Shown piece after piece: positions 1-64,000 of a stretch of 64,000 nt of DNA. The position numbers were made by a program, and so were the translations under genes. Numbering within the stretch: the first letter of the stretch is position 1; the number at the start of each line of letters is the position of its first letter. The stretch comes from Deltaproteobacteria bacterium (lineage in GTDB: Bacteria > JAGRBM01 > JAHCIT01). The stretch lies in assembly GCA_026129095.1 (NCBI GenBank), contig JAHCIT010000003.1, positions 62,001-126,000 on the forward strand, read 5' to 3'. The notes below the pieces were generated by a model. The model saw nothing but the letters and a program-made list of their open reading frames with translations, did no database searches and was not told the DNA's origin.

Positions 1-2
1 AC

Positions 3-3000
3 AACGACGGAGGCCCGGCTGACCGGGTCGAATGCGTGATTCCGCAAGGCGTCTCGCCAGCCACCGTTGACTGCGGGCTTCCCTTTTCGGTTATCTCAAT
101 CACCAACAACACCATACAGGTGACGACCCCGGACGCATCCGGCCTGATCGAAGCGGGCGCGTTCGAGATCAGCGCCGCCATCCAGGTGGCGGTTCTGGAC
201 GCGGATGACATCGTCATCCAGGCGACGACTGACGCACTCACTGCGGGCAATTCGTTCACCTTCGCCCGAGGCGCGCTCCAGATCATCGCCATCGGTGGCG
301 AGGACCAGGCAGGCTTCCCGCTGATCGAGCTTGGCGTGCCGCTGGAAACGTTCGTCTACGATTTCGTTCTGCAGTCGCCGGCCACTTCAAATACGCCCGA
401 TCCGCTGGCAGCGCCATACGTGACTTTCGTGGTGGATATTGTCGATCACTGCCCGGCGCTGCTGAATGACTCCGATTTCGAGATGATATTACCCATTAAC
501 GATCTGGGCCGGACACAGATAAGGGTGACGCCGCTGGCCGACTGTCCGTCGCACCAGGTTCGCGTTACGGCGACCGTTACCAACCTGTTCTCGTTCCCGA
601 TCATACCGGTCACACAGACCACCTTCGTGATCCCGGTCGCCGAGGCGGACCAGGGCGTTCTTCAGGTCGTGTCCGGGGCGGGGCAGATTTGTCCGTACGA
701 CACGACCTGCTCGCTGGACCTGACCGCGGATACTCCGGTGCCGGAGCCGATGGTCGTCAGCATCATCGACCGGTTCGGGCAGCCGTTCATCGGCACGATC
801 AATGTGAACTTTGCCGACCAGCCGTTTGGTTTCGGCGGCCGGACCGGAAACCTGACCGATCCGGTCATGGCGCAGGGGACCAGTACGGCCTGCACCGGCA
901 CTGACATCAACAAGGATTGTTCGGCTGTTACCAATGTTCGCGTGAACTTTACCACGGGCGGATCAACGGACCCTGCGCTGAACAGTGCCGAATACGTCGT
1001 CCTGGCAACGGCCATAGGCAACCCGTCGCCGGGAACGTTCACCAATGCGACACCGATCATACCGGCCGGCGGAGTGACCTTCCGGATCCGGGCCGAACGC
1101 CCGGTGGGGACCACGATCGAATACGCTGACCCGGCGCTGGCCGACCGCGAGGCGGACCTGGTCAACGATATGGGGCCATTCGCGATGGGCGTGAAGGTCC
1201 GCGACCAGTGGGGGCGGCTCGCCACCAGCCAGGTCAACGTGCCGAACTGCGTGACCTATACAGCGCAGATGCCGGGCTTCACGTCGCCCCCCACGATTTC
1301 GATGACCGGCGGCAGCACGGTGAACTGCCCGGGTGACCAGCAGGTACCGCCGAACAAGCTTTCGGTCGAGGCGCCTGCCGGGACCGTTACGGAGAGCCTT
1401 GAGTTCGTGAGTGGTTCCCAGGGCGGGGTTATCACGGTGAGGGCGGCTATTACGTCACGGCCCGGTGCACTGGTGGACTTCCGGTTCGCCCTCGGCCTCT
1501 CGAACCGTCCGCCGCCACCAGTGAACCTCTCCCGGGTCATGGCCAGCCACCAGATACAGAACAGCCTCCCGGCGGCCCCGGACGGGACGACAGTCGGCAG
1601 CTTCCTCGTGCGTGGAGCGTTGGGGGCAGTCCGCAAATCGGAGGACGACACGGCGCCGTTTGGCAGCGGCACTCCGCCGACATTCACCCGCTATTCGGTC
1701 AGCGTGACCGACGGCGGGGCGATCACCGGCTGCGGGAATGTCAGTAATGGCATTACCGGCGGAGTAGGGCTGGATGGTACCGGCGACGTTGACCAGGGCC
1801 GTTTCGAGGTCGTGCTGACACCGCCGCCCACTACCGGCCAGCTTGCCATCAGTGTGTGGGATAACCTGAACTGCTCCGGCGAGCAGTCAGTCCCGAAGCT
1901 TATCGGATACACGAGCCGGTTCGATACCGGATACGTCTCCAACCGCTCCCGGTCGCAGCTCGACAAGCTGAGTCTGGATTTCTCCACGCCGGCACCCACG
2001 GTCCTCAATGTCGACACGGACCAGACTTACGGGCTCCAGGCGCTCCGGGTGACCGGTATCCGGCCTCAAGGGATCATGTTCTTCAGTTCCGATCCGGACC
2101 GGCTCGGGCCCGATGGCGAGCCGCTCATGGACCGGGCTATTGTGGTCAACGTGACGACCGGTGACCTGTCGGTGCTCCGGGTCAGCGAGGAAATCGTCGT
2201 GCAGGGCAACGACCTGAATCTCGTCGGCGGCGTGACGACGAACGTGGTCGAGTCCGTCAACTCCGATTTTCTCGTTGAACGCAACCACCACTGCAACCGG
2301 GATCTGGATTTTGAGAATGACTTCTTCCCGGACGTTTCCGACGACTGCTCGGTATCGGCGGGGGATATCCTGATCATCAGGCCTGGCACGCCGCTGGAAA
2401 CCCGCCGGACGGTGACTGCAGTTCTGGGCGTTCCCGGCAACTCCCGCCGGCTGATCCTCAATGGTGACCTGAACCCGATCCAGGTATCGGAACCGGGCGT
2501 CCAGTTCCGCGTCATTTCGCGCTACCGGGAGATCGACGCGGATAACGACTACTTCACCACCAGTTCCGGCGCGGAGCCGGGGGTGACACGCACGCCGGTT
2601 CCGTACCCGGATCGTGACGAAACCAAGACCTTCGAGCAGGATCCGGGCCGGCTTTCCGGAGGTGCAGCATGGAAAGTCTCTCCGCGATATGTGGCAGGCT
2701 ACTTCCCTGAAGATGGAATCGATGCAGTAGACATGCCGTCAACGGGCCTTGTCGGGGTTCTTGGCCGCTTCTTCGTTTCGGACCCGGTATACAATGCGCT
2801 GTATGCGTTCAATGTAGAGCGTGACGACGACGGGCAGATATCCTTCATCCGCCCCGATACAAAAGTGGAAACGTCGGGGGTGCCTCAGCCGAAGGGGGTG
2901 ATTCCGCTGCTCTCGCTCAGGACGCCGGAGTTTAACGCGGTCCTGTCGTTTGCCGGTCCGACGCATCTCACCGTTGATCTTCAGGATACCAACGGAGATG

Positions 3001-6000
3001 ACATCCTGGATTCGTCCGATGAGGCGTACCTCTATGTGGTCGTCGAATCGGATCCGAGCTCAACTACACATGGCGGGCTGTCGGTTTTCGCCCTTACGCC
3101 CGATCCGGCCTCGGGCGAAGACCCCGGCGATGAGTGGTTTGACGACGAGAACATTCGCTTCCCCTTTCAGGGAATCGAAGGCTGCGGGCCGGATACTCCC
3201 TGCTACCAGCACACGACCGCGATCTGTCAGGATCCGGGTCCCGGCGAGCGCGAATGGGTGATGTGTGAAGTCGATACGGACTTCGACCCGTATACGAACT
3301 CCTATGCATCGACGCGAACAAATGTGTGCTTTGATGTTGATGGCGATGGCATCCCCGATGCCTTCCTCCCGACCAATCCCAATTCGACCTGCGGGGCGAC
3401 ATCGGGTGTGGACCGGGTATCGGTACCCGTTCCTGATCCGGCCCGCGATACCGGCATTACGATGATCCTTGCGAGGCAGACGAACCTTCCGGGGGATTTC
3501 CTTTCCGGGCTGTTCACGTTGTCGAATGCGGAGGTTGGGGCACTTTACCGCAGTTCTAGGATACCGCTGACCTTCTGGAAGCCTTTCCGGTTTGAGATGC
3601 CACAGGTGCCCAAGGGGCTGAGGGAGCGAGTGCGTTCCGATGTGGGGTTCCTGACGGTCAGGACAACCTCCGACGACACGGTCCCTGACGCCCTGAATGA
3701 CCGGCCGCAACTCGTTTATCCGGTCGATGTCCGGCCCGACCGGCAACGGTCCGGGGATGACCTGCTTTCCTCCCGGCTGGGCTACACAATAGCATTTGAC
3801 GCCCCTGGTGGCGGCACCGGGGCAGGGCAGGCATATGGCTTTACCGCTTCCGACCCCAACCCTCAGGTTCTTCGCCAGTGTGTCATGGACCCGAATCCCA
3901 GGGTTACCGATACGCCGGGGCCGGACCAGCGGGACCGCGATGACATTGTTACGGTTCCCATCGACAAGCAGATCGCCGTAACAGGGCTGCCCGGCAACGG
4001 CCTGTTTGGGACTGACAATGTGAAAGGCACCGCGGACGATCTGGTGCAGCCGCAGGACATTCTGCTGTTCAAGACTGGGCCGTCCAGCCGGATTTACCGG
4101 TATACCGTCGTGAGCGTGGATACTGCAGTCCGGTTCACCGTCAAGGCCGACCAGTGTGATGGAGTGCCGTCTGGAGCCATTACGCAGTTCCGGATCATCG
4201 ACAGCATGAACGTGATCGACCTCAAGGGTGTTTTCTCGCTTGCCGATCTCCCCACCGGGATAGCGATGCACCGGACCCAGACGGCACGGACTGAAACCCT
4301 CGGCGGTGGTATCGGCCGTGCACGTGCGCATCTTTTCGGCACCCGTGACGACCGTGGGACCAGCGGGACACCCACTGATGATCTCGACGACCGGCTGACG
4401 ATGATGGTTACGGTCTCCCGCGGCGTGGCGGACGCTTCGCCCGACACGACGGAAACAACCATCGGCATGATCAATGTCTATGACCCGGGCCCGTCGGGAA
4501 GCACTGCTGATGACCGTGGATGTCTGCTGATGACCCTCGGTGATAGCGGTCCGTTGGCGCCCGCCCATGATGAACAGTGTGACGAGATGCAGGGTGAGAA
4601 CTCGCTTAGCCCGGGGAACCCGGCGGTGAATCTGGCTTCGCCGAATACGGGTGCTGGCGGGGCGATTGTTGTTGAGGGCACCGACAAACTGGGCTTCCTG
4701 CTGAACACCAGTTCCAGCCAGATCCTCCAGTTCCGGCATGAACGGCAGGCGGCTGATGCCGGTCATGGCAATCTGCCGTGGATGAAGGTTTCGCCATACC
4801 CGGCCCTGACCTTCAACGAGATCACCTTCGAGACATCCCAGAACTTCCCGAGCCTGTTCCCCGGCGATGCCGGCCGTTTCTGGACTCCGGTAACCTATGA
4901 CAGCAGTTCCGTGCGCCAGCGGATGATGTTCACACTGCCACTGGCGAACACGATTGCGGTCATTGAACAGCGGGATTTTGGTAATCCGCCGTCAGTGGTC
5001 CATGTAGGCAAGGTCGTGGATACGGACAACATCACCGGCGCGCAGAGCATCCGGATCGATACGGGCACATCCTCCAATGGTCCGGTCCAGCGCCTCGACA
5101 AGATTGAGAAATCTTTCTACTACGGTACAGCCGTGGGGGATTCGGTTCTCTTTGTGTCCGAGGTGGGGGGCGGTACCGGCCGTCTCGACCTGAACGTGGT
5201 TGATCCCCAGATCGACATGGCGCTTGACCAGAATGACGGGATTCCCGGTATCACGGGCCTCAGCGCTGGTCTTAGCGAAGGCCAGAGCACTGCCGACCTT
5301 TACCAGGTGATCGTCGATGAAGGCCGCAGCCGGGTATATATTGTCGCCAGTCCGAGCAACACTAACTACCGCATTGTGGCGCGCAGTCTCCATGACGGCT
5401 CGGAAATCAATCTGGTTGACGGCATCCCGAACTGTTCGACCATCAAGCAGATCCAGATCGTGACCGAGCCCCAGACCAACGCCCAACCCCAGTCATTTGC
5501 CATACGGGATAACCTGCTCCTCGTCGGTTACAATTTCGGTGTCCAGGACCAGCCGCGCCTGTTCTGGCTGAACCTCGACAACCTGCAGGCGGCCGATTTC
5601 AACGCTAACTGCACGGCCAATTTCCAGCATGGAAACGCCTATGTCGTTCCCCGTGGATCGGGTGGGAACGCGTATGCGGGCGATATCCAGGCGATCGAAA
5701 TTGCCGGAGACCGGGCGCTGGTGGCGGGTGTGACGGGAAGCTCGCTCAAGCTGTCGGTGATCGATCTGACCCAGTTCTGGCGCTGGAAACCGGGCAGTTC
5801 TTGCCCCTCGACCGAGTGCCGTCCGCGCGATGCCGCACTATCGGCTGCCGGCAGCACGGCTCCGCTTGTGGTGGAATCCGGCGGAGGAGGCTCCGTGGTG
5901 CAGTTGCAGATCCATGGTGGAGTTGCATTCATGACCGTCGCCCGCGCGTCTGCGCCGCTGAAACGGGTACATGTAATTGATATTGCTCCGTATTCCGCTG

Positions 6001-6290
6001 CTCCGAATGGCGGTGGGAACGTCACCTTCCGGTCCCCGGTGAATGTGGCGGTGGTAAACGCTCCGGGCGGTGATCCTGCTGCCTCTGTGGTCGGTCCCGG
6101 CTGGCTCGTCATACCGAATCGTGAACGGGATACTGATGGCAACAACCTGACGCTAATCAATCTGACGACGCCCACATGGAACCGGACGACCCCACCCGTC
6201 ATCAGTGGCTCGTCGGTGCATTACTACCCGGCAGGCGCTGAAGACGGGACTATCCGCGATTTTGAGTTCACTACGTTGCCGCCCAATTGA
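3..6290 (+). CDS. Giant probable surface/exported protein, 5' end outside window
   Basis: The reading frame is open to the left edge, so the true start, and any signal peptide, lies outside; GTG at 36 is only the first start-like codon inside. About 2,095 residues are visible. I do not recognise the family. Seen: a low-lysine, Thr/Gly/Asp/Pro-rich composition typical of exported beta-rich proteins; scattered close Cys pairs (CPYDTTC, CGPDTPC, CPSTEC); and two Asp-rich calcium-loop-like stretches, DTNGDDILDSSDE near residue 980 and DVDGDGIPDAF near residue 1100, resembling dockerin or thrombospondin type-3 loops. The first third reads like Ig-like beta sandwiches and the rest like propeller-type repeats; that is inference. 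No C-terminal sorting signal or membrane anchor is visible. It ends 86 bp before pyrG, which has its own promoter. Confidence 0.75.
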   Translation, partial: NDGGPADRVECVIPQGVSPATVDCGLPFSVISITNNTIQVTTPDASGLIEAGAFEISAAIQVAVLDADDIVIQATTDALTAGNSFTFARGALQIIAIGGEDQAGFPLIELGVPLETFVYDFVLQSPATSNTPDPLAAPYVTFVVDIVDHCPALLNDSDFEMILPINDLGRTQIRVTPLADCPSHQVRVTATVTNLFSFPIIPVTQTTFVIPVAEADQGVLQVVSGAGQICPYDTTCSLDLTADTPVPEPMVVSIIDRFGQPFIGTINVNFADQPFGFGGRTGNLTDPVMAQGTSTACTGTDINKDCSAVTNVRVNFTTGGSTDPALNSAEYVVLATAIGNPSPGTFTNATPIIPAGGVTFRIRAERPVGTTIEYADPALADREADLVNDMGPFAMGVKVRDQWGRLATSQVNVPNCVTYTAQMPGFTSPPTISMTGGSTVNCPGDQQVPPNKLSVEAPAGTVTESLEFVSGSQGGVITVRAAITSRPGALVDFRFALGLSNRPPPPVNLSRVMASHQIQNSLPAAPDGTTVGSFLVRGALGAVRKSEDDTAPFGSGTPPTFTRYSVSVTDGGAITGCGNVSNGITGGVGLDGTGDVDQGRFEVVLTPPPTTGQLAISVWDNLNCSGEQSVPKLIGYTSRFDTGYVSNRSRSQLDKLSLDFSTPAPTVLNVDTDQTYGLQALRVTGIRPQGIMFFSSDPDRLGPDGEPLMDRAIVVNVTTGDLSVLRVSEEIVVQGNDLNLVGGVTTNVVESVNSDFLVERNHHCNRDLDFENDFFPDVSDDCSVSAGDILIIRPGTPLETRRTVTAVLGVPGNSRRLILNGDLNPIQVSEPGVQFRVISRYREIDADNDYFTTSSGAEPGVTRTPVPYPDRDETKTFEQDPGRLSGGAAWKVSPRYVAGYFPEDGIDAVDMPSTGLVGVLGRFFVSDPVYNALYAFNVERDDDGQISFIRPDTKVETSGVPQPKGVIPLLSLRTPEFNAVLSFAGPTHLTVDLQDTNGDDILDSSDEAYLYVVVESDPSSTTHGGLSVFALTPDPASGEDPGDEWFDDENIRFPFQGIEGCGPDTPCYQHTTAICQDPGPGEREWVMCEVDTDFDPYTNSYASTRTNVCFDVDGDGIPDAFLPTNPNSTCGATSGVDRVSVPVPDPARDTGITMILARQTNLPGDFLSGLFTLSNAEVGALYRSSRIPLTFWKPFRFEMPQVPKGLRERVRSDVGFLTVRTTSDDTVPDALNDRPQLVYPVDVRPDRQRSGDDLLSSRLGYTIAFDAPGGGTGAGQAYGFTASDPNPQVLRQCVMDPNPRVTDTPGPDQRDRDDIVTVPIDKQIAVTGLPGNGLFGTDNVKGTADDLVQPQDILLFKTGPSSRIYRYTVVSVDTAVRFTVKADQCDGVPSGAITQFRIIDSMNVIDLKGVFSLADLPTGIAMHRTQTARTETLGGGIGRARAHLFGTRDDRGTSGTPTDDLDDRLTMMVTVSRGVADASPDTTETTIGMINVYDPGPSGSTADDRGCLLMTLGDSGPLAPAHDEQCDEMQGENSLSPGNPAVNLASPNTGAGGAIVVEGTDKLGFLLNTSSSQILQFRHERQAADAGHGNLPWMKVSPYPALTFNEITFETSQNFPSLFPGDAGRFWTPVTYDSSSVRQRMMFTLPLANTIAVIEQRDFGNPPSVVHVGKVVDTDNITGAQSIRIDTGTSSNGPVQRLDKIEKSFYYGTAVGDSVLFVSEVGGGTGRLDLNVVDPQIDMALDQNDGIPGITGLSAGLSEGQSTADLYQVIVDEGRSRVYIVASPSNTNYRIVARSLHDGSEINLVDGIPNCSTIKQIQIVTEPQTNAQPQSFAIRDNLLLVGYNFGVQDQPRLFWLNLDNLQAADFNANCTANFQHGNAYVVPRGSGGNAYAGDIQAIEIAGDRALVAGVTGSSLKLSVIDLTQFWRWKPGSSCPSTECRPRDAALSAAGSTAPLVVESGGGGSVVQLQIHGGVAFMTVARASAPLKRVHVIDIAPYSAAPNGGGNVTFRSPVNVAVVNAPGGDPAASVVGPGWLVIPNRERDTDGNNLTLINLTTPTWNRTTPPVISGSSVHYYPAGAEDGTIRDFEFTTLPPN

Positions 6291-6317
6291 GTGAGGCCGG
6301 ATTTTCTCTCCCTCCGG

Positions 6318-6345
6318 TTGACTGACCGGGAGGCCGGTTTATAAT
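6318..6345 (+). promoter_or_regulatory. Sigma-70-type promoter of pyrG
   Basis: TTGACT (6318-6323) and a perfect TATAAT (6340-6345) are separated by 16 bp, 31 bp before the pyrG ATG. An imperfect inverted repeat (6311-6318 with 6325-6333) overlaps the -35 side and could be the terminator of the upstream gene or an operator. The expected start site is about 6352-6354, at a CCGGGCTT stretch. Confidence 0.7.
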
Positions 6346-6361
6346 CCGCTCCCGGGCTTAG

Positions 6362-8005
<1,644 letters not shown>

Positions 8006-8027
8006 CCACGTCGCACCACGGCTGGGT

Positions 8028-8043
8028 CCCGGCTCTCACCGGG
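8028..8043 (+). terminator. Weak hairpin after pyrG
   Basis: CCCGG (8028-8032) and CCGGG (8039-8043) enclose a 6-nt loop 23 bp past the pyrG stop codon. No T tract follows, so this is at best a weak terminator or an RNA 3'-end stabiliser. Confidence 0.2.
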
Positions 8044-8097
8044 CTGTCAAGGAATCTTGATAGATGCCCCTTTGTACCACTTGCTTCAGAATTCGCA

Positions 8098-8148
8098 GTC
8101 CCAAAAAATGCCTGTAGTAACAATTAGTTATGCCGCTACTTCTGGGAC
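8098..8148 (+). other. Nested stem-loop in AT-rich pyrG-rpoN spacer
   Basis: Three nested arms can pair: GTCCC (8098-8102) with GGGAC (8144-8148), GTAG (8114-8117) with CTAC (8136-8139), and TAAC (8118-8121) with GTTA (8127-8130), closing on the loop AATTA. The spacer is clearly richer in A+T than its neighbours. It lies upstream of the rpoN promoter elements and could be an operator, a small RNA or a terminator; there is no T tract. Confidence 0.25.
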
Positions 8149-8164
8149 GGTATGATTTCTGCTG

Positions 8165-8199
8165 TGGACCATGCCCTTCATGGTTGGTATAATTTTCGC
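8165..8199 (+). promoter_or_regulatory. Candidate rpoN promoter with sigma-70 and sigma-54-like elements
   Basis: TGGACC (8165-8170), 17 bp, then a perfect TATAAT (8188-8193) makes a reasonable sigma-70 promoter. The same stretch holds TGG at 8185-8187 and GC at 8198-8199, the invariant spacing of sigma-54 -24/-12 elements, although the -24 box (TGGTATA) departs from TGGCACG. The TTGGTATAA motif recurs at 8225-8233, closer to the start codon. Confidence 0.45.
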
Positions 8200-8254
8200 A
8201 TATTGCCGTAAAAGTGCTCAAATATTGGTATAACTATAGGGAATTATTGGATAA

Positions 8255-9724
8255 ATGTCCGTTGGACCCCGCCAGCAACTGAGTGTTGGTCTCAAGCAGA
8301 GCCAGAGTCTCAGACTTACGCCGCAATTGCAGATGGCAATCCGGCTGCTGCAGTACAACCGGCTCGAACTGGCCGAGCACATACAGCAGGAAATTCTCGA
8401 AAATCCGATGCTGGAGCAGGTGGAGGAGCCGCCTCTTTCACCGGAACTGGCTGATGCCCCCGCTGTCACCGCCCTTCCCGAAACTCCGGGCAAGGAACTG
8501 ACCGGGCAGGAGGGAGAGGGCGTCGGCGAGTTCGACTGGGACAGCTACCTCGAATCCTACAATATCGAACGGGCCCACCCCTCGCTTTCCTCCGAGGGGA
8601 TGGACGACGAAACCCGCGAATTCATCCAGTCGTCCATCTCGCGCCCTGACACTCTGGTTGAGCACCTGCTCTGGCAGGTAAAGGTCGCCGATTTTGGCGA
8701 AAAAGAGCGCCTGATTGCAGCCTGGTGCATCGAGAACCTCGACGACCGGGGTTACCTCGTTGCAACGGCTGAGGAAGCGGCCCAGGCCACAGGTGCCAGC
8801 GAGACAGAGGTTGAAGTGGTGCTGGCCCGGCTACGGCTGCTGGACCCGCCGGGGATCTGTTCGCGCAACTTGCGTGAATGCCTGCTCGCCCAGCTCGAAG
8901 TGCTTGGCTTCGAAGGTTCGCTGGTCTGGGAACTGGTGGACAAATATCTGGAAATGGTCGATGGCCGGAACCTGAAACCGCTGGCCCGGAAGCTGAAGGT
9001 CGAACCGGAACAGGTGTCAGAAGCCCTGCATTTCCTGAAAACCCTGGAGCCGGTTCCGGCCCGGAACTGGCAGGACAGTGACGATAACCGCTATATCGTT
9101 CCCGATGTTTATGTCGAAAAGGGCCCGGACGGTGAATACCGGGTTGTTCTTAATGAGGACGATATCCCTTATGTCCGGGTTAATCATCAGTACCTGGGGC
9201 TGCTGCGCCGGCAGGCGGCGGGCGGGTCCAAGGATACCCGGGAATACGTCCAGCAGAAGCTCCGCAGCGCCGAATGGCTGATCAAGAGCGTTTATCAGCG
9301 CAAACGCACCATTCACCGGGTAATGGAGGCGATCATCGAATTCCAGCGGGATTTCCTTGATCACGGGGTTTCCCATCTCCGCCCCCTGATCCTGCGGGAT
9401 GTGGCTGAAAAGATCGGAATGCATGAATCGACCGTCTCCCGGGTGACCAGCAATAAATACGTCCAGACCCCCCGTGGAATTTTTGAGCTCAAGTATTTCT
9501 TCAACTCGGGTATTTCGACTACCTATGGCGGCGCGGTGGCGAGCGAATCGGTCAAGGAAAGACTGAAGAAGCTCGTCGGCGAGGAGGGCGACAAGCCGCT
9601 GACGGACATGGAAATTGTCAGCCGCCTGAGGGAGGAAGGCATTACGATCTCCCGCCGGGCGCTGACGAAATACCGTGAGCAGCTTGGGATCCCGGCCTCC
9701 TCGAAGCGCAAGAAATTCTATTGA
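8255..9724 (+). CDS. rpoN: RNA polymerase sigma-54 factor
   Basis: RpoN directs RNA polymerase to -24/-12 promoters that need AAA+ activators. The 489 residues show all three regions: the Gln/Leu-rich activator-interacting region I (GLKQSQSLRLTPQLQMAIRL, ending near residue 55), an acidic region II around 60-110, and the core- and DNA-binding region III. The HTH segment contains HESTVSRVTSNKYV and the RpoN box reads RRALTKYREQLG near the C-terminus. ATG 8255 is preceded by AGGGA at 8238-8242. It heads the hpf-ptsN-hprK-rapZ-PTS cluster, the conserved neighbourhood of rpoN in proteobacteria. Confidence 0.97.
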   Translation: MSVGPRQQLSVGLKQSQSLRLTPQLQMAIRLLQYNRLELAEHIQQEILENPMLEQVEEPPLSPELADAPAVTALPETPGKELTGQEGEGVGEFDWDSYLESYNIERAHPSLSSEGMDDETREFIQSSISRPDTLVEHLLWQVKVADFGEKERLIAAWCIENLDDRGYLVATAEEAAQATGASETEVEVVLARLRLLDPPGICSRNLRECLLAQLEVLGFEGSLVWELVDKYLEMVDGRNLKPLARKLKVEPEQVSEALHFLKTLEPVPARNWQDSDDNRYIVPDVYVEKGPDGEYRVVLNEDDIPYVRVNHQYLGLLRRQAAGGSKDTREYVQQKLRSAEWLIKSVYQRKRTIHRVMEAIIEFQRDFLDHGVSHLRPLILRDVAEKIGMHESTVSRVTSNKYVQTPRGIFELKYFFNSGISTTYGGAVASESVKERLKKLVGEEGDKPLTDMEIVSRLREEGITISRRALTKYREQLGIPASSKRKKFY

Positions 9725-9824
9725 TGTGGCGGCGGCAAGGCGGAGCCGCCACGGCAGCCGGGAGACAGGCCAGATCTCCGGCTCCGGAACATCCGCCCTG
9801 ATGAAAGGAACCGGTATACCGGAT

Positions 9825-10382
9825 ATGCAAGTCAACGTAAGTTTCAGACACATGCCCTCAAGTGACGCTTTGCGCTCTTATGTGGAGACGAAGCTCCTGA
9901 AGGTGAAGAAATACCTCGACGAACCCATCGAGGCCCATGTCGCCCTGACTGCGGAAAAAACACAACACCGGGCATCGATACAGATCGATGCACACGGAAC
10001 GCGGGTCAAGGCCGAGCATTCGACTACCGATATGTACGCGACGGTTGACCTGGCTGTCGACAAGATCGAGAAGCAGCTCCGCCGGCACAAGGACCGCATG
10101 AAGGAGCACCATGCTACGACTCATGCCGGTTCCCTGCGGATGGCCCAGAAGGAAACCATCCGTAAGCCCTCCCGGGCGGCCGAGCCGCGTGCCGGGTCGA
10201 ACCTGCAGATCATCCGGATTGAACCGATCGACGGAAAGCCGATGACCGTCGATGAGGCGTCCCTGCAGCTGGGGTTCATGAAGAACCGGTTCATCGTGTT
10301 TCGCAATATGGAGTCGGACGAAGTGAACGTCCTCTACAAGCGCAAGGACGGTGCCTTGGGGCTGATCGTGCCTGGACGGTGA
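9825..10382 (+). CDS. hpf: Ribosome hibernation promoting factor, long form
   Basis: It inactivates and dimerises 70S ribosomes in stationary phase or starvation. The 185 residues contain the N-terminal S30AE/YfiA domain (QVNVSFRHMPSSDALRSYVE, about 1-100), a Lys/Arg/His-rich linker, and the roughly 55-residue C-terminal dimerisation domain (IIRIEPIDGKPMTVDEA onward), so it is the long type that forms 100S dimers alone. I chose ATG 9825 because family members start directly with the beta strand; ATG 9801 in the same frame is possible, and AAAGGA at 9804-9809 lies between them. An open frame back to 9675 overlaps the end of rpoN and is not needed. Confidence 0.92.
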   Translation: MQVNVSFRHMPSSDALRSYVETKLLKVKKYLDEPIEAHVALTAEKTQHRASIQIDAHGTRVKAEHSTTDMYATVDLAVDKIEKQLRRHKDRMKEHHATTHAGSLRMAQKETIRKPSRAAEPRAGSNLQIIRIEPIDGKPMTVDEASLQLGFMKNRFIVFRNMESDEVNVLYKRKDGALGLIVPGR

Positions 10383-10491
10383 TATGCCACAGATTCATGA
10401 AAATCGGCATTCGCGACCGCTGGCTATTGCCCGTATGGAACCTGTCAGCTAACCGGAGCCTGTCGTTGGGCTAACGGCGTAATTTCCCGGA

Positions 10492-10971
10492 TTGAGCGGT
10501 ACGGTTGCGGTGAAGATCAGGCAGATTCTGATGGAAGCAGCCTACACGCCGGCACTTTCCGGTTCGACCTCGGATCATGTACTGCGGGAGATCGCTACGC
10601 TGGCCGCCACGGGCGGCCGGGTGGATGCCGACTCCGTGCACCGGGCGCTATCCGAGCGTGAGCGGCTGGGGTCAACAGCCCTTACAGATGGGATTGCAAT
10701 CCCCCACGGCAAGCTGCCCGGCCTCAAAGATGCCGTGGTGGTAGTAGCCCGGCATACTGGGGGAATCGAGTTTGGCGCACTGGATCACCAGCCGACGCGG
10801 CTGTTTGTGGCGCTGCTGGCTCCGGACAATGATCCCACGCACCATCTGAAAGTGCTCGCACGGCTGGCCCGGCTCCTCAAGGAGCCCGAATGCCGCCAGA
10901 AGCTGATCGAGAGTGTGACGGCCGAGGCGATGAATCAGGCCTTTATCGACGCGGACGACCGGGTAGCCTAG
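10492..10971 (+). CDS. ptsN: PTS fructose/nitrogen-type EIIA protein (PtsN-like)
   Basis: This is a phosphoacceptor of the nitrogen-related PTS, a regulatory branch rather than a transporter. The EIIA type-2 domain spans nearly all 159 residues. The phosphorylated histidine is His72 in TDGIAIPHGKLPGL, and the following VVVVARHTGGIEFGALD matches the family. The start is uncertain: TTG 10492 gives the longest frame and GTG 10510 would remove six residues. Its place between hpf and hprK supports a regulatory role with HPr (13396) and HprK. No EIIB or EIIC permease is seen in the window. Confidence 0.9.
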   Translation: MSGTVAVKIRQILMEAAYTPALSGSTSDHVLREIATLAATGGRVDADSVHRALSERERLGSTALTDGIAIPHGKLPGLKDAVVVVARHTGGIEFGALDHQPTRLFVALLAPDNDPTHHLKVLARLARLLKEPECRQKLIESVTAEAMNQAFIDADDRVA

Positions 10972-11004
10972 ACTTTAGCGGTCCGGCTCCCGGAGGCCCC
11001 GCGC

Positions 11005-11961
11005 ATGCTGAAACTGTCCGACCTGCTGACGCCCGACGAGTACGCACTGGATCTGGTGCGGCTTGCAGGTTCAGATGCCGCGCTCGGCCAGAGCATTACC
11101 TCCGCCAAGGTGCAGAAGACGGGATTGCACCTGACGGGCTTCCTGGAGCACCACCACCCGGACCGGCTTCAGCTGCTTGGCAAGGCCGAGATCAGCTACC
11201 TCGACAAGGGCGGGCAGGAAGAAAACCTGGACCGCCTGATTGGCGCCGGTATTCTCGCCTTTGTCGTTACTTCCGGGCTGCCTGCACCGGATGTGCTCCA
11301 GAAAGTGTGTGAGAAGCACGACGTCCCGCTGTTATGCACACTTCACGACACGACGGTTTTTGTCCAGCGCATTTCCCGGCGGCTGGAAGAAGCGCTCTCG
11401 GAGAGAACAACCGTGCATGGCGTCCTGGTGGACGTGTTCGGCATCGGTATCCTGCTGACCGGGAAAAGCGGCATCGGAAAAAGCGAATGCGCGCTGGATC
11501 TGGTGCTGAATGGTCACCGCTTCATTGCCGACGATGTGGTGGAGATCGTCAAGGTCCCGCCGACGAACCTGATCGGAATGGCCAGCGAGGTGCTTCAGCA
11601 TCACATGGAAATCCGCGGCCTTGGCATACTGAACATGCGTGAACTATTCGGTATTTCCTCTACCCGCGAGCGGAAAAAGATCGAGCTGGTCGTGCAACTG
11701 ACAGACTGGAAGTCCGAGCAGGACTATGACCGCCTGGGGCTTGATGACCGGTTCCATGAGCTGATGGGCGTCAAGATTCCGATGCTGATAATTCCCGTCA
11801 CGCCCGGCCGAAACATGACGGCGATACTGGAGGTCGCTGCCCGCAACCAGATGCTCAAGTACCGGGGCATTTACTCTGCCAAGGAGTTTGAGGAACGGCT
11901 GGTGCGGAAGATTTCCGAGCGACGCCAGTCACGGCCGGTGACTGATGAGGACATCGAATAA
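11005..11961 (+). CDS. hprK: HPr kinase/phosphorylase
   Basis: HprK phosphorylates HPr on Ser46 with ATP or pyrophosphate and reverses the reaction with phosphate. The 318 residues show an N-terminal regulatory domain (1-130) and a C-terminal catalytic domain with Walker A GKSGIGKS at 153-160, the acidic pair in FIADDVVEI and the family signature MEIRGLGILNMRELFG. ATG 11005 follows CGGAGG at 10991-10996. The gene is 33 bp after ptsN and 2 bp before rapZ, so the three are probably co-transcribed. Its target serine is present in the HPr encoded downstream, so the pair looks functional. Confidence 0.97.
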   Translation: MLKLSDLLTPDEYALDLVRLAGSDAALGQSITSAKVQKTGLHLTGFLEHHHPDRLQLLGKAEISYLDKGGQEENLDRLIGAGILAFVVTSGLPAPDVLQKVCEKHDVPLLCTLHDTTVFVQRISRRLEEALSERTTVHGVLVDVFGIGILLTGKSGIGKSECALDLVLNGHRFIADDVVEIVKVPPTNLIGMASEVLQHHMEIRGLGILNMRELFGISSTRERKKIELVVQLTDWKSEQDYDRLGLDDRFHELMGVKIPMLIIPVTPGRNMTAILEVAARNQMLKYRGIYSAKEFEERLVRKISERRQSRPVTDEDIE

Positions 11962-11963
11962 TC

Positions 11964-12830
11964 ATGCGCTTGGTGCTCGTTACGGGTCTGTCGGGAGCAG
12001 GGCGGACCACCGCTCTCAAGGCTTTCGAGGATCTTGGCTGGTTCTGCATTGATAACCTGCCGCCGGCACTCCTTCCCGGACTGGCAGACCTGCTGGATCG
12101 CACGCCCAAAGCCGATGACCGGGTGGTTGTCGGCATTGACGTGCGCGAGGGAAGATTCTGGCCCGGCCTTGAGCCCGCGCTCCGGGAGATTCTCCGCCGG
12201 GGGTCAAGGCCGGAAATCATCTTCCTTGAGGCTGCCGGAGATGAACTGATCAAACGGTTCGGCATGACCCGCCGGCGGCCACCGCTCGCCGTGGGCTCCG
12301 ATTCGGTCGCCGAAGGACTCCAGAAGGAACGTGCATTGCTGGAGCCGCTTCGCAGCCAGGCGGACCGGGTGATCGATACGACCGGATTTTCCGTCCATGA
12401 CCTTCGCTCGCATATCGTCCGCCAGTATGGTGGTGAAAACCTCGACGAAAAGTCACTGCTGGCTGTTACGATTGTATCGTTCGCCTATAGGAACGGAATC
12501 CCGCCGGATGCGAGCTTCATCTTTGATGTGCGTTTCCTGCCCAATCCATACTGGATCGATTCGTTGCGGGATCGCACTGGCCTCGATCAGAGTGTCTATG
12601 ACTACGTGCTGGGCCAGCCGGCTGCTGCGGGGTTTGTATCCCTGCTGGACCAGCTTCAGGGAGTCGTCCTGCCGGCTTATGCACATGAAGGCCGTAGCCA
12701 GATTACGATCGCCTTTGGTTGCACGGGGGGCCAGCACCGGAGTGTGGTCATGGCCCGCTGGCTGGAAAAGCGGCTTTCAGGGCAGGGCTACCAGGTCCGG
12801 ACGAGGCACCGGGATCTGGCGGGAGTATGA
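11964..12830 (+). CDS. rapZ: RapZ/YvcJ-family nucleotide-binding protein (RNase adapter)
   Basis: In E. coli RapZ guides RNase E to small RNA GlmZ and so controls glmS; in other phyla the role is less clear. The 288 residues have the N-terminal P-loop domain (VTGLSGAGRTTALKAFEDLG, 7-26, then CIDNLPPALLP) and the C-terminal domain with FGCTGGQHRSV. The Walker A lysine is replaced by Arg14 (GAGRTT), a variant also found in actinobacterial homologues. It starts 2 bp after hprK. glmM, in the same sugar-nucleotide pathway as glmS, lies elsewhere in the window, but no regulatory link can be read from the sequence. Confidence 0.93.
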   Translation: MRLVLVTGLSGAGRTTALKAFEDLGWFCIDNLPPALLPGLADLLDRTPKADDRVVVGIDVREGRFWPGLEPALREILRRGSRPEIIFLEAAGDELIKRFGMTRRRPPLAVGSDSVAEGLQKERALLEPLRSQADRVIDTTGFSVHDLRSHIVRQYGGENLDEKSLLAVTIVSFAYRNGIPPDASFIFDVRFLPNPYWIDSLRDRTGLDQSVYDYVLGQPAAAGFVSLLDQLQGVVLPAYAHEGRSQITIAFGCTGGQHRSVVMARWLEKRLSGQGYQVRTRHRDLAGV

Positions 12831-12925
12831 GCATTGAATGGGTTTGACCTCTCCCATGCAGGACGCTACCCCATCGTCGGCCAGATTCGACCGGGTCTCC
12901 CGGCGCGTGAAAGGTACCAGCAGAA

Positions 12926-13357
12926 ATGATCGGGATTGTGATCGTGACCCACGCGTCGCTCGGACAGGCGCTTAGGGAGGCCGTCGAATTCATCGCCGGC
13001 AAGCAGGAGCAGGTGGAAGTCGTCGGCCAGGGCGTGAGCGATCCGCCCCAGGTTTCATCGGAACAGCTGAAAGCGGCGATCAAGAAGGTGGATGCCGGCG
13101 AAGGTGTGCTGATCCTCACCGACATGTTCGGCGGTACGCCTTCAAACGTCAGCCTCGCGTTCCTGGAGCCTGAGCGGGTAGAGGTTCTTTCGGGAGTCAA
13201 CCTTCCGATGCTGCTCAAGATGGTGACGAGCCGGCAGAACCGGCTCGGCGTTGTTGAGCTGGCGCACGAACTGAAGGCCGCGGGCCGCCAGAATATCTCC
13301 CTTGCCAGCGAGATCATGGCTCCCGGCAAGAAGACCGAAAAATCCCAGGTGGGATGA
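12926..13357 (+). CDS. PTS mannose-type EIIA protein
   Basis: This 143-residue single-domain EIIA-Man protein opens with MIGIVIVTHASLGQAL. His9 is the expected phosphorylation site. The second family block, LILTDMFGGTPSNVSL, is present. No EIIB, EIIC or EIID follows, so it is more likely a phosphorylation-dependent regulator working with HPr than part of a sugar permease, as in other rpoN-linked PTS clusters. ATG 12926 has AAAGG 12 bp upstream. It lies 95 bp after rapZ and about 40 bp before ptsH. Confidence 0.93.
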   Translation: MIGIVIVTHASLGQALREAVEFIAGKQEQVEVVGQGVSDPPQVSSEQLKAAIKKVDAGEGVLILTDMFGGTPSNVSLAFLEPERVEVLSGVNLPMLLKMVTSRQNRLGVVELAHELKAAGRQNISLASEIMAPGKKTEKSQVG

Positions 13358-13395
13358 CGTCACGTTCTTTGCCGGGGGGAAACGGAACGGGGAAC

Positions 13396-13665
13396 ATGCC
13401 GACGCTGCGACTCAAGATTATTAACCGCTTGGGACTCCACGCCCGGGCATCAGCCGTGCTCGTCCAGACTTTCCAGAAGTTCAAGTCCGAGGTCTGGCTC
13501 TCCAAGTCCGGCCAAACGGTGAACGGACGCTCGATTCTGGGTGTACTGACGCTCGCTGCCTCGCAGGGCGAGGAGATTGAGGTTACAGCCGAGGGCGAGG
13601 ACGCTGACGATTTACTGACCGCTGCCCGGACGCTGGTAGCCAATCGCTTTGGCGAAGAGGCCTGA
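13396..13665 (+). CDS. ptsH: Phosphocarrier protein HPr
   Basis: HPr carries phosphate from Enzyme I to EIIA proteins. The 89 residues have His15 in NRLGLHARAS, the Enzyme I-dependent site, and Ser46 in VNGRSILGV, the HprK-dependent site, at exactly the family positions when counted from ATG 13396. GGGGA at 13389-13393 is its ribosome binding site. An open frame back to 13354 overlaps the EIIA gene but only adds a non-conserved Gly/Ser stretch. Enzyme I (ptsI), which often follows ptsH, is not here; the next gene is cpoB behind its own promoter. Confidence 0.95.
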   Translation: MPTLRLKIINRLGLHARASAVLVQTFQKFKSEVWLSKSGQTVNGRSILGVLTLAASQGEEIEVTAEGEDADDLLTAARTLVANRFGEEA

Positions 13666-13682
13666 TAACCCTAATTTACCCT

Positions 13683-13708
13683 CAAAGAAGTTGAGGTTCA
13701 CTTCTTTG
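13683..13708 (+). terminator. Perfect 9-bp inverted repeat after ptsH
   Basis: CAAAGAAGT (13683-13691) and ACTTCTTTG (13700-13708) form a perfect stem with an 8-nt loop, 18 bp past the ptsH stop codon. No T run follows and the stem is AT-rich, so it could be a weak terminator or an operator for the promoter at 13734. Confidence 0.35.
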
Positions 13709-13733
13709 TCCACTTATTGAACAGCTATTGGTC

Positions 13734-13762
13734 TTGACATTAAGCGGCCCGTAATCCTTAAT
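13734..13762 (+). promoter_or_regulatory. Sigma-70-type promoter of the cpoB operon
   Basis: A perfect TTGACA -35 (13734-13739) is followed after 17 bp by CTTAAT (13757-13762), which matches the last four positions of TATAAT. Transcription would begin near 13769, giving a short leader before GTG 13810. Confidence 0.5.
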
Positions 13763-13786
13763 AGCAATGTTCCTCCTTCCCCACTC

Positions 13787-13805
13787 AAGAGAGCGAAGCT
13801 CTTTT
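13787..13805 (+). other. Hairpin with T tail just before cpoB
   Basis: AAGAGAGC (13787-13794), loop GAA, then GCTCTTTT (13798-13805) pairs over 8 bp with one G-T. It looks like a small intrinsic terminator (T tract 13802-13806) but sits only 4 bp before the cpoB start, in the position of the ribosome binding site, so it could also limit translation. Confidence 0.35.
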
Positions 13806-13809
13806 TGAA

Positions 13810-14640
13810 GTGATTTTCCGTTGTACCAACTGTCTCCAGACTGCCGTGCTGGCGCTTGCGCTGGCTGCATCTGCTTGTGCCGATAAGACTGTTCAGCAAC
13901 AGCAGGGAGACCGGCTGGCAGCTGTCGAGGCGCAGCTTATTTCACTCCAGGCGCAACTCGACCAGATGCAGAGTTCGATGGATGATAACCGGTCAGCCGT
14001 ACTGATTCTGGAAGACAAGCTGGATACCGCCCGCCAGTACATCAACACGATCAAGACCAATCAGGAACTCAAGATCATTCGCGTTACCCCGGAAATGATG
14101 GCATCGGCCTCGGATCTCCCGCCGCAGCCGTCAGCCCCTAGGGCTCCGGAAAAACCCAAGGTGCCGCCGCTGGCATCCGCGAGACCCGCGCAGCCGAAGC
14201 CAGCAGAGCCAGCCGCACCCGTCCAGGTCGCTACCGGCCGGACCAGCGACTATTCGAAGCCGCTGGAACTGTACGGGGCTGCGTTCAAGTTGTTCGAGGC
14301 CGGTCAGTATGATGAGGGGATGGAGCTTTTCCGTGAATTTGTCCGGCGGTGGCCCAAGCACGACTATGCGGACAACTCCCAGTACTGGATTGGCGAGTGT
14401 TACTATTCGCGTTCGCAGTATGAACAGGCGATTACCGAGTTCGAACAGGTATTGAAGCGTTACCCCACAGGGAATAAGGCACCAGACGCCCTACTTAAGG
14501 TAGGGTTTTCATTGCAGAATTTAGGAAGGGATCGGGAAGCCAGATCCACGCTCCAGAAACTGCTCAACGAATATCCATTTTCTGACGCTGCCCCCAAGGC
14601 CCGTCAGCGACTGGCCGATTTGGCCCAAAACAGGAATTGA
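13810..14640 (+). CDS. CpoB/YbgF-like cell-division coordinator, periplasmic TPR protein
   Basis: The 276 residues begin with a hydrophobic signal (TAVLALALAASAC). Cys23 in ASAC gives a marginal lipobox, so either lipoprotein or periplasmic export is possible. Next come a coiled-coil trimerisation segment (DRLAAVEAQLISLQAQLDQM), a Pro/Ala-rich linker at about 105-145 and three C-terminal TPRs (YGAAFKLFEAGQYDEGMELF, QYWIGECYYSRSQYEQAI, ALLKVGFSLQNLGRDREA). This is the CpoB order. CpoB links outer-membrane constriction by Tol-Pal to peptidoglycan synthesis, but no tol or pal gene is nearby. GTG 13810 is the only start that keeps the signal peptide; the Shine-Dalgarno is poor. It overlaps the longest open frame of the next gene. 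Confidence 0.82.
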   Translation: MIFRCTNCLQTAVLALALAASACADKTVQQQQGDRLAAVEAQLISLQAQLDQMQSSMDDNRSAVLILEDKLDTARQYINTIKTNQELKIIRVTPEMMASASDLPPQPSAPRAPEKPKVPPLASARPAQPKPAEPAAPVQVATGRTSDYSKPLELYGAAFKLFEAGQYDEGMELFREFVRRWPKHDYADNSQYWIGECYYSRSQYEQAITEFEQVLKRYPTGNKAPDALLKVGFSLQNLGRDREARSTLQKLLNEYPFSDAAPKARQRLADLAQNRN

Positions 14641-14711
14641 GTATGATGTACCGAAACGAAATGCCCCATGGAGTTATAAAACAGGCCATTGGCCGGGCCC
14701 GGAGTACGGAA

Positions 14712-16244
14712 ATGATGGACAGAATACTGGGACGAATATTGCGGCATGGGTGGCGATGGGCCCTCATTCTGGGCGCTATCGGCTGGATGACGGCGACTGC
14801 TGCTGCTTGGGCCGCCGATGCCGCTGCCACCCCCGCCACCCGGTCAGTCATAGAAATGCAGGACCAGATCGCGACCGATGACCCCGCCCAGAACGTGCGC
14901 GATCGCGTGGCGACGGGAAGCAAGGTCGATCCATCGGTGGAACAGTCTGCCCCCGGCGAACCGCCTCAGGTCTATATCGTCCGGCAGGGTGACACCCTGT
15001 GGGATATCGCTTCACGCTTCCTAAACGATCCGTTCCGTTGGCCGCAGCTCCATGAAAACAATCCGCAGATCATGAATCCACATCTGATCTACCCGGGCGA
15101 GCCGATTACCGTGTATCCGCGGGAATCGCTGAGCATGGCGGGCCAGGCTGTCGTCGAAGCCCAGTCGCGGGAAGATCGCAGCGAGTTCGCGGAGGAAGAA
15201 ATCGAGGCGGAAGCGGTTGCAATCACAGAAGAGGCAGCCGCCGCTGAACTCGCGGAAGAAGCGATCGCTGAACCAGAACAGCTTCCGGACATGGAACGTG
15301 AAGCTCGGGAGCAGTATTTCGAGAGCTTTGATCAGAAGGACGAAATCCAGGTATTCGATGCCGAGGCCGTGGAACTGCTGTCGAAAAAGCGTGCCGTTTC
15401 CCAGTTCGACCGCACCCGGTTCGTCTATCCGCGCGCGGGCACCGAAGGCGTTGTTGAGTTTGTCGACAAATCGTTTGTGAGTACCGCCGGAGTGATTCTC
15501 GGCCAGGAAGACGAGAAGAAATTCGACCGGTTGTCGGTGTCCGATATCGTGTACATCAACCGCGGCACCGATCATGGCGTCGCACCCGGACACCGCTTCT
15601 GGGTGGTTCGCGACGAACAGGCTCTCAAGCACCCGCATACCGGCAAGATGCTCGGTAACATCTTCCGGGCGGTTGGCATTCTTCAGGTCAAGTCGGTGCA
15701 GCCCGGCCTGTCTACCGCAGTCATCAAGGTGTCATATGAGGAAATCTCTCCAGGCGACGAGAAGTTCTACGGCATAGATACCAAGGATTATGTCATCCCC
15801 TACTACCAGCCGCCTACCGATTTCCCCATCAGGGTATCGGAAAAGCAGATTGAGGCGGTTCTGGTCGGCACCCAGGGCAAGATCATGGGCATTATGCCGA
15901 AGATGATGATCTATCTGGACAAGGGCGAAAACGACGGCCTGACCGCCGGGACGCTGCTGTCGATCTCCCGGCAGAACCGCACGGCTGCCGACCCTGAACT
16001 GCTCGGCCGTGTCCGCCTGCCTGACATCCCGATCGGGGAGGCGATTGTTGTCCGTACGACCGGCAGTACCGCCACCGCCTACGTCACATATCTCCTGCAG
16101 GAGGCGATGATTGGCGACCGGGTGCTGACAGCCGACAACTCGATCCTGTTCAAACGGCCCACGTCGCAGGTAAGCGCAGACGCTGAAACTTCACGGGCCG
16201 TGTACGAGGTCAACCGGGAGCGCGAGAACCCGTTTCTTCCCTGA
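14712..16244 (+). CDS. LysM-domain exported protein
   Basis: From ATG 14712 the protein has 510 residues. I chose this start because GGAG at 14701-14704 lies 7 bp upstream and it gives a good signal peptide (RWALILGAIGWMTATAAAWA); TTG 14637 in the same frame would overlap cpoB and bury the signal. One LysM domain (VYIVRQGDTLWDIASRFLND onward, residues about 87-137) binds peptidoglycan. An Ala/Glu-rich segment follows at about 155-200, then roughly 300 residues without a family I recognise, including beta-rich segments such as DIVYINRGTDHGVAPGHRF and MMIYLDKGENDGLTAGTLL, which look like two copies of one module. Likely a periplasmic cell-wall-binding protein. Confidence 0.82.
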   Translation: MMDRILGRILRHGWRWALILGAIGWMTATAAAWAADAAATPATRSVIEMQDQIATDDPAQNVRDRVATGSKVDPSVEQSAPGEPPQVYIVRQGDTLWDIASRFLNDPFRWPQLHENNPQIMNPHLIYPGEPITVYPRESLSMAGQAVVEAQSREDRSEFAEEEIEAEAVAITEEAAAAELAEEAIAEPEQLPDMEREAREQYFESFDQKDEIQVFDAEAVELLSKKRAVSQFDRTRFVYPRAGTEGVVEFVDKSFVSTAGVILGQEDEKKFDRLSVSDIVYINRGTDHGVAPGHRFWVVRDEQALKHPHTGKMLGNIFRAVGILQVKSVQPGLSTAVIKVSYEEISPGDEKFYGIDTKDYVIPYYQPPTDFPIRVSEKQIEAVLVGTQGKIMGIMPKMMIYLDKGENDGLTAGTLLSISRQNRTAADPELLGRVRLPDIPIGEAIVVRTTGSTATAYVTYLLQEAMIGDRVLTADNSILFKRPTSQVSADAETSRAVYEVNRERENPFLP

Positions 16245-16259
16245 ACCCGGAGACGGGCG

Positions 16260-17423
16260 ATGACCGGCGATTCGGAACTGGCCCGCTGGACACTGCTGGG
16301 CGTAAGCGGCATTGGCGCCGCGACGTTTGCGGCCCTGATGGAACGGGGCGCGGATGCCGCTGCCATCTTGAGGGATCCGGGTGCCTGGCAGCCGCCGCTC
16401 AAGGCATCTCAGGTCAGGGCAATCCGGGAGTTCAGGGGGCATGACGAAGCCGCACGTGACATGGCGCGGCTGAAAGAGATTGGCGCCTCCTGTATCTGGT
16501 GGGATTCACCGCAATACCCCGGACTGCTCAGGCAGGTGTCTCCGCCGCCCCCGGTCCTGTTTTGCCTGGGTGACGGCCAACCGCTTCTTGACGGATATTC
16601 GGTCGCCATTGTCGGGACACGGGATCCGTCTTCCCATGCGGAAGGACTTGCCTATGAGTTTGGACAGGAACTGGCGAAGACAGGAATCACGGTGGTAAGC
16701 GGGTTCGCATTCGGTATCGATACTGCCGCCCATCAGGGTGCACTGGATGCTGGCGGACGCACTATTGCCGTTCTGGGCTGTGGACTCCGTGTCGAATACC
16801 CCAGACGCACCGACGGGCTGAAAGACCGCATACGTGCTGGCGGGGCACTGGTGAGTGAGTTCGGACCCGATACCACTCCGCGGCCTGAATTCTTCCGGCA
16901 GCGCAATCGTGTCATCAGCGGACTTTCGATGGGTGTGCTTGTTGTCGAAGGAATGGAGACATCGGGTTCCCTGGTTACTGCCCGCCATGCGCTCGAACAG
17001 AACCGTCTGGTATTTGCCGTCCCTGGCCGTGCGCGGGACCCTAGGGCTGCCGGCCCTCACCAGCTTCTTCGGGAAGGCGCGATTCTCGCCGAATCTGCGG
17101 CCGATGTGATCGAACAGATCGCGCCGATGCTCGCCAGCAACCGCTCCAGTGCGCAGTATGCGGCATTGTCTGGCAAAGGGCAGCCAGGCAGGACAAAACA
17201 GGACTTGAGGCAGGAAATAAACCCGTTTGCCGAAAGTCCGCTAACCTCCCGACTTTGGGAGCTTTTATCGTCATCGCCAGAGCACATTGACGCGCTGGCA
17301 TCGAAAAGTGGTCTTGACGTTCAGCAAACCATGAGCCTACTTCTTGAAATGGAATTGACGGGGCGGGTCGTCCAGTCAGCAGGAATGCAGTTTGCGAGGC
17401 AGGACACCAGGGGGCGGCGCTAG
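16260..17423 (+). CDS. dprA: DNA-processing protein DprA (Smf)
   Basis: DprA protects incoming single-stranded DNA during transformation and loads RecA. The 387 residues include the Rossmann-like core with VAIVGTRDPSSHAEGL, VSGFAFGIDTAAHQGAL, VLGCGLRVEYPR and the dimerisation/DNA-binding GSLVTARHALEQNR, ending near residue 290, and a C-terminal winged helix (LWELLSSSPEHIDALASKSG). The N-terminal helix-hairpin-helix-like part (LLGVSGIGAATFAALMERG) is also present. ATG 16260 lies 15 bp after the LysM gene and topA follows, a frequent dprA-topA order. Other transformation genes (comEA, comEC) are not in the window. Confidence 0.95.
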   Translation: MTGDSELARWTLLGVSGIGAATFAALMERGADAAAILRDPGAWQPPLKASQVRAIREFRGHDEAARDMARLKEIGASCIWWDSPQYPGLLRQVSPPPPVLFCLGDGQPLLDGYSVAIVGTRDPSSHAEGLAYEFGQELAKTGITVVSGFAFGIDTAAHQGALDAGGRTIAVLGCGLRVEYPRRTDGLKDRIRAGGALVSEFGPDTTPRPEFFRQRNRVISGLSMGVLVVEGMETSGSLVTARHALEQNRLVFAVPGRARDPRAAGPHQLLREGAILAESAADVIEQIAPMLASNRSSAQYAALSGKGQPGRTKQDLRQEINPFAESPLTSRLWELLSSSPEHIDALASKSGLDVQQTMSLLLEMELTGRVVQSAGMQFARQDTRGRR

Positions 17424-17484
17424 GCGCGTTTCGCCGTTTTGCTTTTGTACCTGACCGTCATCTCGATTGGAGCCGGATAACCGA

Positions 17485-20172
17485 ATGGGAAATTCTCTCG
17501 TCATTGTTGAGTCGCCTGCGAAGGCCAAAACCCTGAAAAAATACCTGGGCAAGGGCTTCGAGGTGATGGCGAGCAAGGGGCACATCCTTGATCTGCCGAC
17601 GAGCGATCTCGGTGTCGATATCGAACACGGATTCCAGCCGACCTACTACATCACTGAAGGCAAGGAACAGGTCATTACTGACCTGATCAAGGCGGCAAAG
17701 AAAGCCGACACGATCTATCTGGCGCCCGACCCCGACCGCGAGGGTGAGGCAATCGCCTGGCATATCCGCATGGCGCTGGAAGGAAAGGCCCACCCGCCGC
17801 CACCCAAGGGACGCCGGAAGAAACCGGCCAAAGGCGCGGCCTCCAAGGACACGAAGGCCGCCAAGCCGGTCAAGGCCAAGCGTGGCGTAAAGGCCGCCAA
17901 GAGTGCCGAAATACCGCCGGACGGGGAGAGTGGAACCCAGCTCGTTGGCGGTGTTGGTGATGGCAAGACATTCCACCGGGTTCTCTTCAACGAAATTACC
18001 CGTAAAGCGGTTCAGAATGCTGTGGCCAACCCGGTCAAGCTGGATTCGCTGAAATACGATTCCCAGCAGGCACGCCGCGTCCTGGATCGTCTCGTCGGAT
18101 ACAAAATATCCCCATTGCTCTGGAACAAGGTCCGCCGGGGCCTTTCCGCCGGCCGCGTGCAGTCAGTTGCAGTCCGGCTGATTGTTGACCGCGAGAAGGA
18201 AATCCGCGCCTTCAGGCAGGAAGAATACTGGACCATCGGCGTTCAGGGTGAAGGCCCCGTACCGCCGCCGTTCCAATCGGCACTCGCACGTGTGGACGGC
18301 AAGCCGCTCTCTGTGGATAACGGTACGACGGCCAACGCACTCGCCAGCGAGATGCGAAAGACGCCGTTCCTGGTCTCCAAGGCAGTTCGCAAGGAGCGTC
18401 GGCGTGGTGCTCCGCCGCCTTTTGCCACGTCCAAGTTGCAGCAGGATGCCGCACGCAAGCTCAGGTTCACTACGCGGAGGACCATGAGTGTCGCGCAGAA
18501 ACTCTACGAAGGCATGTCGATAGGCGATGATGGTCTGGTCGGCCTTATCACCTACATGCGTACTGATTCGGTCCGGATCGCGCAGGATGCCATCGAGGCG
18601 GTTCGTGGACACATTACAAAGAAATTCGGAAAAGAATTTATTCCCGAACAGCCCAACTTCTTCAAGTCCAAGGCGAGCGCTCAGGATGCTCACGAGGCGA
18701 TTCGCCCGACATCCATGGACTATCCGCCGGAGAAGGTTGAGCAGTATCTTTCCAAGGAGGAGTTCGACCTTTATGAGCTGATCTGGAAGCGGTTTGTCGC
18801 GTGCCAGATGGCCCCAGCAGTTTTCGACCAGACTTCGGTCGAGGTAACGGGCGGACGTTTCCTGCTCCGTGCCTCGGGATCGGTCATGAAGTTTGCCGGT
18901 TTTACGGCTGTCTACAAGGAAGATGCCGAAGAGAAGGTCGCTACCCAGAAACCGAAGGAGGATTCCGGAGATGCGGAGGAAGATGATCGTGACCGGGTCC
19001 TGCCTCCCCTGAACGAAGGCGATGCCGTGAATATCCTGTCCGTAAACCCGGAACAGCACTTCACCCAGCCGCCGCCCCGGTTCACCGAAGCATCGCTGGT
19101 AAAGGAGATGGAAGAGCGCGGTATCGGCCGCCCTTCGACATATGCCCAGACCATATCGACCATTCAGGACAAGGCCTATTGCGAGAAGGTCGAAAACCGG
19201 TTCCATCCGACGCATCTGGGAGAGCAGGTGACGGAGCTTCTTGTCGAGAGTTTTGGTGACGTAATCGACGTCAACTTCACCGCCGGAATGGAGTCCAAGC
19301 TCGATTTGATCGAGGAAGGCAAGGCGGGGTTCCTGGAAACCCTGAAGGAGTTTTACGGACCGTTCGAGAAAACCCTCGCACACGCCGCCGAACACATGCG
19401 GGATCTCAAGCGGCAGGAGATTCCGACCGATATCCCCTGCAAGCTTTGTGGCGGGAAAACGGTGATCAAGTGGGGCCGGATGGGCGAATTCATTGCCTGC
19501 ACGAACTACCCGACGTGCAGTTTCACATCCGATTTCAAGCGCCAGCCCGATGGCTCCCTGAAACTTGTCGATCCGGTCGAGGAGTTCGGTGCCGAGGCGA
19601 TGGAGCCCTGCGACCTGTGCAACAGCCCGGTGGCACTCCGAAAGGGCCGCTTTGGTCCGTTCATCGCCTGCACGAACTATCCCGCCTGCAAGTTCACCCG
19701 GAAGATCGTCAAGAAGGCCGGAAACAAGATGGGGGTTGAGAAGGTCGAAAAGTACCCTGGCAAGTGTGATACGTGCGGGGCGGGGCTCGTCGTCCGAAAG
19801 GCATGGACCGGAAACCGGTTCGTCGCCTGCGAGAACTATCCTGCCTGCAAGTTCGCCAAGTCCTATGAAATTGGCGTCCCGTGTCCCAAGTGTGGCGAGA
19901 CGGAGGGTGGCCAGCTTGTCGAGCGCACGACCAAGCGTCGGCGGATGTTCTATGGCTGCAACCGGTATCCGGAGTGCGACTTCACTACCTGGGACAAGCC
20001 GCTCAAAGAGGCATGCCCCACCTGCGGGAATCCGTACCTGGTGGAGAAGGTTTCCAAGCGCACTGGCCGCCTCGTCAAGTGCCCGAATACCGGGTGCGAC
20101 TACGAGCGCGAACTGCCGGAAGAGGCCGGTGACGGGGCTGGTGCGGAGGCCCGGATGGATGCCGCCGGCTAG
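17485..20172 (+). CDS. topA: DNA topoisomerase I with large basic insertion
   Basis: A type IA enzyme that relaxes negative supercoils. From ATG 17485 it has 895 residues; GGAG at 17469-17472 is upstream and the N-terminus SLVIVESPAKAKTLKKYLG is the family's TOPRIM start. Acidic residues lie in APDPDREGEAIAWH and the nucleophile is Tyr357 in GLITYMRTDSVRI. About residues 101-158 form a Lys/Ala/Pro-rich insertion where E. coli TopA passes directly to the FNEIT segment. From residue 650 there are five C-terminal zinc-ribbon modules with CxxC pairs; the fourth (CPKCGETEGGQ) has a longer spacer and the fifth ends in CPNTGC. Its stop overlaps trmFO by 14 bp. Confidence 0.97.
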   Translation: MGNSLVIVESPAKAKTLKKYLGKGFEVMASKGHILDLPTSDLGVDIEHGFQPTYYITEGKEQVITDLIKAAKKADTIYLAPDPDREGEAIAWHIRMALEGKAHPPPPKGRRKKPAKGAASKDTKAAKPVKAKRGVKAAKSAEIPPDGESGTQLVGGVGDGKTFHRVLFNEITRKAVQNAVANPVKLDSLKYDSQQARRVLDRLVGYKISPLLWNKVRRGLSAGRVQSVAVRLIVDREKEIRAFRQEEYWTIGVQGEGPVPPPFQSALARVDGKPLSVDNGTTANALASEMRKTPFLVSKAVRKERRRGAPPPFATSKLQQDAARKLRFTTRRTMSVAQKLYEGMSIGDDGLVGLITYMRTDSVRIAQDAIEAVRGHITKKFGKEFIPEQPNFFKSKASAQDAHEAIRPTSMDYPPEKVEQYLSKEEFDLYELIWKRFVACQMAPAVFDQTSVEVTGGRFLLRASGSVMKFAGFTAVYKEDAEEKVATQKPKEDSGDAEEDDRDRVLPPLNEGDAVNILSVNPEQHFTQPPPRFTEASLVKEMEERGIGRPSTYAQTISTIQDKAYCEKVENRFHPTHLGEQVTELLVESFGDVIDVNFTAGMESKLDLIEEGKAGFLETLKEFYGPFEKTLAHAAEHMRDLKRQEIPTDIPCKLCGGKTVIKWGRMGEFIACTNYPTCSFTSDFKRQPDGSLKLVDPVEEFGAEAMEPCDLCNSPVALRKGRFGPFIACTNYPACKFTRKIVKKAGNKMGVEKVEKYPGKCDTCGAGLVVRKAWTGNRFVACENYPACKFAKSYEIGVPCPKCGETEGGQLVERTTKRRRMFYGCNRYPECDFTTWDKPLKEACPTCGNPYLVEKVSKRTGRLVKCPNTGCDYERELPEEAGDGAGAEARMDAAG

Positions 20173-21496
20173 TGAGCACCGGAATGCCCCACCGGTCGTT
20201 GTGATCGGCGAGGGCCTCGCTGGAAGCGAGGCCGCCTGGCAGCTTGCGCGGCGCGGTTATCGGGTCCGGCTTCACGAAATGCGGCCAGGGAAAATGACCC
20301 CGGCGCACCGGACCGCAAATGCAGCCGAGCTGGTCTGCTCAAATTCATTCAAGAGTATTCGCATCGAATCTGCCCAGGGCGTGATGAAGCGCGAACTGGA
20401 GGCACTGGATTCGCTCGTCCTGCGCTGTGCCCATGCGGCACGCATCCCCGGCGGGGAAGCACTCGTCGTGGACAGGGACCGGTTCGCTGCTGGTGTCGAG
20501 GCGGCTCTGCTGGCAGAGCCGCTGATTGAACGGGTGCCGGGCGAACTGGAGCGGATACCGGATGATCCGGTGGTCATCGTCGCTACGGGGCCGCTTACCA
20601 GCGACGCATTGAGTACGGACATTTCCCGGATACTGGGCGAGAAACATCTCGCATTCTATGACGCCATCAGCCCCATTGTGGATGCCGAGAGCGTGGATGG
20701 CACAAGACTCTACCGTCTTTCCCGGTACGGCCACGGTGGAGATGACTACTGGAACATCCCGCTGGATCAAGCAGCCTATTACCGTCTCGTTGATCAGCTT
20801 GTGGCCGCCGAGCCCTACCCGGAAAAGTCGTTCGAAAACCTGCGTCCCTTTGAAGGGTGCATGCCGATTGAGGACATCGCCCGTCGGGGCCGCGACACAC
20901 TCCGGTTCGGACCCTTGAAACCGGTCGGTCTGCCGGACCCCAGAACCGGACGTGACCCCTATGCGGTCGTGCAGCTTCGCATGGAGAACCGGGAAGCGAC
21001 CATGTGGAGCCTTGTCGCGTTCCAGACGAAACTCCGGCATGGCGACCAGATGGCGATACTGAGGAGCCTGCCAGGACTTGAACAGGCGGAGTTTCTCCGG
21101 CTTGGCTCCATTCATCGCAACACATTTGTCTGTGCCCCCAGGCTTTTGGATGGAACCCTCCAGGCAAAAGCCCGAAAGGGACTCTATTTCGCGGGGCAGA
21201 TCACCGGTGTAGAGGGCTATACCGAATCGACGGTCATGGGGGCCGTGGCGGCGCTTCATGCTGTCTGCAGGCTTCAGGGGAAAGCGCTTCCCCAATGGCC
21301 TCGCAATTCCGCCATCGGATCGCTTCTCCACTATCTGAAAGAGGCAAACCCCGAAACATTCCAGCCGATGAACTTCAACTGGGGCCTGCTGGAACCCCTC
21401 GGCCACAAGGCCCGGAAGGAAGAGCGTCACCGGCTGTTGGGCGAGCGTGCGTGGGCCGAATACCGCTCGTTCCTGACCGGGCTGGAGGCGGCGTGA
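20159..21496 (+). CDS. trmFO: tRNA m5U54 methyltransferase, folate/FAD-dependent
   Basis: TrmFO makes 5-methyluridine at position 54 of tRNA with methylenetetrahydrofolate and FADH2. The 445 residues open with the FAD-binding VVVIGEGLAGSEAAWQLA and contain the family blocks AHRTANAAELVCSNSFKS and GLYFAGQITGVEGYTES. ATG 20159 is preceded by GGAGG at 20145-20149 with 9-bp spacing, and the gene overlaps topA by 14 bp in another frame; the longer open frame back to 19565 is topA read out of frame. The topA-trmFO-xerC-hslVU order is conserved in Firmicutes and Deltaproteobacteria. Confidence 0.97.
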   Translation: MPPASEHRNAPPVVVIGEGLAGSEAAWQLARRGYRVRLHEMRPGKMTPAHRTANAAELVCSNSFKSIRIESAQGVMKRELEALDSLVLRCAHAARIPGGEALVVDRDRFAAGVEAALLAEPLIERVPGELERIPDDPVVIVATGPLTSDALSTDISRILGEKHLAFYDAISPIVDAESVDGTRLYRLSRYGHGGDDYWNIPLDQAAYYRLVDQLVAAEPYPEKSFENLRPFEGCMPIEDIARRGRDTLRFGPLKPVGLPDPRTGRDPYAVVQLRMENREATMWSLVAFQTKLRHGDQMAILRSLPGLEQAEFLRLGSIHRNTFVCAPRLLDGTLQAKARKGLYFAGQITGVEGYTESTVMGAVAALHAVCRLQGKALPQWPRNSAIGSLLHYLKEANPETFQPMNFNWGLLEPLGHKARKEERHRLLGERAWAEYRSFLTGLEAA

Positions 21497-22509
21497 AAAA
21501 GTATACTCCCCGTGGTTCCGGGCCGCTGCGTTCCCCGGCGGCGAAACAGGCGGATCAATCTGCCTTTGACACTACCTTGGATGAGTTCGTCAGGTACCTG
21601 AAGCTCCGGAACCGTTCGCCAAGAACGCAGGCGCACTATGCGGGTACCGTGGCAGCCTTCGGCCGGTTTCTTGCCGGAAAACGCAAGGCCGCGCTGGAGA
21701 ATCCTGCGTCGATCAACCTCTACGACTTGCGGGGATTTGTTTCGACCCTTTTTGGCGCCATGTCGAACGACAGCGTGGCAAGCCATGTCTCGGCCCTGAG
21801 AACCTTCTTTGGATGGCTGAAGAGCTCCGGCCGGATACCAGCCGACCCGACAGAACTGCTCGAATCTCCCAAGAGAAAAAAAAGCCTCCCCCGGTTTCTG
21901 CCTGAAACGACCGCGGGAGATCTGATGGATGCTCCCGGCCAAGGCGACCGGGAACCGGAACGGGACAGGGCCCTGCTGGAGCTCTTTTATGGTTCCGGAT
22001 TGCGGCTTTCGGAACTGGCGGCAGCTTCCGATTCGGCACTGGATGTCCAGTCCGGCGATATCCGGGTCATGGGGAAGGGGCAGAAGGAACGGATTGTTCC
22101 CTTGAGCGAAGCCTTTATTCAGGCATGGAACGCTTACCAGCCCCTTCGAGAGCGGTTTCGCAAGAAACTCGGTCCGGATATGCCTCTTTTCCTCTCGAAC
22201 CGCGGGAAAGCGCTTTCGGTTTCGATGATCGGCAAGATCGTGCGAAAATACGGGGCGAAAGGAAGTAACCCGGTCCGGGTGACACCCCACATGCTTCGTC
22301 ACAGTTATGCCACGCATATGCTGGAGGGCGGGGCCGATTTGCGGGCAATTCAGGAGATGCTGGGACACAGTTCCCTGGCGGCTACCCAGCGGTATACGGC
22401 GGTCCAGTTGGCCCGGATGATGCGGACCTATCATGAGGCCCACGGGCGCGCTAGAGATAAGCTCCGGAACCGCAATAGCGGTTCCGCTGACGGAGAGAAA
22501 CCAGAGTGA
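21493..22509 (+). CDS. xerC: Tyrosine recombinase XerC-like
   Basis: This site-specific recombinase probably resolves chromosome dimers at dif with XerD. From GTG 21493 (overlapping the trmFO stop as GTGA, GGAGG 4 bp upstream) it has 338 residues. The N-terminal SAM-like core-binding domain ([21 protein letters not shown]) is followed by the catalytic domain with Arg171 (GLRLSEL), Lys in MGKGQKER, His266-x-x-Arg269 (HMLRH), His292 and nucleophile Tyr301 (TQRYTAVQ), so the active site is complete. XerC rather than XerD is inferred from its place before hslV; no mobile element features surround it. Confidence 0.93.
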
Positions 22510-23039
22510 AGCCGATGCATGCTACTACCATCGTCTGTGTTCGCCGGGACGGCAAAGTCGCCATCGCCGGAGACGGCCAGGTAACCCACGGCAATCAGGT
22601 CCTAAAAAATACCGCCCGGAAAGTGCGCCGCCTCGCCTCCGGCCGTGTGATCGCCGGGTTTGCCGGTGCCACGGCGGATGCATTCACCCTTTTTGAGCGT
22701 TTCGAAGAAAAACTCCAGCAGTACCCGGACAGCTTGCAGCGGGCGGCCGTCGAACTGGCAAAAGAATGGCGGACGAACAAGATGCTCCGGACGCTCGAAG
22801 CGCTCCTCATCGTCGCTGATAGGTCCGGGAGCTATCTGGTGACCGGCGCAGGGGATGTTGTGGAGCCGGACGATGATGTTCTGGCCATTGGTTCAGGCGG
22901 TGCATTCGCACAATCGGCGGCATTGGCCATGCTTCGCCATTCGAAGCTTTCCGCCCGGCAGATTGCGGAAGAATCCCTCCAGATCGCCGCGAAAATCTGC
23001 ATCTATACCAACGCTTCGGTAAATGTGGAGGAGCTGTAA
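22506..23039 (+). CDS. hslV: ATP-dependent protease subunit HslV (ClpQ)
   Basis: This is the proteolytic core of the HslVU cytosolic protease. The 177 residues contain the N-terminal threonine nucleophile motif [10 protein letters not shown], exposed after removal of the first few residues, and [18 protein letters not shown] and [16 protein letters not shown] 22506 overlaps the xerC stop and has GGAGAG at 22492-22497; ATG 22515 in frame is the alternative. hslU follows. The partner, catalytic threonine and length all fit a working protease. Confidence 0.96.
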
Positions 23040-23083
23040 CGTGCCGCTTTCCACTCCCGGTGCCGGGTGCTAACCGTTTGGCA

Positions 23084-24478
23084 ATGGATCCAACCTCACT
23101 CACGCCCCAAAAGATCGTCGAACTGCTTGATGCCTATATTGTCGGACAGGCCGAGGCCAAGCGTGCCGTGGCAGTGGCACTCCGGAACCGCTGGCGGCGG
23201 CAGCGTGTGGATCCTGCAATCCGCGACGAGATTTTTCCCAAGAACATCCTGATGATCGGGCCGACCGGAGTCGGCAAGACTGAAATCGCCCGCCGCTTGG
23301 CGAAGCTGGTCAGTGCGCCGTTCCTGAAGGTGGAGGCCTCCAAGTTCACCGAAGTGGGCTATGTCGGCAAGGACGTGGAGTCCATGATCCGGGATCTGGT
23401 TGAAATGTCGGTCAAGATGGTGACCGAGGAACACAAGGGCCGGGTCCGTCAGCAGGCTGAAACGGCAGCCGAAGAACGCCTCCTGGATGCACTGCTCCCC
23501 GGTGTTTCCGAGCCCAGACAGAAGGCTGAAAACCGGTTTTTCGTGGCCCCGGCCGCCGGGGGCCCGGCTACGGTTCAGGAATCCCCCGGCGCCGCCGACA
23601 CGCGGGAAAAGTTCCGTCAGATGCTGAGGGAGGGCCGTCTGGAAGACCGCGAGGTCACCATAGAAGTCGCCCAGAAAACCATGCCTCTTGCCCAGATCGT
23701 TACCCCACAGGGAGTCGAGGAGATGGGCATGGACCTGTCCGAAATGCTGGGCGGGATGCTTGGTGGCGGCCGAAAGAAGTCGCGCACAGTGAAGGTGTCT
23801 GAAGCTCGCACAATTCTCATCGAGCAGGAGTCGCGCCGGATGCTCGATTCAGACGCCGTGAACCGGGAAGCTCTCCGGCGGGCGGAGGAAGGGGGAATCG
23901 TTTTTCTGGATGAAATCGACAAGATCGCCAGCCGCGACCGTCAGGCCCACGGCCCGGATGTTTCCCGCGAAGGGGTCCAGCGCGATATCCTGCCTATTAT
24001 TGAAGGATCGAATGTTACGACCAAATACGGCATGGTGAAAACTGACCAGATTCTGTTCATTGCGGCCGGCGCATTCCATGTTTCCAAGCCCTCAGACCTG
24101 ATCCCTGAACTCCAGGGCCGGTTCCCGATCCGGGTTAATCTGGAGCCCCTCACGGCTGAGGACATGCTGAGAATCCTGAAAGAACCCCGGAATGCCCTGA
24201 CGGCCCAGTATGCGGCTTTACTGGGGGCAGAGGCGGTCGAGATCACCTACACCCCGGACGGCCTGGAGGAAATGGCCCGGATCGCCGCTCAAGTGAACGG
24301 CCAGACCGAAAATATCGGCGCCAGACGGCTCCATACGATCATGGAAAAGGTGCTGGAAGAAGTGTCCTTTGCCGGTCCGGACTATCCCGGCCGGAAGGTG
24401 GTCGTGGATGCTGCTTTCGTACGAGGCCGGCTGGATGGCATCTTGAAGAAACAGGACCTCTCCAATTACATATTGTGA
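23084..24478 (+). CDS. hslU: ATP-dependent protease ATPase subunit HslU (ClpY)
   Basis: This AAA+ unfoldase feeds substrates to HslV. The protein has Walker A GPTGVGKTEIARRLA, the EVGYVGKDVE segment with the pore GYVG loop, Walker B GIVFLDEIDKIA and the C-terminal HslV-activating tail ending DLSNYIL. The I-domain insertion lies between (about residues 120-230). ATG 23084 gives the typical start MDPTSLTPQKIVELL; GTG 23060 adds eight residues and neither has a clear Shine-Dalgarno. From ATG it has 464 residues, somewhat longer than E. coli HslU. It is 44 bp after hslV. Confidence 0.96.
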   Translation: MDPTSLTPQKIVELLDAYIVGQAEAKRAVAVALRNRWRRQRVDPAIRDEIFPKNILMIGPTGVGKTEIARRLAKLVSAPFLKVEASKFTEVGYVGKDVESMIRDLVEMSVKMVTEEHKGRVRQQAETAAEERLLDALLPGVSEPRQKAENRFFVAPAAGGPATVQESPGAADTREKFRQMLREGRLEDREVTIEVAQKTMPLAQIVTPQGVEEMGMDLSEMLGGMLGGGRKKSRTVKVSEARTILIEQESRRMLDSDAVNREALRRAEEGGIVFLDEIDKIASRDRQAHGPDVSREGVQRDILPIIEGSNVTTKYGMVKTDQILFIAAGAFHVSKPSDLIPELQGRFPIRVNLEPLTAEDMLRILKEPRNALTAQYAALLGAEAVEITYTPDGLEEMARIAAQVNGQTENIGARRLHTIMEKVLEEVSFAGPDYPGRKVVVDAAFVRGRLDGILKKQDLSNYIL

Positions 24479-24489
24479 CTTCAGGGACC

Positions 24490-24516
24490 GGATCCGGAGG
24501 AAAACGGACCGGATCC
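24490..24516 (+). other. Hairpin and direct repeat in hslU-argB spacer
   Basis: GGATCCGG (24490-24497) pairs with CCGGATCC (24509-24516) around an 11-nt loop. The same bases also make an 11-bp direct repeat, GGACCGGATCC, at 24485-24495 and 24506-24516. There is no T tract. It may slow transcription after hslU or bind a regulator. Confidence 0.35.
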
Positions 24517-24532
24517 TCGCCGGGTGAATGAT

Positions 24533-24546
24533 CTTCCGGCCGGAAG
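24533..24546 (+). promoter_or_regulatory. Perfect 14-bp palindrome before argB
   Basis: CTTCCGGCCGGAAG is a perfect palindrome 12 bp upstream of the argB TTG start. Its right half supplies GGAAGG (24542-24547), the likely ribosome binding site, so a protein bound here or an RNA hairpin would affect argB expression. It does not resemble an ARG box. Confidence 0.35.
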
Positions 24547-24558
24547 GCTGAAACCAGT

Positions 24559-25473
24559 TTGCAGGAATATGTAGCCAAGGCGAAGGTGCTCCTTGAGGCT
24601 CTTCCCTATATTCGCCGTTTCGCCGACAAGGTGTTCGTCATCAAGTATGGCGGGCACGCCATGGTGGACGAAACGCTCAAGCAGAGCTTCGCCCGCGATA
24701 TTGTGCTGATGAAGTATATCGGCATGAAGCCGGTCGTGGTTCATGGCGGCGGCCCGCAGATCAAGATCCGGCTCCAGAAGCTGGGGGTCCAGAGCGAATT
24801 CGTCAATGGAATGCGGGTCACCGATGCCGAGACGATGGTCATCGTCGAGGAAGTACTGGCCGGTCATGTGAATAAGGAGATTGTCACGCTGATCCAGTCG
24901 CAGGGCGGACGGGCCGTAGGCATCAGCGGCAAGGACGGGGGGCTGATCCTGTCCTCTAAACTGCTCATGGATGACGGCACTGGTGTCCAGAAGGACATCG
25001 GTTTCGTGGGCAAAATCGATCATGTGGATCCGAAGATCATCCGGACCTTGGTGACCGACAAGTTCATCCCCGTGATTGCGCCAATCGGCGCGGATGCTAC
25101 CGGGCAGGGCTACAACATCAATGCGGATATCGTGGCTGGCAAGGTCGCTGCTGCACTAAAGGCGGAAAAGCTGATTCTCATGACCGATGTGGCAGGCGTC
25201 CTTGGCGAGGCAGGCGAGCTGCTCCGGCAGCTCAACGCGGAGCAGGTCGAAGGACTTATCAAGGGGGGCGTCATCAAGGGTGGCATGATCCCCAAGGTGA
25301 ACTGCTGTCTCGACGCCCTCCAGGGCGGTGTCCGCAAGACGCACATCATTGACGGGCGTGTCCAGCACGCCTGTTTGCTGGAAATCTTTACTGAACAGGG
25401 GATTGGCTCCGAGATCAGCTGGAATCCCGTCCGTGAGAAGCGGCCCCATATGCCGCTGGTGGACGAAGCATGA
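24559..25473 (+). CDS. argB: Acetylglutamate kinase
   Basis: This enzyme phosphorylates N-acetylglutamate, the second step of arginine synthesis. The 304 residues show the amino-acid kinase fold: [10 protein letters not shown] near the start, [17 protein letters not shown] and the C-terminal [12 protein letters not shown] and [14 protein letters not shown]. The start is TTG 24559; the frame closes at 24529 and no ATG or GTG lies in that interval. The N-terminal helix ([22 protein letters not shown]) matches arginine-sensitive kinases such as that of Pseudomonas, so feedback inhibition by arginine is possible. argD overlaps its stop codon. Confidence 0.96.
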
Positions 25474-26726
25474 CGGCCGCTCCCGGCAAAAAACGGCGGG
25501 TTACGGGAAGAAAACCGGCCCGCCAGGCAAAGCCTCCTGACCGGAATCTCCAGTGGGAAAAACGCACGCTGGAGACAGTCGCCTTTACCTATCGGAGGTT
25601 TCCTGTCGCGATCGTGCGGGGCAGGGGGCCCTGGGTGTGGGATGCCAACGGGAAGAAATATTTGGATTTTCTTGCGGGCGTCGCCGTGAACTGTCTCGGA
25701 CACGGGCACCCGGCGATCACCCGGGCCGTGCGGGAGCAGGCATCTAAGCTCCTGCATATCTCCAACTATTTTCATATCCCTTCGCAAACGGAACTGGCGG
25801 AAGAGCTTACGCGGCGTTCCTTCGCGGGCCGTGTTTTTTTCTGCAACTCCGGTGCCGAAGCCAACGAAGCCGCCCTGAAGCTCGCCCGCAAATGGGGACA
25901 GGAGCATGGTGGAAGAGTGGAGATCGTCTCGACAACGAACTCATTCCACGGACGGACAATCGGATCGCTTTCGGCCACGGGGCAAACGAAGTATGCGGAG
26001 GGGTTCGGACCGCTGCTCCCGCAGGTCCGTTTCGTTCCGTTCGGAAATGCTGGCGCTCTCGCCGAGGCAGTCACGGAAAAAACCTGTGCTGTGCTGATCG
26101 AGCCGGTTCAGGGGGAGGGTGGCGTGGTGCTGCCGCCCGATGGCTACCTGCCGCGGGTGCAGGAAATCTGCCGGGAGAGGGGCGCGCTGCTCCTTGTTGA
26201 TGAAGTTCAGGTAGGGATCGGCCGGACCGGCACTCTGTTCGCATACGAACAGATGGGGTTTGAGCCGGATATCATGACGCTGGCGAAGGGGCTGGGTGGT
26301 GGAGTCCCGATCGGCGCCATGTGTGCCCGCACCGAAATTATGGAGGCTCTGGGGCCCGGAACGCACGGGAGTACCTTCGGCGGCAATCCTCTGGCCACTG
26401 CGGTTGCTTTGGCGGTGGTCCGTGAGATTGCCCGGCCGGCTCTCCTTGCGAATGTCCGGAAACAGGGGGAGCGGATACGGCACTACTTCAGGAAGTTGCA
26501 GGCGGGCGACCACACCGGACTTGTCGCCGATGTACGAGGCATAGGGCTGATGACCGGGATCGAAGTTACCCGCGAGGGACCGGAGATCGTGAAGCGGGGT
26601 ATTGAACTGGGTCTTATTGCCAACTGTACGGCGGGAAATGTGATCCGGCTCGTTCCACCCCTCAATGTCACTTCCCGGGAAGTGGATACGGCGTGCCGGT
26701 TGCTCCGCCAGGCAATGGGGATCTGA
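25470..26726 (+). CDS. argD: Acetylornithine aminotransferase
   Basis: A PLP-dependent class III transaminase that converts N-acetylglutamate semialdehyde to N-acetylornithine. The 418 residues include [17 protein letters not shown] (phosphate binding), [15 protein letters not shown] and the PLP lysine Lys273 in [14 protein letters not shown] basic N-terminal extension of about 25 residues ([17 protein letters not shown]) precedes the fold. The ATG overlaps the argB stop as ATGA, which points to translational coupling. ArgD can also act on succinyl-diaminopimelate in lysine synthesis; the position between argB and argF favours arginine. Confidence 0.95.
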
Positions 26727-26728
26727 GC

Positions 26729-27646
26729 ATGGTCATTCGTCATTTCCTGGAACTGTCCGACCTGACCGCTTCCGAGATTCGGGAGACGATCAATCACGCC
26801 CTCGCGCTAAAGCGCGACCGGGCCGCTGGAAAGCTGCAGCCATCGCCACTTACCGGGAAAACCCTTGCCCTTGTGTTCGAGAAAAGCTCAACACGTACGC
26901 GTGTTTCGTTCGAGGTCGGAATGGGCGAACTGGGCGGCCGGGCGCTGTTCCTCTCGCCATCCGAGATACAGCTGGGCCGGGGGGAATCGATCCGGGATAC
27001 GGTCAAGGTACTTTCGCGCATGTGCCACGGGATAGTGCTGCGCACCCACGACCATTCCCGGCTGGCGGAATTTGCACGAAACGCGACGGTGCCGGTGATC
27101 AACGGACTGACGGACCTTCTGCATCCGGTGCAGATACTCGCCGACCTGATGACCATTCAGGAACAGTTTGGAAAGTTCGAGGGACTCAAGATCGCCTATA
27201 TCGGTGATGGTAACAACGTAGCGAACTCTTGGATCGAGGCCTGCGCCCTTTTCGACTTTCAGCTTTCGATCGCTCATCCGCCGGGTTACGGTCCCGATCC
27301 TGGCTTTCTTGAGTTTGCGGGTGCCAGATGCGGCGGCCGGCTGACGATCATGCAGGATCCCCGAGCGGCCGCAAAGGACGCCCATATCCTTTATACCGAT
27401 ACATGGACCAGCATGGGCCAGGAGGAAGAAGCGGGAATCCGTCGGCATGCATTTCAGGGTTACCAGATCAACCGCAAGCTGATGGAGGTATGCGCGCCGG
27501 GTGTCCGGATCATGCATTGTCTTCCGGCTCACTGGGGCGAGGAACTGGCTCTGGAACTCCAGGACGCCCCCGAACTGGTCGTCTATGACGAGGCCGAAAA
27601 CCGGCTGCACGCCCAGAAGGCGCTGCTGCTTCTCCTCATGTCCTGA
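26729..27646 (+). CDS. argF: Ornithine carbamoyltransferase
   Basis: It joins ornithine and carbamoyl phosphate to citrulline. From ATG 26729 the protein has 305 residues. The carbamoyl-phosphate motif appears as SSTRTRVSFE, with LLHPVQILADLMT and the ornithine-site loop MHCLPAHWGEE. The last is usually HCLPAH-R-G; here Trp replaces the Arg, worth noting but within the loop. A longer open frame from GTG 26693 overlaps argD and is not needed. It starts 2 bp after argD. argG and argH are not in the window. Confidence 0.95.
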   Translation: MVIRHFLELSDLTASEIRETINHALALKRDRAAGKLQPSPLTGKTLALVFEKSSTRTRVSFEVGMGELGGRALFLSPSEIQLGRGESIRDTVKVLSRMCHGIVLRTHDHSRLAEFARNATVPVINGLTDLLHPVQILADLMTIQEQFGKFEGLKIAYIGDGNNVANSWIEACALFDFQLSIAHPPGYGPDPGFLEFAGARCGGRLTIMQDPRAAAKDAHILYTDTWTSMGQEEEAGIRRHAFQGYQINRKLMEVCAPGVRIMHCLPAHWGEELALELQDAPELVVYDEAENRLHAQKALLLLLMS

Positions 27647-27668
27647 AAGGGTATAATCCCGCGGGTTT

Positions 27669-28979
27669 ATGGGAATTTCTATCCGCTTGCCAGATGACGG
27701 CATCCCTTCGCTGCTGCCGGCAGCCGATTTCAGTTCGAAGGAACTGACGGTTGAGGACGGCTTCCTGTTGTCGCGCATTGATGGTGGAACAAACATGAAA
27801 GCCTTGCGCGCTCTCACGACCTGGCCAGGAGACCGTACGGACGAATCGGTCGCCAAGCTGATGGTGCTCCGGATGGTTCAGGTCCGTTTGAAGGATGGCG
27901 AGATTATCGCTCTTACTCCACGGGCGTTGAATGAGCTGAAAATCCGCATGGTTCGCGGGAAGACCGGCGCTACTGGTGGACTGGCGGCGAGCCTCGGCGG
28001 ATTGAAGGAGGCTGCGCCTTTCGTCCTGCCAGCCGGCACTGACACTGGAATGCTGTCCGTGGAAGTGGCTACCCATGTCATGCGTGCCATTGAGCGTGGG
28101 TCGCTTGGATACTGGTATGAAGTGCTGAGCATATCTCCAAGGGCAGATGTGGCGGCAATCAAAAAGGCCTATCGTGCAATTGCGGCTGAAATTCATCCCG
28201 ACAACTTTTTTGGCAAGGAGTTGGGGACCTGGGGGGAGCGACTGAACGATGCTTTCGATCTGCTCACCCGTGCCTACGACACACTGAGTGATCCGGCTGA
28301 ACGGGCCCGGTATAACCAGGAACTTGCGGACATGGACGCACCGGAACCGGAAGAGCCCGCCGAGCCAGAGGCCGAAGAGGTAAAGGTGACGGCTCAGGAG
28401 AAGCCCAAACCGGGCGGGACCATTCTGGACCAGATCCGGATGAAGGTTCAGAAGGCCCGCGATCTGGCCAGGACTGCCGAACAGCAAATGAATCAGGGGC
28501 ATTGGCAGGATGCCTTCAATGCGCTTCAGATGGCGGCGACATTCGATCCGTACAACCCTGATTACAAAAAAAAGGCGGATATGCTCCGCCCCAAGCTGAA
28601 CATCAAGCGGGCGAAGGAAATGTTCCAGGAAGCGGTCCATATGGCCCATAATCCAAAGATGGCGAAGGCAGCGCTCAAGCTGCTGGAGGAGGTCGTTGAT
28701 ATCGACCCGGCCCGGCCGGCCCACCGGTATGAATACGCCCGGCTACTTTTCCAGGAGCGGGAGAATACGATAGAGGGCGGGTACTTGGGGAAAGCCATGG
28801 ACCATGTGGAAGCAGCGCTGATCATGGAGCCCGAAAATCCGAAGTACCTGCTGCTTGCGGGGCAGATATGCAAGGCTATGGGGAACAAGAAGGCCGCTGC
28901 GGACTATCTCAAGAAAACCCTGAAAAAGGATAAGAACAACGAAACCGCCCGGCAGGAACTTGACAGCCTGAAAGACTGA
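27669..28979 (+). CDS. DnaJ-domain protein with N-terminal SRIDG module and TPRs
   Basis: A 436-residue cytosolic protein of the DnaJ/TPR type common in former Deltaproteobacteria. The N-terminal module has FLLSRIDGGTNMKAL and a following helical part (about 25-85), a motif seen in signalling proteins of that group. A J domain at about 147-215 has the intact HPD tripeptide (AEIHPDNFFG) needed to stimulate Hsp70 ATPase. An acidic, proline-rich linker and TPR-like helices (QMNQGHWQDAFNALQMAATFDP; YEYARLLFQERENT) fill the C-terminal half. No dnaK or grpE is nearby. A TATAAT at 27652-27657 precedes it without a good -35, so transcription from the arg genes is likely. Confidence 0.8.
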   Translation: MGISIRLPDDGIPSLLPAADFSSKELTVEDGFLLSRIDGGTNMKALRALTTWPGDRTDESVAKLMVLRMVQVRLKDGEIIALTPRALNELKIRMVRGKTGATGGLAASLGGLKEAAPFVLPAGTDTGMLSVEVATHVMRAIERGSLGYWYEVLSISPRADVAAIKKAYRAIAAEIHPDNFFGKELGTWGERLNDAFDLLTRAYDTLSDPAERARYNQELADMDAPEPEEPAEPEAEEVKVTAQEKPKPGGTILDQIRMKVQKARDLARTAEQQMNQGHWQDAFNALQMAATFDPYNPDYKKKADMLRPKLNIKRAKEMFQEAVHMAHNPKMAKAALKLLEEVVDIDPARPAHRYEYARLLFQERENTIEGGYLGKAMDHVEAALIMEPENPKYLLLAGQICKAMGNKKAAADYLKKTLKKDKNNETARQELDSLKD

Positions 28980-28988
28980 CGCACGATC

Positions 28989-29567
28989 ATGATTCCCGAG
29001 CACCTGCAGAAACGCTTCGCCGCCCTTCGCCAGGCCCTGAAGGATTCGGATGAACAGGTCCGTCAGTTGGCATCAAAATCGCTTGAGCAGGTGGAGGCGT
29101 TGTCTGACCTCGACCTGCTGGTTGAGAACTTCAAGAAGGGCGATAAGGTATCGCAGATCCGGGCGCTTTATGCGTTTGGCAAGATCCGCCATGACCGGTC
29201 GCTGACGGCGCTGGTATTCGCGCTCCGGATGGAGGACGAGGAAGTACGGACCGCTGCCATCCGGGCCATTGGAGAACAGCTCCATCCGCGGGCCATCGGT
29301 CCGTTACTGGAAGTGCTGCCAAACGAGACGCCAACCTGCCAGATCGCCATTCTGGAGATCCTCCCGAACTTCAAGGACCCGGAAATGATGAATGTGCTGA
29401 GAGGCATGCTCCGGAGCAAGAATGCCGATGTGGTGGAGGCTACTATACGGGCCAGCGGACGGATCGGGGACCGGGCCGTCGAGGATGCTCTTATCATTCT
29501 CCTGTCAAAGGGCCCCACGCGGCTCCGGCGGGCTGCGGCCGAAGTGCTGGGTGTGCTTTCGGTCTAG
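28989..29567 (+). CDS. HEAT-repeat protein
   Basis: This 192-residue protein is almost entirely HEAT/PBS-lyase-like repeats: ALVFALRMEDEEVRTAAIRA, PLLEVLPNETPTCQIAILEI and IRASGRIGDRAVEDALIILL show the alternating short helices. Such proteins are scaffolds for protein-protein contacts; no enzymatic residue is visible. It starts 9 bp after the DnaJ/TPR gene and is probably its operon partner. Its 3' end is only 10 bp from the convergent HD-GYP gene. Function unknown. Confidence 0.75.
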   Translation: MIPEHLQKRFAALRQALKDSDEQVRQLASKSLEQVEALSDLDLLVENFKKGDKVSQIRALYAFGKIRHDRSLTALVFALRMEDEEVRTAAIRAIGEQLHPRAIGPLLEVLPNETPTCQIAILEILPNFKDPEMMNVLRGMLRSKNADVVEATIRASGRIGDRAVEDALIILLSKGPTRLRRAAAEVLGVLSV

Positions 29568-29577
29568 CGGTTCCGCT

Positions 29578-30909
29578 TTATTTGAGATAGACAGTTACAT
29601 CGATATTCTTGAGCAGCGGGTCAACTGTCCCGATAATCCGGCGAGATGGCGCGCTGGCGGGCAATGGGCCGGCCAGATTCAGGTCAATAGGCTGGGGCAG
29701 CCGGTTACCGAATTCATCGATAATTATCTTGACCTTCGGTGGCGCATCAGGCGCTTCATTGGTTCCGGTAACTACGGCCAGTTCATTCGTCTCCAGCCGG
29801 ATGAGCGATCCGACAGGATACATGCCCAGCATGGTCACGAATCGCTCGAAATAGTGGGGATCAAGCTTGGTGCCAGCGAGCTTGTCCATAAGGACAAGGG
29901 CTTCGCGGGGCCCACTCTGGTTCTGATAAACCCGGAGCGTCGTGATCGCGTCATAGCAGTCGGCGATGGCGACAATGTGGCTGAAGGGACTGGGCTTGTT
30001 GCCTGACCCCAGATCCGGATAACCCTTCAGGTCGTACTGGACATGGTGTTCCAGTGCACAGCGGGCCGTGGTTTCCTGGAGTGAATTCATCTTCTGGATG
30101 ATCTCAAAGCTGTGAACTGAGTGTTCCTTCATCTTCTCCCATTCGGCCGGAGAAAGCCGGCCCGGCTTCTGGAGAATTTCCTTGGGCACCTTGATCTTGC
30201 CCAGATCGTGCAGGAGGCCGCCCAGCCCCACTGCGGAAAGGATCGGATCCTTCAGGTCGAGCGCATTGGCGAGCGCCAGCGACAGGATGGCCACATTCAC
30301 CGAATGGTTGAACAGGTAGTTGTCGTAGCTCTTGATCATTGACAGTCCGAGCAGGGCACTCGGATTGTCATCCAGGCAGCGGGTCATCGCGGAGACGATA
30401 CCCTTGGCCCGGTCCGGGCGGGGTATTTCACCCATTCGGAGTTCGTGGAACATGCTGCCGACATAACTGATGGCGTCGTTGTAGACTTTCGTGGAATCGG
30501 GCGACACCAGTTCGACGGTGATGTGCGAAATGCCGCGCATCACCAGTTCCCCGGACACCCAGTCGCCTTTCTGGTTGTTGGTTTCGGCGTCATCGAGGAT
30601 ATCCACCCAGTCGATGATTTCTTCTGCGGTTAGCCCTGGCTTGAACCGGATCACATTCACTTCGATTTTGAGGAGTTGCTCGAGCAGTTCCTGAAGGGCT
30701 GCTGGCAGGTGATAGAGGGCGAAGTCCTCACAGGTCAGGGTATCTTCTGCGACGGCAACAGTGATCTCTTGCCTCCGGTCGTGGAACGGTTTGAGAGCCA
30801 GGAGCAGGTTTGCCACTGCTTTCTTGAAGGCCGGGTGCTCCTTTGGATACAGGGCTTTCGCCTTGATGGCTCCGGCAACGAGATGAAGAATCTGTTCGTA
30901 GGGTTTCAC
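29578..30909 (-). CDS. HD-GYP domain phosphodiesterase-like protein
   Basis: HD-GYP proteins degrade c-di-GMP or related dinucleotides. In this 443-residue protein the C-terminal domain (about 190-345) has the HD pair in LLHDLGKIKVPKEIL, the second His block LEHHVQYDLKGYP with the GYP motif, and HIVAIADCYDAITT, so the metal-binding set appears complete. A ~150-residue N-terminal domain (LYPKEHPAF, FKPGLTAEEIIDWV, ISHITVELV) is related to that of the gene immediately upstream. The start overlaps that gene's stop by 4 bp. No transmembrane segment is seen. A GGDEF gene is encoded at 48251 and could supply the substrate. Confidence 0.88.
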   Translation of the reverse strand: MKPYEQILHLVAGAIKAKALYPKEHPAFKKAVANLLLALKPFHDRRQEITVAVAEDTLTCEDFALYHLPAALQELLEQLLKIEVNVIRFKPGLTAEEIIDWVDILDDAETNNQKGDWVSGELVMRGISHITVELVSPDSTKVYNDAISYVGSMFHELRMGEIPRPDRAKGIVSAMTRCLDDNPSALLGLSMIKSYDNYLFNHSVNVAILSLALANALDLKDPILSAVGLGGLLHDLGKIKVPKEILQKPGRLSPAEWEKMKEHSVHSFEIIQKMNSLQETTARCALEHHVQYDLKGYPDLGSGNKPSPFSHIVAIADCYDAITTLRVYQNQSGPREALVLMDKLAGTKLDPHYFERFVTMLGMYPVGSLIRLETNELAVVTGTNEAPDAPPKVKIIIDEFGNRLPQPIDLNLAGPLPASAPSRRIIGTVDPLLKNIDVTVYLK

Positions 30910-32579
30910 GAGCCGTTGCCCTCGTTTTTCCCAGGCGAAGTTCCCGACAGCCGGTGTTCAATATGGGAAATAACTCCCTCCAGTTGTTGGGCGAGAGTCG
31001 AATCGCGCAATGTCACCTCGCTGCGGAGGCGGGCGAGACTTTCGGGGCCTGCCGTGACCGAAAGGATCTTCAGGGCATCGCTCAGCGTGACCTTGTCGTA
31101 GAGGGGGCCGAACAGCTTCCGGGCTTTCAGGATGTCGATAAGGCCGTCAATAATGGGGCGCCCGCCGATGCGGGCAAGGGCGATATTCAGGGTCTTGCGA
31201 AAATCGACCGTCAGTTCGAACTCGTCGGCCTTCCTGAACAGGTCAAGAAGCAGCACTGAGCTGCGCGTCTCCCTGAGTGTCCCGAATGCCTCCAGCACCC
31301 GCCTGCGACTGGCAATGGGAGCATTACTGGTCAGGTACCGTCCGAGAACATTGATCGCGTCCATGTTCCGGATGGCCAGCAGGCCATCGATAGCCGCTTC
31401 GCTGACAGTTGGGTCGGCATGAAACACGAGCGGCTCAAGGGCGGTAACCCCTTCATCGGCTGTCAGTGCCCCAAGCGTTTGGGCCGCGAGCCGGGCAATG
31501 GGCGGCTGTGGTGTGCCATGCAGGAGCCCCAGCGCGAAATGTATCGCAGGTGGTCCCATGCGGGCCAACAACTGGGAGATCAATGTTTCGGTGTATGAAT
31601 TCAGTGGTGTTTTGAGCCGTTCAGCCACCACGTCCATGGTGGCCGGTCCGAAGAGTTCCAGTATCCGGAGCAGGGATTCGATTTCGCTTTCGGACTTGTC
31701 ATCGGTACAGAGTTCCGTCAGCAGTGCCCGGATCACCTGTGACGATCCGCTTTTCCGCATGGCCCGTATGGCGTACTTGCGGAACTCTATGTCCAGATCG
31801 GTATTGCGTGAATCCTGCTCGAAAACCTGGATGATCCTGAACAGCAAGGCCCAGCGTCGCCGCTTGAGAAGGCCGGCGGCCGTTTCGGCCAGTTTCAGTG
31901 CCGCCTGATAATAGGCATCCGCATCGGCTGTGCCGTTCAGGTCGCCGATCTGGTTCTCGACCAGTTCATTATCACGATCAATGCTGTCTTCGTCGCCGAC
32001 GATGGCACCGTCGATACCAACCGTGTCGATCACAGGTTCGGCAGCTGGGGTTTCGGGGTCCGGGGGGGGAGGCTCGGGTTCGGGCAGTTCAGGCACATCG
32101 GGTGGAGCCGGCTCGCCCCCCCGCTTGAGATACTCCAGATCGATGTCGTTAACGAAGACGTGAGTCAGGTGGGCTTCCTGCAGCAGCTTTTCAAGACCGC
32201 CCCGGAGATAAATATCCTCGGCTTCCATTGAGACAAGCCTGAGGAAGCGGAGCCACTCCTCCTGCGTGAGGCCATCCAGGAAATACAGCTTCTTGATGCG
32301 GCGCTGGAAAAGAAACTTGGCGAGCCCCTGAAGCAGTTCATTTTCGGGGTTTTGCAGGGTTTCGTTGTACCAGACCCCGGCGCGGGTGACACTGAAAACA
32401 AACTCGCCGCTGGCATGGGCGGCCTGCCGTATGGGGGTAAAAGTCTGCTGGATGATCTTCAGCAGGGAGGGGTGATTGGACGGATAGAATGCAACTGCGC
32501 GCAACCCCTTCTGAAGCTCCACCAGGAGCGCTTCAATCTCCCGGCCGCTGCCGCGGTCACCTTGCTGTGTTACTTCCAT
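30906..32579 (-). CDS. HEAT-repeat protein with HD-GYP-partner N-terminal domain
   Basis: A 557-residue protein that I do not recognise as a named family. The N-terminal ~145 residues (AFYPSNHPSLLKII, FLDGLTQEEWLRFL, THVFVNDIDLEYL) resemble those of the HD-GYP protein downstream. A Pro/Glu-rich linker follows at about 150-185. The C-terminal 350 residues are HEAT-like repeats (AAQTLGALTADEGVTALEPL, GLLAIRNMDAINVLGRYL). No catalytic motif is visible. The 4-bp overlap with the HD-GYP gene indicates coupled expression, and it is likely a scaffold or sensor partner. Confidence 0.72.
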   Translation of the reverse strand: MEVTQQGDRGSGREIEALLVELQKGLRAVAFYPSNHPSLLKIIQQTFTPIRQAAHASGEFVFSVTRAGVWYNETLQNPENELLQGLAKFLFQRRIKKLYFLDGLTQEEWLRFLRLVSMEAEDIYLRGGLEKLLQEAHLTHVFVNDIDLEYLKRGGEPAPPDVPELPEPEPPPPDPETPAAEPVIDTVGIDGAIVGDEDSIDRDNELVENQIGDLNGTADADAYYQAALKLAETAAGLLKRRRWALLFRIIQVFEQDSRNTDLDIEFRKYAIRAMRKSGSSQVIRALLTELCTDDKSESEIESLLRILELFGPATMDVVAERLKTPLNSYTETLISQLLARMGPPAIHFALGLLHGTPQPPIARLAAQTLGALTADEGVTALEPLVFHADPTVSEAAIDGLLAIRNMDAINVLGRYLTSNAPIASRRRVLEAFGTLRETRSSVLLLDLFRKADEFELTVDFRKTLNIALARIGGRPIIDGLIDILKARKLFGPLYDKVTLSDALKILSVTAGPESLARLRSEVTLRDSTLAQQLEGVISHIEHRLSGTSPGKNEGNGS

Positions 32580-32594
32580 ACGGCCGGCAACGGC

Positions 32595-33002
32595 TTACTT
32601 TCTGCTCGTCTCGACAAACCGGACCTGAAGTTCGTAGAGGAGGCCGTTCAGGAGCTGGCCTTCGTCTGCGGTCAGATTGCCCTGGGTCTTTTCCCGCAAC
32701 ATGTGCAGGATGTCGATGGTGTATCGGGCCAGCGGGAAGTTGGGTGTGGGAGCCTCATTATCTTCCGTCCGGATGAGTCCCAGATGAAACAGGGCCTGGG
32801 TATGGAGCGACAAGCAGAGTGTTCCAAAGGAAACTTCCGGGGCGTCTGATGGCTGTTCTTCCGGATGCCGCTCGAAGGTTTCCCCGCGGAGGCCGGATGC
32901 GGACTCAGCGGGCTCCTTGGAACCCTCGCTGCGGGCTTCGCCCTCGGGGGTAAAACGCCGCCGGTCCACGGTCTTGAAACCCGATTCAGATGAATCACTC
33001 AT
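32595..33002 (-). CDS. DUF1844 domain protein
   Basis: This small 135-residue protein ends with a DUF1844 domain (VSFGTLCLSLHTQALFHLGL through LNGLLYELQVRF, about 58-130); the N-terminal half is polar and probably disordered. The start at 33002 is chosen because a GGAGG-type site (plus-strand complement CCTCC at 33014-33018) lies upstream and an extension to 33074 would run over the promoter. DUF1844 proteins have no known function. It heads the minus-strand unit with the HEAT and HD-GYP genes, 15 bp before the former. Confidence 0.8.
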   Translation of the reverse strand: MSDSSESGFKTVDRRRFTPEGEARSEGSKEPAESASGLRGETFERHPEEQPSDAPEVSFGTLCLSLHTQALFHLGLIRTEDNEAPTPNFPLARYTIDILHMLREKTQGNLTADEGQLLNGLLYELQVRFVETSRK

Positions 33003-33045
33003 GAGTGAGAACCCCTCCTGACGACCTAGGGACAGATGTGGAAAA

Positions 33046-33074
33046 ATCTTAACTATCCTTGGTAGTTGCGACAA
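33046..33074 (-). promoter_or_regulatory. Candidate promoter of the DUF1844-HEAT-HD-GYP operon
   Basis: On the minus strand TTGTCG (33074-33069) is followed after 17 bp by TAAGAT (33051-33046), each a 4/6 match. A short perfect stem, TAGTTG-CGA-CAACTA (33063-33077), overlaps the -35 and could be an operator. The rest of 33075-33238 is AT-rich and presumably holds the response-regulator promoter too, but I cannot place it. Confidence 0.35.
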
Positions 33075-33238
33075 CTATTAACTAGCTTTAATGTAAAAGG
33101 GCCCCAATTATGAACGGCCCGTGAAACCTCCTTAAGGGATACGGTTTTAATTGCCACAGGGCCCGGTTTGTAGCATTCATTAAAAACGTTGGGGTAAACC
33201 ACAAGGGGCGGGGAGTTGAACAGGCATTAGAGGTGAAT

Positions 33239-34009
33239 ATGCACGTTTCCGCCGGTTCCGTTAGCAATTCGAACAGCAGTCACACCATTTCGCCGGACCA
33301 TTTCCGGCCCCAGCAAGGGATGCGCACGATGAGAATCCTGGTCGTTGAGGACGAGAAAAAGGTTTCGAGCTTCATTCAAAAGGGCCTGACCGAAGAGAGT
33401 TATGCCGTTGATGTGGCTCATGACGGAGAAGAAGGGCTTGGGTTTGCGCTGCAGCAGGAGTACGACCTCATCATTCTCGATATCATGCTGCCCAAGATGG
33501 ATGGCCTGAAGGTGCTGGAGCAGATTCGCGCAAAGGGCCGCCAGGTTCCGGTACTGCTGCTCACGGCACGCGATACGCTTGAGGACAAGGTAAAGGGTCT
33601 GGATACCGGGGCAGATGACTATCTGCCCAAGCCGTTCGCCTTCACTGAACTTCTGGCCCGTGTCCGTGCGCTGCTTCGCCGGTCGAGCAATTCACGGGCG
33701 GCGGTGCTCAAGGTAGATACGCTGAGTCTGGACCCGGTTTCCCGGGAGGTCCGCCGCAGCGGCAGGAAGATTGATCTTACGGCCAAGGAATACGCACTGC
33801 TTGAGTTCTTCATGCGGAACTGTGGTAAGATTCTTACCCGGACCGTCATCAGCGAGCATGTGTGGGACATGAATTTCGACTCGTCCACGAACATCGTGGA
33901 TGTTTATGTTAACCACCTCCGTAACAAGGTGGAAGCACCCACCGAGAAGAAGCTCATCCATACTGTTCGCGGCGTCGGTTACGTCCTGAAGGAAGCAGAT
34001 GCTGCGTGA
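33239..34009 (+). CDS. OmpR-family response regulator
   Basis: A cytosolic two-component transcription factor. The receiver domain has the acidic pocket (VVEDEKK), phosphoacceptor Asp in IILDIMLPKMDG, Thr in LLTARD and Lys in YLPKPFAF. The C-terminal winged helix (LTAKEYALLEFFMRNCGKIL; HTVRGVGYVLK) is of OmpR/PhoB type. The start is not settled: ATG 33239 follows a strong GAGGTGA at 33230-33236 and gives a 30-residue polar N-terminal extension, while ATG 33329 (AAGGGA at 33314-33319) begins right at the receiver as in most relatives. The kinase gene overlaps its stop codon, so the two are a pair. Confidence 0.92.
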   Translation: MHVSAGSVSNSNSSHTISPDHFRPQQGMRTMRILVVEDEKKVSSFIQKGLTEESYAVDVAHDGEEGLGFALQQEYDLIILDIMLPKMDGLKVLEQIRAKGRQVPVLLLTARDTLEDKVKGLDTGADDYLPKPFAFTELLARVRALLRRSSNSRAAVLKVDTLSLDPVSREVRRSGRKIDLTAKEYALLEFFMRNCGKILTRTVISEHVWDMNFDSSTNIVDVYVNHLRNKVEAPTEKKLIHTVRGVGYVLKEADAA

Positions 34010-35463
34010 AACGAAGGCCCTTATCCCTAAGGGCTAAACTTCTAGTCTGGTATCTGGGGCTGCTGATTGCCCTCCTGACGGCTTTTGCCGTTACCCTGTT
34101 CCTGTTTTTTGACCGCGGCCTGCTCCGGCAGGTCGATGCGTCCTTGAAGACCGCATCTGTCGGCCTTGCCCGTATCTATGCCTCCCAGGCGGAGCGGTCC
34201 ATTTATGGCCGGCAGTCCATGTTCGGTTGGGTATTTGGCCGTCAGGTGATTGACCGTTACGTCGATATCCTCGACACACCGGCAGTCAGCGGCCAGCACG
34301 GCCGGCTCCGGCGCGAGATTGTTCCTCTGACCGATCTTGCAAAGGCGAATGCCCGCCGAGGTATTGCGACGTACGAAACCTTCAGGGATCTGGACGAATG
34401 GCCGGTTCGGGTTATCACCATGCCGATCATCCTGAACGGCCAGGTGACGAACGCCGTTGTGCAGGTAGCCGCTTCGCTTGGCTATGTGGAAGATACCCTG
34501 GACCGGCTCATCACTGTAATGGCCATAGTGTTTGGCATTTCACTGCTGGTGGCGACATTCGCGGGCACGATATTCGTGGAACAGGCACTCCGCCCGTTCG
34601 GCCGTATTGTCAGGACCGTGCGGGGGATTAACGCCCGAAACCTCAAGGAACGCCTCAACGAGCCGCTGGCGGATGATGAACTGGGGCGGTTGGCGCGGAC
34701 TTTCAACACCATGCTCGACTCGCTCGAAACTTCCTTTGAGCAGATACGCAAGTTCACGGCCGATGCCTCCCATGAGCTCAAGACGCCGCTCACGGTTCTG
34801 CGCGGACAGATTGAGCTGGGACTTTCGCAGGAACGCAGCCCGGAGGATTATCAGGAGATTCTCGCCTCGGCCCTGGAGGAAATTGGCCGTCTGTCCAAGA
34901 TCACCACGAATCTGTTGATGTTGTCCAAGGCCGACGCTGGCCAGGTTCCGCTTAATTACGAAACAGTGGATTTGCGCGAACTGGTCCATGAGGTTGCGGA
35001 AGGGCTGGAAATACTTGCGGGTGAGAAGCAGATACGGCTGGAGTGGCCACGGGAGGAGGAGCCGGTGCTGATTGAGGGAGATCGCACGCGGCTCTCGCAA
35101 CTGGTGAGCAATCTGATTGACAATGCCATCCATTACACCGAACCGGGGGGGGCGATTACCGTCAGAATCGGCCAGGCCAACGCCTTCTTTGTATTCATGG
35201 AAGTGAAGGACACCGGTATCGGAATCGCCCCGGCAGATCTCGGGAAGATATTCGACCGCTTCTACCGGGCCGACAAGGCCCGCACACGACGTGAAGGTGG
35301 TTCTGGATTAGGCCTTTCCATCGTTCGGTGGATCACTGAGGCCCACGGCGGGCGTATCGAGGTCGAGTCCGAGCCGGGCAGGGGTAGCAGTTTCATGGTG
35401 TTTCTCCCGTTCCGCAAGCCGGTTCCCGGCGGATCGCCGCCACTACCAGGCACAATGACGTGA
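34006..35463 (+). CDS. Sensor histidine kinase
   Basis: A membrane kinase for the upstream regulator. The 485 residues contain TM1 (LLVWYLGLLIALLTAFAVTL, 10-30), a periplasmic sensor region of about 130 residues, TM2 (VMAIVFGISLLVATFAGTIF), HAMP, the HisKA box with His in DASHELKTPLTVLRGQ and the HATPase domain with N box NLIDNAIHYTEPGG, G1 KDTGIGIAP, F box IFDRFYRADKA and G2 GSGLGLSIV. All catalytic boxes are intact. GTG 34006 overlaps the regulator's stop. The sensed signal cannot be told from the sequence; the layout resembles CusS/PcoS-type kinases, but no metal genes are adjacent. Confidence 0.93.
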   Translation: MKRRPLSLRAKLLVWYLGLLIALLTAFAVTLFLFFDRGLLRQVDASLKTASVGLARIYASQAERSIYGRQSMFGWVFGRQVIDRYVDILDTPAVSGQHGRLRREIVPLTDLAKANARRGIATYETFRDLDEWPVRVITMPIILNGQVTNAVVQVAASLGYVEDTLDRLITVMAIVFGISLLVATFAGTIFVEQALRPFGRIVRTVRGINARNLKERLNEPLADDELGRLARTFNTMLDSLETSFEQIRKFTADASHELKTPLTVLRGQIELGLSQERSPEDYQEILASALEEIGRLSKITTNLLMLSKADAGQVPLNYETVDLRELVHEVAEGLEILAGEKQIRLEWPREEEPVLIEGDRTRLSQLVSNLIDNAIHYTEPGGAITVRIGQANAFFVFMEVKDTGIGIAPADLGKIFDRFYRADKARTRREGGSGLGLSIVRWITEAHGGRIEVESEPGRGSSFMVFLPFRKPVPGGSPPLPGTMT

Positions 35464-35544
35464 AATTGTACCCTTGCCATGCCTACCGCACCGTGCTTTA
35501 TCTGAATTCGTATGCCCAGAAACGGGCATAAACGTCGGGGGGAA

Positions 35545-35994
35545 ATGAATATGCTGGTCAAACACCAGATCGAGATAGACGCACCGGTCGAGACAGTGTG
35601 GAAGTTGTGGCAGGATCTTGAAGGCTGGCCGGTCTGGTATCCGGGCATGATCTCGGTCACGCGAAAGAAACCGGGCCCGGCGGGAATGGGCACCGTGTTC
35701 ATCCAGAAAATGAAGATTGGCAGCCTTCAGGCCCCGGTGACGACCAGGCTGTGCGAGTTCAGTGAGCCAGCCTGTATTGCCTGGAAAGGCGGCGGACCGG
35801 GTCTGAAAGTGGTTCACCGGATCCTGCTGGACGACCTTGGTAGCCGGACGCGGGTCCGTAGCGAGGAGACCTGGGACGGCTTTCTGTCCCCTCTGGCGGC
35901 CCTTGTCCGCGAGATGATCGATGAGGTAACCATTAACTGTCTTGAGGGCTTGAAGGCGTACGCCGAACGTCTGACGGGAAAAGCAGCCGGTTAA
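35545..35994 (+). CDS. SRPBCC (START-like) family protein
   Basis: A 149-residue single-domain SRPBCC/polyketide-cyclase-like protein with the typical opening HQIEIDAPVETVWKLWQDLEGWPVWYPGM and a C-terminal helix (EMIDEVTINCLEGLKAYAERL). Such folds bind hydrophobic ligands; the ligand cannot be predicted. GGGGGGAA at 35537-35544 lies before ATG 35545 (or ATG 35551), so the open frame from 35512 is unlikely to be used. It lies 81 bp after the kinase and its stop touches the next start codon. Confidence 0.82.
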   Translation: MNMLVKHQIEIDAPVETVWKLWQDLEGWPVWYPGMISVTRKKPGPAGMGTVFIQKMKIGSLQAPVTTRLCEFSEPACIAWKGGGPGLKVVHRILLDDLGSRTRVRSEETWDGFLSPLAALVREMIDEVTINCLEGLKAYAERLTGKAAG

Positions 35995-36681
35995 ATGGCT
36001 CAATTGGCCTTTGGTTTTCAGCAGGTACGGGTTGATGCCGGGCGGCTGGGTGACGCCTTGGGCACGCCGGTTGATCTGAACTGGACGGACAATACCTCCA
36101 CAATGATTGCCATGCGCCGGCGGGACGGTGTGACCACGCTCCGTCTTCACCGCATGTTTGAAGAGGTGGAACCGCCCGTGTTCGACTCGCTGGTAGCATA
36201 CTGCCGCCGCGGGCGAGGCAGGCATCCTGAACTGGCAGCCCATGTGGCACGCCATCGCCACAGGATTCGTCAGCGGGAACCCAAGCCACGACCGTCACTG
36301 GAAGCTGCGCGCGGCCGGTACTTCGATCTTGCCGGTATCCTGGCGTCGGTCCACGGACAGTATTTTCCGGAACTTCCTCCGGCGGCGATCTGCTGGGGCA
36401 GGGGGAGCCGCGGGAGGAGGCGTATCCAGCTTGCCGTATACGATCCGGGCGAACATCTGATCCGCGTCAACCCGCGTCTTGACAGGGCGGATGTCCCGTC
36501 AGTGGTCATGGAGTTCCTGGTCTACCACGAACTGTGTCATGCACGGCTGATCCGGGAGGCGAAAGCCGAAAACCGGTCGAATGGTCATCACCATGACCGG
36601 AGATTCCGCGAGATGGAGCGCCGGTTCCCGGCCTTTGCGGAAGTGATGGTGTGGGAGCGAGCTTGCGTCTCACGGCTCTGA
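35995..36681 (+). CDS. SprT-like/M78-like zincin domain protein
   Basis: The 228-residue protein has a C-terminal metalloprotease-type site: HELCH in VYHELCHARLIREA with a third histidine-rich block NGHHHDRRFREMERRFP, the HExxH plus downstream His pattern of SprT-like or WLM-type zincins. The N-terminal half (1-110) is basic with no recognised domain. The Glu of HELCH is intact, so it could be an active peptidase. ATG 35995 is immediately after the SRPBCC stop codon, so co-transcription is likely. The substrate is unknown. Confidence 0.75.
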   Translation: MAQLAFGFQQVRVDAGRLGDALGTPVDLNWTDNTSTMIAMRRRDGVTTLRLHRMFEEVEPPVFDSLVAYCRRGRGRHPELAAHVARHRHRIRQREPKPRPSLEAARGRYFDLAGILASVHGQYFPELPPAAICWGRGSRGRRRIQLAVYDPGEHLIRVNPRLDRADVPSVVMEFLVYHELCHARLIREAKAENRSNGHHHDRRFREMERRFPAFAEVMVWERACVSRL

Positions 36682-36716
36682 AAGCCTTGAGGCAGTAACG
36701 AAAGGAGGGACCAGTA

Positions 36717-37214
36717 GTGGCCCTCACGGAACACCCAGAAAGTGAACGGTACTATATTCCCACAACCAGGGGTTGCTTTGCCTGCGGGACGGAAAATCAG
36801 TGCGGAATGCAGCTTCAGGTTTACCGGTGGAACCGGGACATGCATTTTTACTGTGATACTTCGCTGAAGTCTCACATGCGGGGCATGTCGAAGACCGCTC
36901 ACGGTGGTATCGTGGCAACCCTGCTCGATGAGGTGGTCGGGATCACCGCCGCCCAGTCGTCAGACAAGAAGTGTGTCACGGTGGAATTGACCGTGAAGTT
37001 CAGGAAGCCGGTTTTTATCGAAAGCCTCGTACGTATCGAAGGCTGGGTGGACGATATCGGTGAGAAGATTGTCCGGGCCAGTGGCCGGATTATCAACCCC
37101 GATGGCGAGGAACTGGCTACCGTTTCGGGGAAGTTCTTCGCCCTTGATATGGAGAAGGCCCAGGCCTTCCTGAACCTCAAGGGGATGCAGAACACGGAGA
37201 AGCTCCGGGAGTAG
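36717..37214 (+). CDS. PaaI-type hotdog thioesterase
   Basis: A 165-residue hotdog-fold protein of the PaaI/4HBT group: N-terminal GCFACGTENQCGMQL (a Cys-containing lead often seen in this subfamily), the central AHGGIVATLLDEVVGITAAQ catalytic helix and VTVELTVKFRKPV strand. It likely hydrolyses an acyl-CoA. It starts at GTG 36717 behind an excellent ribosome binding site, AAAGGAGG at 36701-36708. Its stop lies 2 bp from the convergent end of cinA. Confidence 0.85.
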   Translation: MALTEHPESERYYIPTTRGCFACGTENQCGMQLQVYRWNRDMHFYCDTSLKSHMRGMSKTAHGGIVATLLDEVVGITAAQSSDKKCVTVELTVKFRKPVFIESLVRIEGWVDDIGEKIVRASGRIINPDGEELATVSGKFFALDMEKAQAFLNLKGMQNTEKLRE

Positions 37215-37216
37215 TT

Positions 37217-38509
37217 CTATCCCCGTTCCTCCAACGGCAGGGCATCGGTACGGTTCCCGTCGACAGGCAGCCCTGTCAGGTGGCGGCGGAGCATGTCGAG
37301 GGCGGTCATGGCGGTGATCTGCCGGACCTGATGACGGCTGCCGGGAAAGTAGATTTTCCTCGCAAATGTGGAGGCCGGTGTCGCTAGCGCAACGAACACC
37401 GTTCCTACCGGCTTCTGAGGCGATCCGCCCGTGGGCCCCGCAATTCCGGTAGCCGAAAGCGCAAATCTTGAGCCAGAAAGTTTCCGCGCACCTTCGGCCA
37501 TTGCCCGTGCGCAGGTTTCGCTCACGGCCCCATGCTCGGCGAGTATTGCCTCGCTGACGCCAAGCACATCCCGCTTTGCTGTATTGGTGTAGGTGACAAA
37601 GCTCCGGTCGAAGTAGGACGAAGATCCCGGAACCGATGTCAGCATCTCGCCGATCATGCCGCCTGTACAGCTTTCAGCAAGTGATATGGTCCCCTTCTCC
37701 ATTTTCAGCAGTTCTCCAACGGTTTCTTCCATTGAAGGCCCGTCAGAGAAAATACTGGGACCAAGCCGCTTGAACACTTCCCTGGATGCGGACTTGAGAA
37801 GCTGCCGGGCGGCTTCGGCATCTTTCCCCTGGACAGTGAGCTTTACCTGGATTTCGGGGAAGTGGGCGCGAAAGCCGAGCTTTACGCCGGGGAACTGTGC
37901 TTCCAGTCTTGAAAGCAGTTCGTCCACTTTCGACTCGGGAAGCCCATGGGTTCGGAGAACCCGGACCTGGAATATGCTGGGCTCCGGCCGGAGTTTCTCG
38001 ATTCGCGGGGCGACCTGTTCGGAAAACATCTTCTTCATCTCGGAAGGGACGCCTGGCATGAAGAAGAAAACCGCCCGTCCTAGCTTCATCGTAAACCCCG
38101 GCGCGGTCCCGACCGGGTTCGGCAGCACCTCAGACAGTTCGGGAAGCAGGGCTTGCTTGCGATTGTTCTCCGGCATCGGGCGGCCACGGGCCTGCCAGAG
38201 CATCTGCATCCGCTGCAGGGCCGGTTCATCCAGCTTCAGGCCGCAACCGGCTACCTTCGCGGCGATTTCGGTTGTCAGGTCATCCACTGTGGGGCCAAGC
38301 CCGCCGGTGCAGGCGACGATATCAGCCCGTCCTCCAAGTTCGCGGAAGGCGGCTTCAAGCCGTTCCCGGTCGTCGCCGACGGTAGTATGCCGGGTAACGA
38401 CGAAACCGAGCGTCCCCAGCTGATCGGCGAGCCAGGTGGCGTTGGTGTCGGTAATCTGGCCGGTGAGCACTTCGTCGCCAGTGGACAGGATTTCACAGGT
38501 GAGACTCAT
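37217..38509 (-). CDS. cinA: CinA-like competence/damage-inducible protein
   Basis: The 430 residues combine the N-terminal MoCF/COG1058 domain (ILSTGDEVLTGQITDTNATWLA; GGLGPTVDDLT, up to about 170) with the C-terminal CinA/PncC nicotinamide-nucleotide amidase domain (LAESCTGGMIGEMLTSVPGSS; ATGIAGPTGGSPQKPVGTV). The latter deamidates NMN for NAD recycling; the former has ADP-ribose pyrophosphatase activity in some species. ATG 38509 has GGAGG 5 bp upstream (plus CCTCC at 38515-38519); GTG 38521 is upstream in frame. The gene follows pgpA in the same direction, the usual order in Geobacter-like genomes, but recA does not follow. Confidence 0.95.
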   Translation of the reverse strand: MSLTCEILSTGDEVLTGQITDTNATWLADQLGTLGFVVTRHTTVGDDRERLEAAFRELGGRADIVACTGGLGPTVDDLTTEIAAKVAGCGLKLDEPALQRMQMLWQARGRPMPENNRKQALLPELSEVLPNPVGTAPGFTMKLGRAVFFFMPGVPSEMKKMFSEQVAPRIEKLRPEPSIFQVRVLRTHGLPESKVDELLSRLEAQFPGVKLGFRAHFPEIQVKLTVQGKDAEAARQLLKSASREVFKRLGPSIFSDGPSMEETVGELLKMEKGTISLAESCTGGMIGEMLTSVPGSSSYFDRSFVTYTNTAKRDVLGVSEAILAEHGAVSETCARAMAEGARKLSGSRFALSATGIAGPTGGSPQKPVGTVFVALATPASTFARKIYFPGSRHQVRQITAMTALDMLRRHLTGLPVDGNRTDALPLEERG

Positions 38510-38548
38510 GGATGCCTCCACAGGCGGATCAGGGAATGGAGCCGGGTC

Positions 38549-39079
38549 TTAGCCCCAGAACCAGGCTGGCAGGTGCCCGCTGCGGGAAAGATAGCCAAGG
38601 ATATGCATGCACACCAAAGTCCAGATGCCAGCCATGAAGTCATCCAGAACGACGGGGTGGGCGCCCTCGTGCTTGCGGTCGAAGATCCGGCATGGCCAGG
38701 GCTTGGCGATATCGAAGATCCGGAACAGGACGATACCGGTTATCAATGTATATGGGGTTACCGGCACCAGCATCATGCCCGTCAGAAATCCCACGAGCTC
38801 ATCAATCACGATGTCAGTGGAATCGTGTGTCTGGAATAGCGGATCACATACACTGATTGCCCAGACTCCGGCGAAATAGAACCCCGCCAGCGTTACGGCA
38901 TAGAGCAGCGGGGGCATCAGGCCGAATCCGAAATACCATAATGGGGCGGTAGCCAACGTTCCCCATGTACCAGGAGCGCCCGGGAGATGCCCCACATAAC
39001 CCATCGTTCCGATAAAATGGGCGATGTGATCGGCCACAGAGCCGTGCTGAATGGGTCTGACCGGTTTCCGGTTTGGCAT
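38549..39079 (-). CDS. pgpA: Phosphatidylglycerophosphatase A-like
   Basis: An integral membrane phosphatase that turns phosphatidylglycerophosphate into phosphatidylglycerol. From ATG 39079 it has 176 residues with the family blocks GYVGHLPGAPGTWGTLATAP, DIVIDELVGFLTGMM and FRIFDIAKPWP, and four hydrophobic segments. The same frame stays open upstream and encodes a zinc-ribbon-like stretch (see findings), so a longer form starting at GTG 39217 is possible. pgsA, the preceding step of the pathway, is at 44318. Confidence 0.9.
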   Translation of the reverse strand: MPNRKPVRPIQHGSVADHIAHFIGTMGYVGHLPGAPGTWGTLATAPLWYFGFGLMPPLLYAVTLAGFYFAGVWAISVCDPLFQTHDSTDIVIDELVGFLTGMMLVPVTPYTLITGIVLFRIFDIAKPWPCRIFDRKHEGAHPVVLDDFMAGIWTLVCMHILGYLSRSGHLPAWFWG

Positions 39080-39209
39080 CCTGACCGGGTGCGATAGCAC
39101 GGGCGCGAGGGTTATCCCAACGGCGCAATTGCACTTTGCTGGCGGAATATGGTTAGGTCTCCGGCAGCCGGGGCATTTGACGTAATCCGGCCGGGGAGAT
39201 TCCAGGAGT

Positions 39210-40001
39210 ATGTCCACACCGCTGATACAGGTGGAGCGGTCCCCATCCGGGGTAGTGACGCTGGCGCTGAACCGCCCCAATGCGCTGAATGCCATGACCG
39301 CCGAACTGGGCGATGCCCTGATCCATAAGATATCTGACGTTAAAAGCGATCCTGACGTCCGTGCGGTAGTGCTGACAGGTGTCGGCAAGGCCTTTTCAGC
39401 CGGTGGCGACCTCAAGATGATTGAGGAGAACGGAAACCAGCCCATCCTCGAAAACCGCACCTATATGAAAGAGTTCTACAGGCGGTACCTCACGATCCGC
39501 GAGATACCGGTTCCGGTGATTGCTGCTTTTAACGGGGCGGCCATTGGTGCGGGGCTGTGTATCGGACTCGCTTGTGATATCCGTCTTGCGTCGGATGACG
39601 CGAAGCTGGCCCTCAACTTCGTGAAGCTGGGGCTTCATCCGGGTATGGGAGCGACATGGCTGCTCCCGCGGCTTGTCGGTCCGCAGGCAGCCGCCGACCT
39701 GCTGCTGACCGGCCGCACCCTTACCGCCGAAGAAGCACTCCGGATCGGCCTTGTTCACCGGGTGGTCCCGAAGGACCATATTCTGCTCGAAGCGGTCAAG
39801 CTGGCAGAAGAAATCGCCCATCAGGCGCCAGTGGCGGTCAGGCTGACGAAGAAAGCGCTTCAGCATTCGGAGGGGAACTCGCTGGACGAACAGCTCGATT
39901 TCGAGGCGATCCAGCAGGCGGTGACCTTCGCCACGGAGGATTTCCGCGAGGGGATATCCGCAGTGAAAGACAAGCGTATTCCGAAATTCCACGGCAAATA
40001 G
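39210..40001 (+). CDS. Enoyl-CoA hydratase/isomerase family protein
   Basis: A crotonase-fold protein of 263 residues with LNRPNALNAM, the oxyanion-hole motif AFSAGGDLKMI and IAAFNGAAIGAGLCIGLACDIRLAS. One of the usual catalytic glutamates is not obvious: the second motif reads LNFVKLGLHPGMGATWLLPRL, with Lys-Leu-Gly-Leu where the hydratase often has EITIG, so it may not be a true hydratase. ATG 39210 has AGGAG at 39204-39208. It is divergent from pgpA and followed by rph. Confidence 0.88.
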   Translation: MSTPLIQVERSPSGVVTLALNRPNALNAMTAELGDALIHKISDVKSDPDVRAVVLTGVGKAFSAGGDLKMIEENGNQPILENRTYMKEFYRRYLTIREIPVPVIAAFNGAAIGAGLCIGLACDIRLASDDAKLALNFVKLGLHPGMGATWLLPRLVGPQAAADLLLTGRTLTAEEALRIGLVHRVVPKDHILLEAVKLAEEIAHQAPVAVRLTKKALQHSEGNSLDEQLDFEAIQQAVTFATEDFREGISAVKDKRIPKFHGK

Positions 40002-40034
40002 CCGGCGACTCTTGCCGCAGAAAGTGACCTCCTG

Positions 40035-40766
40035 ATGACTACTCGAAGTGACGGCAGGGCTCCAGCCGATCTCCGTCCGGCGAAGATACAGAGGAACTTC
40101 ATCGTTCATGCGCCCGGAAGCTGCCTGATCGAGATGGGTCTCACCCGCGTGATCTGCACGGCCACGGTCGAAAGCTCCGTGCCACGGTTCCTGCTGGGGA
40201 AGGGCGAAGGCTGGGTCACGGCCGAATACGGGATGCTGCCGGGCTCCACCCATACGCGCACCGACCGGGAGGCGGCCAAGGGCAAGCAGTCCGGCCGGAC
40301 CATGGAGATCCAGCGGCTCATCGGCCGGGCGCTCAGGGCGGTAACCGATTTTGGCAAGCTCGGCGAGCGGTCGATCCGGATTGATTGCGACGTGATCCAG
40401 GCAGATGGCGGAACGCGTTGTGCATCGATAACTGGCGCCTGGGTGGCACTTCACGATGCCATCGTGCACCTGCATGAACGGAACCCGGGGATGCCACCTG
40501 TGTCTGAAATCCTGACCGGCCATGTGTCTGCCGTCAGTGTCGGGATGCTGGTTGGAACGGCGATTCTGGATCTCTGCTACACGGAGGATTCTACGGCCGA
40601 AGTGGACATGAATGTGATCGCCACAGGGGCAGGCAAGCTGGTCGAGGTCCAGGGTACGGCCGAGCGCGGGGTGTTCAGCCGCGAGGAACTCGACAAGCTG
40701 CTGGATCTTGGTCTCAAGGGTTGCGCCGAACTCGTCAGTCTTCAGAGGAAAGCCATCGAGGGTTGA
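40035..40766 (+). CDS. rph: Ribonuclease PH
   Basis: A phosphorolytic 3'-5' exoribonuclease that trims tRNA 3' ends. The 243 residues contain [44 protein letters not shown] (phosphate site Arg/Thr residues), [23 protein letters not shown] and the C-terminal [20 protein letters not shown]. All typical blocks are present and length is usual. It is 33 bp after the hydratase and overlaps the first possible start of rdgB (TGATG), the common rph-rdgB pair. Confidence 0.96.
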
Positions 40767-40783
40767 TGTTGAAGGCTCCGCCG

Positions 40784-41410
40784 ATGCCGCGAAAACTGCT
40801 CGTTGCGACCACAAACCCCGGCAAGATCCGGGAGCTGAGGGACCTTCTCGCGCCGCTTGGCCTTTCGGTCGTATCATTCGCTGATGAAGGTATGTCGCCA
40901 CTGCCTCCGGTTGAGGAGACCGAGCAGTCGTTTGAAGGCAATGCCCGGCTCAAGGCGGTCGCGTACGCCGACTTCTATAAACTTCCGGCGCTTGCCGATG
41001 ATTCCGGACTGACGGTGGATTTTCTGGGCGGCGCACCCGGCGTGCAGAGTGCACGGTATGCCGGTCCAGAAGCGAACGATGCGAGCAATGTCCGCAAGCT
41101 ACTTTCTGAGCTAGGTTCAGTATCTGAAAGTGAACGAAAAGCCGGATTTGTGTGCGTTTTATGTCTAGCCTTGCCCAGTGGACAGCAGTGGCACTTCCGT
41201 GGCGAGTGCCGGGGCAAAATCGCACCGGGGCCGGTGGGAGAGGGCGGATTTGGCTACGACCCCGTATTCATCAGCGATGAACTACCCGGGCGCACATTCG
41301 CCCAAATCACGCCGGAGGAAAAGGCGTCAGTAAGCCATCGGGGACGGGCGGTGCGGGAACTGGTCAGGCGACTGGAAACCGGGCTGCTGGACGAAATCTT
41401 TGCCGGATGA
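40784..41410 (+). CDS. rdgB: Non-canonical purine NTP pyrophosphatase (RdgB/HAM1)
   Basis: Hydrolyses ITP, dITP and XTP to monophosphates, cleaning the nucleotide pool. From ATG 40784 it has 208 residues: LLVATTNPGKIRELRDLL, SFEGNARLKAVAYA, LADDSGLTVDFLGGAPGVQSARYAG and FGYDPVFI are all family signatures. GAAGG at 40771-40775 supports this ATG; ATG 40766 overlapping the rph stop codon is an alternative. The next gene is tRNA-Pro, 73 bp on. Confidence 0.95.
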   Translation: MPRKLLVATTNPGKIRELRDLLAPLGLSVVSFADEGMSPLPPVEETEQSFEGNARLKAVAYADFYKLPALADDSGLTVDFLGGAPGVQSARYAGPEANDASNVRKLLSELGSVSESERKAGFVCVLCLALPSGQQWHFRGECRGKIAPGPVGEGGFGYDPVFISDELPGRTFAQITPEEKASVSHRGRAVRELVRRLETGLLDEIFAG

Positions 41411-41483
41411 ATCCAATTGATACTATAGCCTTATGGCCATTCCCTAGCCCTTAAAGGGGCCTTGTGGTAATCGGCAGCCGAAC

Positions 41484-41559
<76 letters not shown>

Positions 41560-41616
41560 GTCCGCTCTGGACTTAAGGCAGAAGGCCAATCTGCCGGGGA
41601 AAGGGAAACCTTCCAA

Positions 41617-43188
41617 GTGCAGCGAATTGTCCGGAACCGCCCACGAAATCCGGGGTTGGCTCATTCCATACTTATCATCCTGCCGGTCGTCATGACGCTG
41701 GCGGTCCTTCTGACTGCATCCGGTGACGCCGGGGCCCAGCCCGCACGGAAAAAGAACACGGCGGTGACGCCTGCTCCGGCGGAAACCGGCGGCAAACCGG
41801 AACCGGTACCGGCTGAGACCGTGCCGCCGTTCACCCGGTTTTACGAGCCGGTTATCCTGAACGGAAAAACCCTGCCGGGTTTCATGGGGAAAAGCATCCG
41901 CAGTTTTCGGGTAGGCGTGGCGGCAGGCGATGGCGTCTCGCTGAAACCGATTCCGTTTCAGGTGGATGAGCGTAACGAACGTAATGGTGCCTTTGTCTAC
42001 TCGCTGGGACCCGGCGCTGATTTTCGTGACGAGACACCAGGGATATTCGACGAAAACGATGAAATCGTGTTCCTGGCCCGTGATGCGGGGTCGCGCCTTT
42101 CGGCCGGGGCCCGCGAGAATCTGGGAGCCGGTGTCATTGAGGCGACCTTGATCGACCAGCGAAACGGGTCACGGATGTGGGCCTATCTGTTCCCGCATTC
42201 CGATATGCTCCCGCTCTCGGACATAAAGCGTGTGAAGCTGGATGACCCGGACGAGGGCCTTCGCGTCACTGCCGAGGGATACGGTTTCCGTCTGGCCCGG
42301 GACTGCCAGCTTACGTTCGACTATCTCGCAGTGAGGGACGGCGCGATCCCGGAAGTGAATATCATGGACCGGCTGAAAGTCCGCGGATGGGTGAAGCTGT
42401 TCGGGCTTATCAGCATCAAGACCAATGAATGTGACTGGACGAGCAGGTACCATGCTGCTGTGGATGGTCCGGTGCGTGTTATCCGGAGGACCAAAAATAG
42501 CTATACGATCACGGTCGTTCCGACGGTCCGGTTTGATACCGAACTGGTGTTCTACCCTCATCATTTCGAGGTGGCGATTACCGGACGCCTTCCGTTCGAC
42601 CTGCGCCGGGTTGCCCCCAGCGGGGGATTTGGTGTTTATGTGGATTACAATGATGCGGTGAAAGGAGCTCAGTTCTATACGGGCGCCTATACGGAGGGAG
42701 TTACCTTCGACGGCACGCCCAAAACCGAGCCCACCCCGGAAGTCCTAGGCCGGGTTCCCTACGTCTGGAGCGCACTCTACGGTGTCGGTCCGGGCCGGAA
42801 TCTCGGATGGTTCTCCCGTGTTGTTCCGGGTTTCAATGTCCCGACGAAATACGCGCCGCAGATCAATGATGACGACCGCGCCGCAAACCCGCCGGAAAGC
42901 TATCCCGGAGTGCACGAGATCGGGTTCAAGGTAGATTCATTGGATGAAATGCAGGGCGGCCGGTTCGCTATCTCTTCGGTGCTCTACAGGACGAAGGATT
43001 GGAGCCCCGCGGATGTCCAGTCGCTTCTCGATGTGGTGGATAAGCCTCTCTTGGTCGAACTGTCCCCGGCCGACGGTGTTAGTGTACCGGTGACCCGCTT
43101 TACCCTGTCCACTCGTCCCAATGAACCGCCGCTTCCGGCCGAGGCGGATGGCACGGACGGAACTCCCGCAGGCAAGGGCAGCAAGTAA
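41617..43188 (+). CDS. Exported protein of unknown function
   Basis: A 523-residue protein with a clear signal peptide (SILIILPVVMTLAVLLTASGDAGA, about 17-40) and a Pro/Ala-rich linker (45-70). The mature part is soluble and beta-rich: IPFQVDERNERNGAFVYSLG, IFDENDEIVFLARDAG, VRFDTELVFYPHHFEVAITG. I do not recognise the family. FDENDEIVF followed by repeated aromatic strands suggests a carbohydrate-binding or beta-sandwich fold, but this is a guess. The C-terminal DGTDGTPAGKGSK tail is disordered. It starts at GTG 41617, with purine-rich GGGGAAAGGGA at 41597-41607, and stands between tRNA-Pro and the OYE gene. Confidence 0.7.
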   Translation: MQRIVRNRPRNPGLAHSILIILPVVMTLAVLLTASGDAGAQPARKKNTAVTPAPAETGGKPEPVPAETVPPFTRFYEPVILNGKTLPGFMGKSIRSFRVGVAAGDGVSLKPIPFQVDERNERNGAFVYSLGPGADFRDETPGIFDENDEIVFLARDAGSRLSAGARENLGAGVIEATLIDQRNGSRMWAYLFPHSDMLPLSDIKRVKLDDPDEGLRVTAEGYGFRLARDCQLTFDYLAVRDGAIPEVNIMDRLKVRGWVKLFGLISIKTNECDWTSRYHAAVDGPVRVIRRTKNSYTITVVPTVRFDTELVFYPHHFEVAITGRLPFDLRRVAPSGGFGVYVDYNDAVKGAQFYTGAYTEGVTFDGTPKTEPTPEVLGRVPYVWSALYGVGPGRNLGWFSRVVPGFNVPTKYAPQINDDDRAANPPESYPGVHEIGFKVDSLDEMQGGRFAISSVLYRTKDWSPADVQSLLDVVDKPLLVELSPADGVSVPVTRFTLSTRPNEPPLPAEADGTDGTPAGKGSK

Positions 43189-43263
43189 GACCACCCGAAA
43201 GAAGCCGTCGGCCTGTAGCGGCCTCCCTTTCCCTCACAGCTGATCCCGGCTAAACCTGCCGCC

Positions 43264-44313
43264 ATGGCAGACATTTTCGATAGCTTTGAACTGAAACATC
43301 TCAAGCTCCCCAACCGTGTCGTTGTGGCGCCGATGACCCGGATGCAGTGCGGGACCGAAGGCATTCCCACGGACGCCGTGATTGCGTACTACCGGCGCTT
43401 TGCCGAAGGCGGGGCGGGGCTCATTATCACCGAAGGTGTCTATACCGACACTACGGCGTCGAAAGGCTATTTTGGCGAGCCAGGCATTGTGAATGGCGCA
43501 CAGGAAGCCGGCTGGAAGAAGGTCGCCGACGCAGTCCACAGTGCTGGCGGTCTTGTGGGCATGCAGCTATTCCACACCGGGCGCTGCTCGCACTCAAAGA
43601 TCATCGGCCGGACTCCACTCGCGCCATCGGCGGTTCCCGCCAAAGGGATGCATGCGTCGGCTGGAGGGCCGATGGAAATGCCCGAGGCCATGACCGAGGC
43701 GCAGATCGAGGAATCATTGCAAGGGTTCACCGATTCATCCCGGAAGGCCAAGGCTTCCGGGATGGACTGCGTGGAGATTCATGGCGCCCACGGATATCTC
43801 ATCCACCAGTTCTATTATTCCGATTCCAACACACGCACCGACCGTTGGGGTGGCATGATCGAAAACCGGATCAGGTTTCCTGTGGAACTCGTCCGCCGGG
43901 TCCGCGCGGCCGTAGGGCCGGACTATCCGGTCCTTTACCGCTTCAGTGAATTCCGCGTGGATGATCTCAAGTATTCCCATCCCGAAACGCTCGATATATT
44001 CCGGGCCCTTGTTCCTGCGCTGGAAAAGGCCGGTGTGGACGTGTTTCACGTCTCGACCTACGACGCGTTCAAGCCTTTTCATGATACGGGCAAGCCGTTG
44101 CTTGCCCATGTGCGGGAGATGACGAAGAAGCCGCTTGTTGGCGTGGGCAAGCTCGGTGAAGACCCCGCGCGCGCCCGTGAACTGGTCCGGTCGGGCCTGG
44201 CGGAACTGGCTGCACTCGGGAAGCCGATGCTCGCCAATGCCGACTGGGCGAACCGGGTTCGCACTGGCCAGCCATTGACTCCATTCGAGCCGATGATGAT
44301 GGCCCGGCTTTAG
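43264..44313 (+). CDS. Old Yellow Enzyme-family NADH:flavin oxidoreductase
   Basis: An FMN-binding TIM-barrel oxidoreductase of 349 residues. It has LPNRVVVAPMTRMQCG, FHTGRCSH, the substrate-binding pair in CVEIHGAHGYLIHQF and the signature SDSNTRTDRWGGMIENRIRF, with the C-terminal FMN loop VGVGKLGEDPARA. It is of the short, single-domain type that reduces activated C=C bonds; the natural substrate is unknown. ATG 43264 starts 75 bp after the exported protein. Its stop lies 4 bp from the convergent pgsA. Confidence 0.93.
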   Translation: MADIFDSFELKHLKLPNRVVVAPMTRMQCGTEGIPTDAVIAYYRRFAEGGAGLIITEGVYTDTTASKGYFGEPGIVNGAQEAGWKKVADAVHSAGGLVGMQLFHTGRCSHSKIIGRTPLAPSAVPAKGMHASAGGPMEMPEAMTEAQIEESLQGFTDSSRKAKASGMDCVEIHGAHGYLIHQFYYSDSNTRTDRWGGMIENRIRFPVELVRRVRAAVGPDYPVLYRFSEFRVDDLKYSHPETLDIFRALVPALEKAGVDVFHVSTYDAFKPFHDTGKPLLAHVREMTKKPLVGVGKLGEDPARARELVRSGLAELAALGKPMLANADWANRVRTGQPLTPFEPMMMARL

Positions 44314-44317
44314 AAAA

Positions 44318-44926
44318 TCACTTCGCTTGCCGGTCAGCCTGGATGAAGGCAACAAAATACCGGACACCGCTGTAGAATGTGAACACCGTGGCGATATACA
44401 GGAATACCAGGCCGATGGCGTGGAAATTCACGTCTGGAACGGGCAGGGGGGACTCATCACCCCACAGTTCGCTAAGCCTGTAGTGCAGCAGCAGGAAACT
44501 GACGGCGGCAAACTGGTAAACGGTTTTTGACCGCCCACTCGTGGTTGAGTTGATCCGCATGCCTCGCTCGGCAGCGATAGCCCGCAAGCCTGTCACGGCA
44601 ATTTCCCGGAACATGAGCAGCGACACAACCCAGGCTGGGGCCCACCCGTGGGGGATGAGTGCAACCAGTGGACAGAGAATGATGATTTTATCCGCCAGTG
44701 GGTCCAGAAATTCCCCCAGCGGTGTAATCAGATTGTATTTGCGGGCGATATAACCATCGAGCCAGTCGGTCGCGAAGGCAGCCATGAACAGGACGGTTGC
44801 TGCAAGGGCTTCTCCCGTCGTAGGTGGCGCGAGCGACAGCGGATTAAGGAGTGCGACGACGACTGGAACCAGTGCAAGCCGCAGGACGGTCAGGGTATTG
44901 GGAAGGTTCAGGTTTTTGGACGCCAT
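44318..44926 (-). CDS. pgsA: CDP-diacylglycerol-glycerol-3-phosphate 3-phosphatidyltransferase
   Basis: An integral membrane enzyme that makes phosphatidylglycerophosphate for phosphatidylglycerol. The 202 residues show the CDP-alcohol phosphotransferase motif DWLDGYIARKYNLITPLGEF plus DPLAD (D-x2-DG-x2-AR-x8-G-x3-D-x3-D) and about five hydrophobic segments. ATG 44926 has GGAGCGG upstream. It is the last gene of the SLT-AIM24-pgsA run on the minus strand, 33 bp after the AIM24 gene; whether pgsA also has its own promoter cannot be seen. Confidence 0.96.
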   Translation of the reverse strand: MASKNLNLPNTLTVLRLALVPVVVALLNPLSLAPPTTGEALAATVLFMAAFATDWLDGYIARKYNLITPLGEFLDPLADKIIILCPLVALIPHGWAPAWVVSLLMFREIAVTGLRAIAAERGMRINSTTSGRSKTVYQFAAVSFLLLHYRLSELWGDESPLPVPDVNFHAIGLVFLYIATVFTFYSGVRYFVAFIQADRQAK

Positions 44927-44959
44927 CTCCGCTCCGGTGGAGGAGCCTAGACGTCCGGA

Positions 44960-46348
44960 TCAGGCTGAGCCAACAAAAAGACTGCCCTCACCCTGCATCT
45001 GGAGCAGTTGCGTCCCGGAGGGGAAGATTCCGTCCTCTCCCACCACCTGCATGCGCGGGGCAATCCGGCCTTTCCAGCCAAGAAGCCGGTCGGCCCGGAC
45101 TTCCAGGGACTGCTCGCCCACAATATCCACAACGGTCATGGGACCTTCGATCCGGAGCACGATTTCGCCCCGGCCAGTGAAGTTGACCAGGTGGACACCC
45201 TCCAGATCGCCTGTCGTGATTCGGCCATTTTCCCATCCAAGCGAGGTGGTGAAGGCAAAAAGCACCCGCTCGTTAAGAAAAATCTTGTCGCCATCCAGCA
45301 CAATCCGGTGGAACTGCTCCCGGCCGGAACTCCAGACGGCTTCGCCAGTGCCTTCCAGGCGGTGTACAGGACGTGAAGCCTCGCCGAACAGGACGTTCGT
45401 CTTGCGGCCCTTGAACTTCTTGTAAAGCGGCTCGGAAGCAGAAATGCCGCCCCTGACAATGGCGAGTCCGCTCAGCTTGGCGCAAATCCTGGTTTCGAGC
45501 CGGGCTGTGAGCAGGCCAGGTCCGGTGAGAATAAAGGCACTGTTGCCGGTGGCGGGAATTTGCGTTCGGGGGTTTTCGCCCCGGGAGTAGGTTGCTGCCG
45601 GAACCGGCGTGCCTGATTGCATGGTGGCAGTCGTGGGTGAACCGTTACCACCGCGTTGCCCAAGCTTGAGGATATTCCGGCGGCGCTCGGCGTCAGCGTC
45701 TTCCGCAGTATCTGGAGCCTCGGGAGCAGTCTCTGCCGAGGCGGGTACGGATTTTACTGGCGGGGTGCTGTCTACCCCGGCGGCCTTCAGTTCGTTATTG
45801 ACCATCACCTCCACATCGGAAGCATTTTGTCCGGGGTGACGGTGTTTTTCGAGCATCTCCTCCATCTGCTTGGCCATCCGGGCCGATCCCGACTGCCGGA
45901 AGGCATCCAGCGCACGGGCATATTCACCCCGCCTGGAATAGATGAGACCGAGATAGTTCTGGACCTTGGCCGTGTCGCCGCCCAGTTCGATGGCCCTCTC
46001 GAAATTGGCCTCGGCGCTGTCAAGCTGGCCGAGCTTGAGTTCGACAATCCCCAGGTTCACATGCAGCGTGGCCTGCCCTGGTGTCACTTCGATCAGCCGG
46101 GAGTAGGCGTTTGCCGAAGGCTGGAAATCATCCAGCTTGAAACTCGCCAGTGCGAGCCCCGCAAGGGCCTCCGGATGATCAGGCTTGAGGGCAATGGCAT
46201 CGGCAAAGGCCTCGCGGGCCTCACGAACCTCGCCCTTTTCAAGCAGCTCCTGACCCTTGAAAAGACAGTGGTAAAACCCGCCGCTCACGGAGGTGTGTTC
46301 GCTTCGTTCCTTTGTTTCGCCGGTGTCGGTGGCCGGTTCCAATGCCAT
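44960..46348 (-). CDS. TPR protein with C-terminal AIM24 domain
   Basis: The 462-residue protein joins N-terminal TPRs (GLALASFKLDDFQPSANAYS; LGIVELKLGQLDSAEANFER; YLGLIYSRRGEYARALDAFR, about 30-165), a polar linker (175-270) and a C-terminal AIM24-family beta domain (FILTGPGLLTARLETRICAK to the end, about 275-460). AIM24 domains are found in bacterial and mitochondrial proteins without a settled role. No signal peptide or TM is seen. The start at 46348 directly follows the transglycosylase stop (2-bp gap), so it is co-transcribed with it. Confidence 0.8.
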   Translation of the reverse strand: MALEPATDTGETKERSEHTSVSGGFYHCLFKGQELLEKGEVREAREAFADAIALKPDHPEALAGLALASFKLDDFQPSANAYSRLIEVTPGQATLHVNLGIVELKLGQLDSAEANFERAIELGGDTAKVQNYLGLIYSRRGEYARALDAFRQSGSARMAKQMEEMLEKHRHPGQNASDVEVMVNNELKAAGVDSTPPVKSVPASAETAPEAPDTAEDADAERRRNILKLGQRGGNGSPTTATMQSGTPVPAATYSRGENPRTQIPATGNSAFILTGPGLLTARLETRICAKLSGLAIVRGGISASEPLYKKFKGRKTNVLFGEASRPVHRLEGTGEAVWSSGREQFHRIVLDGDKIFLNERVLFAFTTSLGWENGRITTGDLEGVHLVNFTGRGEIVLRIEGPMTVVDIVGEQSLEVRADRLLGWKGRIAPRMQVVGEDGIFPSGTQLLQMQGEGSLFVGSA

Positions 46349-46350
46349 CC

Positions 46351-47076
46351 TCAGGGATCAAAAGATGCGGGACTGGTAAGGGAAGACTGTTCGGTTTCAG
46401 GCCGGAGTACCGAGGCCCAGAGCCGCTGCTGGCGATATGCCTCATGAAGCATCATCACGCGCTTTACATAAGTCCGGGTTTCCTCAAAAGGAGGAATGCC
46501 ACGGTATTTGGTGACGTTGTGCGGTCCCGCATTATATGCCGCGACTGCCAGCTTCACGTTGTTTTGGAACTGGTCGAGCATCATGGCCAGGTATTTTGTG
46601 CCGCCCCGGACATTGTGCTCGGGGTCAAAAGCGTCGTTGACGCCCACATCGCCCGCCGTGCCCGGCATGAGCTGCATCAGGCCCATTGCCCCGGCACGGG
46701 AAACAGCCAGATGGTTGTAGTCGCTCTCGGCGTGGATAACGGCGCGAACGAGATCCGGGTCAACCCCGAACTCGTTGCTGTATTTGGCGATCCAGCGATT
46801 GAGCTGGTCGTGGTCAATATCGTTCTTGGCGATCCGCGAGCGGACAGTCGTGCCGGTCTGCTGGGCCGCCTTTTGGGGCTCAGGAGCCACTTCCAGCCTG
46901 CCAGGGGCCTTGCGCTGGTAATTGTCGTTCTTCTTGCGGTCGCTGAAATGGATCACGCCACGGGCATCCCGCCACATGTAGACGTCCGCCCGCGCATCAC
47001 GCGTCAGCCCCGCAATCGCGGCCATCGTCAGCACGGCGCCCAGCACCAGAAAACGTTGTGATAACAAGCAGTTCAT
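46351..47076 (-). CDS. Lytic transglycosylase (SLT domain) with DUF4124-like lead
   Basis: An exported murein lytic transglycosylase. From ATG 47076 it has 241 residues: signal peptide (LLSQRFLVLGAVLTMAAIAGL), a short DUF4124-like segment (ADVYMWRDARGVIHFSDRKK), then a C-terminal SLT domain with catalytic Glu in VIHAESDYNHLAVSRAGAMG and the motifs GLMQLMPGTA and AVAAYNAGPHNVTKY. The longer open frame to 47175 would read over the promoter. It is the first gene of its unit, behind a strong promoter at 47113-47142. Confidence 0.92.
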   Translation of the reverse strand: MNCLLSQRFLVLGAVLTMAAIAGLTRDARADVYMWRDARGVIHFSDRKKNDNYQRKAPGRLEVAPEPQKAAQQTGTTVRSRIAKNDIDHDQLNRWIAKYSNEFGVDPDLVRAVIHAESDYNHLAVSRAGAMGLMQLMPGTAGDVGVNDAFDPEHNVRGGTKYLAMMLDQFQNNVKLAVAAYNAGPHNVTKYRGIPPFEETRTYVKRVMMLHEAYRQQRLWASVLRPETEQSSLTSPASFDP

Positions 47077-47112
47077 AGTCACCAATGAGGCGTGGGTACA
47101 GAATACCCCTAC

Positions 47113-47142
47113 AGTATAGGAACCAACTTGTTGAAATGACAA
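47113..47142 (-). promoter_or_regulatory. Strong sigma-70-type promoter of the transglycosylase operon
   Basis: On the minus strand TTGTCA (47142-47137), 18 bp and TATACT (47118-47113) give 5/6 matches at both boxes. Transcription should start near 47106, 30 bp before the ATG. A short GGGTA/TACCC hairpin (47094-47108) covers the start site and may be an operator. Confidence 0.65.
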
Positions 47143-47151
47143 GGGGAAACG

Positions 47152-47172
47152 GAAAACCCCCGTGACGGGGGT
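47152..47172 (-). terminator. Intrinsic terminator of the ParA gene
   Basis: ACCCCCG (47156-47162), loop TGA and CGGGGGT (47166-47172) are perfectly complementary. On the minus strand the stem is followed at once by TTTT. It lies 12 bp past the ParA stop codon and separates it from the transglycosylase promoter. Confidence 0.75.
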
Positions 47173-47183
47173 CACAAGGGTAT

Positions 47184-48068
47184 TTAGTTCTTCTCCCCCT
47201 CCGTCGCACGGGCCAGGAACTCCGCCGCCAGGGCCCGGTAGTTGTGGGCACTGGTGGAGCCGGCGTCGTAGTCAAAGATGACTTTCCCCTGCATCTGGGC
47301 CTTCTGGATCGCGGTATTTGTGGAAATTTCCGCATCAAAGAGCAGTTCGGCGAAGGCCGATTCGAGATTTTTCCGCAGGGTCTCGTTCAGCGACTTGTTG
47401 CGTTTGTCTACCTTGGTCAGCAGGACGCCCCAGATTTCGAGTTCCGGATTCAGGTGCTCGCAGATATGTCCCACCGTATCCAGCAAGTCGTGCACTCCCT
47501 CCATCGAGAGGATGGAAAGATCCGTTGGCACGACGAGCCCGTGTGCGGCGGTGAGCGCATTGACGGTCAGGGTTCCCAGGTGTGGCGGGCAATCAATCAG
47601 GATGTAGTCATACGGGTCGGGAATGGCCCGCACGGCGTTTTTCAGGAGAAATTCCTTGCCGAACTTTCCGGCGATGGCATTTTCCACGTCGCCCAGCTTC
47701 CTGTCAGCAGGAATCACGTCAAGCCCTTGGACACTGGTCGGGCGGCGGAGCCTGAGTAAATCCGCCGTCGTCCCCCGGTTCAGGAAGAAGTCCGAAAATG
47801 CGCCCGTGCCATCCCCCACCTGGCGTTTCATGGATGATGCCACATGCCCCTGTGGGTCCATATCGATAAGCAGCACCCGCTTTTCATGGTACCGGCAGAG
47901 TGATGCTGCCAGCTGGACCGCCGTGGTTGTTTTGCCGACGCCGCCTTTCTGGGCGGTAAACGCGGCTATCTGGCCCCGGAAACGGGCAGTTTCGCGGACC
48001 GGCGAGCGTTCGGGTTGAATGATAAGGCGGCGGAGTGTTCGGGCGAAGCGTGAGGTCGGGCCAGCCAT
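47184..48068 (-). CDS. ParA/Soj-family ATPase (orphan)
   Basis: This 294-residue protein has the deviant Walker A KGGVGKTTTAVQLA, LLIDMDPQGHVASS and the catalytic Asp segment ILIDCPPHLGTLTVNAL, the ParA pattern used in chromosome, plasmid or protein-cluster positioning. No parB, parS or plasmid-like gene is nearby, so it may position a cellular structure rather than DNA. I chose start 48068 because AAGGAGAA lies 10 bp upstream; the open frame to 48188 runs into the GGDEF promoter region. A ~25-residue basic N-terminal lead (RFARTLRRLIIQPERSPVR) precedes the Walker A. It is monocistronic, closed by the terminator at 47152. Confidence 0.9.
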   Translation of the reverse strand: MAGPTSRFARTLRRLIIQPERSPVRETARFRGQIAAFTAQKGGVGKTTTAVQLAASLCRYHEKRVLLIDMDPQGHVASSMKRQVGDGTGAFSDFFLNRGTTADLLRLRRPTSVQGLDVIPADRKLGDVENAIAGKFGKEFLLKNAVRAIPDPYDYILIDCPPHLGTLTVNALTAAHGLVVPTDLSILSMEGVHDLLDTVGHICEHLNPELEIWGVLLTKVDKRNKSLNETLRKNLESAFAELLFDAEISTNTAIQKAQMQGKVIFDYDAGSTSAHNYRALAAEFLARATEGEKN

Positions 48069-48250
48069 GACTGCTGGTTCTCCTTGGCAGAAGATGCCCC
48101 CACGCTGGCTATGACCATACCGCCCGCCGGGCCCGGACACAAGGGGAAAGAGGGAGCCGGGCTGCTGTTCCAATCGGGCAGTGTCCACGTTAAACTGGCA
48201 GGACCAGTTCCAGTGCGCCTGTGCTTGGGTTCGGTTACCGGAGGGATATC

Positions 48251-49456
48251 GTGTCGGCGCAGGACAGTCAGTTGCGAGATACCGTCAGGCGGTTCCTCAG
48301 GTTTGTCGGCCATCCACCGAAATGGAATGGCGTTGACAAATGCCTGGCGGCGGGGATGGTCATCACTCCGTTGATGGTGATGAGCTACCTGCTGCATCTC
48401 TACTTTGTCAGTAACCCCGGCCTGGCGCCCTATTACAACCAGGATTTCATGCCGGCTTACCTGCGGATGCATGAAGTGACGATCGGCGGCTGGATTGCCA
48501 TTGGCATCGCCGGTCTCGTTATCCGCAGACGGTCCAGGGACAACAAGATCTATACCTACGCAGCCAGCCAGTTCGCCTGCATCAGCAGCGCGATCTTTCT
48601 GTACGCGCCCGGTTACTTCACGACATTGTATCTGCTGGGAGTCCTGGGGGGCGGGATGATGCTGCTTCTGTTCTTCGACCAGAACCAGGCGCTCTGGGGG
48701 ATTGCGACGCTTGCAGTCATTTATGTCGTGATCAGTGCCGGGATATTTGCCGGGGTCATTCCGGCGGCGCCACTGGTGGCGTACGTTCCGATCGACGGAG
48801 ATGGCCGACTGTCGCCGGTCTACACGGCAGTAAACGCCACCTCGGGTTTTGCCCTGATGACGCTGATGCTTGGGGCCATGGCTGCGACGATTTTCCAGTG
48901 GCGGGAGCGTGAGGCGAAGATCGAGAGCATGTCGAAAACCGATCCGCTCACCGGCCTCGCCAACCGGCGGCATTTCTTCAATACGCTCCAGAACGAGGTC
49001 GCGAGGTCACTCCGCACCGGCCGTCCGCTTTCGTTCGTCATCTGCGACACGGACAAGTTCAAGGCGATCAATGACACATATGGCCATCAGGCGGGCGACG
49101 AGGTGCTGAAAACGATAGCCGATGTTATGCGGGCCAATCTCAGGATGGGGCTTGATACGGTGGGCAGGATCGGTGGAGACGAGTTTGCCATCGTCATGAC
49201 GGATACGAACCTCGATGGTGCCCGGACACTGGCCAACCGGATCGCCGAAGCGGTCCGGCGCCAGCTGTTTGGCCGGAATGGGGTCCACTACTCGACTTCA
49301 CTCAGTATCGGCGTGGTGGGCCGTCACGATGAACCGGTGGACGTGAACATGCTGGTCGAAGTTGCCGACACGCTGCTCTACCAGGCAAAGCGTGAAGGAC
49401 GGGACCGGGTTGCGGCGGGGGCGTTGGCCGAATTCAGCAACCGCGCCGAAGCCTGA
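48251..49456 (+). CDS. Membrane GGDEF diguanylate cyclase
   Basis: A c-di-GMP-forming enzyme of 401 residues. GTG 48251 is selected because GGAGGG (48240-48245) lies 5 bp upstream; a TTG 30 bp further up is in frame. The N-terminal half has five or six TM segments (GWIAIGIAGLVI; SAIFLYAPGYFTTLYLLGVL; IATLAVIYVVISAGIFAGVI), a MASE-type membrane sensor. The C-terminal GGDEF domain has an intact RIGGDEFAIV active site with TDPLTGLANRRHF and DTDKFKAINDTYGHQAGD. The inhibitory RxxD site is not conserved (MGLD in that place), so product inhibition may be weak. No EAL domain. It is divergent from the ParA gene. Confidence 0.93.
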   Translation: MSAQDSQLRDTVRRFLRFVGHPPKWNGVDKCLAAGMVITPLMVMSYLLHLYFVSNPGLAPYYNQDFMPAYLRMHEVTIGGWIAIGIAGLVIRRRSRDNKIYTYAASQFACISSAIFLYAPGYFTTLYLLGVLGGGMMLLLFFDQNQALWGIATLAVIYVVISAGIFAGVIPAAPLVAYVPIDGDGRLSPVYTAVNATSGFALMTLMLGAMAATIFQWREREAKIESMSKTDPLTGLANRRHFFNTLQNEVARSLRTGRPLSFVICDTDKFKAINDTYGHQAGDEVLKTIADVMRANLRMGLDTVGRIGGDEFAIVMTDTNLDGARTLANRIAEAVRRQLFGRNGVHYSTSLSIGVVGRHDEPVDVNMLVEVADTLLYQAKREGRDRVAAGALAEFSNRAEA

Positions 49457-49484
49457 TTCAGCGGAATGACCGAGGAAGGGCTTC

Positions 49485-50858
49485 TCAGGCAGTCGCTGTT
49501 TCTTCGAGACGGCGGAGCAGGGCCGTTTCGGTTTCACGGGCGTAGCCTGAACCAAGAAAGAGATTCCTGAGAAGTATCTGGCGGGATGTGCCGAAAGCCA
49601 TTGCCCGGTCAATCGAGAGCGCAAGGATACGGGCCCGGTTTGGGGCATCGGCAGTAGCCAGGCCAAACCGCCACGGATTGATCCACAACCCTGCCAGGCA
49701 GGCTGCCGCGTCCTCGCGGACAAGGAGAGCCGGATCGCCCGCGGGTTTTACAGGCCGGAGCTTCCGGCCACCGGAAAACCGTACGATGACCCGGGCGGCG
49801 AGTGCGGCCAGATCATCCAGTTCGGCGGTTTCGCTGCATTCGACCGCCTGGCTTTCGTTTCCATATGGATGAATCCTGAATGCCTTGCCGGTGTCCGGTT
49901 GTATATGGATGTCATCCAGCATCGGGCGCACATCAATATGGGCCATCTCGCCCACACGCTTGGCGGCATAGCGGAACGCCCGTTCCCAGTTCTCGCACCG
50001 GTCGGAGTGTTCAGCGCCGAGTATGTGATAAGCAAAGGTCGATTGCGGGACCAGCGGATGTGCAGCCGGACGCACGAAACGGCTGTTACCCAGCTTGTAC
50101 CACTCGCCCGCCTCGCCGGCGCGGTCCAGCCGCCAGAGCAGTGGTTCTGGCGACTGGTGCAGGACCAGGGGCTCCCGACCGGTCCACTTGCGCAGGTTCC
50201 GCGGCAAATGCCCCGGGGCCGTGTGGTGTTCGCCCATGAGGACAAACACCTTCCGTCCGGGCTGACGCCGGAGCTGGCCGCCGATGGCGATGGCGGCGGC
50301 CTCGTCACGGCCGGGGAGCGATCCGCCGGGCTGGTCAATGCCGCATACAGGAACCCGCCGCTCACGCGCCCATCTGAGCAGTTGAGCGTAGTGATCCCAC
50401 AGCGCTTCGCCCCAGGTACGGTCGAACCGGCTCGCCGCACGGAGAGCCGGCAGGTCTTTCCGGCCGTCGAGATAGGCTCTGATATCTGCATCGTGACGGG
50501 GGGAAAAGATTTCCAGTGCAAGCACAAGCGGCGTTCCCCGTCGCCAGAGAGCCTCAGCGATCGCGGCGGCACTGGCCGTTGTCCGGGGCAGGGTATGAAA
50601 ATCTCCAATTACCGTCACTGGGTGGGCGGCGGCACTGGCCAGGAATTCGCCAAGCGAAGCGGGCAATGGTTCGATTCCGTGCAGCGACCGCCGGTAACGG
50701 CGCGCGTAGGAATCGATCTGCCCGGACGGGTCGGCTACCCGGGGTGCGATAAGGGCCTGATTGTTGCGAAAAAGGCGCAAGCGCATCGGCCGGGCCCACG
50801 CACCGGGGGCCGTGGCAACTGAAAAATCAGACTGCTGGCAGGGAAGCCCCATAGCCAC
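49485..50858 (-). CDS. ChaN-like (Tiki superfamily) protein with C-terminal extension
   Basis: The 457-residue protein has the ChaN/EreA-type start of the conserved domain, VIGDFHTLPRTTASAAAIAE, with LALEIFSPRHDADIRAYLDG and VFVLMGEHHTAPGHLPRNL, an iron/heme-uptake-related or metalloprotease-like fold. The domain ends near residue 230; the C-terminal ~220 residues (ECSETAELDDLAALAARVIVRF) are unknown. The start is GTG 50858, with AAGGTGA about 6 bp upstream; ATG 50786 is the other candidate. No signal peptide is seen, unlike lipoprotein ChaN. It is divergent from ftsH. Confidence 0.78.
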   Translation of the reverse strand: MAMGLPCQQSDFSVATAPGAWARPMRLRLFRNNQALIAPRVADPSGQIDSYARRYRRSLHGIEPLPASLGEFLASAAAHPVTVIGDFHTLPRTTASAAAIAEALWRRGTPLVLALEIFSPRHDADIRAYLDGRKDLPALRAASRFDRTWGEALWDHYAQLLRWARERRVPVCGIDQPGGSLPGRDEAAAIAIGGQLRRQPGRKVFVLMGEHHTAPGHLPRNLRKWTGREPLVLHQSPEPLLWRLDRAGEAGEWYKLGNSRFVRPAAHPLVPQSTFAYHILGAEHSDRCENWERAFRYAAKRVGEMAHIDVRPMLDDIHIQPDTGKAFRIHPYGNESQAVECSETAELDDLAALAARVIVRFSGGRKLRPVKPAGDPALLVREDAAACLAGLWINPWRFGLATADAPNRARILALSIDRAMAFGTSRQILLRNLFLGSGYARETETALLRRLEETATA

Positions 50859-50987
50859 ACGTCACCTTAAAGCCAGTTTAGAAGATTTCCCTAAGCGGTG
50901 CGATACATAAGTGCATGGATTGTCCCTGTGCCGGACAGGTGTTACTTTGTTCCGTTCAGGTCCGCTTGCCGCGGGCGGAGGTCGGTT

Positions 50988-52895
50988 TTGAACCAGTTTC
51001 TGAAAAATCTCATGCTGTGGGTGCTAATCGGCGTCCTCATGCTGTTTGTCATCGTGTATTTTCAGAGGGGGCGCCAGCAGTCAGATACGATCCCGTACAG
51101 CCAGTTCATGACCGAGGTGCAGACCGGCAATATCGATTCGGTCGAGATCAAAGGCCCGGTGATCACGGGCCGGATGAAGGACGGCAAGGCATTTGACACC
51201 TACGGGCCTACGTCGGACTTTCGTGTGTCGGAACTGCTCGCCCAGCATGGCGTCAACACGCGGTATGTGGAGGATGGCCAGTCGCCGCTCCTGCAGATAC
51301 TGATACAAGGGCTTCCGCTGCTCCTGCTGATCGCCATCATGATATTTTTCATGCGCCAGATGTCAGCCAGTGGCGGCAAGGCGATGAGTTTCGGCAAGTC
51401 CAAGGCCCGGATGCTCTCGGACAACCAGAACCGGCTCACCTTCTCCGACGTGGCGGGCTGCGATGAAGCCAAGGAAGAGCTTGAGGAAATCATAGCGTTC
51501 CTCAAGGATCCCAAGAAGTTCACCAAGCTGTCTGGCCGTATTCCCAAGGGCGTCCTGCTCATGGGGCCCCCCGGCACCGGCAAGACGCTGCTCGCCAAGG
51601 CGGTGGCAGGCGAGGCCGGTGTGCCGTTTTTCTCCATCTCGGGTTCCGACTTTGTGGAGATGTTCGTTGGCGTCGGCGCTTCCCGGGTACGCGACCTCTT
51701 CGCCCAGGGAAAGAAGAACGCCCCGTGCATCATCTTCATTGATGAAATCGATGCGGTGGGCCGGTATCGCGGTGCTGGCTTTGGCGGAGGCAATGACGAG
51801 CGCGAGCAGACGCTGAACATGCTGCTGGTCGAAATGGACGGCTTCGAGTCGAACGAGGGGGTCATCATCATCGCCGCCACCAACCGGCCGGACGTTCTGG
51901 ACCCGGCGTTGCTCAGGGCCGGACGGTTCGACCGACGTGTGGTGGTTTCGCGGCCGGACGTGAAGGGCCGCGAGGAGATACTCCGGGTCCACACGAAGAA
52001 AGTTCCGATTGGCAAGGACGTCGATCTCTCGGTGATCGCCCGCGGAACGCCTGGCTATGTCGGGGCGGACCTCGAGAATCTCGTGAACGAGGCGGCCCTG
52101 CTGGCTGCACGGCGCAACAAGGATGCCGTGTATATGGAAGACCTCGAGGAGGCCAAGGACAAGGTCCTGATGGGCCGCGAGCGCAAGAGCGCGCTTATTA
52201 GTGAAAAGGACAAGCGTGTCACCGCCTATCACGAGGCCGGACATGCCCTGGTCGCCCTCCGGATCGAAGGCTCTGATCCTGTTCACAAGGTGACCATCAT
52301 TCCCCGCGGAATGGCGCTGGGGCTGACGATGCAGCTTCCCGAGGAAGACCGTCTCAACTACAACAAGGAACATCTGGAAGGCGATCTGGCCATCCTGATG
52401 GGCGGCCGCCTGGCCGAGCAGATCGTGCTCAAGAACATCACGACCGGGGCCAGCAATGATCTGGAAAGGGCCACAGCGCTAGCCCGCAAGATGGTCTGCG
52501 AGTGGGGCATGTCCGACCGGCTGGGGCCGGTCACCTACGGGCACTCCGACGATCCGCCCTTCATGGGACTGGAGATGCAGAGGCGCCAGAACTACTCCGA
52601 GGCGACCGCAATCGAGATCGACAATGAGGTGCGTGGCATCATCCAGCGGGCCTATGACCGTGCCAAGACCATCCTCGAGGAAAATATCGACGTCCTGCAC
52701 CGCATGGCGAACTATCTGATCGAACGCGAAACCCTTGACATGAAAGAGGTCAAGGCAATCGCCGCCGGCGAGGAACTGCCTCCGATGGTCCGGGCCGGGT
52801 CGAAGCCGGAGCAAAAGGCCGGCACTGCCGCACCAGCCGAACCGGAAGCCCCTGCGGTTCCCGGAATCGCTGTTCCTGACCCAGTCGCAACGTGA
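50988..52895 (+). CDS. ftsH: ATP-dependent zinc metalloprotease FtsH
   Basis: A membrane AAA+ protease for misfolded and regulatory proteins. From TTG 50988, with GGAGG at 50977-50981, the N-terminus reads [20 protein letters not shown], as in other FtsH; the open frame from 50898 has a non-conserved lead. The 635 residues show two TMs (12-28 and about 102-124), the Walker A GPPGTGKT (about 196-203), [10 protein letters not shown] Walker B, the [22 protein letters not shown] and the zinc site HEAGH (415-419). A Pro/Ala-rich tail ends the protein. folP overlaps its stop, the usual ftsH-folP pair. Confidence 0.96.
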
Positions 52896-53743
52896 CTCCT
52901 CCACTGTGGCGCACCCGTATCCGGGGCTGTCTGCTGGACGCCTCGAAGGGTCCGCTCATCATGGGGATCGTGAATGTGACACCCGATTCGTTTCATGATG
53001 GTGGGTGCCACATATCACCGGCAAAGGCGGCAGCCCACGCGCTTCGGCTTGCGGCTGAAGGTGCGGCCATTCTGGATATCGGCGGGGAGTCGACCCGGCC
53101 GGGTTCGCGGCCGGTCACGACGAGGGAGGAACTCCGCCGCGTGATTCCGGTGATCGAGAAGATCCGGCAGAAGGACTCCCGCACAGCCGTTTCCATAGAC
53201 ACCATGAAGGCCGAAGTCGCCCGTAGAGCGCTGGAGGCCGGTGCGGATATCGTGAACGACGTGAGCGCCCTGGAAGGCGACACGGGAATGGCGGCCATCT
53301 GCGCTGCCGCCGGGTGTCCGGTAGTCCTGATGCACCGCCGGGGCACGAGTCAGGAGATGTACAAACTGGCCCGGTACCGGAACGTAAGCCGGGAGGTGGC
53401 CTCGGAACTGGCGAAAAGAGTCCGTTACGCCGTTAAGGACGGTATCCGCCGGGACCGGATCCTCGTCGATCCCGGTATCGGGTTCGCGAAGAAAGCACCA
53501 GACTCATGGAAGCTCTTATTGAACCTCTCGCCGCTGTCGAAGCTCGGCCTGCCCATCCTTTGCGGCTGGTCGCGGAAAAGCTTCCTGCGGGAATTGGCAG
53601 GTGACCTGCCCGATGCACGGCTCGCCGCGACACTGGCCCTCATCGGACCTGTCATGGGGCAGGGGGTATCGGTGCTACGCGTGCATGATGTCGCTGCGAC
53701 CCGGGCGGTGCTGAATGTGCTCCAAGCCGTTGAAAACCCTTGA
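52892..53743 (+). CDS. folP: Dihydropteroate synthase
   Basis: Condenses dihydropterin pyrophosphate with p-aminobenzoate in folate synthesis, the target of sulfonamides. The 283 residues contain [57 protein letters not shown] and VDPGIGF. GTG 52892 overlaps the ftsH stop as GTGA. No unusual residue is seen. A short hairpin (53759-53772) follows and then the c-di-AMP gene. Confidence 0.96.
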
Positions 53744-53758
53744 GATTCGTTGAGTTTT

Positions 53759-53772
53759 ACCCGTATCCGGGT
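53759..53772 (+). terminator. Small hairpin after folP
   Basis: ACCCG (53759-53763), loop TATC and CGGGT (53768-53772), followed by two Ts before AC. It is too short to be a confident terminator. It begins 16 bp past the folP stop codon, in the 108-bp gap before cdaA. Confidence 0.25.
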
Positions 53773-53851
53773 TTACAGTATCAGTGTGACGGCGGATGGA
53801 GTCCGGGCTTTTCGTTGAGCGCGGCATCTGCCGTACGTGGAACCCGTAACG

Positions 53852-54625
53852 ATGACCGACGTTCTTGTGTCCATCGCCCGCACGCTTCGCTGGCAGGACG
53901 CGCTGGACATCGCCGTACTGACGGTGCTGTTTTACGCGATCCTCACGTTCATCCAGGGAACACGTGCCGCACAGATTCTCACCGGGCTCGCCGTGCTCGG
54001 CGGTTTCTATTATCTCACCCGGGTCATTGATCTTGCAGCGACACACTGGCTGATCGGTGCGCTCTTCTCCAACCTTTTCCTGGTCGTGGTCATCCTGTTC
54101 CAGGACGACATCCGCCGCGCCTTTGCCAGGTTCGGAAAGACACGCGGGTTCTTCAGCCGGGTGCTGGCGGTCGAACAGGCACGGGCTCTTGAAAACATCT
54201 CCAAGGCCGCCGCGAGTCTTGCGGAGGCGAAGATCGGCGCGCTGATTGTCATTGAACGCGAGATAGGCCTGAACGACTACGTGGAAGTCGGCACGGTCAT
54301 CGACGCCGTGGTCGATGAGGATCTTTTGTACAGCATTTTCCTGCCCTATTCGCCACTGCACGATGGTGCCGTGATCGTGCAGTCCGACCGGATCAAGGCG
54401 GCGGGCTGCTTTCTCCCCCTTCATGTGGACCCGACGGTGAGCCGCCATCTGGGCACTCGCCATCGCGCCGCGATGGGTATTACTTCCGAGACAGACGCGC
54501 TTGCCGTGGTGGTGTCCGAAGAAGAGGGGCGCATTTCGCTTGCCTTTGAAGGCCGGATTACGCCGGATCTTGACGGTGCGACGCTGCTCAACCACCTGAC
54601 TGAACTGCTCCGGAGGACTGCATGA
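53852..54625 (+). CDS. cdaA: Diadenylate cyclase CdaA
   Basis: It makes cyclic di-AMP from two ATP. From ATG 53852 the protein has 257 residues: three TM segments (AVLTVLFYAILTF; ILTGLAVLGGFYYLTRVI; LFSNLFLVVVILF) and a cytosolic DAC domain with the two signature blocks YSPLHDGAVIVQ (DGA) and GTRHRAAMGITSETDALAVVV (RHR). GTG 53837 in frame gives five more residues. It overlaps cdaR by 4 bp and lies two genes before glmM, the conserved cdaA-cdaR-glmM locus. Confidence 0.95.
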   Translation: MTDVLVSIARTLRWQDALDIAVLTVLFYAILTFIQGTRAAQILTGLAVLGGFYYLTRVIDLAATHWLIGALFSNLFLVVVILFQDDIRRAFARFGKTRGFFSRVLAVEQARALENISKAAASLAEAKIGALIVIEREIGLNDYVEVGTVIDAVVDEDLLYSIFLPYSPLHDGAVIVQSDRIKAAGCFLPLHVDPTVSRHLGTRHRAAMGITSETDALAVVVSEEEGRISLAFEGRITPDLDGATLLNHLTELLRRTA

Positions 54626-55545
54626 GCCGCCGGGACACGGCCAACCTGGTCGTTGCATTCGTGCTGGCCGTGGTGGCGTGGTCGTCGATCCGGCTGGGCG
54701 GTGATAACCAGTTGAATATCCAGGTGCCGCTTGAGGTTAGCAGCATACCATCCGGCCTGATTGTTACCGAAAAGCTGCGCGAGACGGCGATGGTGACGCT
54801 ACGCGGTTCGCGGGGGGGACTCTCCCGCCTCCGTCAGGATGATCTGGCGATCGAACTGGATCTTTCCGGACGGGCTGAGGGCGATGCCAACCTGGAACTG
54901 GACGGCACAAACGTGAAGGGCCTCCCGGTAGGTGTCGCCGTGGTCGGGGTTGCGCCTCCGGTGGTGAGCGTCAAACTGGAGGCGCTTCTGGAAGCACTGG
55001 TTCCGGTGCGTGAACAGCTTGCCGGTCCGGTCCCCGACGGTTTTCGTGTCAAGGTGGTCGAGATAAGGCCCTCGCAGGTGCTGTTCAAGGGCCCGGCACG
55101 GATCGGAAAAAAGCTGAAGGAGGTCCAGACCGAACCGGTCGAGATCAACGCACTTATCCGGTCACCCGACCGGGAAGCAGGCATCGTCGCTTCTCCTGAA
55201 GCCTTCCAGTATCTCTCTCCCCGGAGGGTAAATGTCCGGGCCGAGGTGACTGAGGAGACCATCGAGAAGAAACTGCTGCTCCCTGTCCGGATCAGTCACC
55301 GGGACGGCCATAACGTGCAGGTCACACCGGATGTGGTCAGTGTCACTATTTCCGGGCCAGCTTCACTGGTCAGGGGGTTGGGAGCCGCCAGTTTGCAGGC
55401 CGAGGTTGATTTCTCCCCGTATCCGCCGGGCCGTTACCGCCGGGTTTCGCCCAAGGTCCGCATGGAAGGGCCGGGACCGCTCACTGGTCTTGAAATCAGC
55501 TACACGCCCAAGCAGTTTGATATCGTGGTGACGGCGGGAAGATAA
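54622..55545 (+). CDS. cdaR: YbbR-domain regulator of CdaA
   Basis: A 307-residue membrane-anchored protein: a single N-terminal TM segment (NLVVAFVLAVVAWSSI) and three to four YbbR repeats, e.g. IQVPLEVSSIPSGLIVTE and LVPVREQLAGPVPDGFRVKV. In Firmicutes CdaR regulates CdaA activity from the outside; a similar role is inferred here. ATG 54622 overlaps the cdaA stop as ATGA. Confidence 0.9.
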   Translation: MSRRDTANLVVAFVLAVVAWSSIRLGGDNQLNIQVPLEVSSIPSGLIVTEKLRETAMVTLRGSRGGLSRLRQDDLAIELDLSGRAEGDANLELDGTNVKGLPVGVAVVGVAPPVVSVKLEALLEALVPVREQLAGPVPDGFRVKVVEIRPSQVLFKGPARIGKKLKEVQTEPVEINALIRSPDREAGIVASPEAFQYLSPRRVNVRAEVTEETIEKKLLLPVRISHRDGHNVQVTPDVVSVTISGPASLVRGLGAASLQAEVDFSPYPPGRYRRVSPKVRMEGPGPLTGLEISYTPKQFDIVVTAGR

Positions 55546-55563
55546 GAGAGTTTCGCAAACTGT

Positions 55564-56940
55564 ATGTCTGGCCAGAACGGAAACAGCAGGACGCTTTTCG
55601 GCACGGACGGAATCCGCGGGCTGGCAAACCAGTACCCGATGGATACGGGCACGGCGATGGCACTGGGCCGCTCGCTCGCCTGGGTGCTGCGTACAAGGGG
55701 AACTGCCCGGCCGAAGGTGCTGATTGGCAAGGACACGCGGCTCTCCTGCTACATGCTGGAGCATGCACTTGCGTCGGGTCTGTGCTCGATGGGAGCCGAC
55801 GTGACTCTGATCGGCCCCATGCCGACACCAGGCATTGCGTTCCTCGCCCATGACATGCGGACCGACGCCGGAATCGTCATCAGTGCCTCGCATAACCCTT
55901 ATCAGGACAACGGCATCAAGTTCTTTGACCGTCACGGTTTCAAACTGCCCGATGCCGAGGAGGCGGAGATCGAACGCTGGGTGAGAGAAGGGGTTCCTGC
56001 CGGAAGCCTGGCGACCGGCACCTCGGTGGGCCGGATCCGCCGCGTGGAGGATTCCGAGGGCCGCTACATCGTTCATGCCAAACAGACGTTTGATCCGTCA
56101 CTCACACTGGACGGCATGGTGGTGGCGCTCGACTGCGCCAACGGCGCAGCATACTTCGTCGCACCCAAGGTATTTGCCGAACTGGGTGCCGAGGTGTTTC
56201 CGATCGGCATTACACCCAATGGCATCAACATCAATAACGGGTACGGCTCCCTGTATCCGGAGAAAATGCAGGCTGAGGTTCTGGCCCGGAAGGCCCAGGC
56301 CGGAATCTCGCTTGATGGCGACGCCGACCGCGTGATTCTGGTGGATGAACGGGGTGAAGTGGTTGACGGCGACCAGATCATGGCGATCTGTGCCATTGAC
56401 CTGAAGGAACGGGGGCTGCTCCGCAAGAACACCGTCGTTGCCACGGTCATGAGCAACATGGGGCTGGAAGTGGCTCTCCGGCAGCATGGTATCTCGCTGG
56501 TGCGGGTACCGGTGGGAGACCGTTATGTCGTCGAGGAGCTTCGCCGCGGCGGCTACTGCTTCGGCGGCGAGCAGTCGGGCCACATGATCTTTCTCGACCA
56601 TGCGACGACTGGCGACGGAACCATCTGCGCCCTCCAGGTGCTGGGCGTGATGAAACGGACAGGGAAAAAACTGTCCGAACTCCGGGGCATCATGACGCCC
56701 ATGCCGCAGATTCTCTGGAACCTCAAGGTAAAAGAACGTGTTCCGCTGGAATCCGATCCGGCGGTTTCAAAGGCGATCCGGGAAACGGAAGAAACGCTGG
56801 GCGAAAACGGGCGTCTGCTGGTACGCTACTCGGGAACCGAGGCACTGCTCCGGGTGATGATGGAAGGCCCGGATGCCGGCCGTCTGAACGCGCTTCTGGA
56901 CCGGCTGGGGGGAACCCTGAAGGACCGGCTCGGAGCGTAA
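55564..56940 (+). CDS. glmM: Phosphoglucosamine mutase
   Basis: Converts glucosamine-6-phosphate to glucosamine-1-phosphate for UDP-GlcNAc. The 458 residues have the N-terminal FGTDGIRGLANQYPM, active-site Ser in VISASHNPYQDNGIKFFD, metal loop DGDADRVILVD, sugar-binding GGEQSGHM and C-terminal phosphate-binding VRYSGTEALLRVM. Length and motifs are usual. In Firmicutes GlmM binds and inhibits CdaA; the conserved gene order suggests a link here. It follows cdaR by 18 bp. Confidence 0.97.
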   Translation: MSGQNGNSRTLFGTDGIRGLANQYPMDTGTAMALGRSLAWVLRTRGTARPKVLIGKDTRLSCYMLEHALASGLCSMGADVTLIGPMPTPGIAFLAHDMRTDAGIVISASHNPYQDNGIKFFDRHGFKLPDAEEAEIERWVREGVPAGSLATGTSVGRIRRVEDSEGRYIVHAKQTFDPSLTLDGMVVALDCANGAAYFVAPKVFAELGAEVFPIGITPNGININNGYGSLYPEKMQAEVLARKAQAGISLDGDADRVILVDERGEVVDGDQIMAICAIDLKERGLLRKNTVVATVMSNMGLEVALRQHGISLVRVPVGDRYVVEELRRGGYCFGGEQSGHMIFLDHATTGDGTICALQVLGVMKRTGKKLSELRGIMTPMPQILWNLKVKERVPLESDPAVSKAIRETEETLGENGRLLVRYSGTEALLRVMMEGPDAGRLNALLDRLGGTLKDRLGA

Positions 56941-56952
56941 GGGGAAAAGATA

Positions 56953-57687
56953 ATGGCCAGGCTCTGCGTAAATATTGATCACGTCGCCACGGTGCGGCAG
57001 GCCCGCCGGACGGTGGAGCCGGACCCGGTCACGGCGGCGCTCTTGTGCGAACTGGGCGGGGCGCGTGGGATCACGGTTCACCTGCGTGAAGACAGGCGCC
57101 ATATCCAGGACCGGGATCTCCAGATTCTGCGGCAGGTGGTCCGAACGAAACTGAATCTGGAGATGGCCGCGACGCAGGAGATGGTGAAGATCGCCCTTCT
57201 GGTCAAGCCCGATCAGGTGACGCTGGTTCCCGAGCGGCGCGAGGAAGTGACTACCGAAGGCGGTCTTGATGTCGCCCTCTACCGCCAGCAGCTTCAGAAG
57301 TATGCCGGCCTGTTTCGTGAAGCGGGCATATCCCTGAGCCTGTTCATCGACCCCGATCCTGATCAGGTGCAGGCCGCCCATTTCGTTGGCGCGCAGTATG
57401 TGGAGCTCTGCACAGGTCCGTATTCGCTCGCCCGTACCGAGCTGGAACGTAAGCCCAAGTATGAAATGCTGGTGAACTCTGCCCGCATGGCCAAAAAGCT
57501 GGGGCTTCGCGTCAATGCAGGTCATGGACTTACCTACGAGAATGTCCGCCCGGTGGCGGCGTTGGAGGAAGTCGAAGAACTGAATATCGGGCACTCGATC
57601 GTTTCCCGGGCCATCCTCACCGGCATGGAACGCGCTGTTCGTGAAATGGCCGATATCATCCGGCAGGCACGTCACGAGCCCGACTGA
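56953..57687 (+). CDS. pdxJ: Pyridoxine 5'-phosphate synthase
   Basis: Final step of DXP-dependent vitamin B6 synthesis. The 244 residues contain [55 protein letters not shown] and [15 protein letters not shown], all typical. ATG 56953 lies 12 bp after glmM. In many relatives acpS sits between pdxJ and the next gene, but here the NAD(P)HX repair gene follows directly after 6 bp. Confidence 0.97.
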
Positions 57688-57693
57688 TTTCCA

Positions 57694-59247
57694 ATGAGAA
57701 AACTGGCCACATCGGTGGAGATGCGTGCGCTCGACACCGGCGCAATCCGGTCCGGTGTACCGGGCCTCGTGCTGATGGAACACGCCGGACACGGGACATT
57801 TGAGGCAATCCGCGAGCACGTTCGGGCTGAAGATATTGCACTGGGTGCCGTGATCCTTTGCGGCAAGGGGAATAACGGCGGTGACGGTTTCGTGATTGGG
57901 CGAAAGCTCCTCGAAATCGGCATCCCCGCTGTTGCGTATCTGCTCGGCCGTGTGCCGGACCTGGCAGGTGATGCGGCTGTGAATGCGCAGGCTTTCATCG
58001 CTGCCGGAGGTCCGGTCGTCCCGCTCGCTGCGGCAGCTGATATCCGCCGGTTCCGGGACGCGCTGGAAGGCGCCGGCCTGGCTGTGGATGCACTGTTTGG
58101 AACCGGTCTGAACTCGCCAGTGAAGGGGATTGCAGCACAGGCCATAGATGCGCTGAACTATGCCGGTATTTTCGTCTGTTCCGTGGATATTCCGAGCGGC
58201 ATTTCCGCCGACAATGGGGCTGTGATGAAGACGGCGGTACAGGCAGACCTGACCGTGACGTATGGCCTTGAAAAGCCGGGGCAGTTTCTGGAGCCTGGAC
58301 GCACGCACTGCGGGTACCTGCTGCTGGTTCCTATTCCGATCCCGGACAGTCACATCCAGAAGTTCCAGCCTTCGCATGAACTGGTCGATCCCGCCGGGGA
58401 AGGGTGGGATGCCGAACTGCGGAGCCGCGAGAATAATTCTCACAAAGGAACATACGGTCACGTGCTTGTGCTGGCCGGCACGCATGGGAAATCCGGCGCG
58501 GCGGTGCTGGCTGCATTGGGCGCCCATGCGGGAGGGGCTGGACTCGTGACAATCGCCGTCCCGCAATCGCTGGAACCGGTCGTTGCCGCACGCCAGCCTG
58601 AAACCATGACGCTGCTCCTTTCCGAGAGCACTCCGGACGGATGGGCGCCGGAAACCGCCCGGAGCATTCTCGACGCGCTGACGCCGGGGCACGTGCTTGT
58701 TCTCGGGCCGGGGATCCCGGTCGGAAAGGCGTCAGGTAGCGTTCTGCAAAAGATCCTTGCGGAGACGCAAATACCGGTCGTGCTCGATGCCGACGGTCTT
58801 AACCTTCTGGCGAACCTGAAGAAGGCGCCAAAGATAAAGGATCTGGTCCTGACGCCTCATCCGGGTGAAGCGGCCCGCCTTCTCGGGACCACAACGGCGA
58901 AAATCCAGGCAGACCGTGTGGGCGCGGCCAGGGCACTGGCAAAAAAATATGCCGCCACAATCGCATTGAAAGGCGCGGGAACAGTAATCGCCGCGCCGGG
59001 GAAGGCGGTTCGGCTGAATCCGACCGGAACCCCTGCCATGTCTACCGGCGGAATGGGGGATCTGCTTGCAGGGTTCATCGGCGGAATGCTGGCCTCCACC
59101 AGCCTTGATCCGGTCGAAGCCGTTACGCGGGCCGTCTGGATTCATGGCCGTGCGGCCGAAATGGCCGAAGCCCGGACCAAGCGGCCATCAGTCCTCGCCA
59201 CGGAAGTTTTCCAATATCTGGGCGAGGCATTCGAGGAGACGGGGTGA
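57694..59247 (+). CDS. nnr: Bifunctional NAD(P)HX epimerase/dehydratase
   Basis: Repairs hydrated NAD(P)H. The 517 residues have an N-terminal epimerase domain (GKGNNGGDGFVIGRKLLE; VDALFGTGLNSPVKG; CSVDIPSGIS, about 1-215) and a C-terminal ADP-dependent dehydratase domain (TPHPGEAARLLG; GAGTVIAAPGKAV; TGGMGDLLAGFIGGMLAS). Both catalytic motifs are intact. The stop overlaps tsaE. Confidence 0.96.
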   Translation: MRKLATSVEMRALDTGAIRSGVPGLVLMEHAGHGTFEAIREHVRAEDIALGAVILCGKGNNGGDGFVIGRKLLEIGIPAVAYLLGRVPDLAGDAAVNAQAFIAAGGPVVPLAAAADIRRFRDALEGAGLAVDALFGTGLNSPVKGIAAQAIDALNYAGIFVCSVDIPSGISADNGAVMKTAVQADLTVTYGLEKPGQFLEPGRTHCGYLLLVPIPIPDSHIQKFQPSHELVDPAGEGWDAELRSRENNSHKGTYGHVLVLAGTHGKSGAAVLAALGAHAGGAGLVTIAVPQSLEPVVAARQPETMTLLLSESTPDGWAPETARSILDALTPGHVLVLGPGIPVGKASGSVLQKILAETQIPVVLDADGLNLLANLKKAPKIKDLVLTPHPGEAARLLGTTTAKIQADRVGAARALAKKYAATIALKGAGTVIAAPGKAVRLNPTGTPAMSTGGMGDLLAGFIGGMLASTSLDPVEAVTRAVWIHGRAAEMAEARTKRPSVLATEVFQYLGEAFEETG

Positions 59248-59750
59248 AACGCCGCATGCCGGCTCAACCGGTCCCTGTTCGAAAGCTCTCGCTCCCCACG
59301 CTCGCCGCCACCCGCAAATGGGGCAGGGCTTTGGGCAGGGCGATCAGTGAAGGCCCGGTCTTTATTGCGTTGGACGGTGAACTGGGGGCAGGCAAGACGA
59401 CGCTGGTCCGGGCCATAGGCGAGGGGCTGAAACTGCCGGAACCCGCGCAGGTGACAAGTCCCACCTTCGCCATTCAGCACGTTTATGAGGGTGGCCGGCT
59501 GCCGGTTTACCATTTTGACTTCTATCGTCTAGGCGCACTAGACGAACTGCCCGATATCGGCTGGGATGACCTTCTTGGCGAGAACGCCGTGGTGATCGCC
59601 GAATGGGCGGAGAAGTTCCCTGAGGTCCTGCCCCCGGACCGGATCGAAATACTCCTGAGCCACGCTTCCCGTGGCCGGAAAGCGAAAGCGGCCCTTGTGG
59701 GCGCAGCCGCAATCAGTCCCGCGTTCTGTCGCTGGCTGGGGCGGTCCTGA
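59244..59750 (+). CDS. tsaE: tRNA threonylcarbamoyladenosine biosynthesis protein TsaE
   Basis: A P-loop ATPase that works with TsaB and TsaD to make t6A37 in tRNA. The 168 residues have Walker A DGELGAGKTTLVRAI, TSPTFAIQHVYEG and YHFDFYRLG, and the C-terminal VVIAEWAEKFPEVLP (Walker B-like, W). GTG 59244 overlaps the preceding stop codon; ATG 59256 is alternative. It is 10 bp before lysC. Confidence 0.95.
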   Translation: MKRRMPAQPVPVRKLSLPTLAATRKWGRALGRAISEGPVFIALDGELGAGKTTLVRAIGEGLKLPEPAQVTSPTFAIQHVYEGGRLPVYHFDFYRLGALDELPDIGWDDLLGENAVVIAEWAEKFPEVLPPDRIEILLSHASRGRKAKAALVGAAAISPAFCRWLGRS

Positions 59751-59760
59751 CCAGAAAACC

Positions 59761-60984
59761 ATGCCACTCGTTGTCATGAAATTCGGTGGTACGTCGGTCG
59801 GCTCGATCGAGCGGATCCAGAACGTTGCCCGCCGTGCGCTTGCGGCCCAGACGGCGGGCGACCGGGTTATTATTGTATCCAGTGCCATGTCGGGAGAAAC
59901 GAACCGCCTGATCGGGCTCGCCACTGAAATAACCAAATTGCCCGATCCTCGCGAGATGGACCAGCTCGTTTCAACGGGCGAGACCGTCGCCTGCGGACTG
60001 CTGGCCATCGCCATCCAGAATCTGGGGGGGAAAGCGAGAAGCTATACCGGCCCTCAGGTGCCTATCCGCACGGGCAGCGATTTCATGAAGGCACGCATCA
60101 CCGCCATTGAACCCGAGCGGCTTCTGCGTGACGTGGCCGCCGGGGTCATTCCCGTGGTCACCGGTTTTCAGGGGATCGATGCGGAAGGCAACGTGACGAC
60201 GCTGGGGCGGGGCGGTTCGGATCTTTCCGCTGTCGCCGTGGCAGCGGCAGTGAAGGCTGATCGCTGTGATATCTATACCGACGTGGATGGCGTTTATACG
60301 ACCGATCCCAACATGTGCCCTTCGGCCCGCAAGCTTGGCCGCATTACCCATGAGGAGATGCTGGAAGCGGCCAGCCTGGGGGCAAAAGTGCTGCAGACCC
60401 GGTCGGTCGAGTTCGCGATGAAGTGGAAAGTGCCCGTGCAGGTGCGGAGCAGCCTTTCGGATGCGCCAGGGACGATGATCGTCGAGGAGACAAAGGACAT
60501 GGAAGGTCTCATCGCCACGAACGTGGCCTATGACAAGAACGAGGCGAAAGTCACCGTGCAGAAGGTGCCGGACAAGCCGGGCATAGCAGCCCGGATTTTC
60601 AAGGCTATCGGCGATGCCAACATCAACGTGGACATGATTGTCCAGAACGTGTCGGCCGACGGAACCACCGATCTCACCTTCACCGTTACCAAGGCGGAAC
60701 TGGAGCGGACGCGGACGATTATTGAACCACTTGCCAAGGAGCTTGGCGCGGCAGGCGTCCAGACCGATTCGGCCATCGCCAAGGTGTCGGTGGTGGGGCT
60801 GGGAATGCGGTCCTATGCCGGAGTGGCCAGCCGCATGTTCCAGGCGCTGGCCCGTGAAAGCATCAACGTCTTGATGATTTCGACCTCGGAGATTAGGATA
60901 TCGGTTGTCATCTCGGAGAAATATACCGAGTTGGCGGTGCGGACCCTCCACGATGAGTTCAAGCTAGGCGAAAATCCGGCCTGA
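59761..60984 (+). CDS. lysC: Aspartate kinase
   Basis: First enzyme of the aspartate family pathway to lysine, threonine, methionine and isoleucine. From ATG 59761 it has 407 residues: VVMKFGGTSVGSIERIQ, RGGSDLSAVAVAAAVKADRCDIYTDVDGVYTTDP and two C-terminal ACT domains (VTVQKVPDKPGIAARIF; VSVVGLGMRSYAGVASRMF) that bind lysine/threonine for feedback control. The monofunctional type with an internal beta-subunit frame is possible. The open frame back to 59671 overlaps tsaE and is not needed. cimA follows after a 155-bp leader. Confidence 0.96.
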   Translation: MPLVVMKFGGTSVGSIERIQNVARRALAAQTAGDRVIIVSSAMSGETNRLIGLATEITKLPDPREMDQLVSTGETVACGLLAIAIQNLGGKARSYTGPQVPIRTGSDFMKARITAIEPERLLRDVAAGVIPVVTGFQGIDAEGNVTTLGRGGSDLSAVAVAAAVKADRCDIYTDVDGVYTTDPNMCPSARKLGRITHEEMLEAASLGAKVLQTRSVEFAMKWKVPVQVRSSLSDAPGTMIVEETKDMEGLIATNVAYDKNEAKVTVQKVPDKPGIAARIFKAIGDANINVDMIVQNVSADGTTDLTFTVTKAELERTRTIIEPLAKELGAAGVQTDSAIAKVSVVGLGMRSYAGVASRMFQALARESINVLMISTSEIRISVVISEKYTELAVRTLHDEFKLGENPA

Positions 60985-61026
60985 ACCAACCGCCGGGAGG
61001 CGCATGAAAGGCCGGAAAACATACAA

Positions 61027-61059
61027 ATGGCCGCGCTCTCGATTTCCATTATTATCTGA
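61027..61059 (+). CDS. Isoleucine-rich leader peptide of cimA
   Basis: ATG at 61027 opens a 10-codon frame, MAALSISIII, closing at TGA 61057-61059. Four of the last five sense codons are Ile (ATT, ATT, ATT, ATC). CCGGAAAA at 61012-61019 is a plausible ribosome binding site, 7-8 bp upstream. Hairpin 1 starts 3 nt after the stop codon. This matches leader peptides of attenuated ilv and leu operons. It is inferred to sense charged tRNA-Ile. It is too short for ordinary gene callers. Confidence 0.7.
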   Translation: MAALSISIII

Positions 61060-61062
61060 CTC

Positions 61063-61134
61063 GGGCGGACCCGGCTGGTCCCGCCCTGCCTCACCTGACC
61101 GCCAAGGGGCGGACGGGGAGGGAGAGGTTTTTTT
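61063..61134 (+). promoter_or_regulatory. Putative transcription attenuator upstream of cimA
   Basis: Segment 1, GGGCGGACC (61063-61071), pairs with segment 2, GGTCCCGCCC (61077-61086), with one bulge. Segment 2 can instead pair with segment 3 at 61106-61114, because GGGCGGAC occurs identically at 61063-61070 and 61107-61114. Segment 3 also forms the terminator stem with CCTC(A)CCTGACCGCC (61089-61103) and GGCGGACGGGGAGG (61108-61121), with a bulged A and an A-A mismatch, closing on loop AAGG. Six bases later come seven Ts (61128-61134). The cimA ATG is at 61140, so its Shine-Dalgarno lies in the terminator arm. Confidence 0.65.
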
Positions 61135-61139
61135 GACAC

Positions 61140-62762
61140 ATGACACCGCCGGCAAAAGCACTTTCGGCTTCCGCGCACAGGCGCAGGGTTGAGATATACG
61201 ACACGACCTTGAGGGATGGCTCCCAGTGCGAGGACGTCAACTTCAGCGTTGAGGACAAGATTACTGTCGCCCGGGCACTGGATGAACTTGGCATCCACTA
61301 TCTGGAAGGTGGCTGGCCGGGATCGAACCCCCGCGATGTGGAGTTTTTCAGCCGCATCCGGAAGGTGAAGTTCGAACGTTCGAAGCTGTCGGCCTTCGGT
61401 TCGACACGCAGACCCGGATTACAGGCGTCGAAGGATCCCAACCTGAAGGCACTGGTTGAGTCCGGCGCACCGGTGGCCTGCATTTTCGGGAAGTCATGGG
61501 ATTTCCATGTGACAAAGGCGCTGGAGATTTCTCTGGAGGAAAATCTCGATCTCATTCATGACTCGGTGAAATACCTGAAACGGCACGTCGACAAGGTGTT
61601 TTTCGACGCTGAACATTTCTTTGACGGCTACCGGACGAACCCCGCCTTTGCTCTGCAGGTGCTGAGAAGTGCCCGGGATGCCGGGGCTGACGTGCTCGTC
61701 CTGTGCGACACGAATGGCGGCTCGCTTCCCTCATGGGTCGGATCGGTGGTCGGGGACGTCCGGAAGGAACTCCCCGGCGCGGAGCTGGGCATTCATGCCC
61801 ACAATGACACCGAATGCGGTGTTGCCAATGCCATTGCTGCGGTTGAGGCGGGTGCAGGCCAGGTGCAGGGCACGATCAACGGCATCGGCGAACGGTGCGG
61901 GAACGCGAATCTCGTCTCGATCATTCCGAACCTGCAACTGAAACTGGGCCTCGATGTCGTTACACCGAAGCAGCTCCGCTCGTTGCGCGATGTCTCGCGC
62001 CTGCTGTATGAACTCCTGAACATGCCTCCATGGAAGCGCCAGCCCTACGTGGGCGATTCCGCGTTCGCCCACAAGGGCGGGATCCATGTGTCGGCTGTGC
62101 AGAAATACGCCAGCACATACGAGCACATCGAACCCGAACTGGTCGGAAGCAGCCACCGGATTCTGGTCAGTGATCTCGCGGGGCAGAGCAACGTCCTCTA
62201 CAAGGCCAAGGAGTTCCATATCGACCTTGCGAAGAACAGCCCGGCAACCCGCGAGATTCTCGACCAGCTGAAAACTCTGGAACACGCGGGCTACCAGTAT
62301 GAGGGTGCCGAGGCATCGTTTGAGCTGCTGATGCAGAGGGCGCTTCACAAGGAAAACCACCGGAAGGGCTTCCGGCTGGTGGGTTTTCGCGTGATCGACG
62401 AAAAACGGGCCGAGGGTGAAGAACCCCTGTCGGAGGCAACCGTCCAGATTGAGGTGGATGGGCAGGTCTCCCACTCGGTTGCCTTGGGAAACGGACCCGT
62501 GAATGCGCTGGACGGCGCGCTCCGGAAAAGCCTGATCCCGTTCTATCCGGAACTGAAGGACGTGGAACTGCTCGACTACAAGGTCCGTGTCATCGCCGGC
62601 GAAAAGGGCACAGGATCATTTGTCCGTGTCCTCATCGAATCGGGTGATGGCAAGGACCGCTGGGGTACCGTGGGCGTCTCCCACGACATCATCGAGGCTA
62701 GCTACCAGGCACTGGCTGACTCGATCGCCTACAAGCTGTACAAGGACAAAAAGAAAGGGTAA
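61140..62762 (+). CDS. cimA: (R)-citramalate synthase
   Basis: Condenses pyruvate and acetyl-CoA to (R)-citramalate, giving isoleucine without threonine. The 540 residues open with YDTTLRDGSQCEDVNFSVED (metal-binding Asp and Arg), then a TIM-barrel core with LCDTNGG, GIHAHNDTECGVANAIAAVEAGAGQV and NGIGERCGNANL, and the C-terminal LeuA-like regulatory domain (about 400-530). This is the long LeuA-like CimA type found in Geobacter. The upstream leader with four Ile codons fits isoleucine rather than leucine synthesis. 2-isopropylmalate synthase is the alternative, less likely. ATG 61140 lies 6 bp after a T tract. Confidence 0.93.
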   Translation: MTPPAKALSASAHRRRVEIYDTTLRDGSQCEDVNFSVEDKITVARALDELGIHYLEGGWPGSNPRDVEFFSRIRKVKFERSKLSAFGSTRRPGLQASKDPNLKALVESGAPVACIFGKSWDFHVTKALEISLEENLDLIHDSVKYLKRHVDKVFFDAEHFFDGYRTNPAFALQVLRSARDAGADVLVLCDTNGGSLPSWVGSVVGDVRKELPGAELGIHAHNDTECGVANAIAAVEAGAGQVQGTINGIGERCGNANLVSIIPNLQLKLGLDVVTPKQLRSLRDVSRLLYELLNMPPWKRQPYVGDSAFAHKGGIHVSAVQKYASTYEHIEPELVGSSHRILVSDLAGQSNVLYKAKEFHIDLAKNSPATREILDQLKTLEHAGYQYEGAEASFELLMQRALHKENHRKGFRLVGFRVIDEKRAEGEEPLSEATVQIEVDGQVSHSVALGNGPVNALDGALRKSLIPFYPELKDVELLDYKVRVIAGEKGTGSFVRVLIESGDGKDRWGTVGVSHDIIEASYQALADSIAYKLYKDKKKG

Positions 62763-62790
62763 CTGGCGCCTTTTGTGACAGCCTGCTGGG

Positions 62791-62821
62791 GCTTCACGGC
62801 TCCCTGGGGAGAGCCTGAAGC
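62791..62821 (+). other. Strong hairpin in cimA-rpsP spacer
   Basis: GCTTCA (62791-62796), one unpaired C, GGCTC (62798-62802), loop CCTGGGGA, GAGCC (62811-62815) and TGAAGC (62816-62821) give an 11-bp stem. There is no T tract. It could end cimA transcription, protect the rpsP message or be a binding site. The rest of the 208-bp spacer (62763-62970) holds only a short CCGGACCTTCGG hairpin. Confidence 0.45.
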
Positions 62822-62970
62822 TGTGTGCATTTCGGCACGCTTCGAATGGTCTTGCTTTCAGCAGGGTTTTCCTTTAGAAATGGCCCTCCGGACCTTCGGA
62901 AGCCTTGTGTGGCTTTTGAAGGAACCCGTTGAAAAGATTGAGGTTTCCAGGAGCAAGCGAGAGATTCTTT

Positions 62971-63219
62971 ATGGTAGTGATCCGACTTTCCCGCCGCGGT
63001 AACCGGGGCCGTCCCGCCTACCGGATTGTGGCCGCTGACAAAACGAAGCCCCGTGATGGCCGTCATCTGGAGGTGCTCGGTACGCACATCCCGACCGGAA
63101 CCCAGCGTGGCACTACGCTTCACACCGAACGCATCCAGTACTGGCTGTCGAAGGGTGCACAGCCGTCGGAAACCGTCCGTGCGCTGCTGAAAAAGCAGGG
63201 CGTTCAGCTCCCGAATTAA
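62971..63219 (+). CDS. rpsP: 30S ribosomal protein S16
   Basis: Structural protein of the small ribosomal subunit, 82 residues: VVIRLSRRGNRGRPAYRIVAAD and KPRDGRHLEVLGTHIP are diagnostic. ATG 62971 is used; 62929 in frame is an upstream start-like codon. rpsP heads the conserved order rpsP-khpA-rimM(-trmD-rplS), of which the first three are seen. The spacer before it presumably holds its promoter, but I cannot place -35 and -10 boxes with confidence. Confidence 0.96.
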   Translation: MVVIRLSRRGNRGRPAYRIVAADKTKPRDGRHLEVLGTHIPTGTQRGTTLHTERIQYWLSKGAQPSETVRALLKKQGVQLPN

Positions 63220-63301
63220 GTCAGGCGCTCCTCCTTCCTGAACAGTCCGGTTGGCATTTGCTGAACCGGCAAGGCAGCAGGCCGCCCGTTTGGAGATACC
63301 C

Positions 63302-63772
63302 ATGTCCGATATGACGGAAAACGAGGAAACTCAGGAGTCTTCCGAAAGCTCGCGTGCTCCCTCGCCGCCACCAGTGCCGATCCGGACCATGCTGGAGGAG
63401 ATCGTGCGTGATGTGGTGTCGATGCCTGATGCCGTGCGGATCGATGAATCCGAACGGGATGAGGACGGCGACCGGTTTACGCTCTACGAAATCAATGTGG
63501 ATCCCTCCGATCTCGGCAAGGTGATTGGCAAGAATGGCCGCACGGCACGTGCCCTGCGGGCGATGGTGAATGCACTGGCCGCCCGGAGCCGCGTCCAGGC
63601 CGAGATGGAAATCGTCGAGCCCGAAGGCTCACGGCCGCCCGCCCGCGATGCCCGTGACGATGCTGGCGGCGACGATGCCAGTGATGATGGTGATGATGAC
63701 GGTGCGGACGACGAGACGGCCGATGACGGTGAAGAAGAAGCCGGCGGCGACGACGACAGCCGCGACGACTGA
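63302..63772 (+). CDS. khpA: KH-domain RNA-binding protein with long acidic tail (KhpA-like)
   Basis: A 156-residue protein. From ATG 63302 (GGAG at 63292-63295) there is an N-terminal polar Glu/Ser/Pro-rich lead (about 1-28), then the KhpA region with TMLEEIVRDVVSMPDAV and the KH signature DLGKVIGKNGRTARALRAMV (GxxG intact), then a ~42-residue Asp/Glu/Gly tail (DDAGGDDASDDGDDDGADD). Typical KhpA is about 75-80 residues, so the lead and tail are additions. It probably binds RNA in ribosome-related or cell-shape functions. The end of its coding region overlaps the rimM start by 50 bp in a different frame. Confidence 0.88.
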   Translation: MSDMTENEETQESSESSRAPSPPPVPIRTMLEEIVRDVVSMPDAVRIDESERDEDGDRFTLYEINVDPSDLGKVIGKNGRTARALRAMVNALAARSRVQAEMEIVEPEGSRPPARDARDDAGGDDASDDGDDDGADDETADDGEEEAGGDDDSRDD

Positions 63773-64000
63773 CGCGGGAAATCCTTCCCGCGCCCCCAGC
63801 CAGTGGATCGAGCTTGGCCGGGTGGTGAAACCCCACGCACTGAAGGGTGCTCTCAAGGTGATGATCTGGAGCGGTTCGGGCGATAATCTTCGCCCGGAAA
63901 TCCCGCTGCGCCTGGAGCATTCCGAATCAGGCACCATGGATGTCTCCATCGTTCGCGCCGCACCCGCCGGAAACTGTTTCCATCTGGTCCTGAAAGAGAT
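63723..64000 (+). CDS. rimM: Ribosome maturation factor RimM, 5' part only
   Basis: A frame open to the right edge encodes WIELGRVVKPHALKGALKVM and SGSGDNLRPEIPLRLEHSES, the first beta-barrel domain of RimM, a 16S/30S maturation factor. Its start is inside khpA: ATG 63723 gives MTVKKKPAATTTAATTD and GTG 63729 is also possible; the RimM fold itself begins near 63804. Both starts lie in the acidic-tail coding region, +2 relative to khpA. The C-terminal PRC-barrel part lies outside. The family and the position after khpA make the call secure despite truncation. Confidence 0.9.
   Translation, partial: MTVKKKPAATTTAATTDAGNPSRAPSQWIELGRVVKPHALKGALKVMIWSGSGDNLRPEIPLRLEHSESGTMDVSIVRAAPAGNCFHLVLKE

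Follow-up and report, generated by a model that had tools for sequence, protein, structure and literature searches.

Two adjoining genes of a deltaproteobacterial genome encode a HEAT-repeat protein and an HD-GYP protein that open with one and the same homologous domain, and the recurrence of this pair in the same order in distant bacteria suggests an unnamed two-part signalling machine. We propose that the pair encodes a co-translated phosphodiesterase module of the c-di-GMP type, in which paired N-terminal domains would dock the HD-GYP enzyme on a HEAT scaffold for local action, and we put the probability of this reading at about 0.5.

A common N-terminal domain in the two proteins

The window, that is, the whole stretch of DNA analysed, comprises 64,000 nt of a Deltaproteobacteria bacterium (GCA_026129095.1, contig JAHCIT010000003.1, positions 62,001 to 126,000). 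Pfam assigns its HEAT protein (P0002) to the HEAT-repeat family through HEAT_2 (40.0 bits, cut-off 27.7) and its HD-GYP protein (P0001) to the HD-GYP family through HD_5 (91.7 bits, cut-off 27.2). An earlier note on this DNA had described the two genes as coupled by a 4-bp overlap; both reading frames were recovered with the letters GTGA common to them (Table 1), and this stop/start overlap makes translational coupling probable.

Table 1. Features of the locus, with coordinates given as positions in the window.
Feature	Coordinates	Strand	Remarks
Y-HEAT gene (557 aa)	30906..32579	minus	First of pair; Y-domain, Pro/acid-rich linker, HEAT repeats
Y-domain of HEAT protein, residues 6-154	32118..32564	minus	Profile match 2e-49; the sequence is itself a profile seed
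Pro/Glu/Asp-rich linker, residues 155-215 (borders approximate)	31935..32117	minus	Between Y-domain and HEAT region; translation judged by eye
Best HEAT_2 stretch, residues 387-453	31221..31421	minus	Pfam match
GTGA overlap (4 bp) of stop/start codons	30906..30909	minus	Sequence
Y-HD-GYP gene (443 aa, GTG start)	29578..30909	minus	Second of pair; Y-domain, HD-GYP, C-terminal tail
Y-domain and helical connector of HD-GYP protein, residues 3-165	30415..30903	minus	Profile match 2e-55; the sequence is itself a seed
HD-GYP domain, residues 191-352	29854..30339	minus	HD_5 5.8e-26 and residue read-out
Small convergent HEAT gene P0004 (192 aa)	28989..29567	plus	Optional neighbour

We use ‘Y-domain’ as a working name for the N-terminal domain common to the two proteins. 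That both begin with the same module of about 150 residues was confirmed, at the level of sequence profiles, by aligning the HEAT-side and HD-side families with each other: as one homologous domain they reach a probability of 99.5 (hhalign; E 2.8e-23, 139 ungapped columns), against at most 3.8 for 199 column-shuffled profiles and one column-reversed control profile. By hhalign, homology to the HEAT-side copy stops at about residue 135 of the HD-GYP protein. The two window copies are identical at 25 of 141 aligned positions, and a blastp alignment of the two window proteins covers 104 aa at 22% identity, with E = 0.001 for that single comparison. A cross-check used 60 held-out pairs, from loci absent from profile building. 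At E < 1e-3, 52 of the HD-GYP partners were matched by the HEAT-side profile and 58 of the HEAT partners by the HD-side one; eight HEAT-side copies showed no preference for the profile of their own side, and two HD-side copies matched neither. The HD protein of locus L075, which carries a masked stretch (X), was left out of profile A1 and kept in A4 and in the tree described below.

The landmarks by which the domain had originally been recognised hold up for the greater part. The first three are exact in both proteins (FYPSNHPSLLK, LQGLAKFL and FLDGLTQEE in the HEAT protein; LYPKEHPAFKK, LQELLEQL and FKPGLTAEE in the HD-GYP protein), but the fourth, IxHIxV, is found in the HD-GYP protein only (ISHITV; the HEAT protein has LTHVFV). 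No Pfam model covers the Y-region of either window protein, the sole match there being a sub-threshold NEL (E 0.27), and NCBIfam gave no match to it at E <= 0.1.

AlphaFold models are consistent with a common fold, at least in the order of their elements: compared in this way alone, without superposition, both read helix-helix-strand-helix-strand-helix-helix-strand, with YPxxHP as the turn joining helices 1 and 2. The HEAT-side model, from 4 sequences, has a pLDDT of 86.8, and the HD-side model, from 3 sequences, one of 72.0 with a weak region around residues 51-80. Foldseek gave no PDB match at E <= 0.001 for either model, and neither profile picked up a credible relative among PDB sequences (best E values 0.32 and 0.044). 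With VIA-align the best Z values were 4.0 for the HEAT-side model (CheA P1-CheY/P2; 90 residues, 4.0 A) and 6.4 for the HD-side model (CRM1; 94 residues, 3.2 A), values of a kind common by chance.

Recurrence and linkage of the pair

Although Pfam does not recognise it in the window proteins, the Y-domain is present in at least 102 of 386 sampled genomes, and the pair in at least three phyla. Pair counts refer to fetched stretches, and the profile searches behind them extend down to weak matches. Of 79 ORFs that combine a Y-domain with HD-GYP, 75 lie downstream of a Y-domain ORF of the same strand, and the remaining 4 are cut off by a contig end or a masked stretch; a search for co-occurrence thus found the pair in the same order in very distant bacteria. 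Together with the profile homology, this recurrence upholds the earlier description of a duplicated N-terminal module, one copy of which belongs to the HD-GYP enzyme and the other to its HEAT partner.

An automatic rule (partner upstream only, spacing from -700 to 1500 bp) gave 75 pairs. HEAT_2 is matched by 69 of their upstream partners (E <= 0.001) and HD_5 by 71 of their HD partners. The commonest spacing is -4 bp, the 4-bp overlap, in 21 of the 75, and 51 fall within -20 to 20 bp; ORF starts were set mechanically, and long overlaps are probably over-called starts. The 75 include L233 and L236, whose HD proteins have no detected Y-domain, and L163, in which the HEAT gene is split into two ORFs and the spacing of 1048 was counted unchanged; L005 and L006 are near-identical. 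Two further pairs were added, L234 by hand (an over-called start broke the overlap limit) and L275 from a separate fetch.

The linkage is asymmetric. Every readable Y-HD-GYP ORF has its partner, while many HEAT-type Y-proteins stand without an HD-GYP gene, as would be expected if the HEAT protein were a platform and the enzyme its client. Y ORFs unpaired in this way number 48; the Pfam scan covered 42, leaving aside two ORFs of L155 and one each of L078, L171, L174 and L234, and 31 of the 42 match HEAT_2. For six of those scanned, the fetched sequence stops no more than 354 bp past the ORF, and a partner may lie beyond it. As a control, none of seven HD ORFs lacking a Y-domain has a Y ORF upstream, and six of the seven have over 5 kb of upstream sequence. 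Short loci supplied 20 HD-GYP ORFs that lack a Y-domain, and a Y ORF adjoins one of them only (L034), where it is a Y-HD ORF on the opposite strand; the 1.5-kb flank of these loci could miss a partner's N-terminus, which makes the seven-ORF control the better one.

Distances among HEAT-side copies correlate with those among HD-side copies (Mantel r 0.667, calculated without a species-tree control), and none of 2000 shuffles reached as high a value. Gene linkage and correlated distances would also fit co-regulation without contact.

The earlier note had suggested a sensor or a dimerisation module, and both would be candidate roles. A role for the Y-domain other than pairing, to which we give roughly one chance in four, would be that of a ligand- or redox-sensing input, with the two proteins sensing in parallel under common regulation and without forming a complex. 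The N-terminus is the usual position of sensors in HD-GYP proteins, and it is there that the Y-domain sits. It is also combined with other domains, following GGDEF-AAA and preceding HEAT in two large proteins (L217 and L253) and forming a DUF4388-Y architecture in L181, and it occurs in HEAT proteins that have no HD neighbour. However, the near-absolute adjacency and correlated inheritance exceed what co-sensing needs, and the conservation of the domain, which outside YPxxHP is chiefly of hydrophobic residues or G/T/E, points together with the YPxxHP turn of the models to a structural role.

No wider gene context took hold. A conserved third gene was considered, as neighbour clustering had grouped 11 ORFs with the small HEAT gene, but on direct check homologues of P0004 adjoin only 7 of the 75 pairs, counting that of the window; the remaining ORFs are unrelated or of a different HEAT kind, and one is half of L163's own HEAT gene. 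A cluster of two-component regulators contains 16 proteins near 12 pairs, in scattered positions, and no cluster joined the DUF1844 gene to the neighbours of any other pair. Anti-phage defence was rejected, PADLOC having returned only weak Cas10, Cas3, Cas3g (HD region) and HEAT-ARM matches, with a borderline OloA match (0.0097) for P0004, as was phage origin (one weak HD match in PHROGs). Plasmids were likewise set aside: in tblastn P0001 matched 541 plasmid records, without reaching 80% coverage of the protein in any of them, and the best 15 of the 541 match residues 139-437 only.

The HD-GYP domain and its substrate

The window enzyme keeps seven of the eight metal ligands of PmGH (H202, H234, D235, H263, H288, H289 and D317, for H189, H221, D222, H250, H276, H277 and D305; matched by motif position, without superposition), with GYP at 296-298. 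It also keeps D196, K238, D320 and R326 (PmGH D183, K225, D308 and R314), whereas Q329 stands for PmGH K317 and Y198, in the sequence Y198-L-F, for E185. It therefore fits the Y/F subgroup rather than the PmGH-like trinuclear E/D-T-G subgroup; in PMC4159591, the Y/F subfamily is predicted to be binuclear. In the alignment, the ligand set HHDHHHD is intact in most members (59 of 75 HD partners, the window protein included) and a ligand is substituted in 14 of the 73 that are readable, so some pairs may have a function other than catalysis.

The label ‘c-di-GMP-type’ used in the earlier note agrees with the conserved ligands and with a genome that matches GGDEF 12 times and PilZ 13 times; as to the substrate itself, c-di-GMP is most likely, judging from sequence. 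The matches of P0001 to a 3'3'-cGAMP-specific phosphodiesterase (2.5e-22) and to PmGH (1.3e-22) are near-equal, which makes any assignment of substrate tentative. It is somewhat unlikely, though well within consideration, that 3'3'-cGAMP or some other nucleotide is the substrate of the HD-GYP subunit, or that the subunit is a binding protein without catalysis; the module would then receive a nucleotide signal and not hydrolyse c-di-GMP. The cGAMP match, the tyrosine that places the protein in the predicted binuclear subfamily, and the ligands lost in several HD partners all favour such a role; the retained ligands and accompanying residues of the window protein and the many GGDEF and PilZ genes argue against it.

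Origin of the pair and a proposed docking module

A tree was built from 96 Y-domains (48 of 73 pairs, those with both copies at 50 bits or more, seeds included). HEAT and HD sets part in it with 2 label changes, against about 32 in shuffles, although the branch between them has weak support (34/39); the L177 HEAT copy and the L223 HD copy are the two misplaced, and in no pair are the two copies sisters. These results suggest an ancient duplication, after which both copies were inherited together. A recent tandem duplication in this lineage, leaving two N-termini merely still alike, would account for adjoining genes with a common domain, but it is rejected as highly improbable, since the copies group by gene and not by genome, never as same-pair sisters, and those of the window agree at so few positions (25/141).

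Returning to the docking module, we can present a rough proposal. The two genes would encode subunits of one signalling module, each opening with a small alpha/beta Y-domain derived from the ancient duplication, and tandem translation would yield the scaffold before the enzyme. It is most likely as hetero-oligomers that the two Y-domains come together, docking the HD-GYP phosphodiesterase on the HEAT-repeat protein, which would control or localise the enzyme and bind another target through its solenoid. In this position the enzyme would lower a cyclic dinucleotide, most likely c-di-GMP, locally. The two large proteins in which Y-domain and HEAT come after GGDEF-AAA also speak for this proposal. 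What the data show is the common domain, the order and linkage of the genes, their correlated inheritance and, in most members, a full set of metal ligands; direct Y-Y contact, HEAT scaffolding, substrate, signal and local action are inferred. More tentatively, and with less than even odds, the pair may represent a conserved and as yet unnamed class of two-subunit cyclic-dinucleotide machines, in which an unrecognised domain family forms obligate Y hetero-complexes of HEAT scaffold and HD-GYP enzyme, the cassette being alternatively fused to a GGDEF cyclase, so that c-di-GMP would be made and broken in spatial confinement in many poorly studied lineages of bacteria.

Known systems resemble the pair in part. 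RpfG is an HD-GYP response regulator with a CheY-like receiver, and RpfG-type regulators are similar in the general idea of an HD-GYP output controlled by another protein; however, no receiver domain was found by Pfam in P0001 or among the families listed for the 75 HD partners. In DUF3391-HD-GYP proteins an uncharacterised domain likewise precedes HD-GYP, but DUF3391 is matched in 1 of 75 HD partners (3.2e-4) and not in the window protein. The HEAT region of the window looks ordinary among bacterial HEAT_2 and PBS-lyase HEAT proteins, with HEAT_2 above its cut-off, but is preceded by the Y-domain and linker and followed by the Y-HD-GYP gene. HD-GYP phosphodiesterases such as PmGH (PDB 4MCW; PMC4159591) share with the window enzyme the HD_5 match, seven of eight ligands and GYP, and differ at Y198 and Q329; further differences are that Pfam finds neither REC nor GAF nor PAS in the N-terminal domain of the window enzyme, and that this enzyme is coupled to a HEAT protein with that domain at its own N-terminus. 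No paper on the HEAT/HD-GYP pair was found in the open-access literature searched; in texts naming both HEAT repeat and HD-GYP, the HEAT mention is unrelated (XopN effector; phage RNA polymerase insert).

HD-GYP enzymes are normally understood through their own sensor domains. Here we describe a widespread HD-GYP group in which each readable case examined is preceded by the gene of a protein with the same N-terminal domain, in most cases a HEAT scaffold. If the two proteins bind, the pair would explain in general and testable terms how bacteria that carry it confine c-di-GMP hydrolysis to a target.

A homologous N-terminal domain in two overlapping genes

The earlier note had proposed that a HEAT-repeat gene and an HD-GYP gene overlap by 4 bp and that their products, P0002 and P0001, begin with the same domain, here given the working name Y-domain. 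The overlap is confirmed by the sequence (GTGA is common to both genes), and profile comparison bears out the common domain. In direct comparison, P0001 and P0002 are 22% identical over 104 aa (E = 0.001). Profiles built from 14 HD-side and 15 HEAT-side N-termini align gap-free over 139 columns (probability 99.5, E 2.8e-23), while the best probability among controls with the second profile's columns shuffled (199 times) or reversed (once) was 3.8. The seeds were picked by the YPxxHP motif, which biases that motif and leaves the other columns unbiased. In 60 held-out pairs, from loci outside profile building, HD partners were matched by the HEAT-side profile in 52 cases and HEAT partners by the HD-side profile in 58 (E < 1e-3). 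Of these held-out copies, 58 on the HD side preferred their own profile, with L233 and L236 matching neither (L numbers denote genomic stretches around profile matches), and 52 on the HEAT side preferred theirs, with 8 not doing so. Pfam recognizes HEAT_2 in P0002 (40.0 bits, cut-off 27.7) and HD_5 in P0001 (91.7 bits, cut-off 27.2); in the N-terminal region of either protein there was no Pfam match above cut-off and no NCBIfam match at E <= 0.1.

The two predicted folds agree in the order of their elements, the HD-side model being weak around residues 51-80. AlphaFold2 models from three (HD-side) and four (HEAT-side) input sequences, with mean pLDDT of 72.0 and 86.8, each consist of two helices, a strand, a helix, a strand, two helices and a strand in that order, with an additional short second strand and short helix on the HEAT side. 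YPxxHP, predicted in both models to be the turn joining helices 1 and 2, contains the domain's most conserved positions (Y at 94% on the HD side and 100% on the HEAT side, P at 85% on either side, H at 92% and 85%, respectively). A diverged form on the HD side of L213, L216, L245 and L248 has a turn resembling YDxNN, YDIAN or SPDND. Foldseek against the PDB (E <= 0.001) returned nothing for either model and neither profile had convincing sequence relatives there; a new fold does not follow from this.

Distribution and linkage of the pair

HD-side and HEAT-side profile matches (E <= 0.001) each occur in 102 of 386 genomes sampled across bacteria. The pair recurs in other genomes and in at least three phyla, since it is found in those of the window (3.67 Mb assembly; both genomes of this phylum in the set compared match P0001 at 1e-40 and have the pair), of genome G021 (8 of 9 genomes match the domain at 1e-5; pairs in G021, G306 and G168) and of genome G354 (44 of 149 at 1e-5; pairs in G354 and G084).

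Re-annotation with our own profiles of the stretches around the matches listed gave 79 ORFs combining Y-domain and HD-GYP: 73 in automatic pairs, five others and L275. A same-strand upstream Y-domain ORF is present for 75 of them (the 73, L234 and L275) and is by spacing the adjacent gene, except at L163, where the HEAT gene is split. The upstream side of the other four is unreadable: L077 has 808 bp to the contig end, lying inside an incomplete ORF that has a HEAT match to P0002; the upstream ORF of L154 is cut by the contig start, its C-terminus HEAT-like by eye; L160 has 179 bp to the contig end; and L224 is masked upstream. The pair rule admits upstream partners only, and no Y-domain HD-GYP ORF missed by it had a downstream partner instead. 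L233 and L236 are further automatic pairs, with no Y-domain detectable in the HD protein.

The 75 automatic pairs are spread over 59 genomes in 49 families and three named Deltaproteobacteria records. The scaffold gene is first in each, and spacing is -4 in 21, -8 in 9 and between -20 and 20 in 51. Pfam finds HEAT_2 in 69/75 upstream and HD_5 in 71/75 downstream partners. Another 48 Y-domain ORFs have no adjacent HD-GYP gene; among the 42 scanned (six fragments or explained cases were left out), 31 carry HEAT_2, and six stop near the fetched end, where an unseen partner is possible. Two of the 42 (L217, L253) join Y-domain and HEAT to a diguanylate cyclase domain. On these counts, no readable stretch shows the enzyme lacking its scaffold, whereas scaffolds do occur alone; the enzyme appears to depend on the scaffold.

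The window's genome has a second, diverged pair (L086, contig 20). Around the window pair, the DUF1844 gene did not cluster with neighbours of any other pair, similar-sized homologues of the small HEAT protein adjoin 7/75 pairs (the window's included), and the DnaJ-TPR neighbour is also retained in genome G001.

Features of the window and of related loci
Feature	Coordinates	Strand	Remarks
HEAT gene (P0002)	window 32579-30906	minus	557 aa; first of pair
HD-GYP gene (P0001)	window 30909-29578	minus	443 aa; GTG start; second of pair
DUF1844 gene	window 32595-33002	minus	84.2 bits; ends 15 bp before HEAT gene
Small HEAT protein	window 28989-29567	+	convergent with pair
DnaJ-domain and TPR protein	window 27669-28979	+	Pfam; adjoins small HEAT gene
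870-aa ORF	L086:13946-16558		4-bp overlap with start of second pair's HEAT gene
Tandem double pair	L178:2357-8771		Y-protein, Y-HD-GYP, Y-protein, Y-HD-GYP (own profiles)
GGDEF-AAA-Y-HEAT	L217:1183-5880		unpaired
GGDEF-AAA-Y-HEAT	L253:2488-6102		unpaired
DUF4388-Y protein	L181:3727-5286		N-terminal DUF4388; Y-domain at residues 256-385; scanned singly

Chemistry, history and a proposed role

With residues paired by motif position to PmGH, a known HD-GYP phosphodiesterase (PDB 4MCW; reference residues from PMC4159591), P0001 has counterparts of the metal ligands except E185 (H202, H234, D235, H263, H288, H289 and D317), a complete GYP motif, and D196, K238, D320 and R326 for PmGH D183, K225, D308 and R314. 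It differs from PmGH at Q329 (K317) and at Y198 (E185), and because of the latter it fits the Y/F subgroup, for which PMC4159591 predicts a binuclear site. All seven ligands are retained in 59/75 HD partners; two are cut short and 14 have a ligand substitution in the alignment, L085, L164, L168, L198, L211 and L219 being without the first histidine ligand. The substituted partners, these six and others, are possibly non-catalytic.

A main rival reading is that the HD-GYP module is a receptor, or acts on another substrate; the match of P0001 to a 3'3'-cGAMP phosphodiesterase is about equal to that with PmGH. Cyclic di-GMP is the likely currency, judging from the 12 GGDEF, 13 PilZ and 3 HD_5 matches in the window's genome.

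The other main rival makes the Y-domain a common sensor, with no contact between the two proteins. A tree of 96 domains (48 pairs with both copies at >= 50 bits; 145 columns) splits HEAT-side from HD-side copies with two label changes (about 32 in shuffles), the exceptions being the HEAT copy of L177 and the HD copy of L223; the dividing branch has weak support (34/39), with the bootstrap unsettled. The nearest neighbour is identical on both sides in 33/48 pairs, and within-side distances correlate (Mantel r 0.667, shared species history uncorrected; 0/2000 shuffles as high). Because that history is uncontrolled, the Mantel result speaks for correlated inheritance, not contact.

No paper on this pair or domain was found in the open-access PMC papers searched, and those naming both 'HEAT repeat' and 'HD-GYP' were, in the excerpts available, unrelated to it. 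The most economical reading of the gene pair is that the two Y-domains would pair and, as coupled translation proceeds, tie the enzyme to its scaffold; the HEAT arm would position or gate the phosphodiesterase. A hetero-oligomer derived from a former homo-oligomer would be expected to leave such a trace: duplicated domains whose linkage persists from phylum to phylum, and an enzyme that appears to depend on its scaffold.
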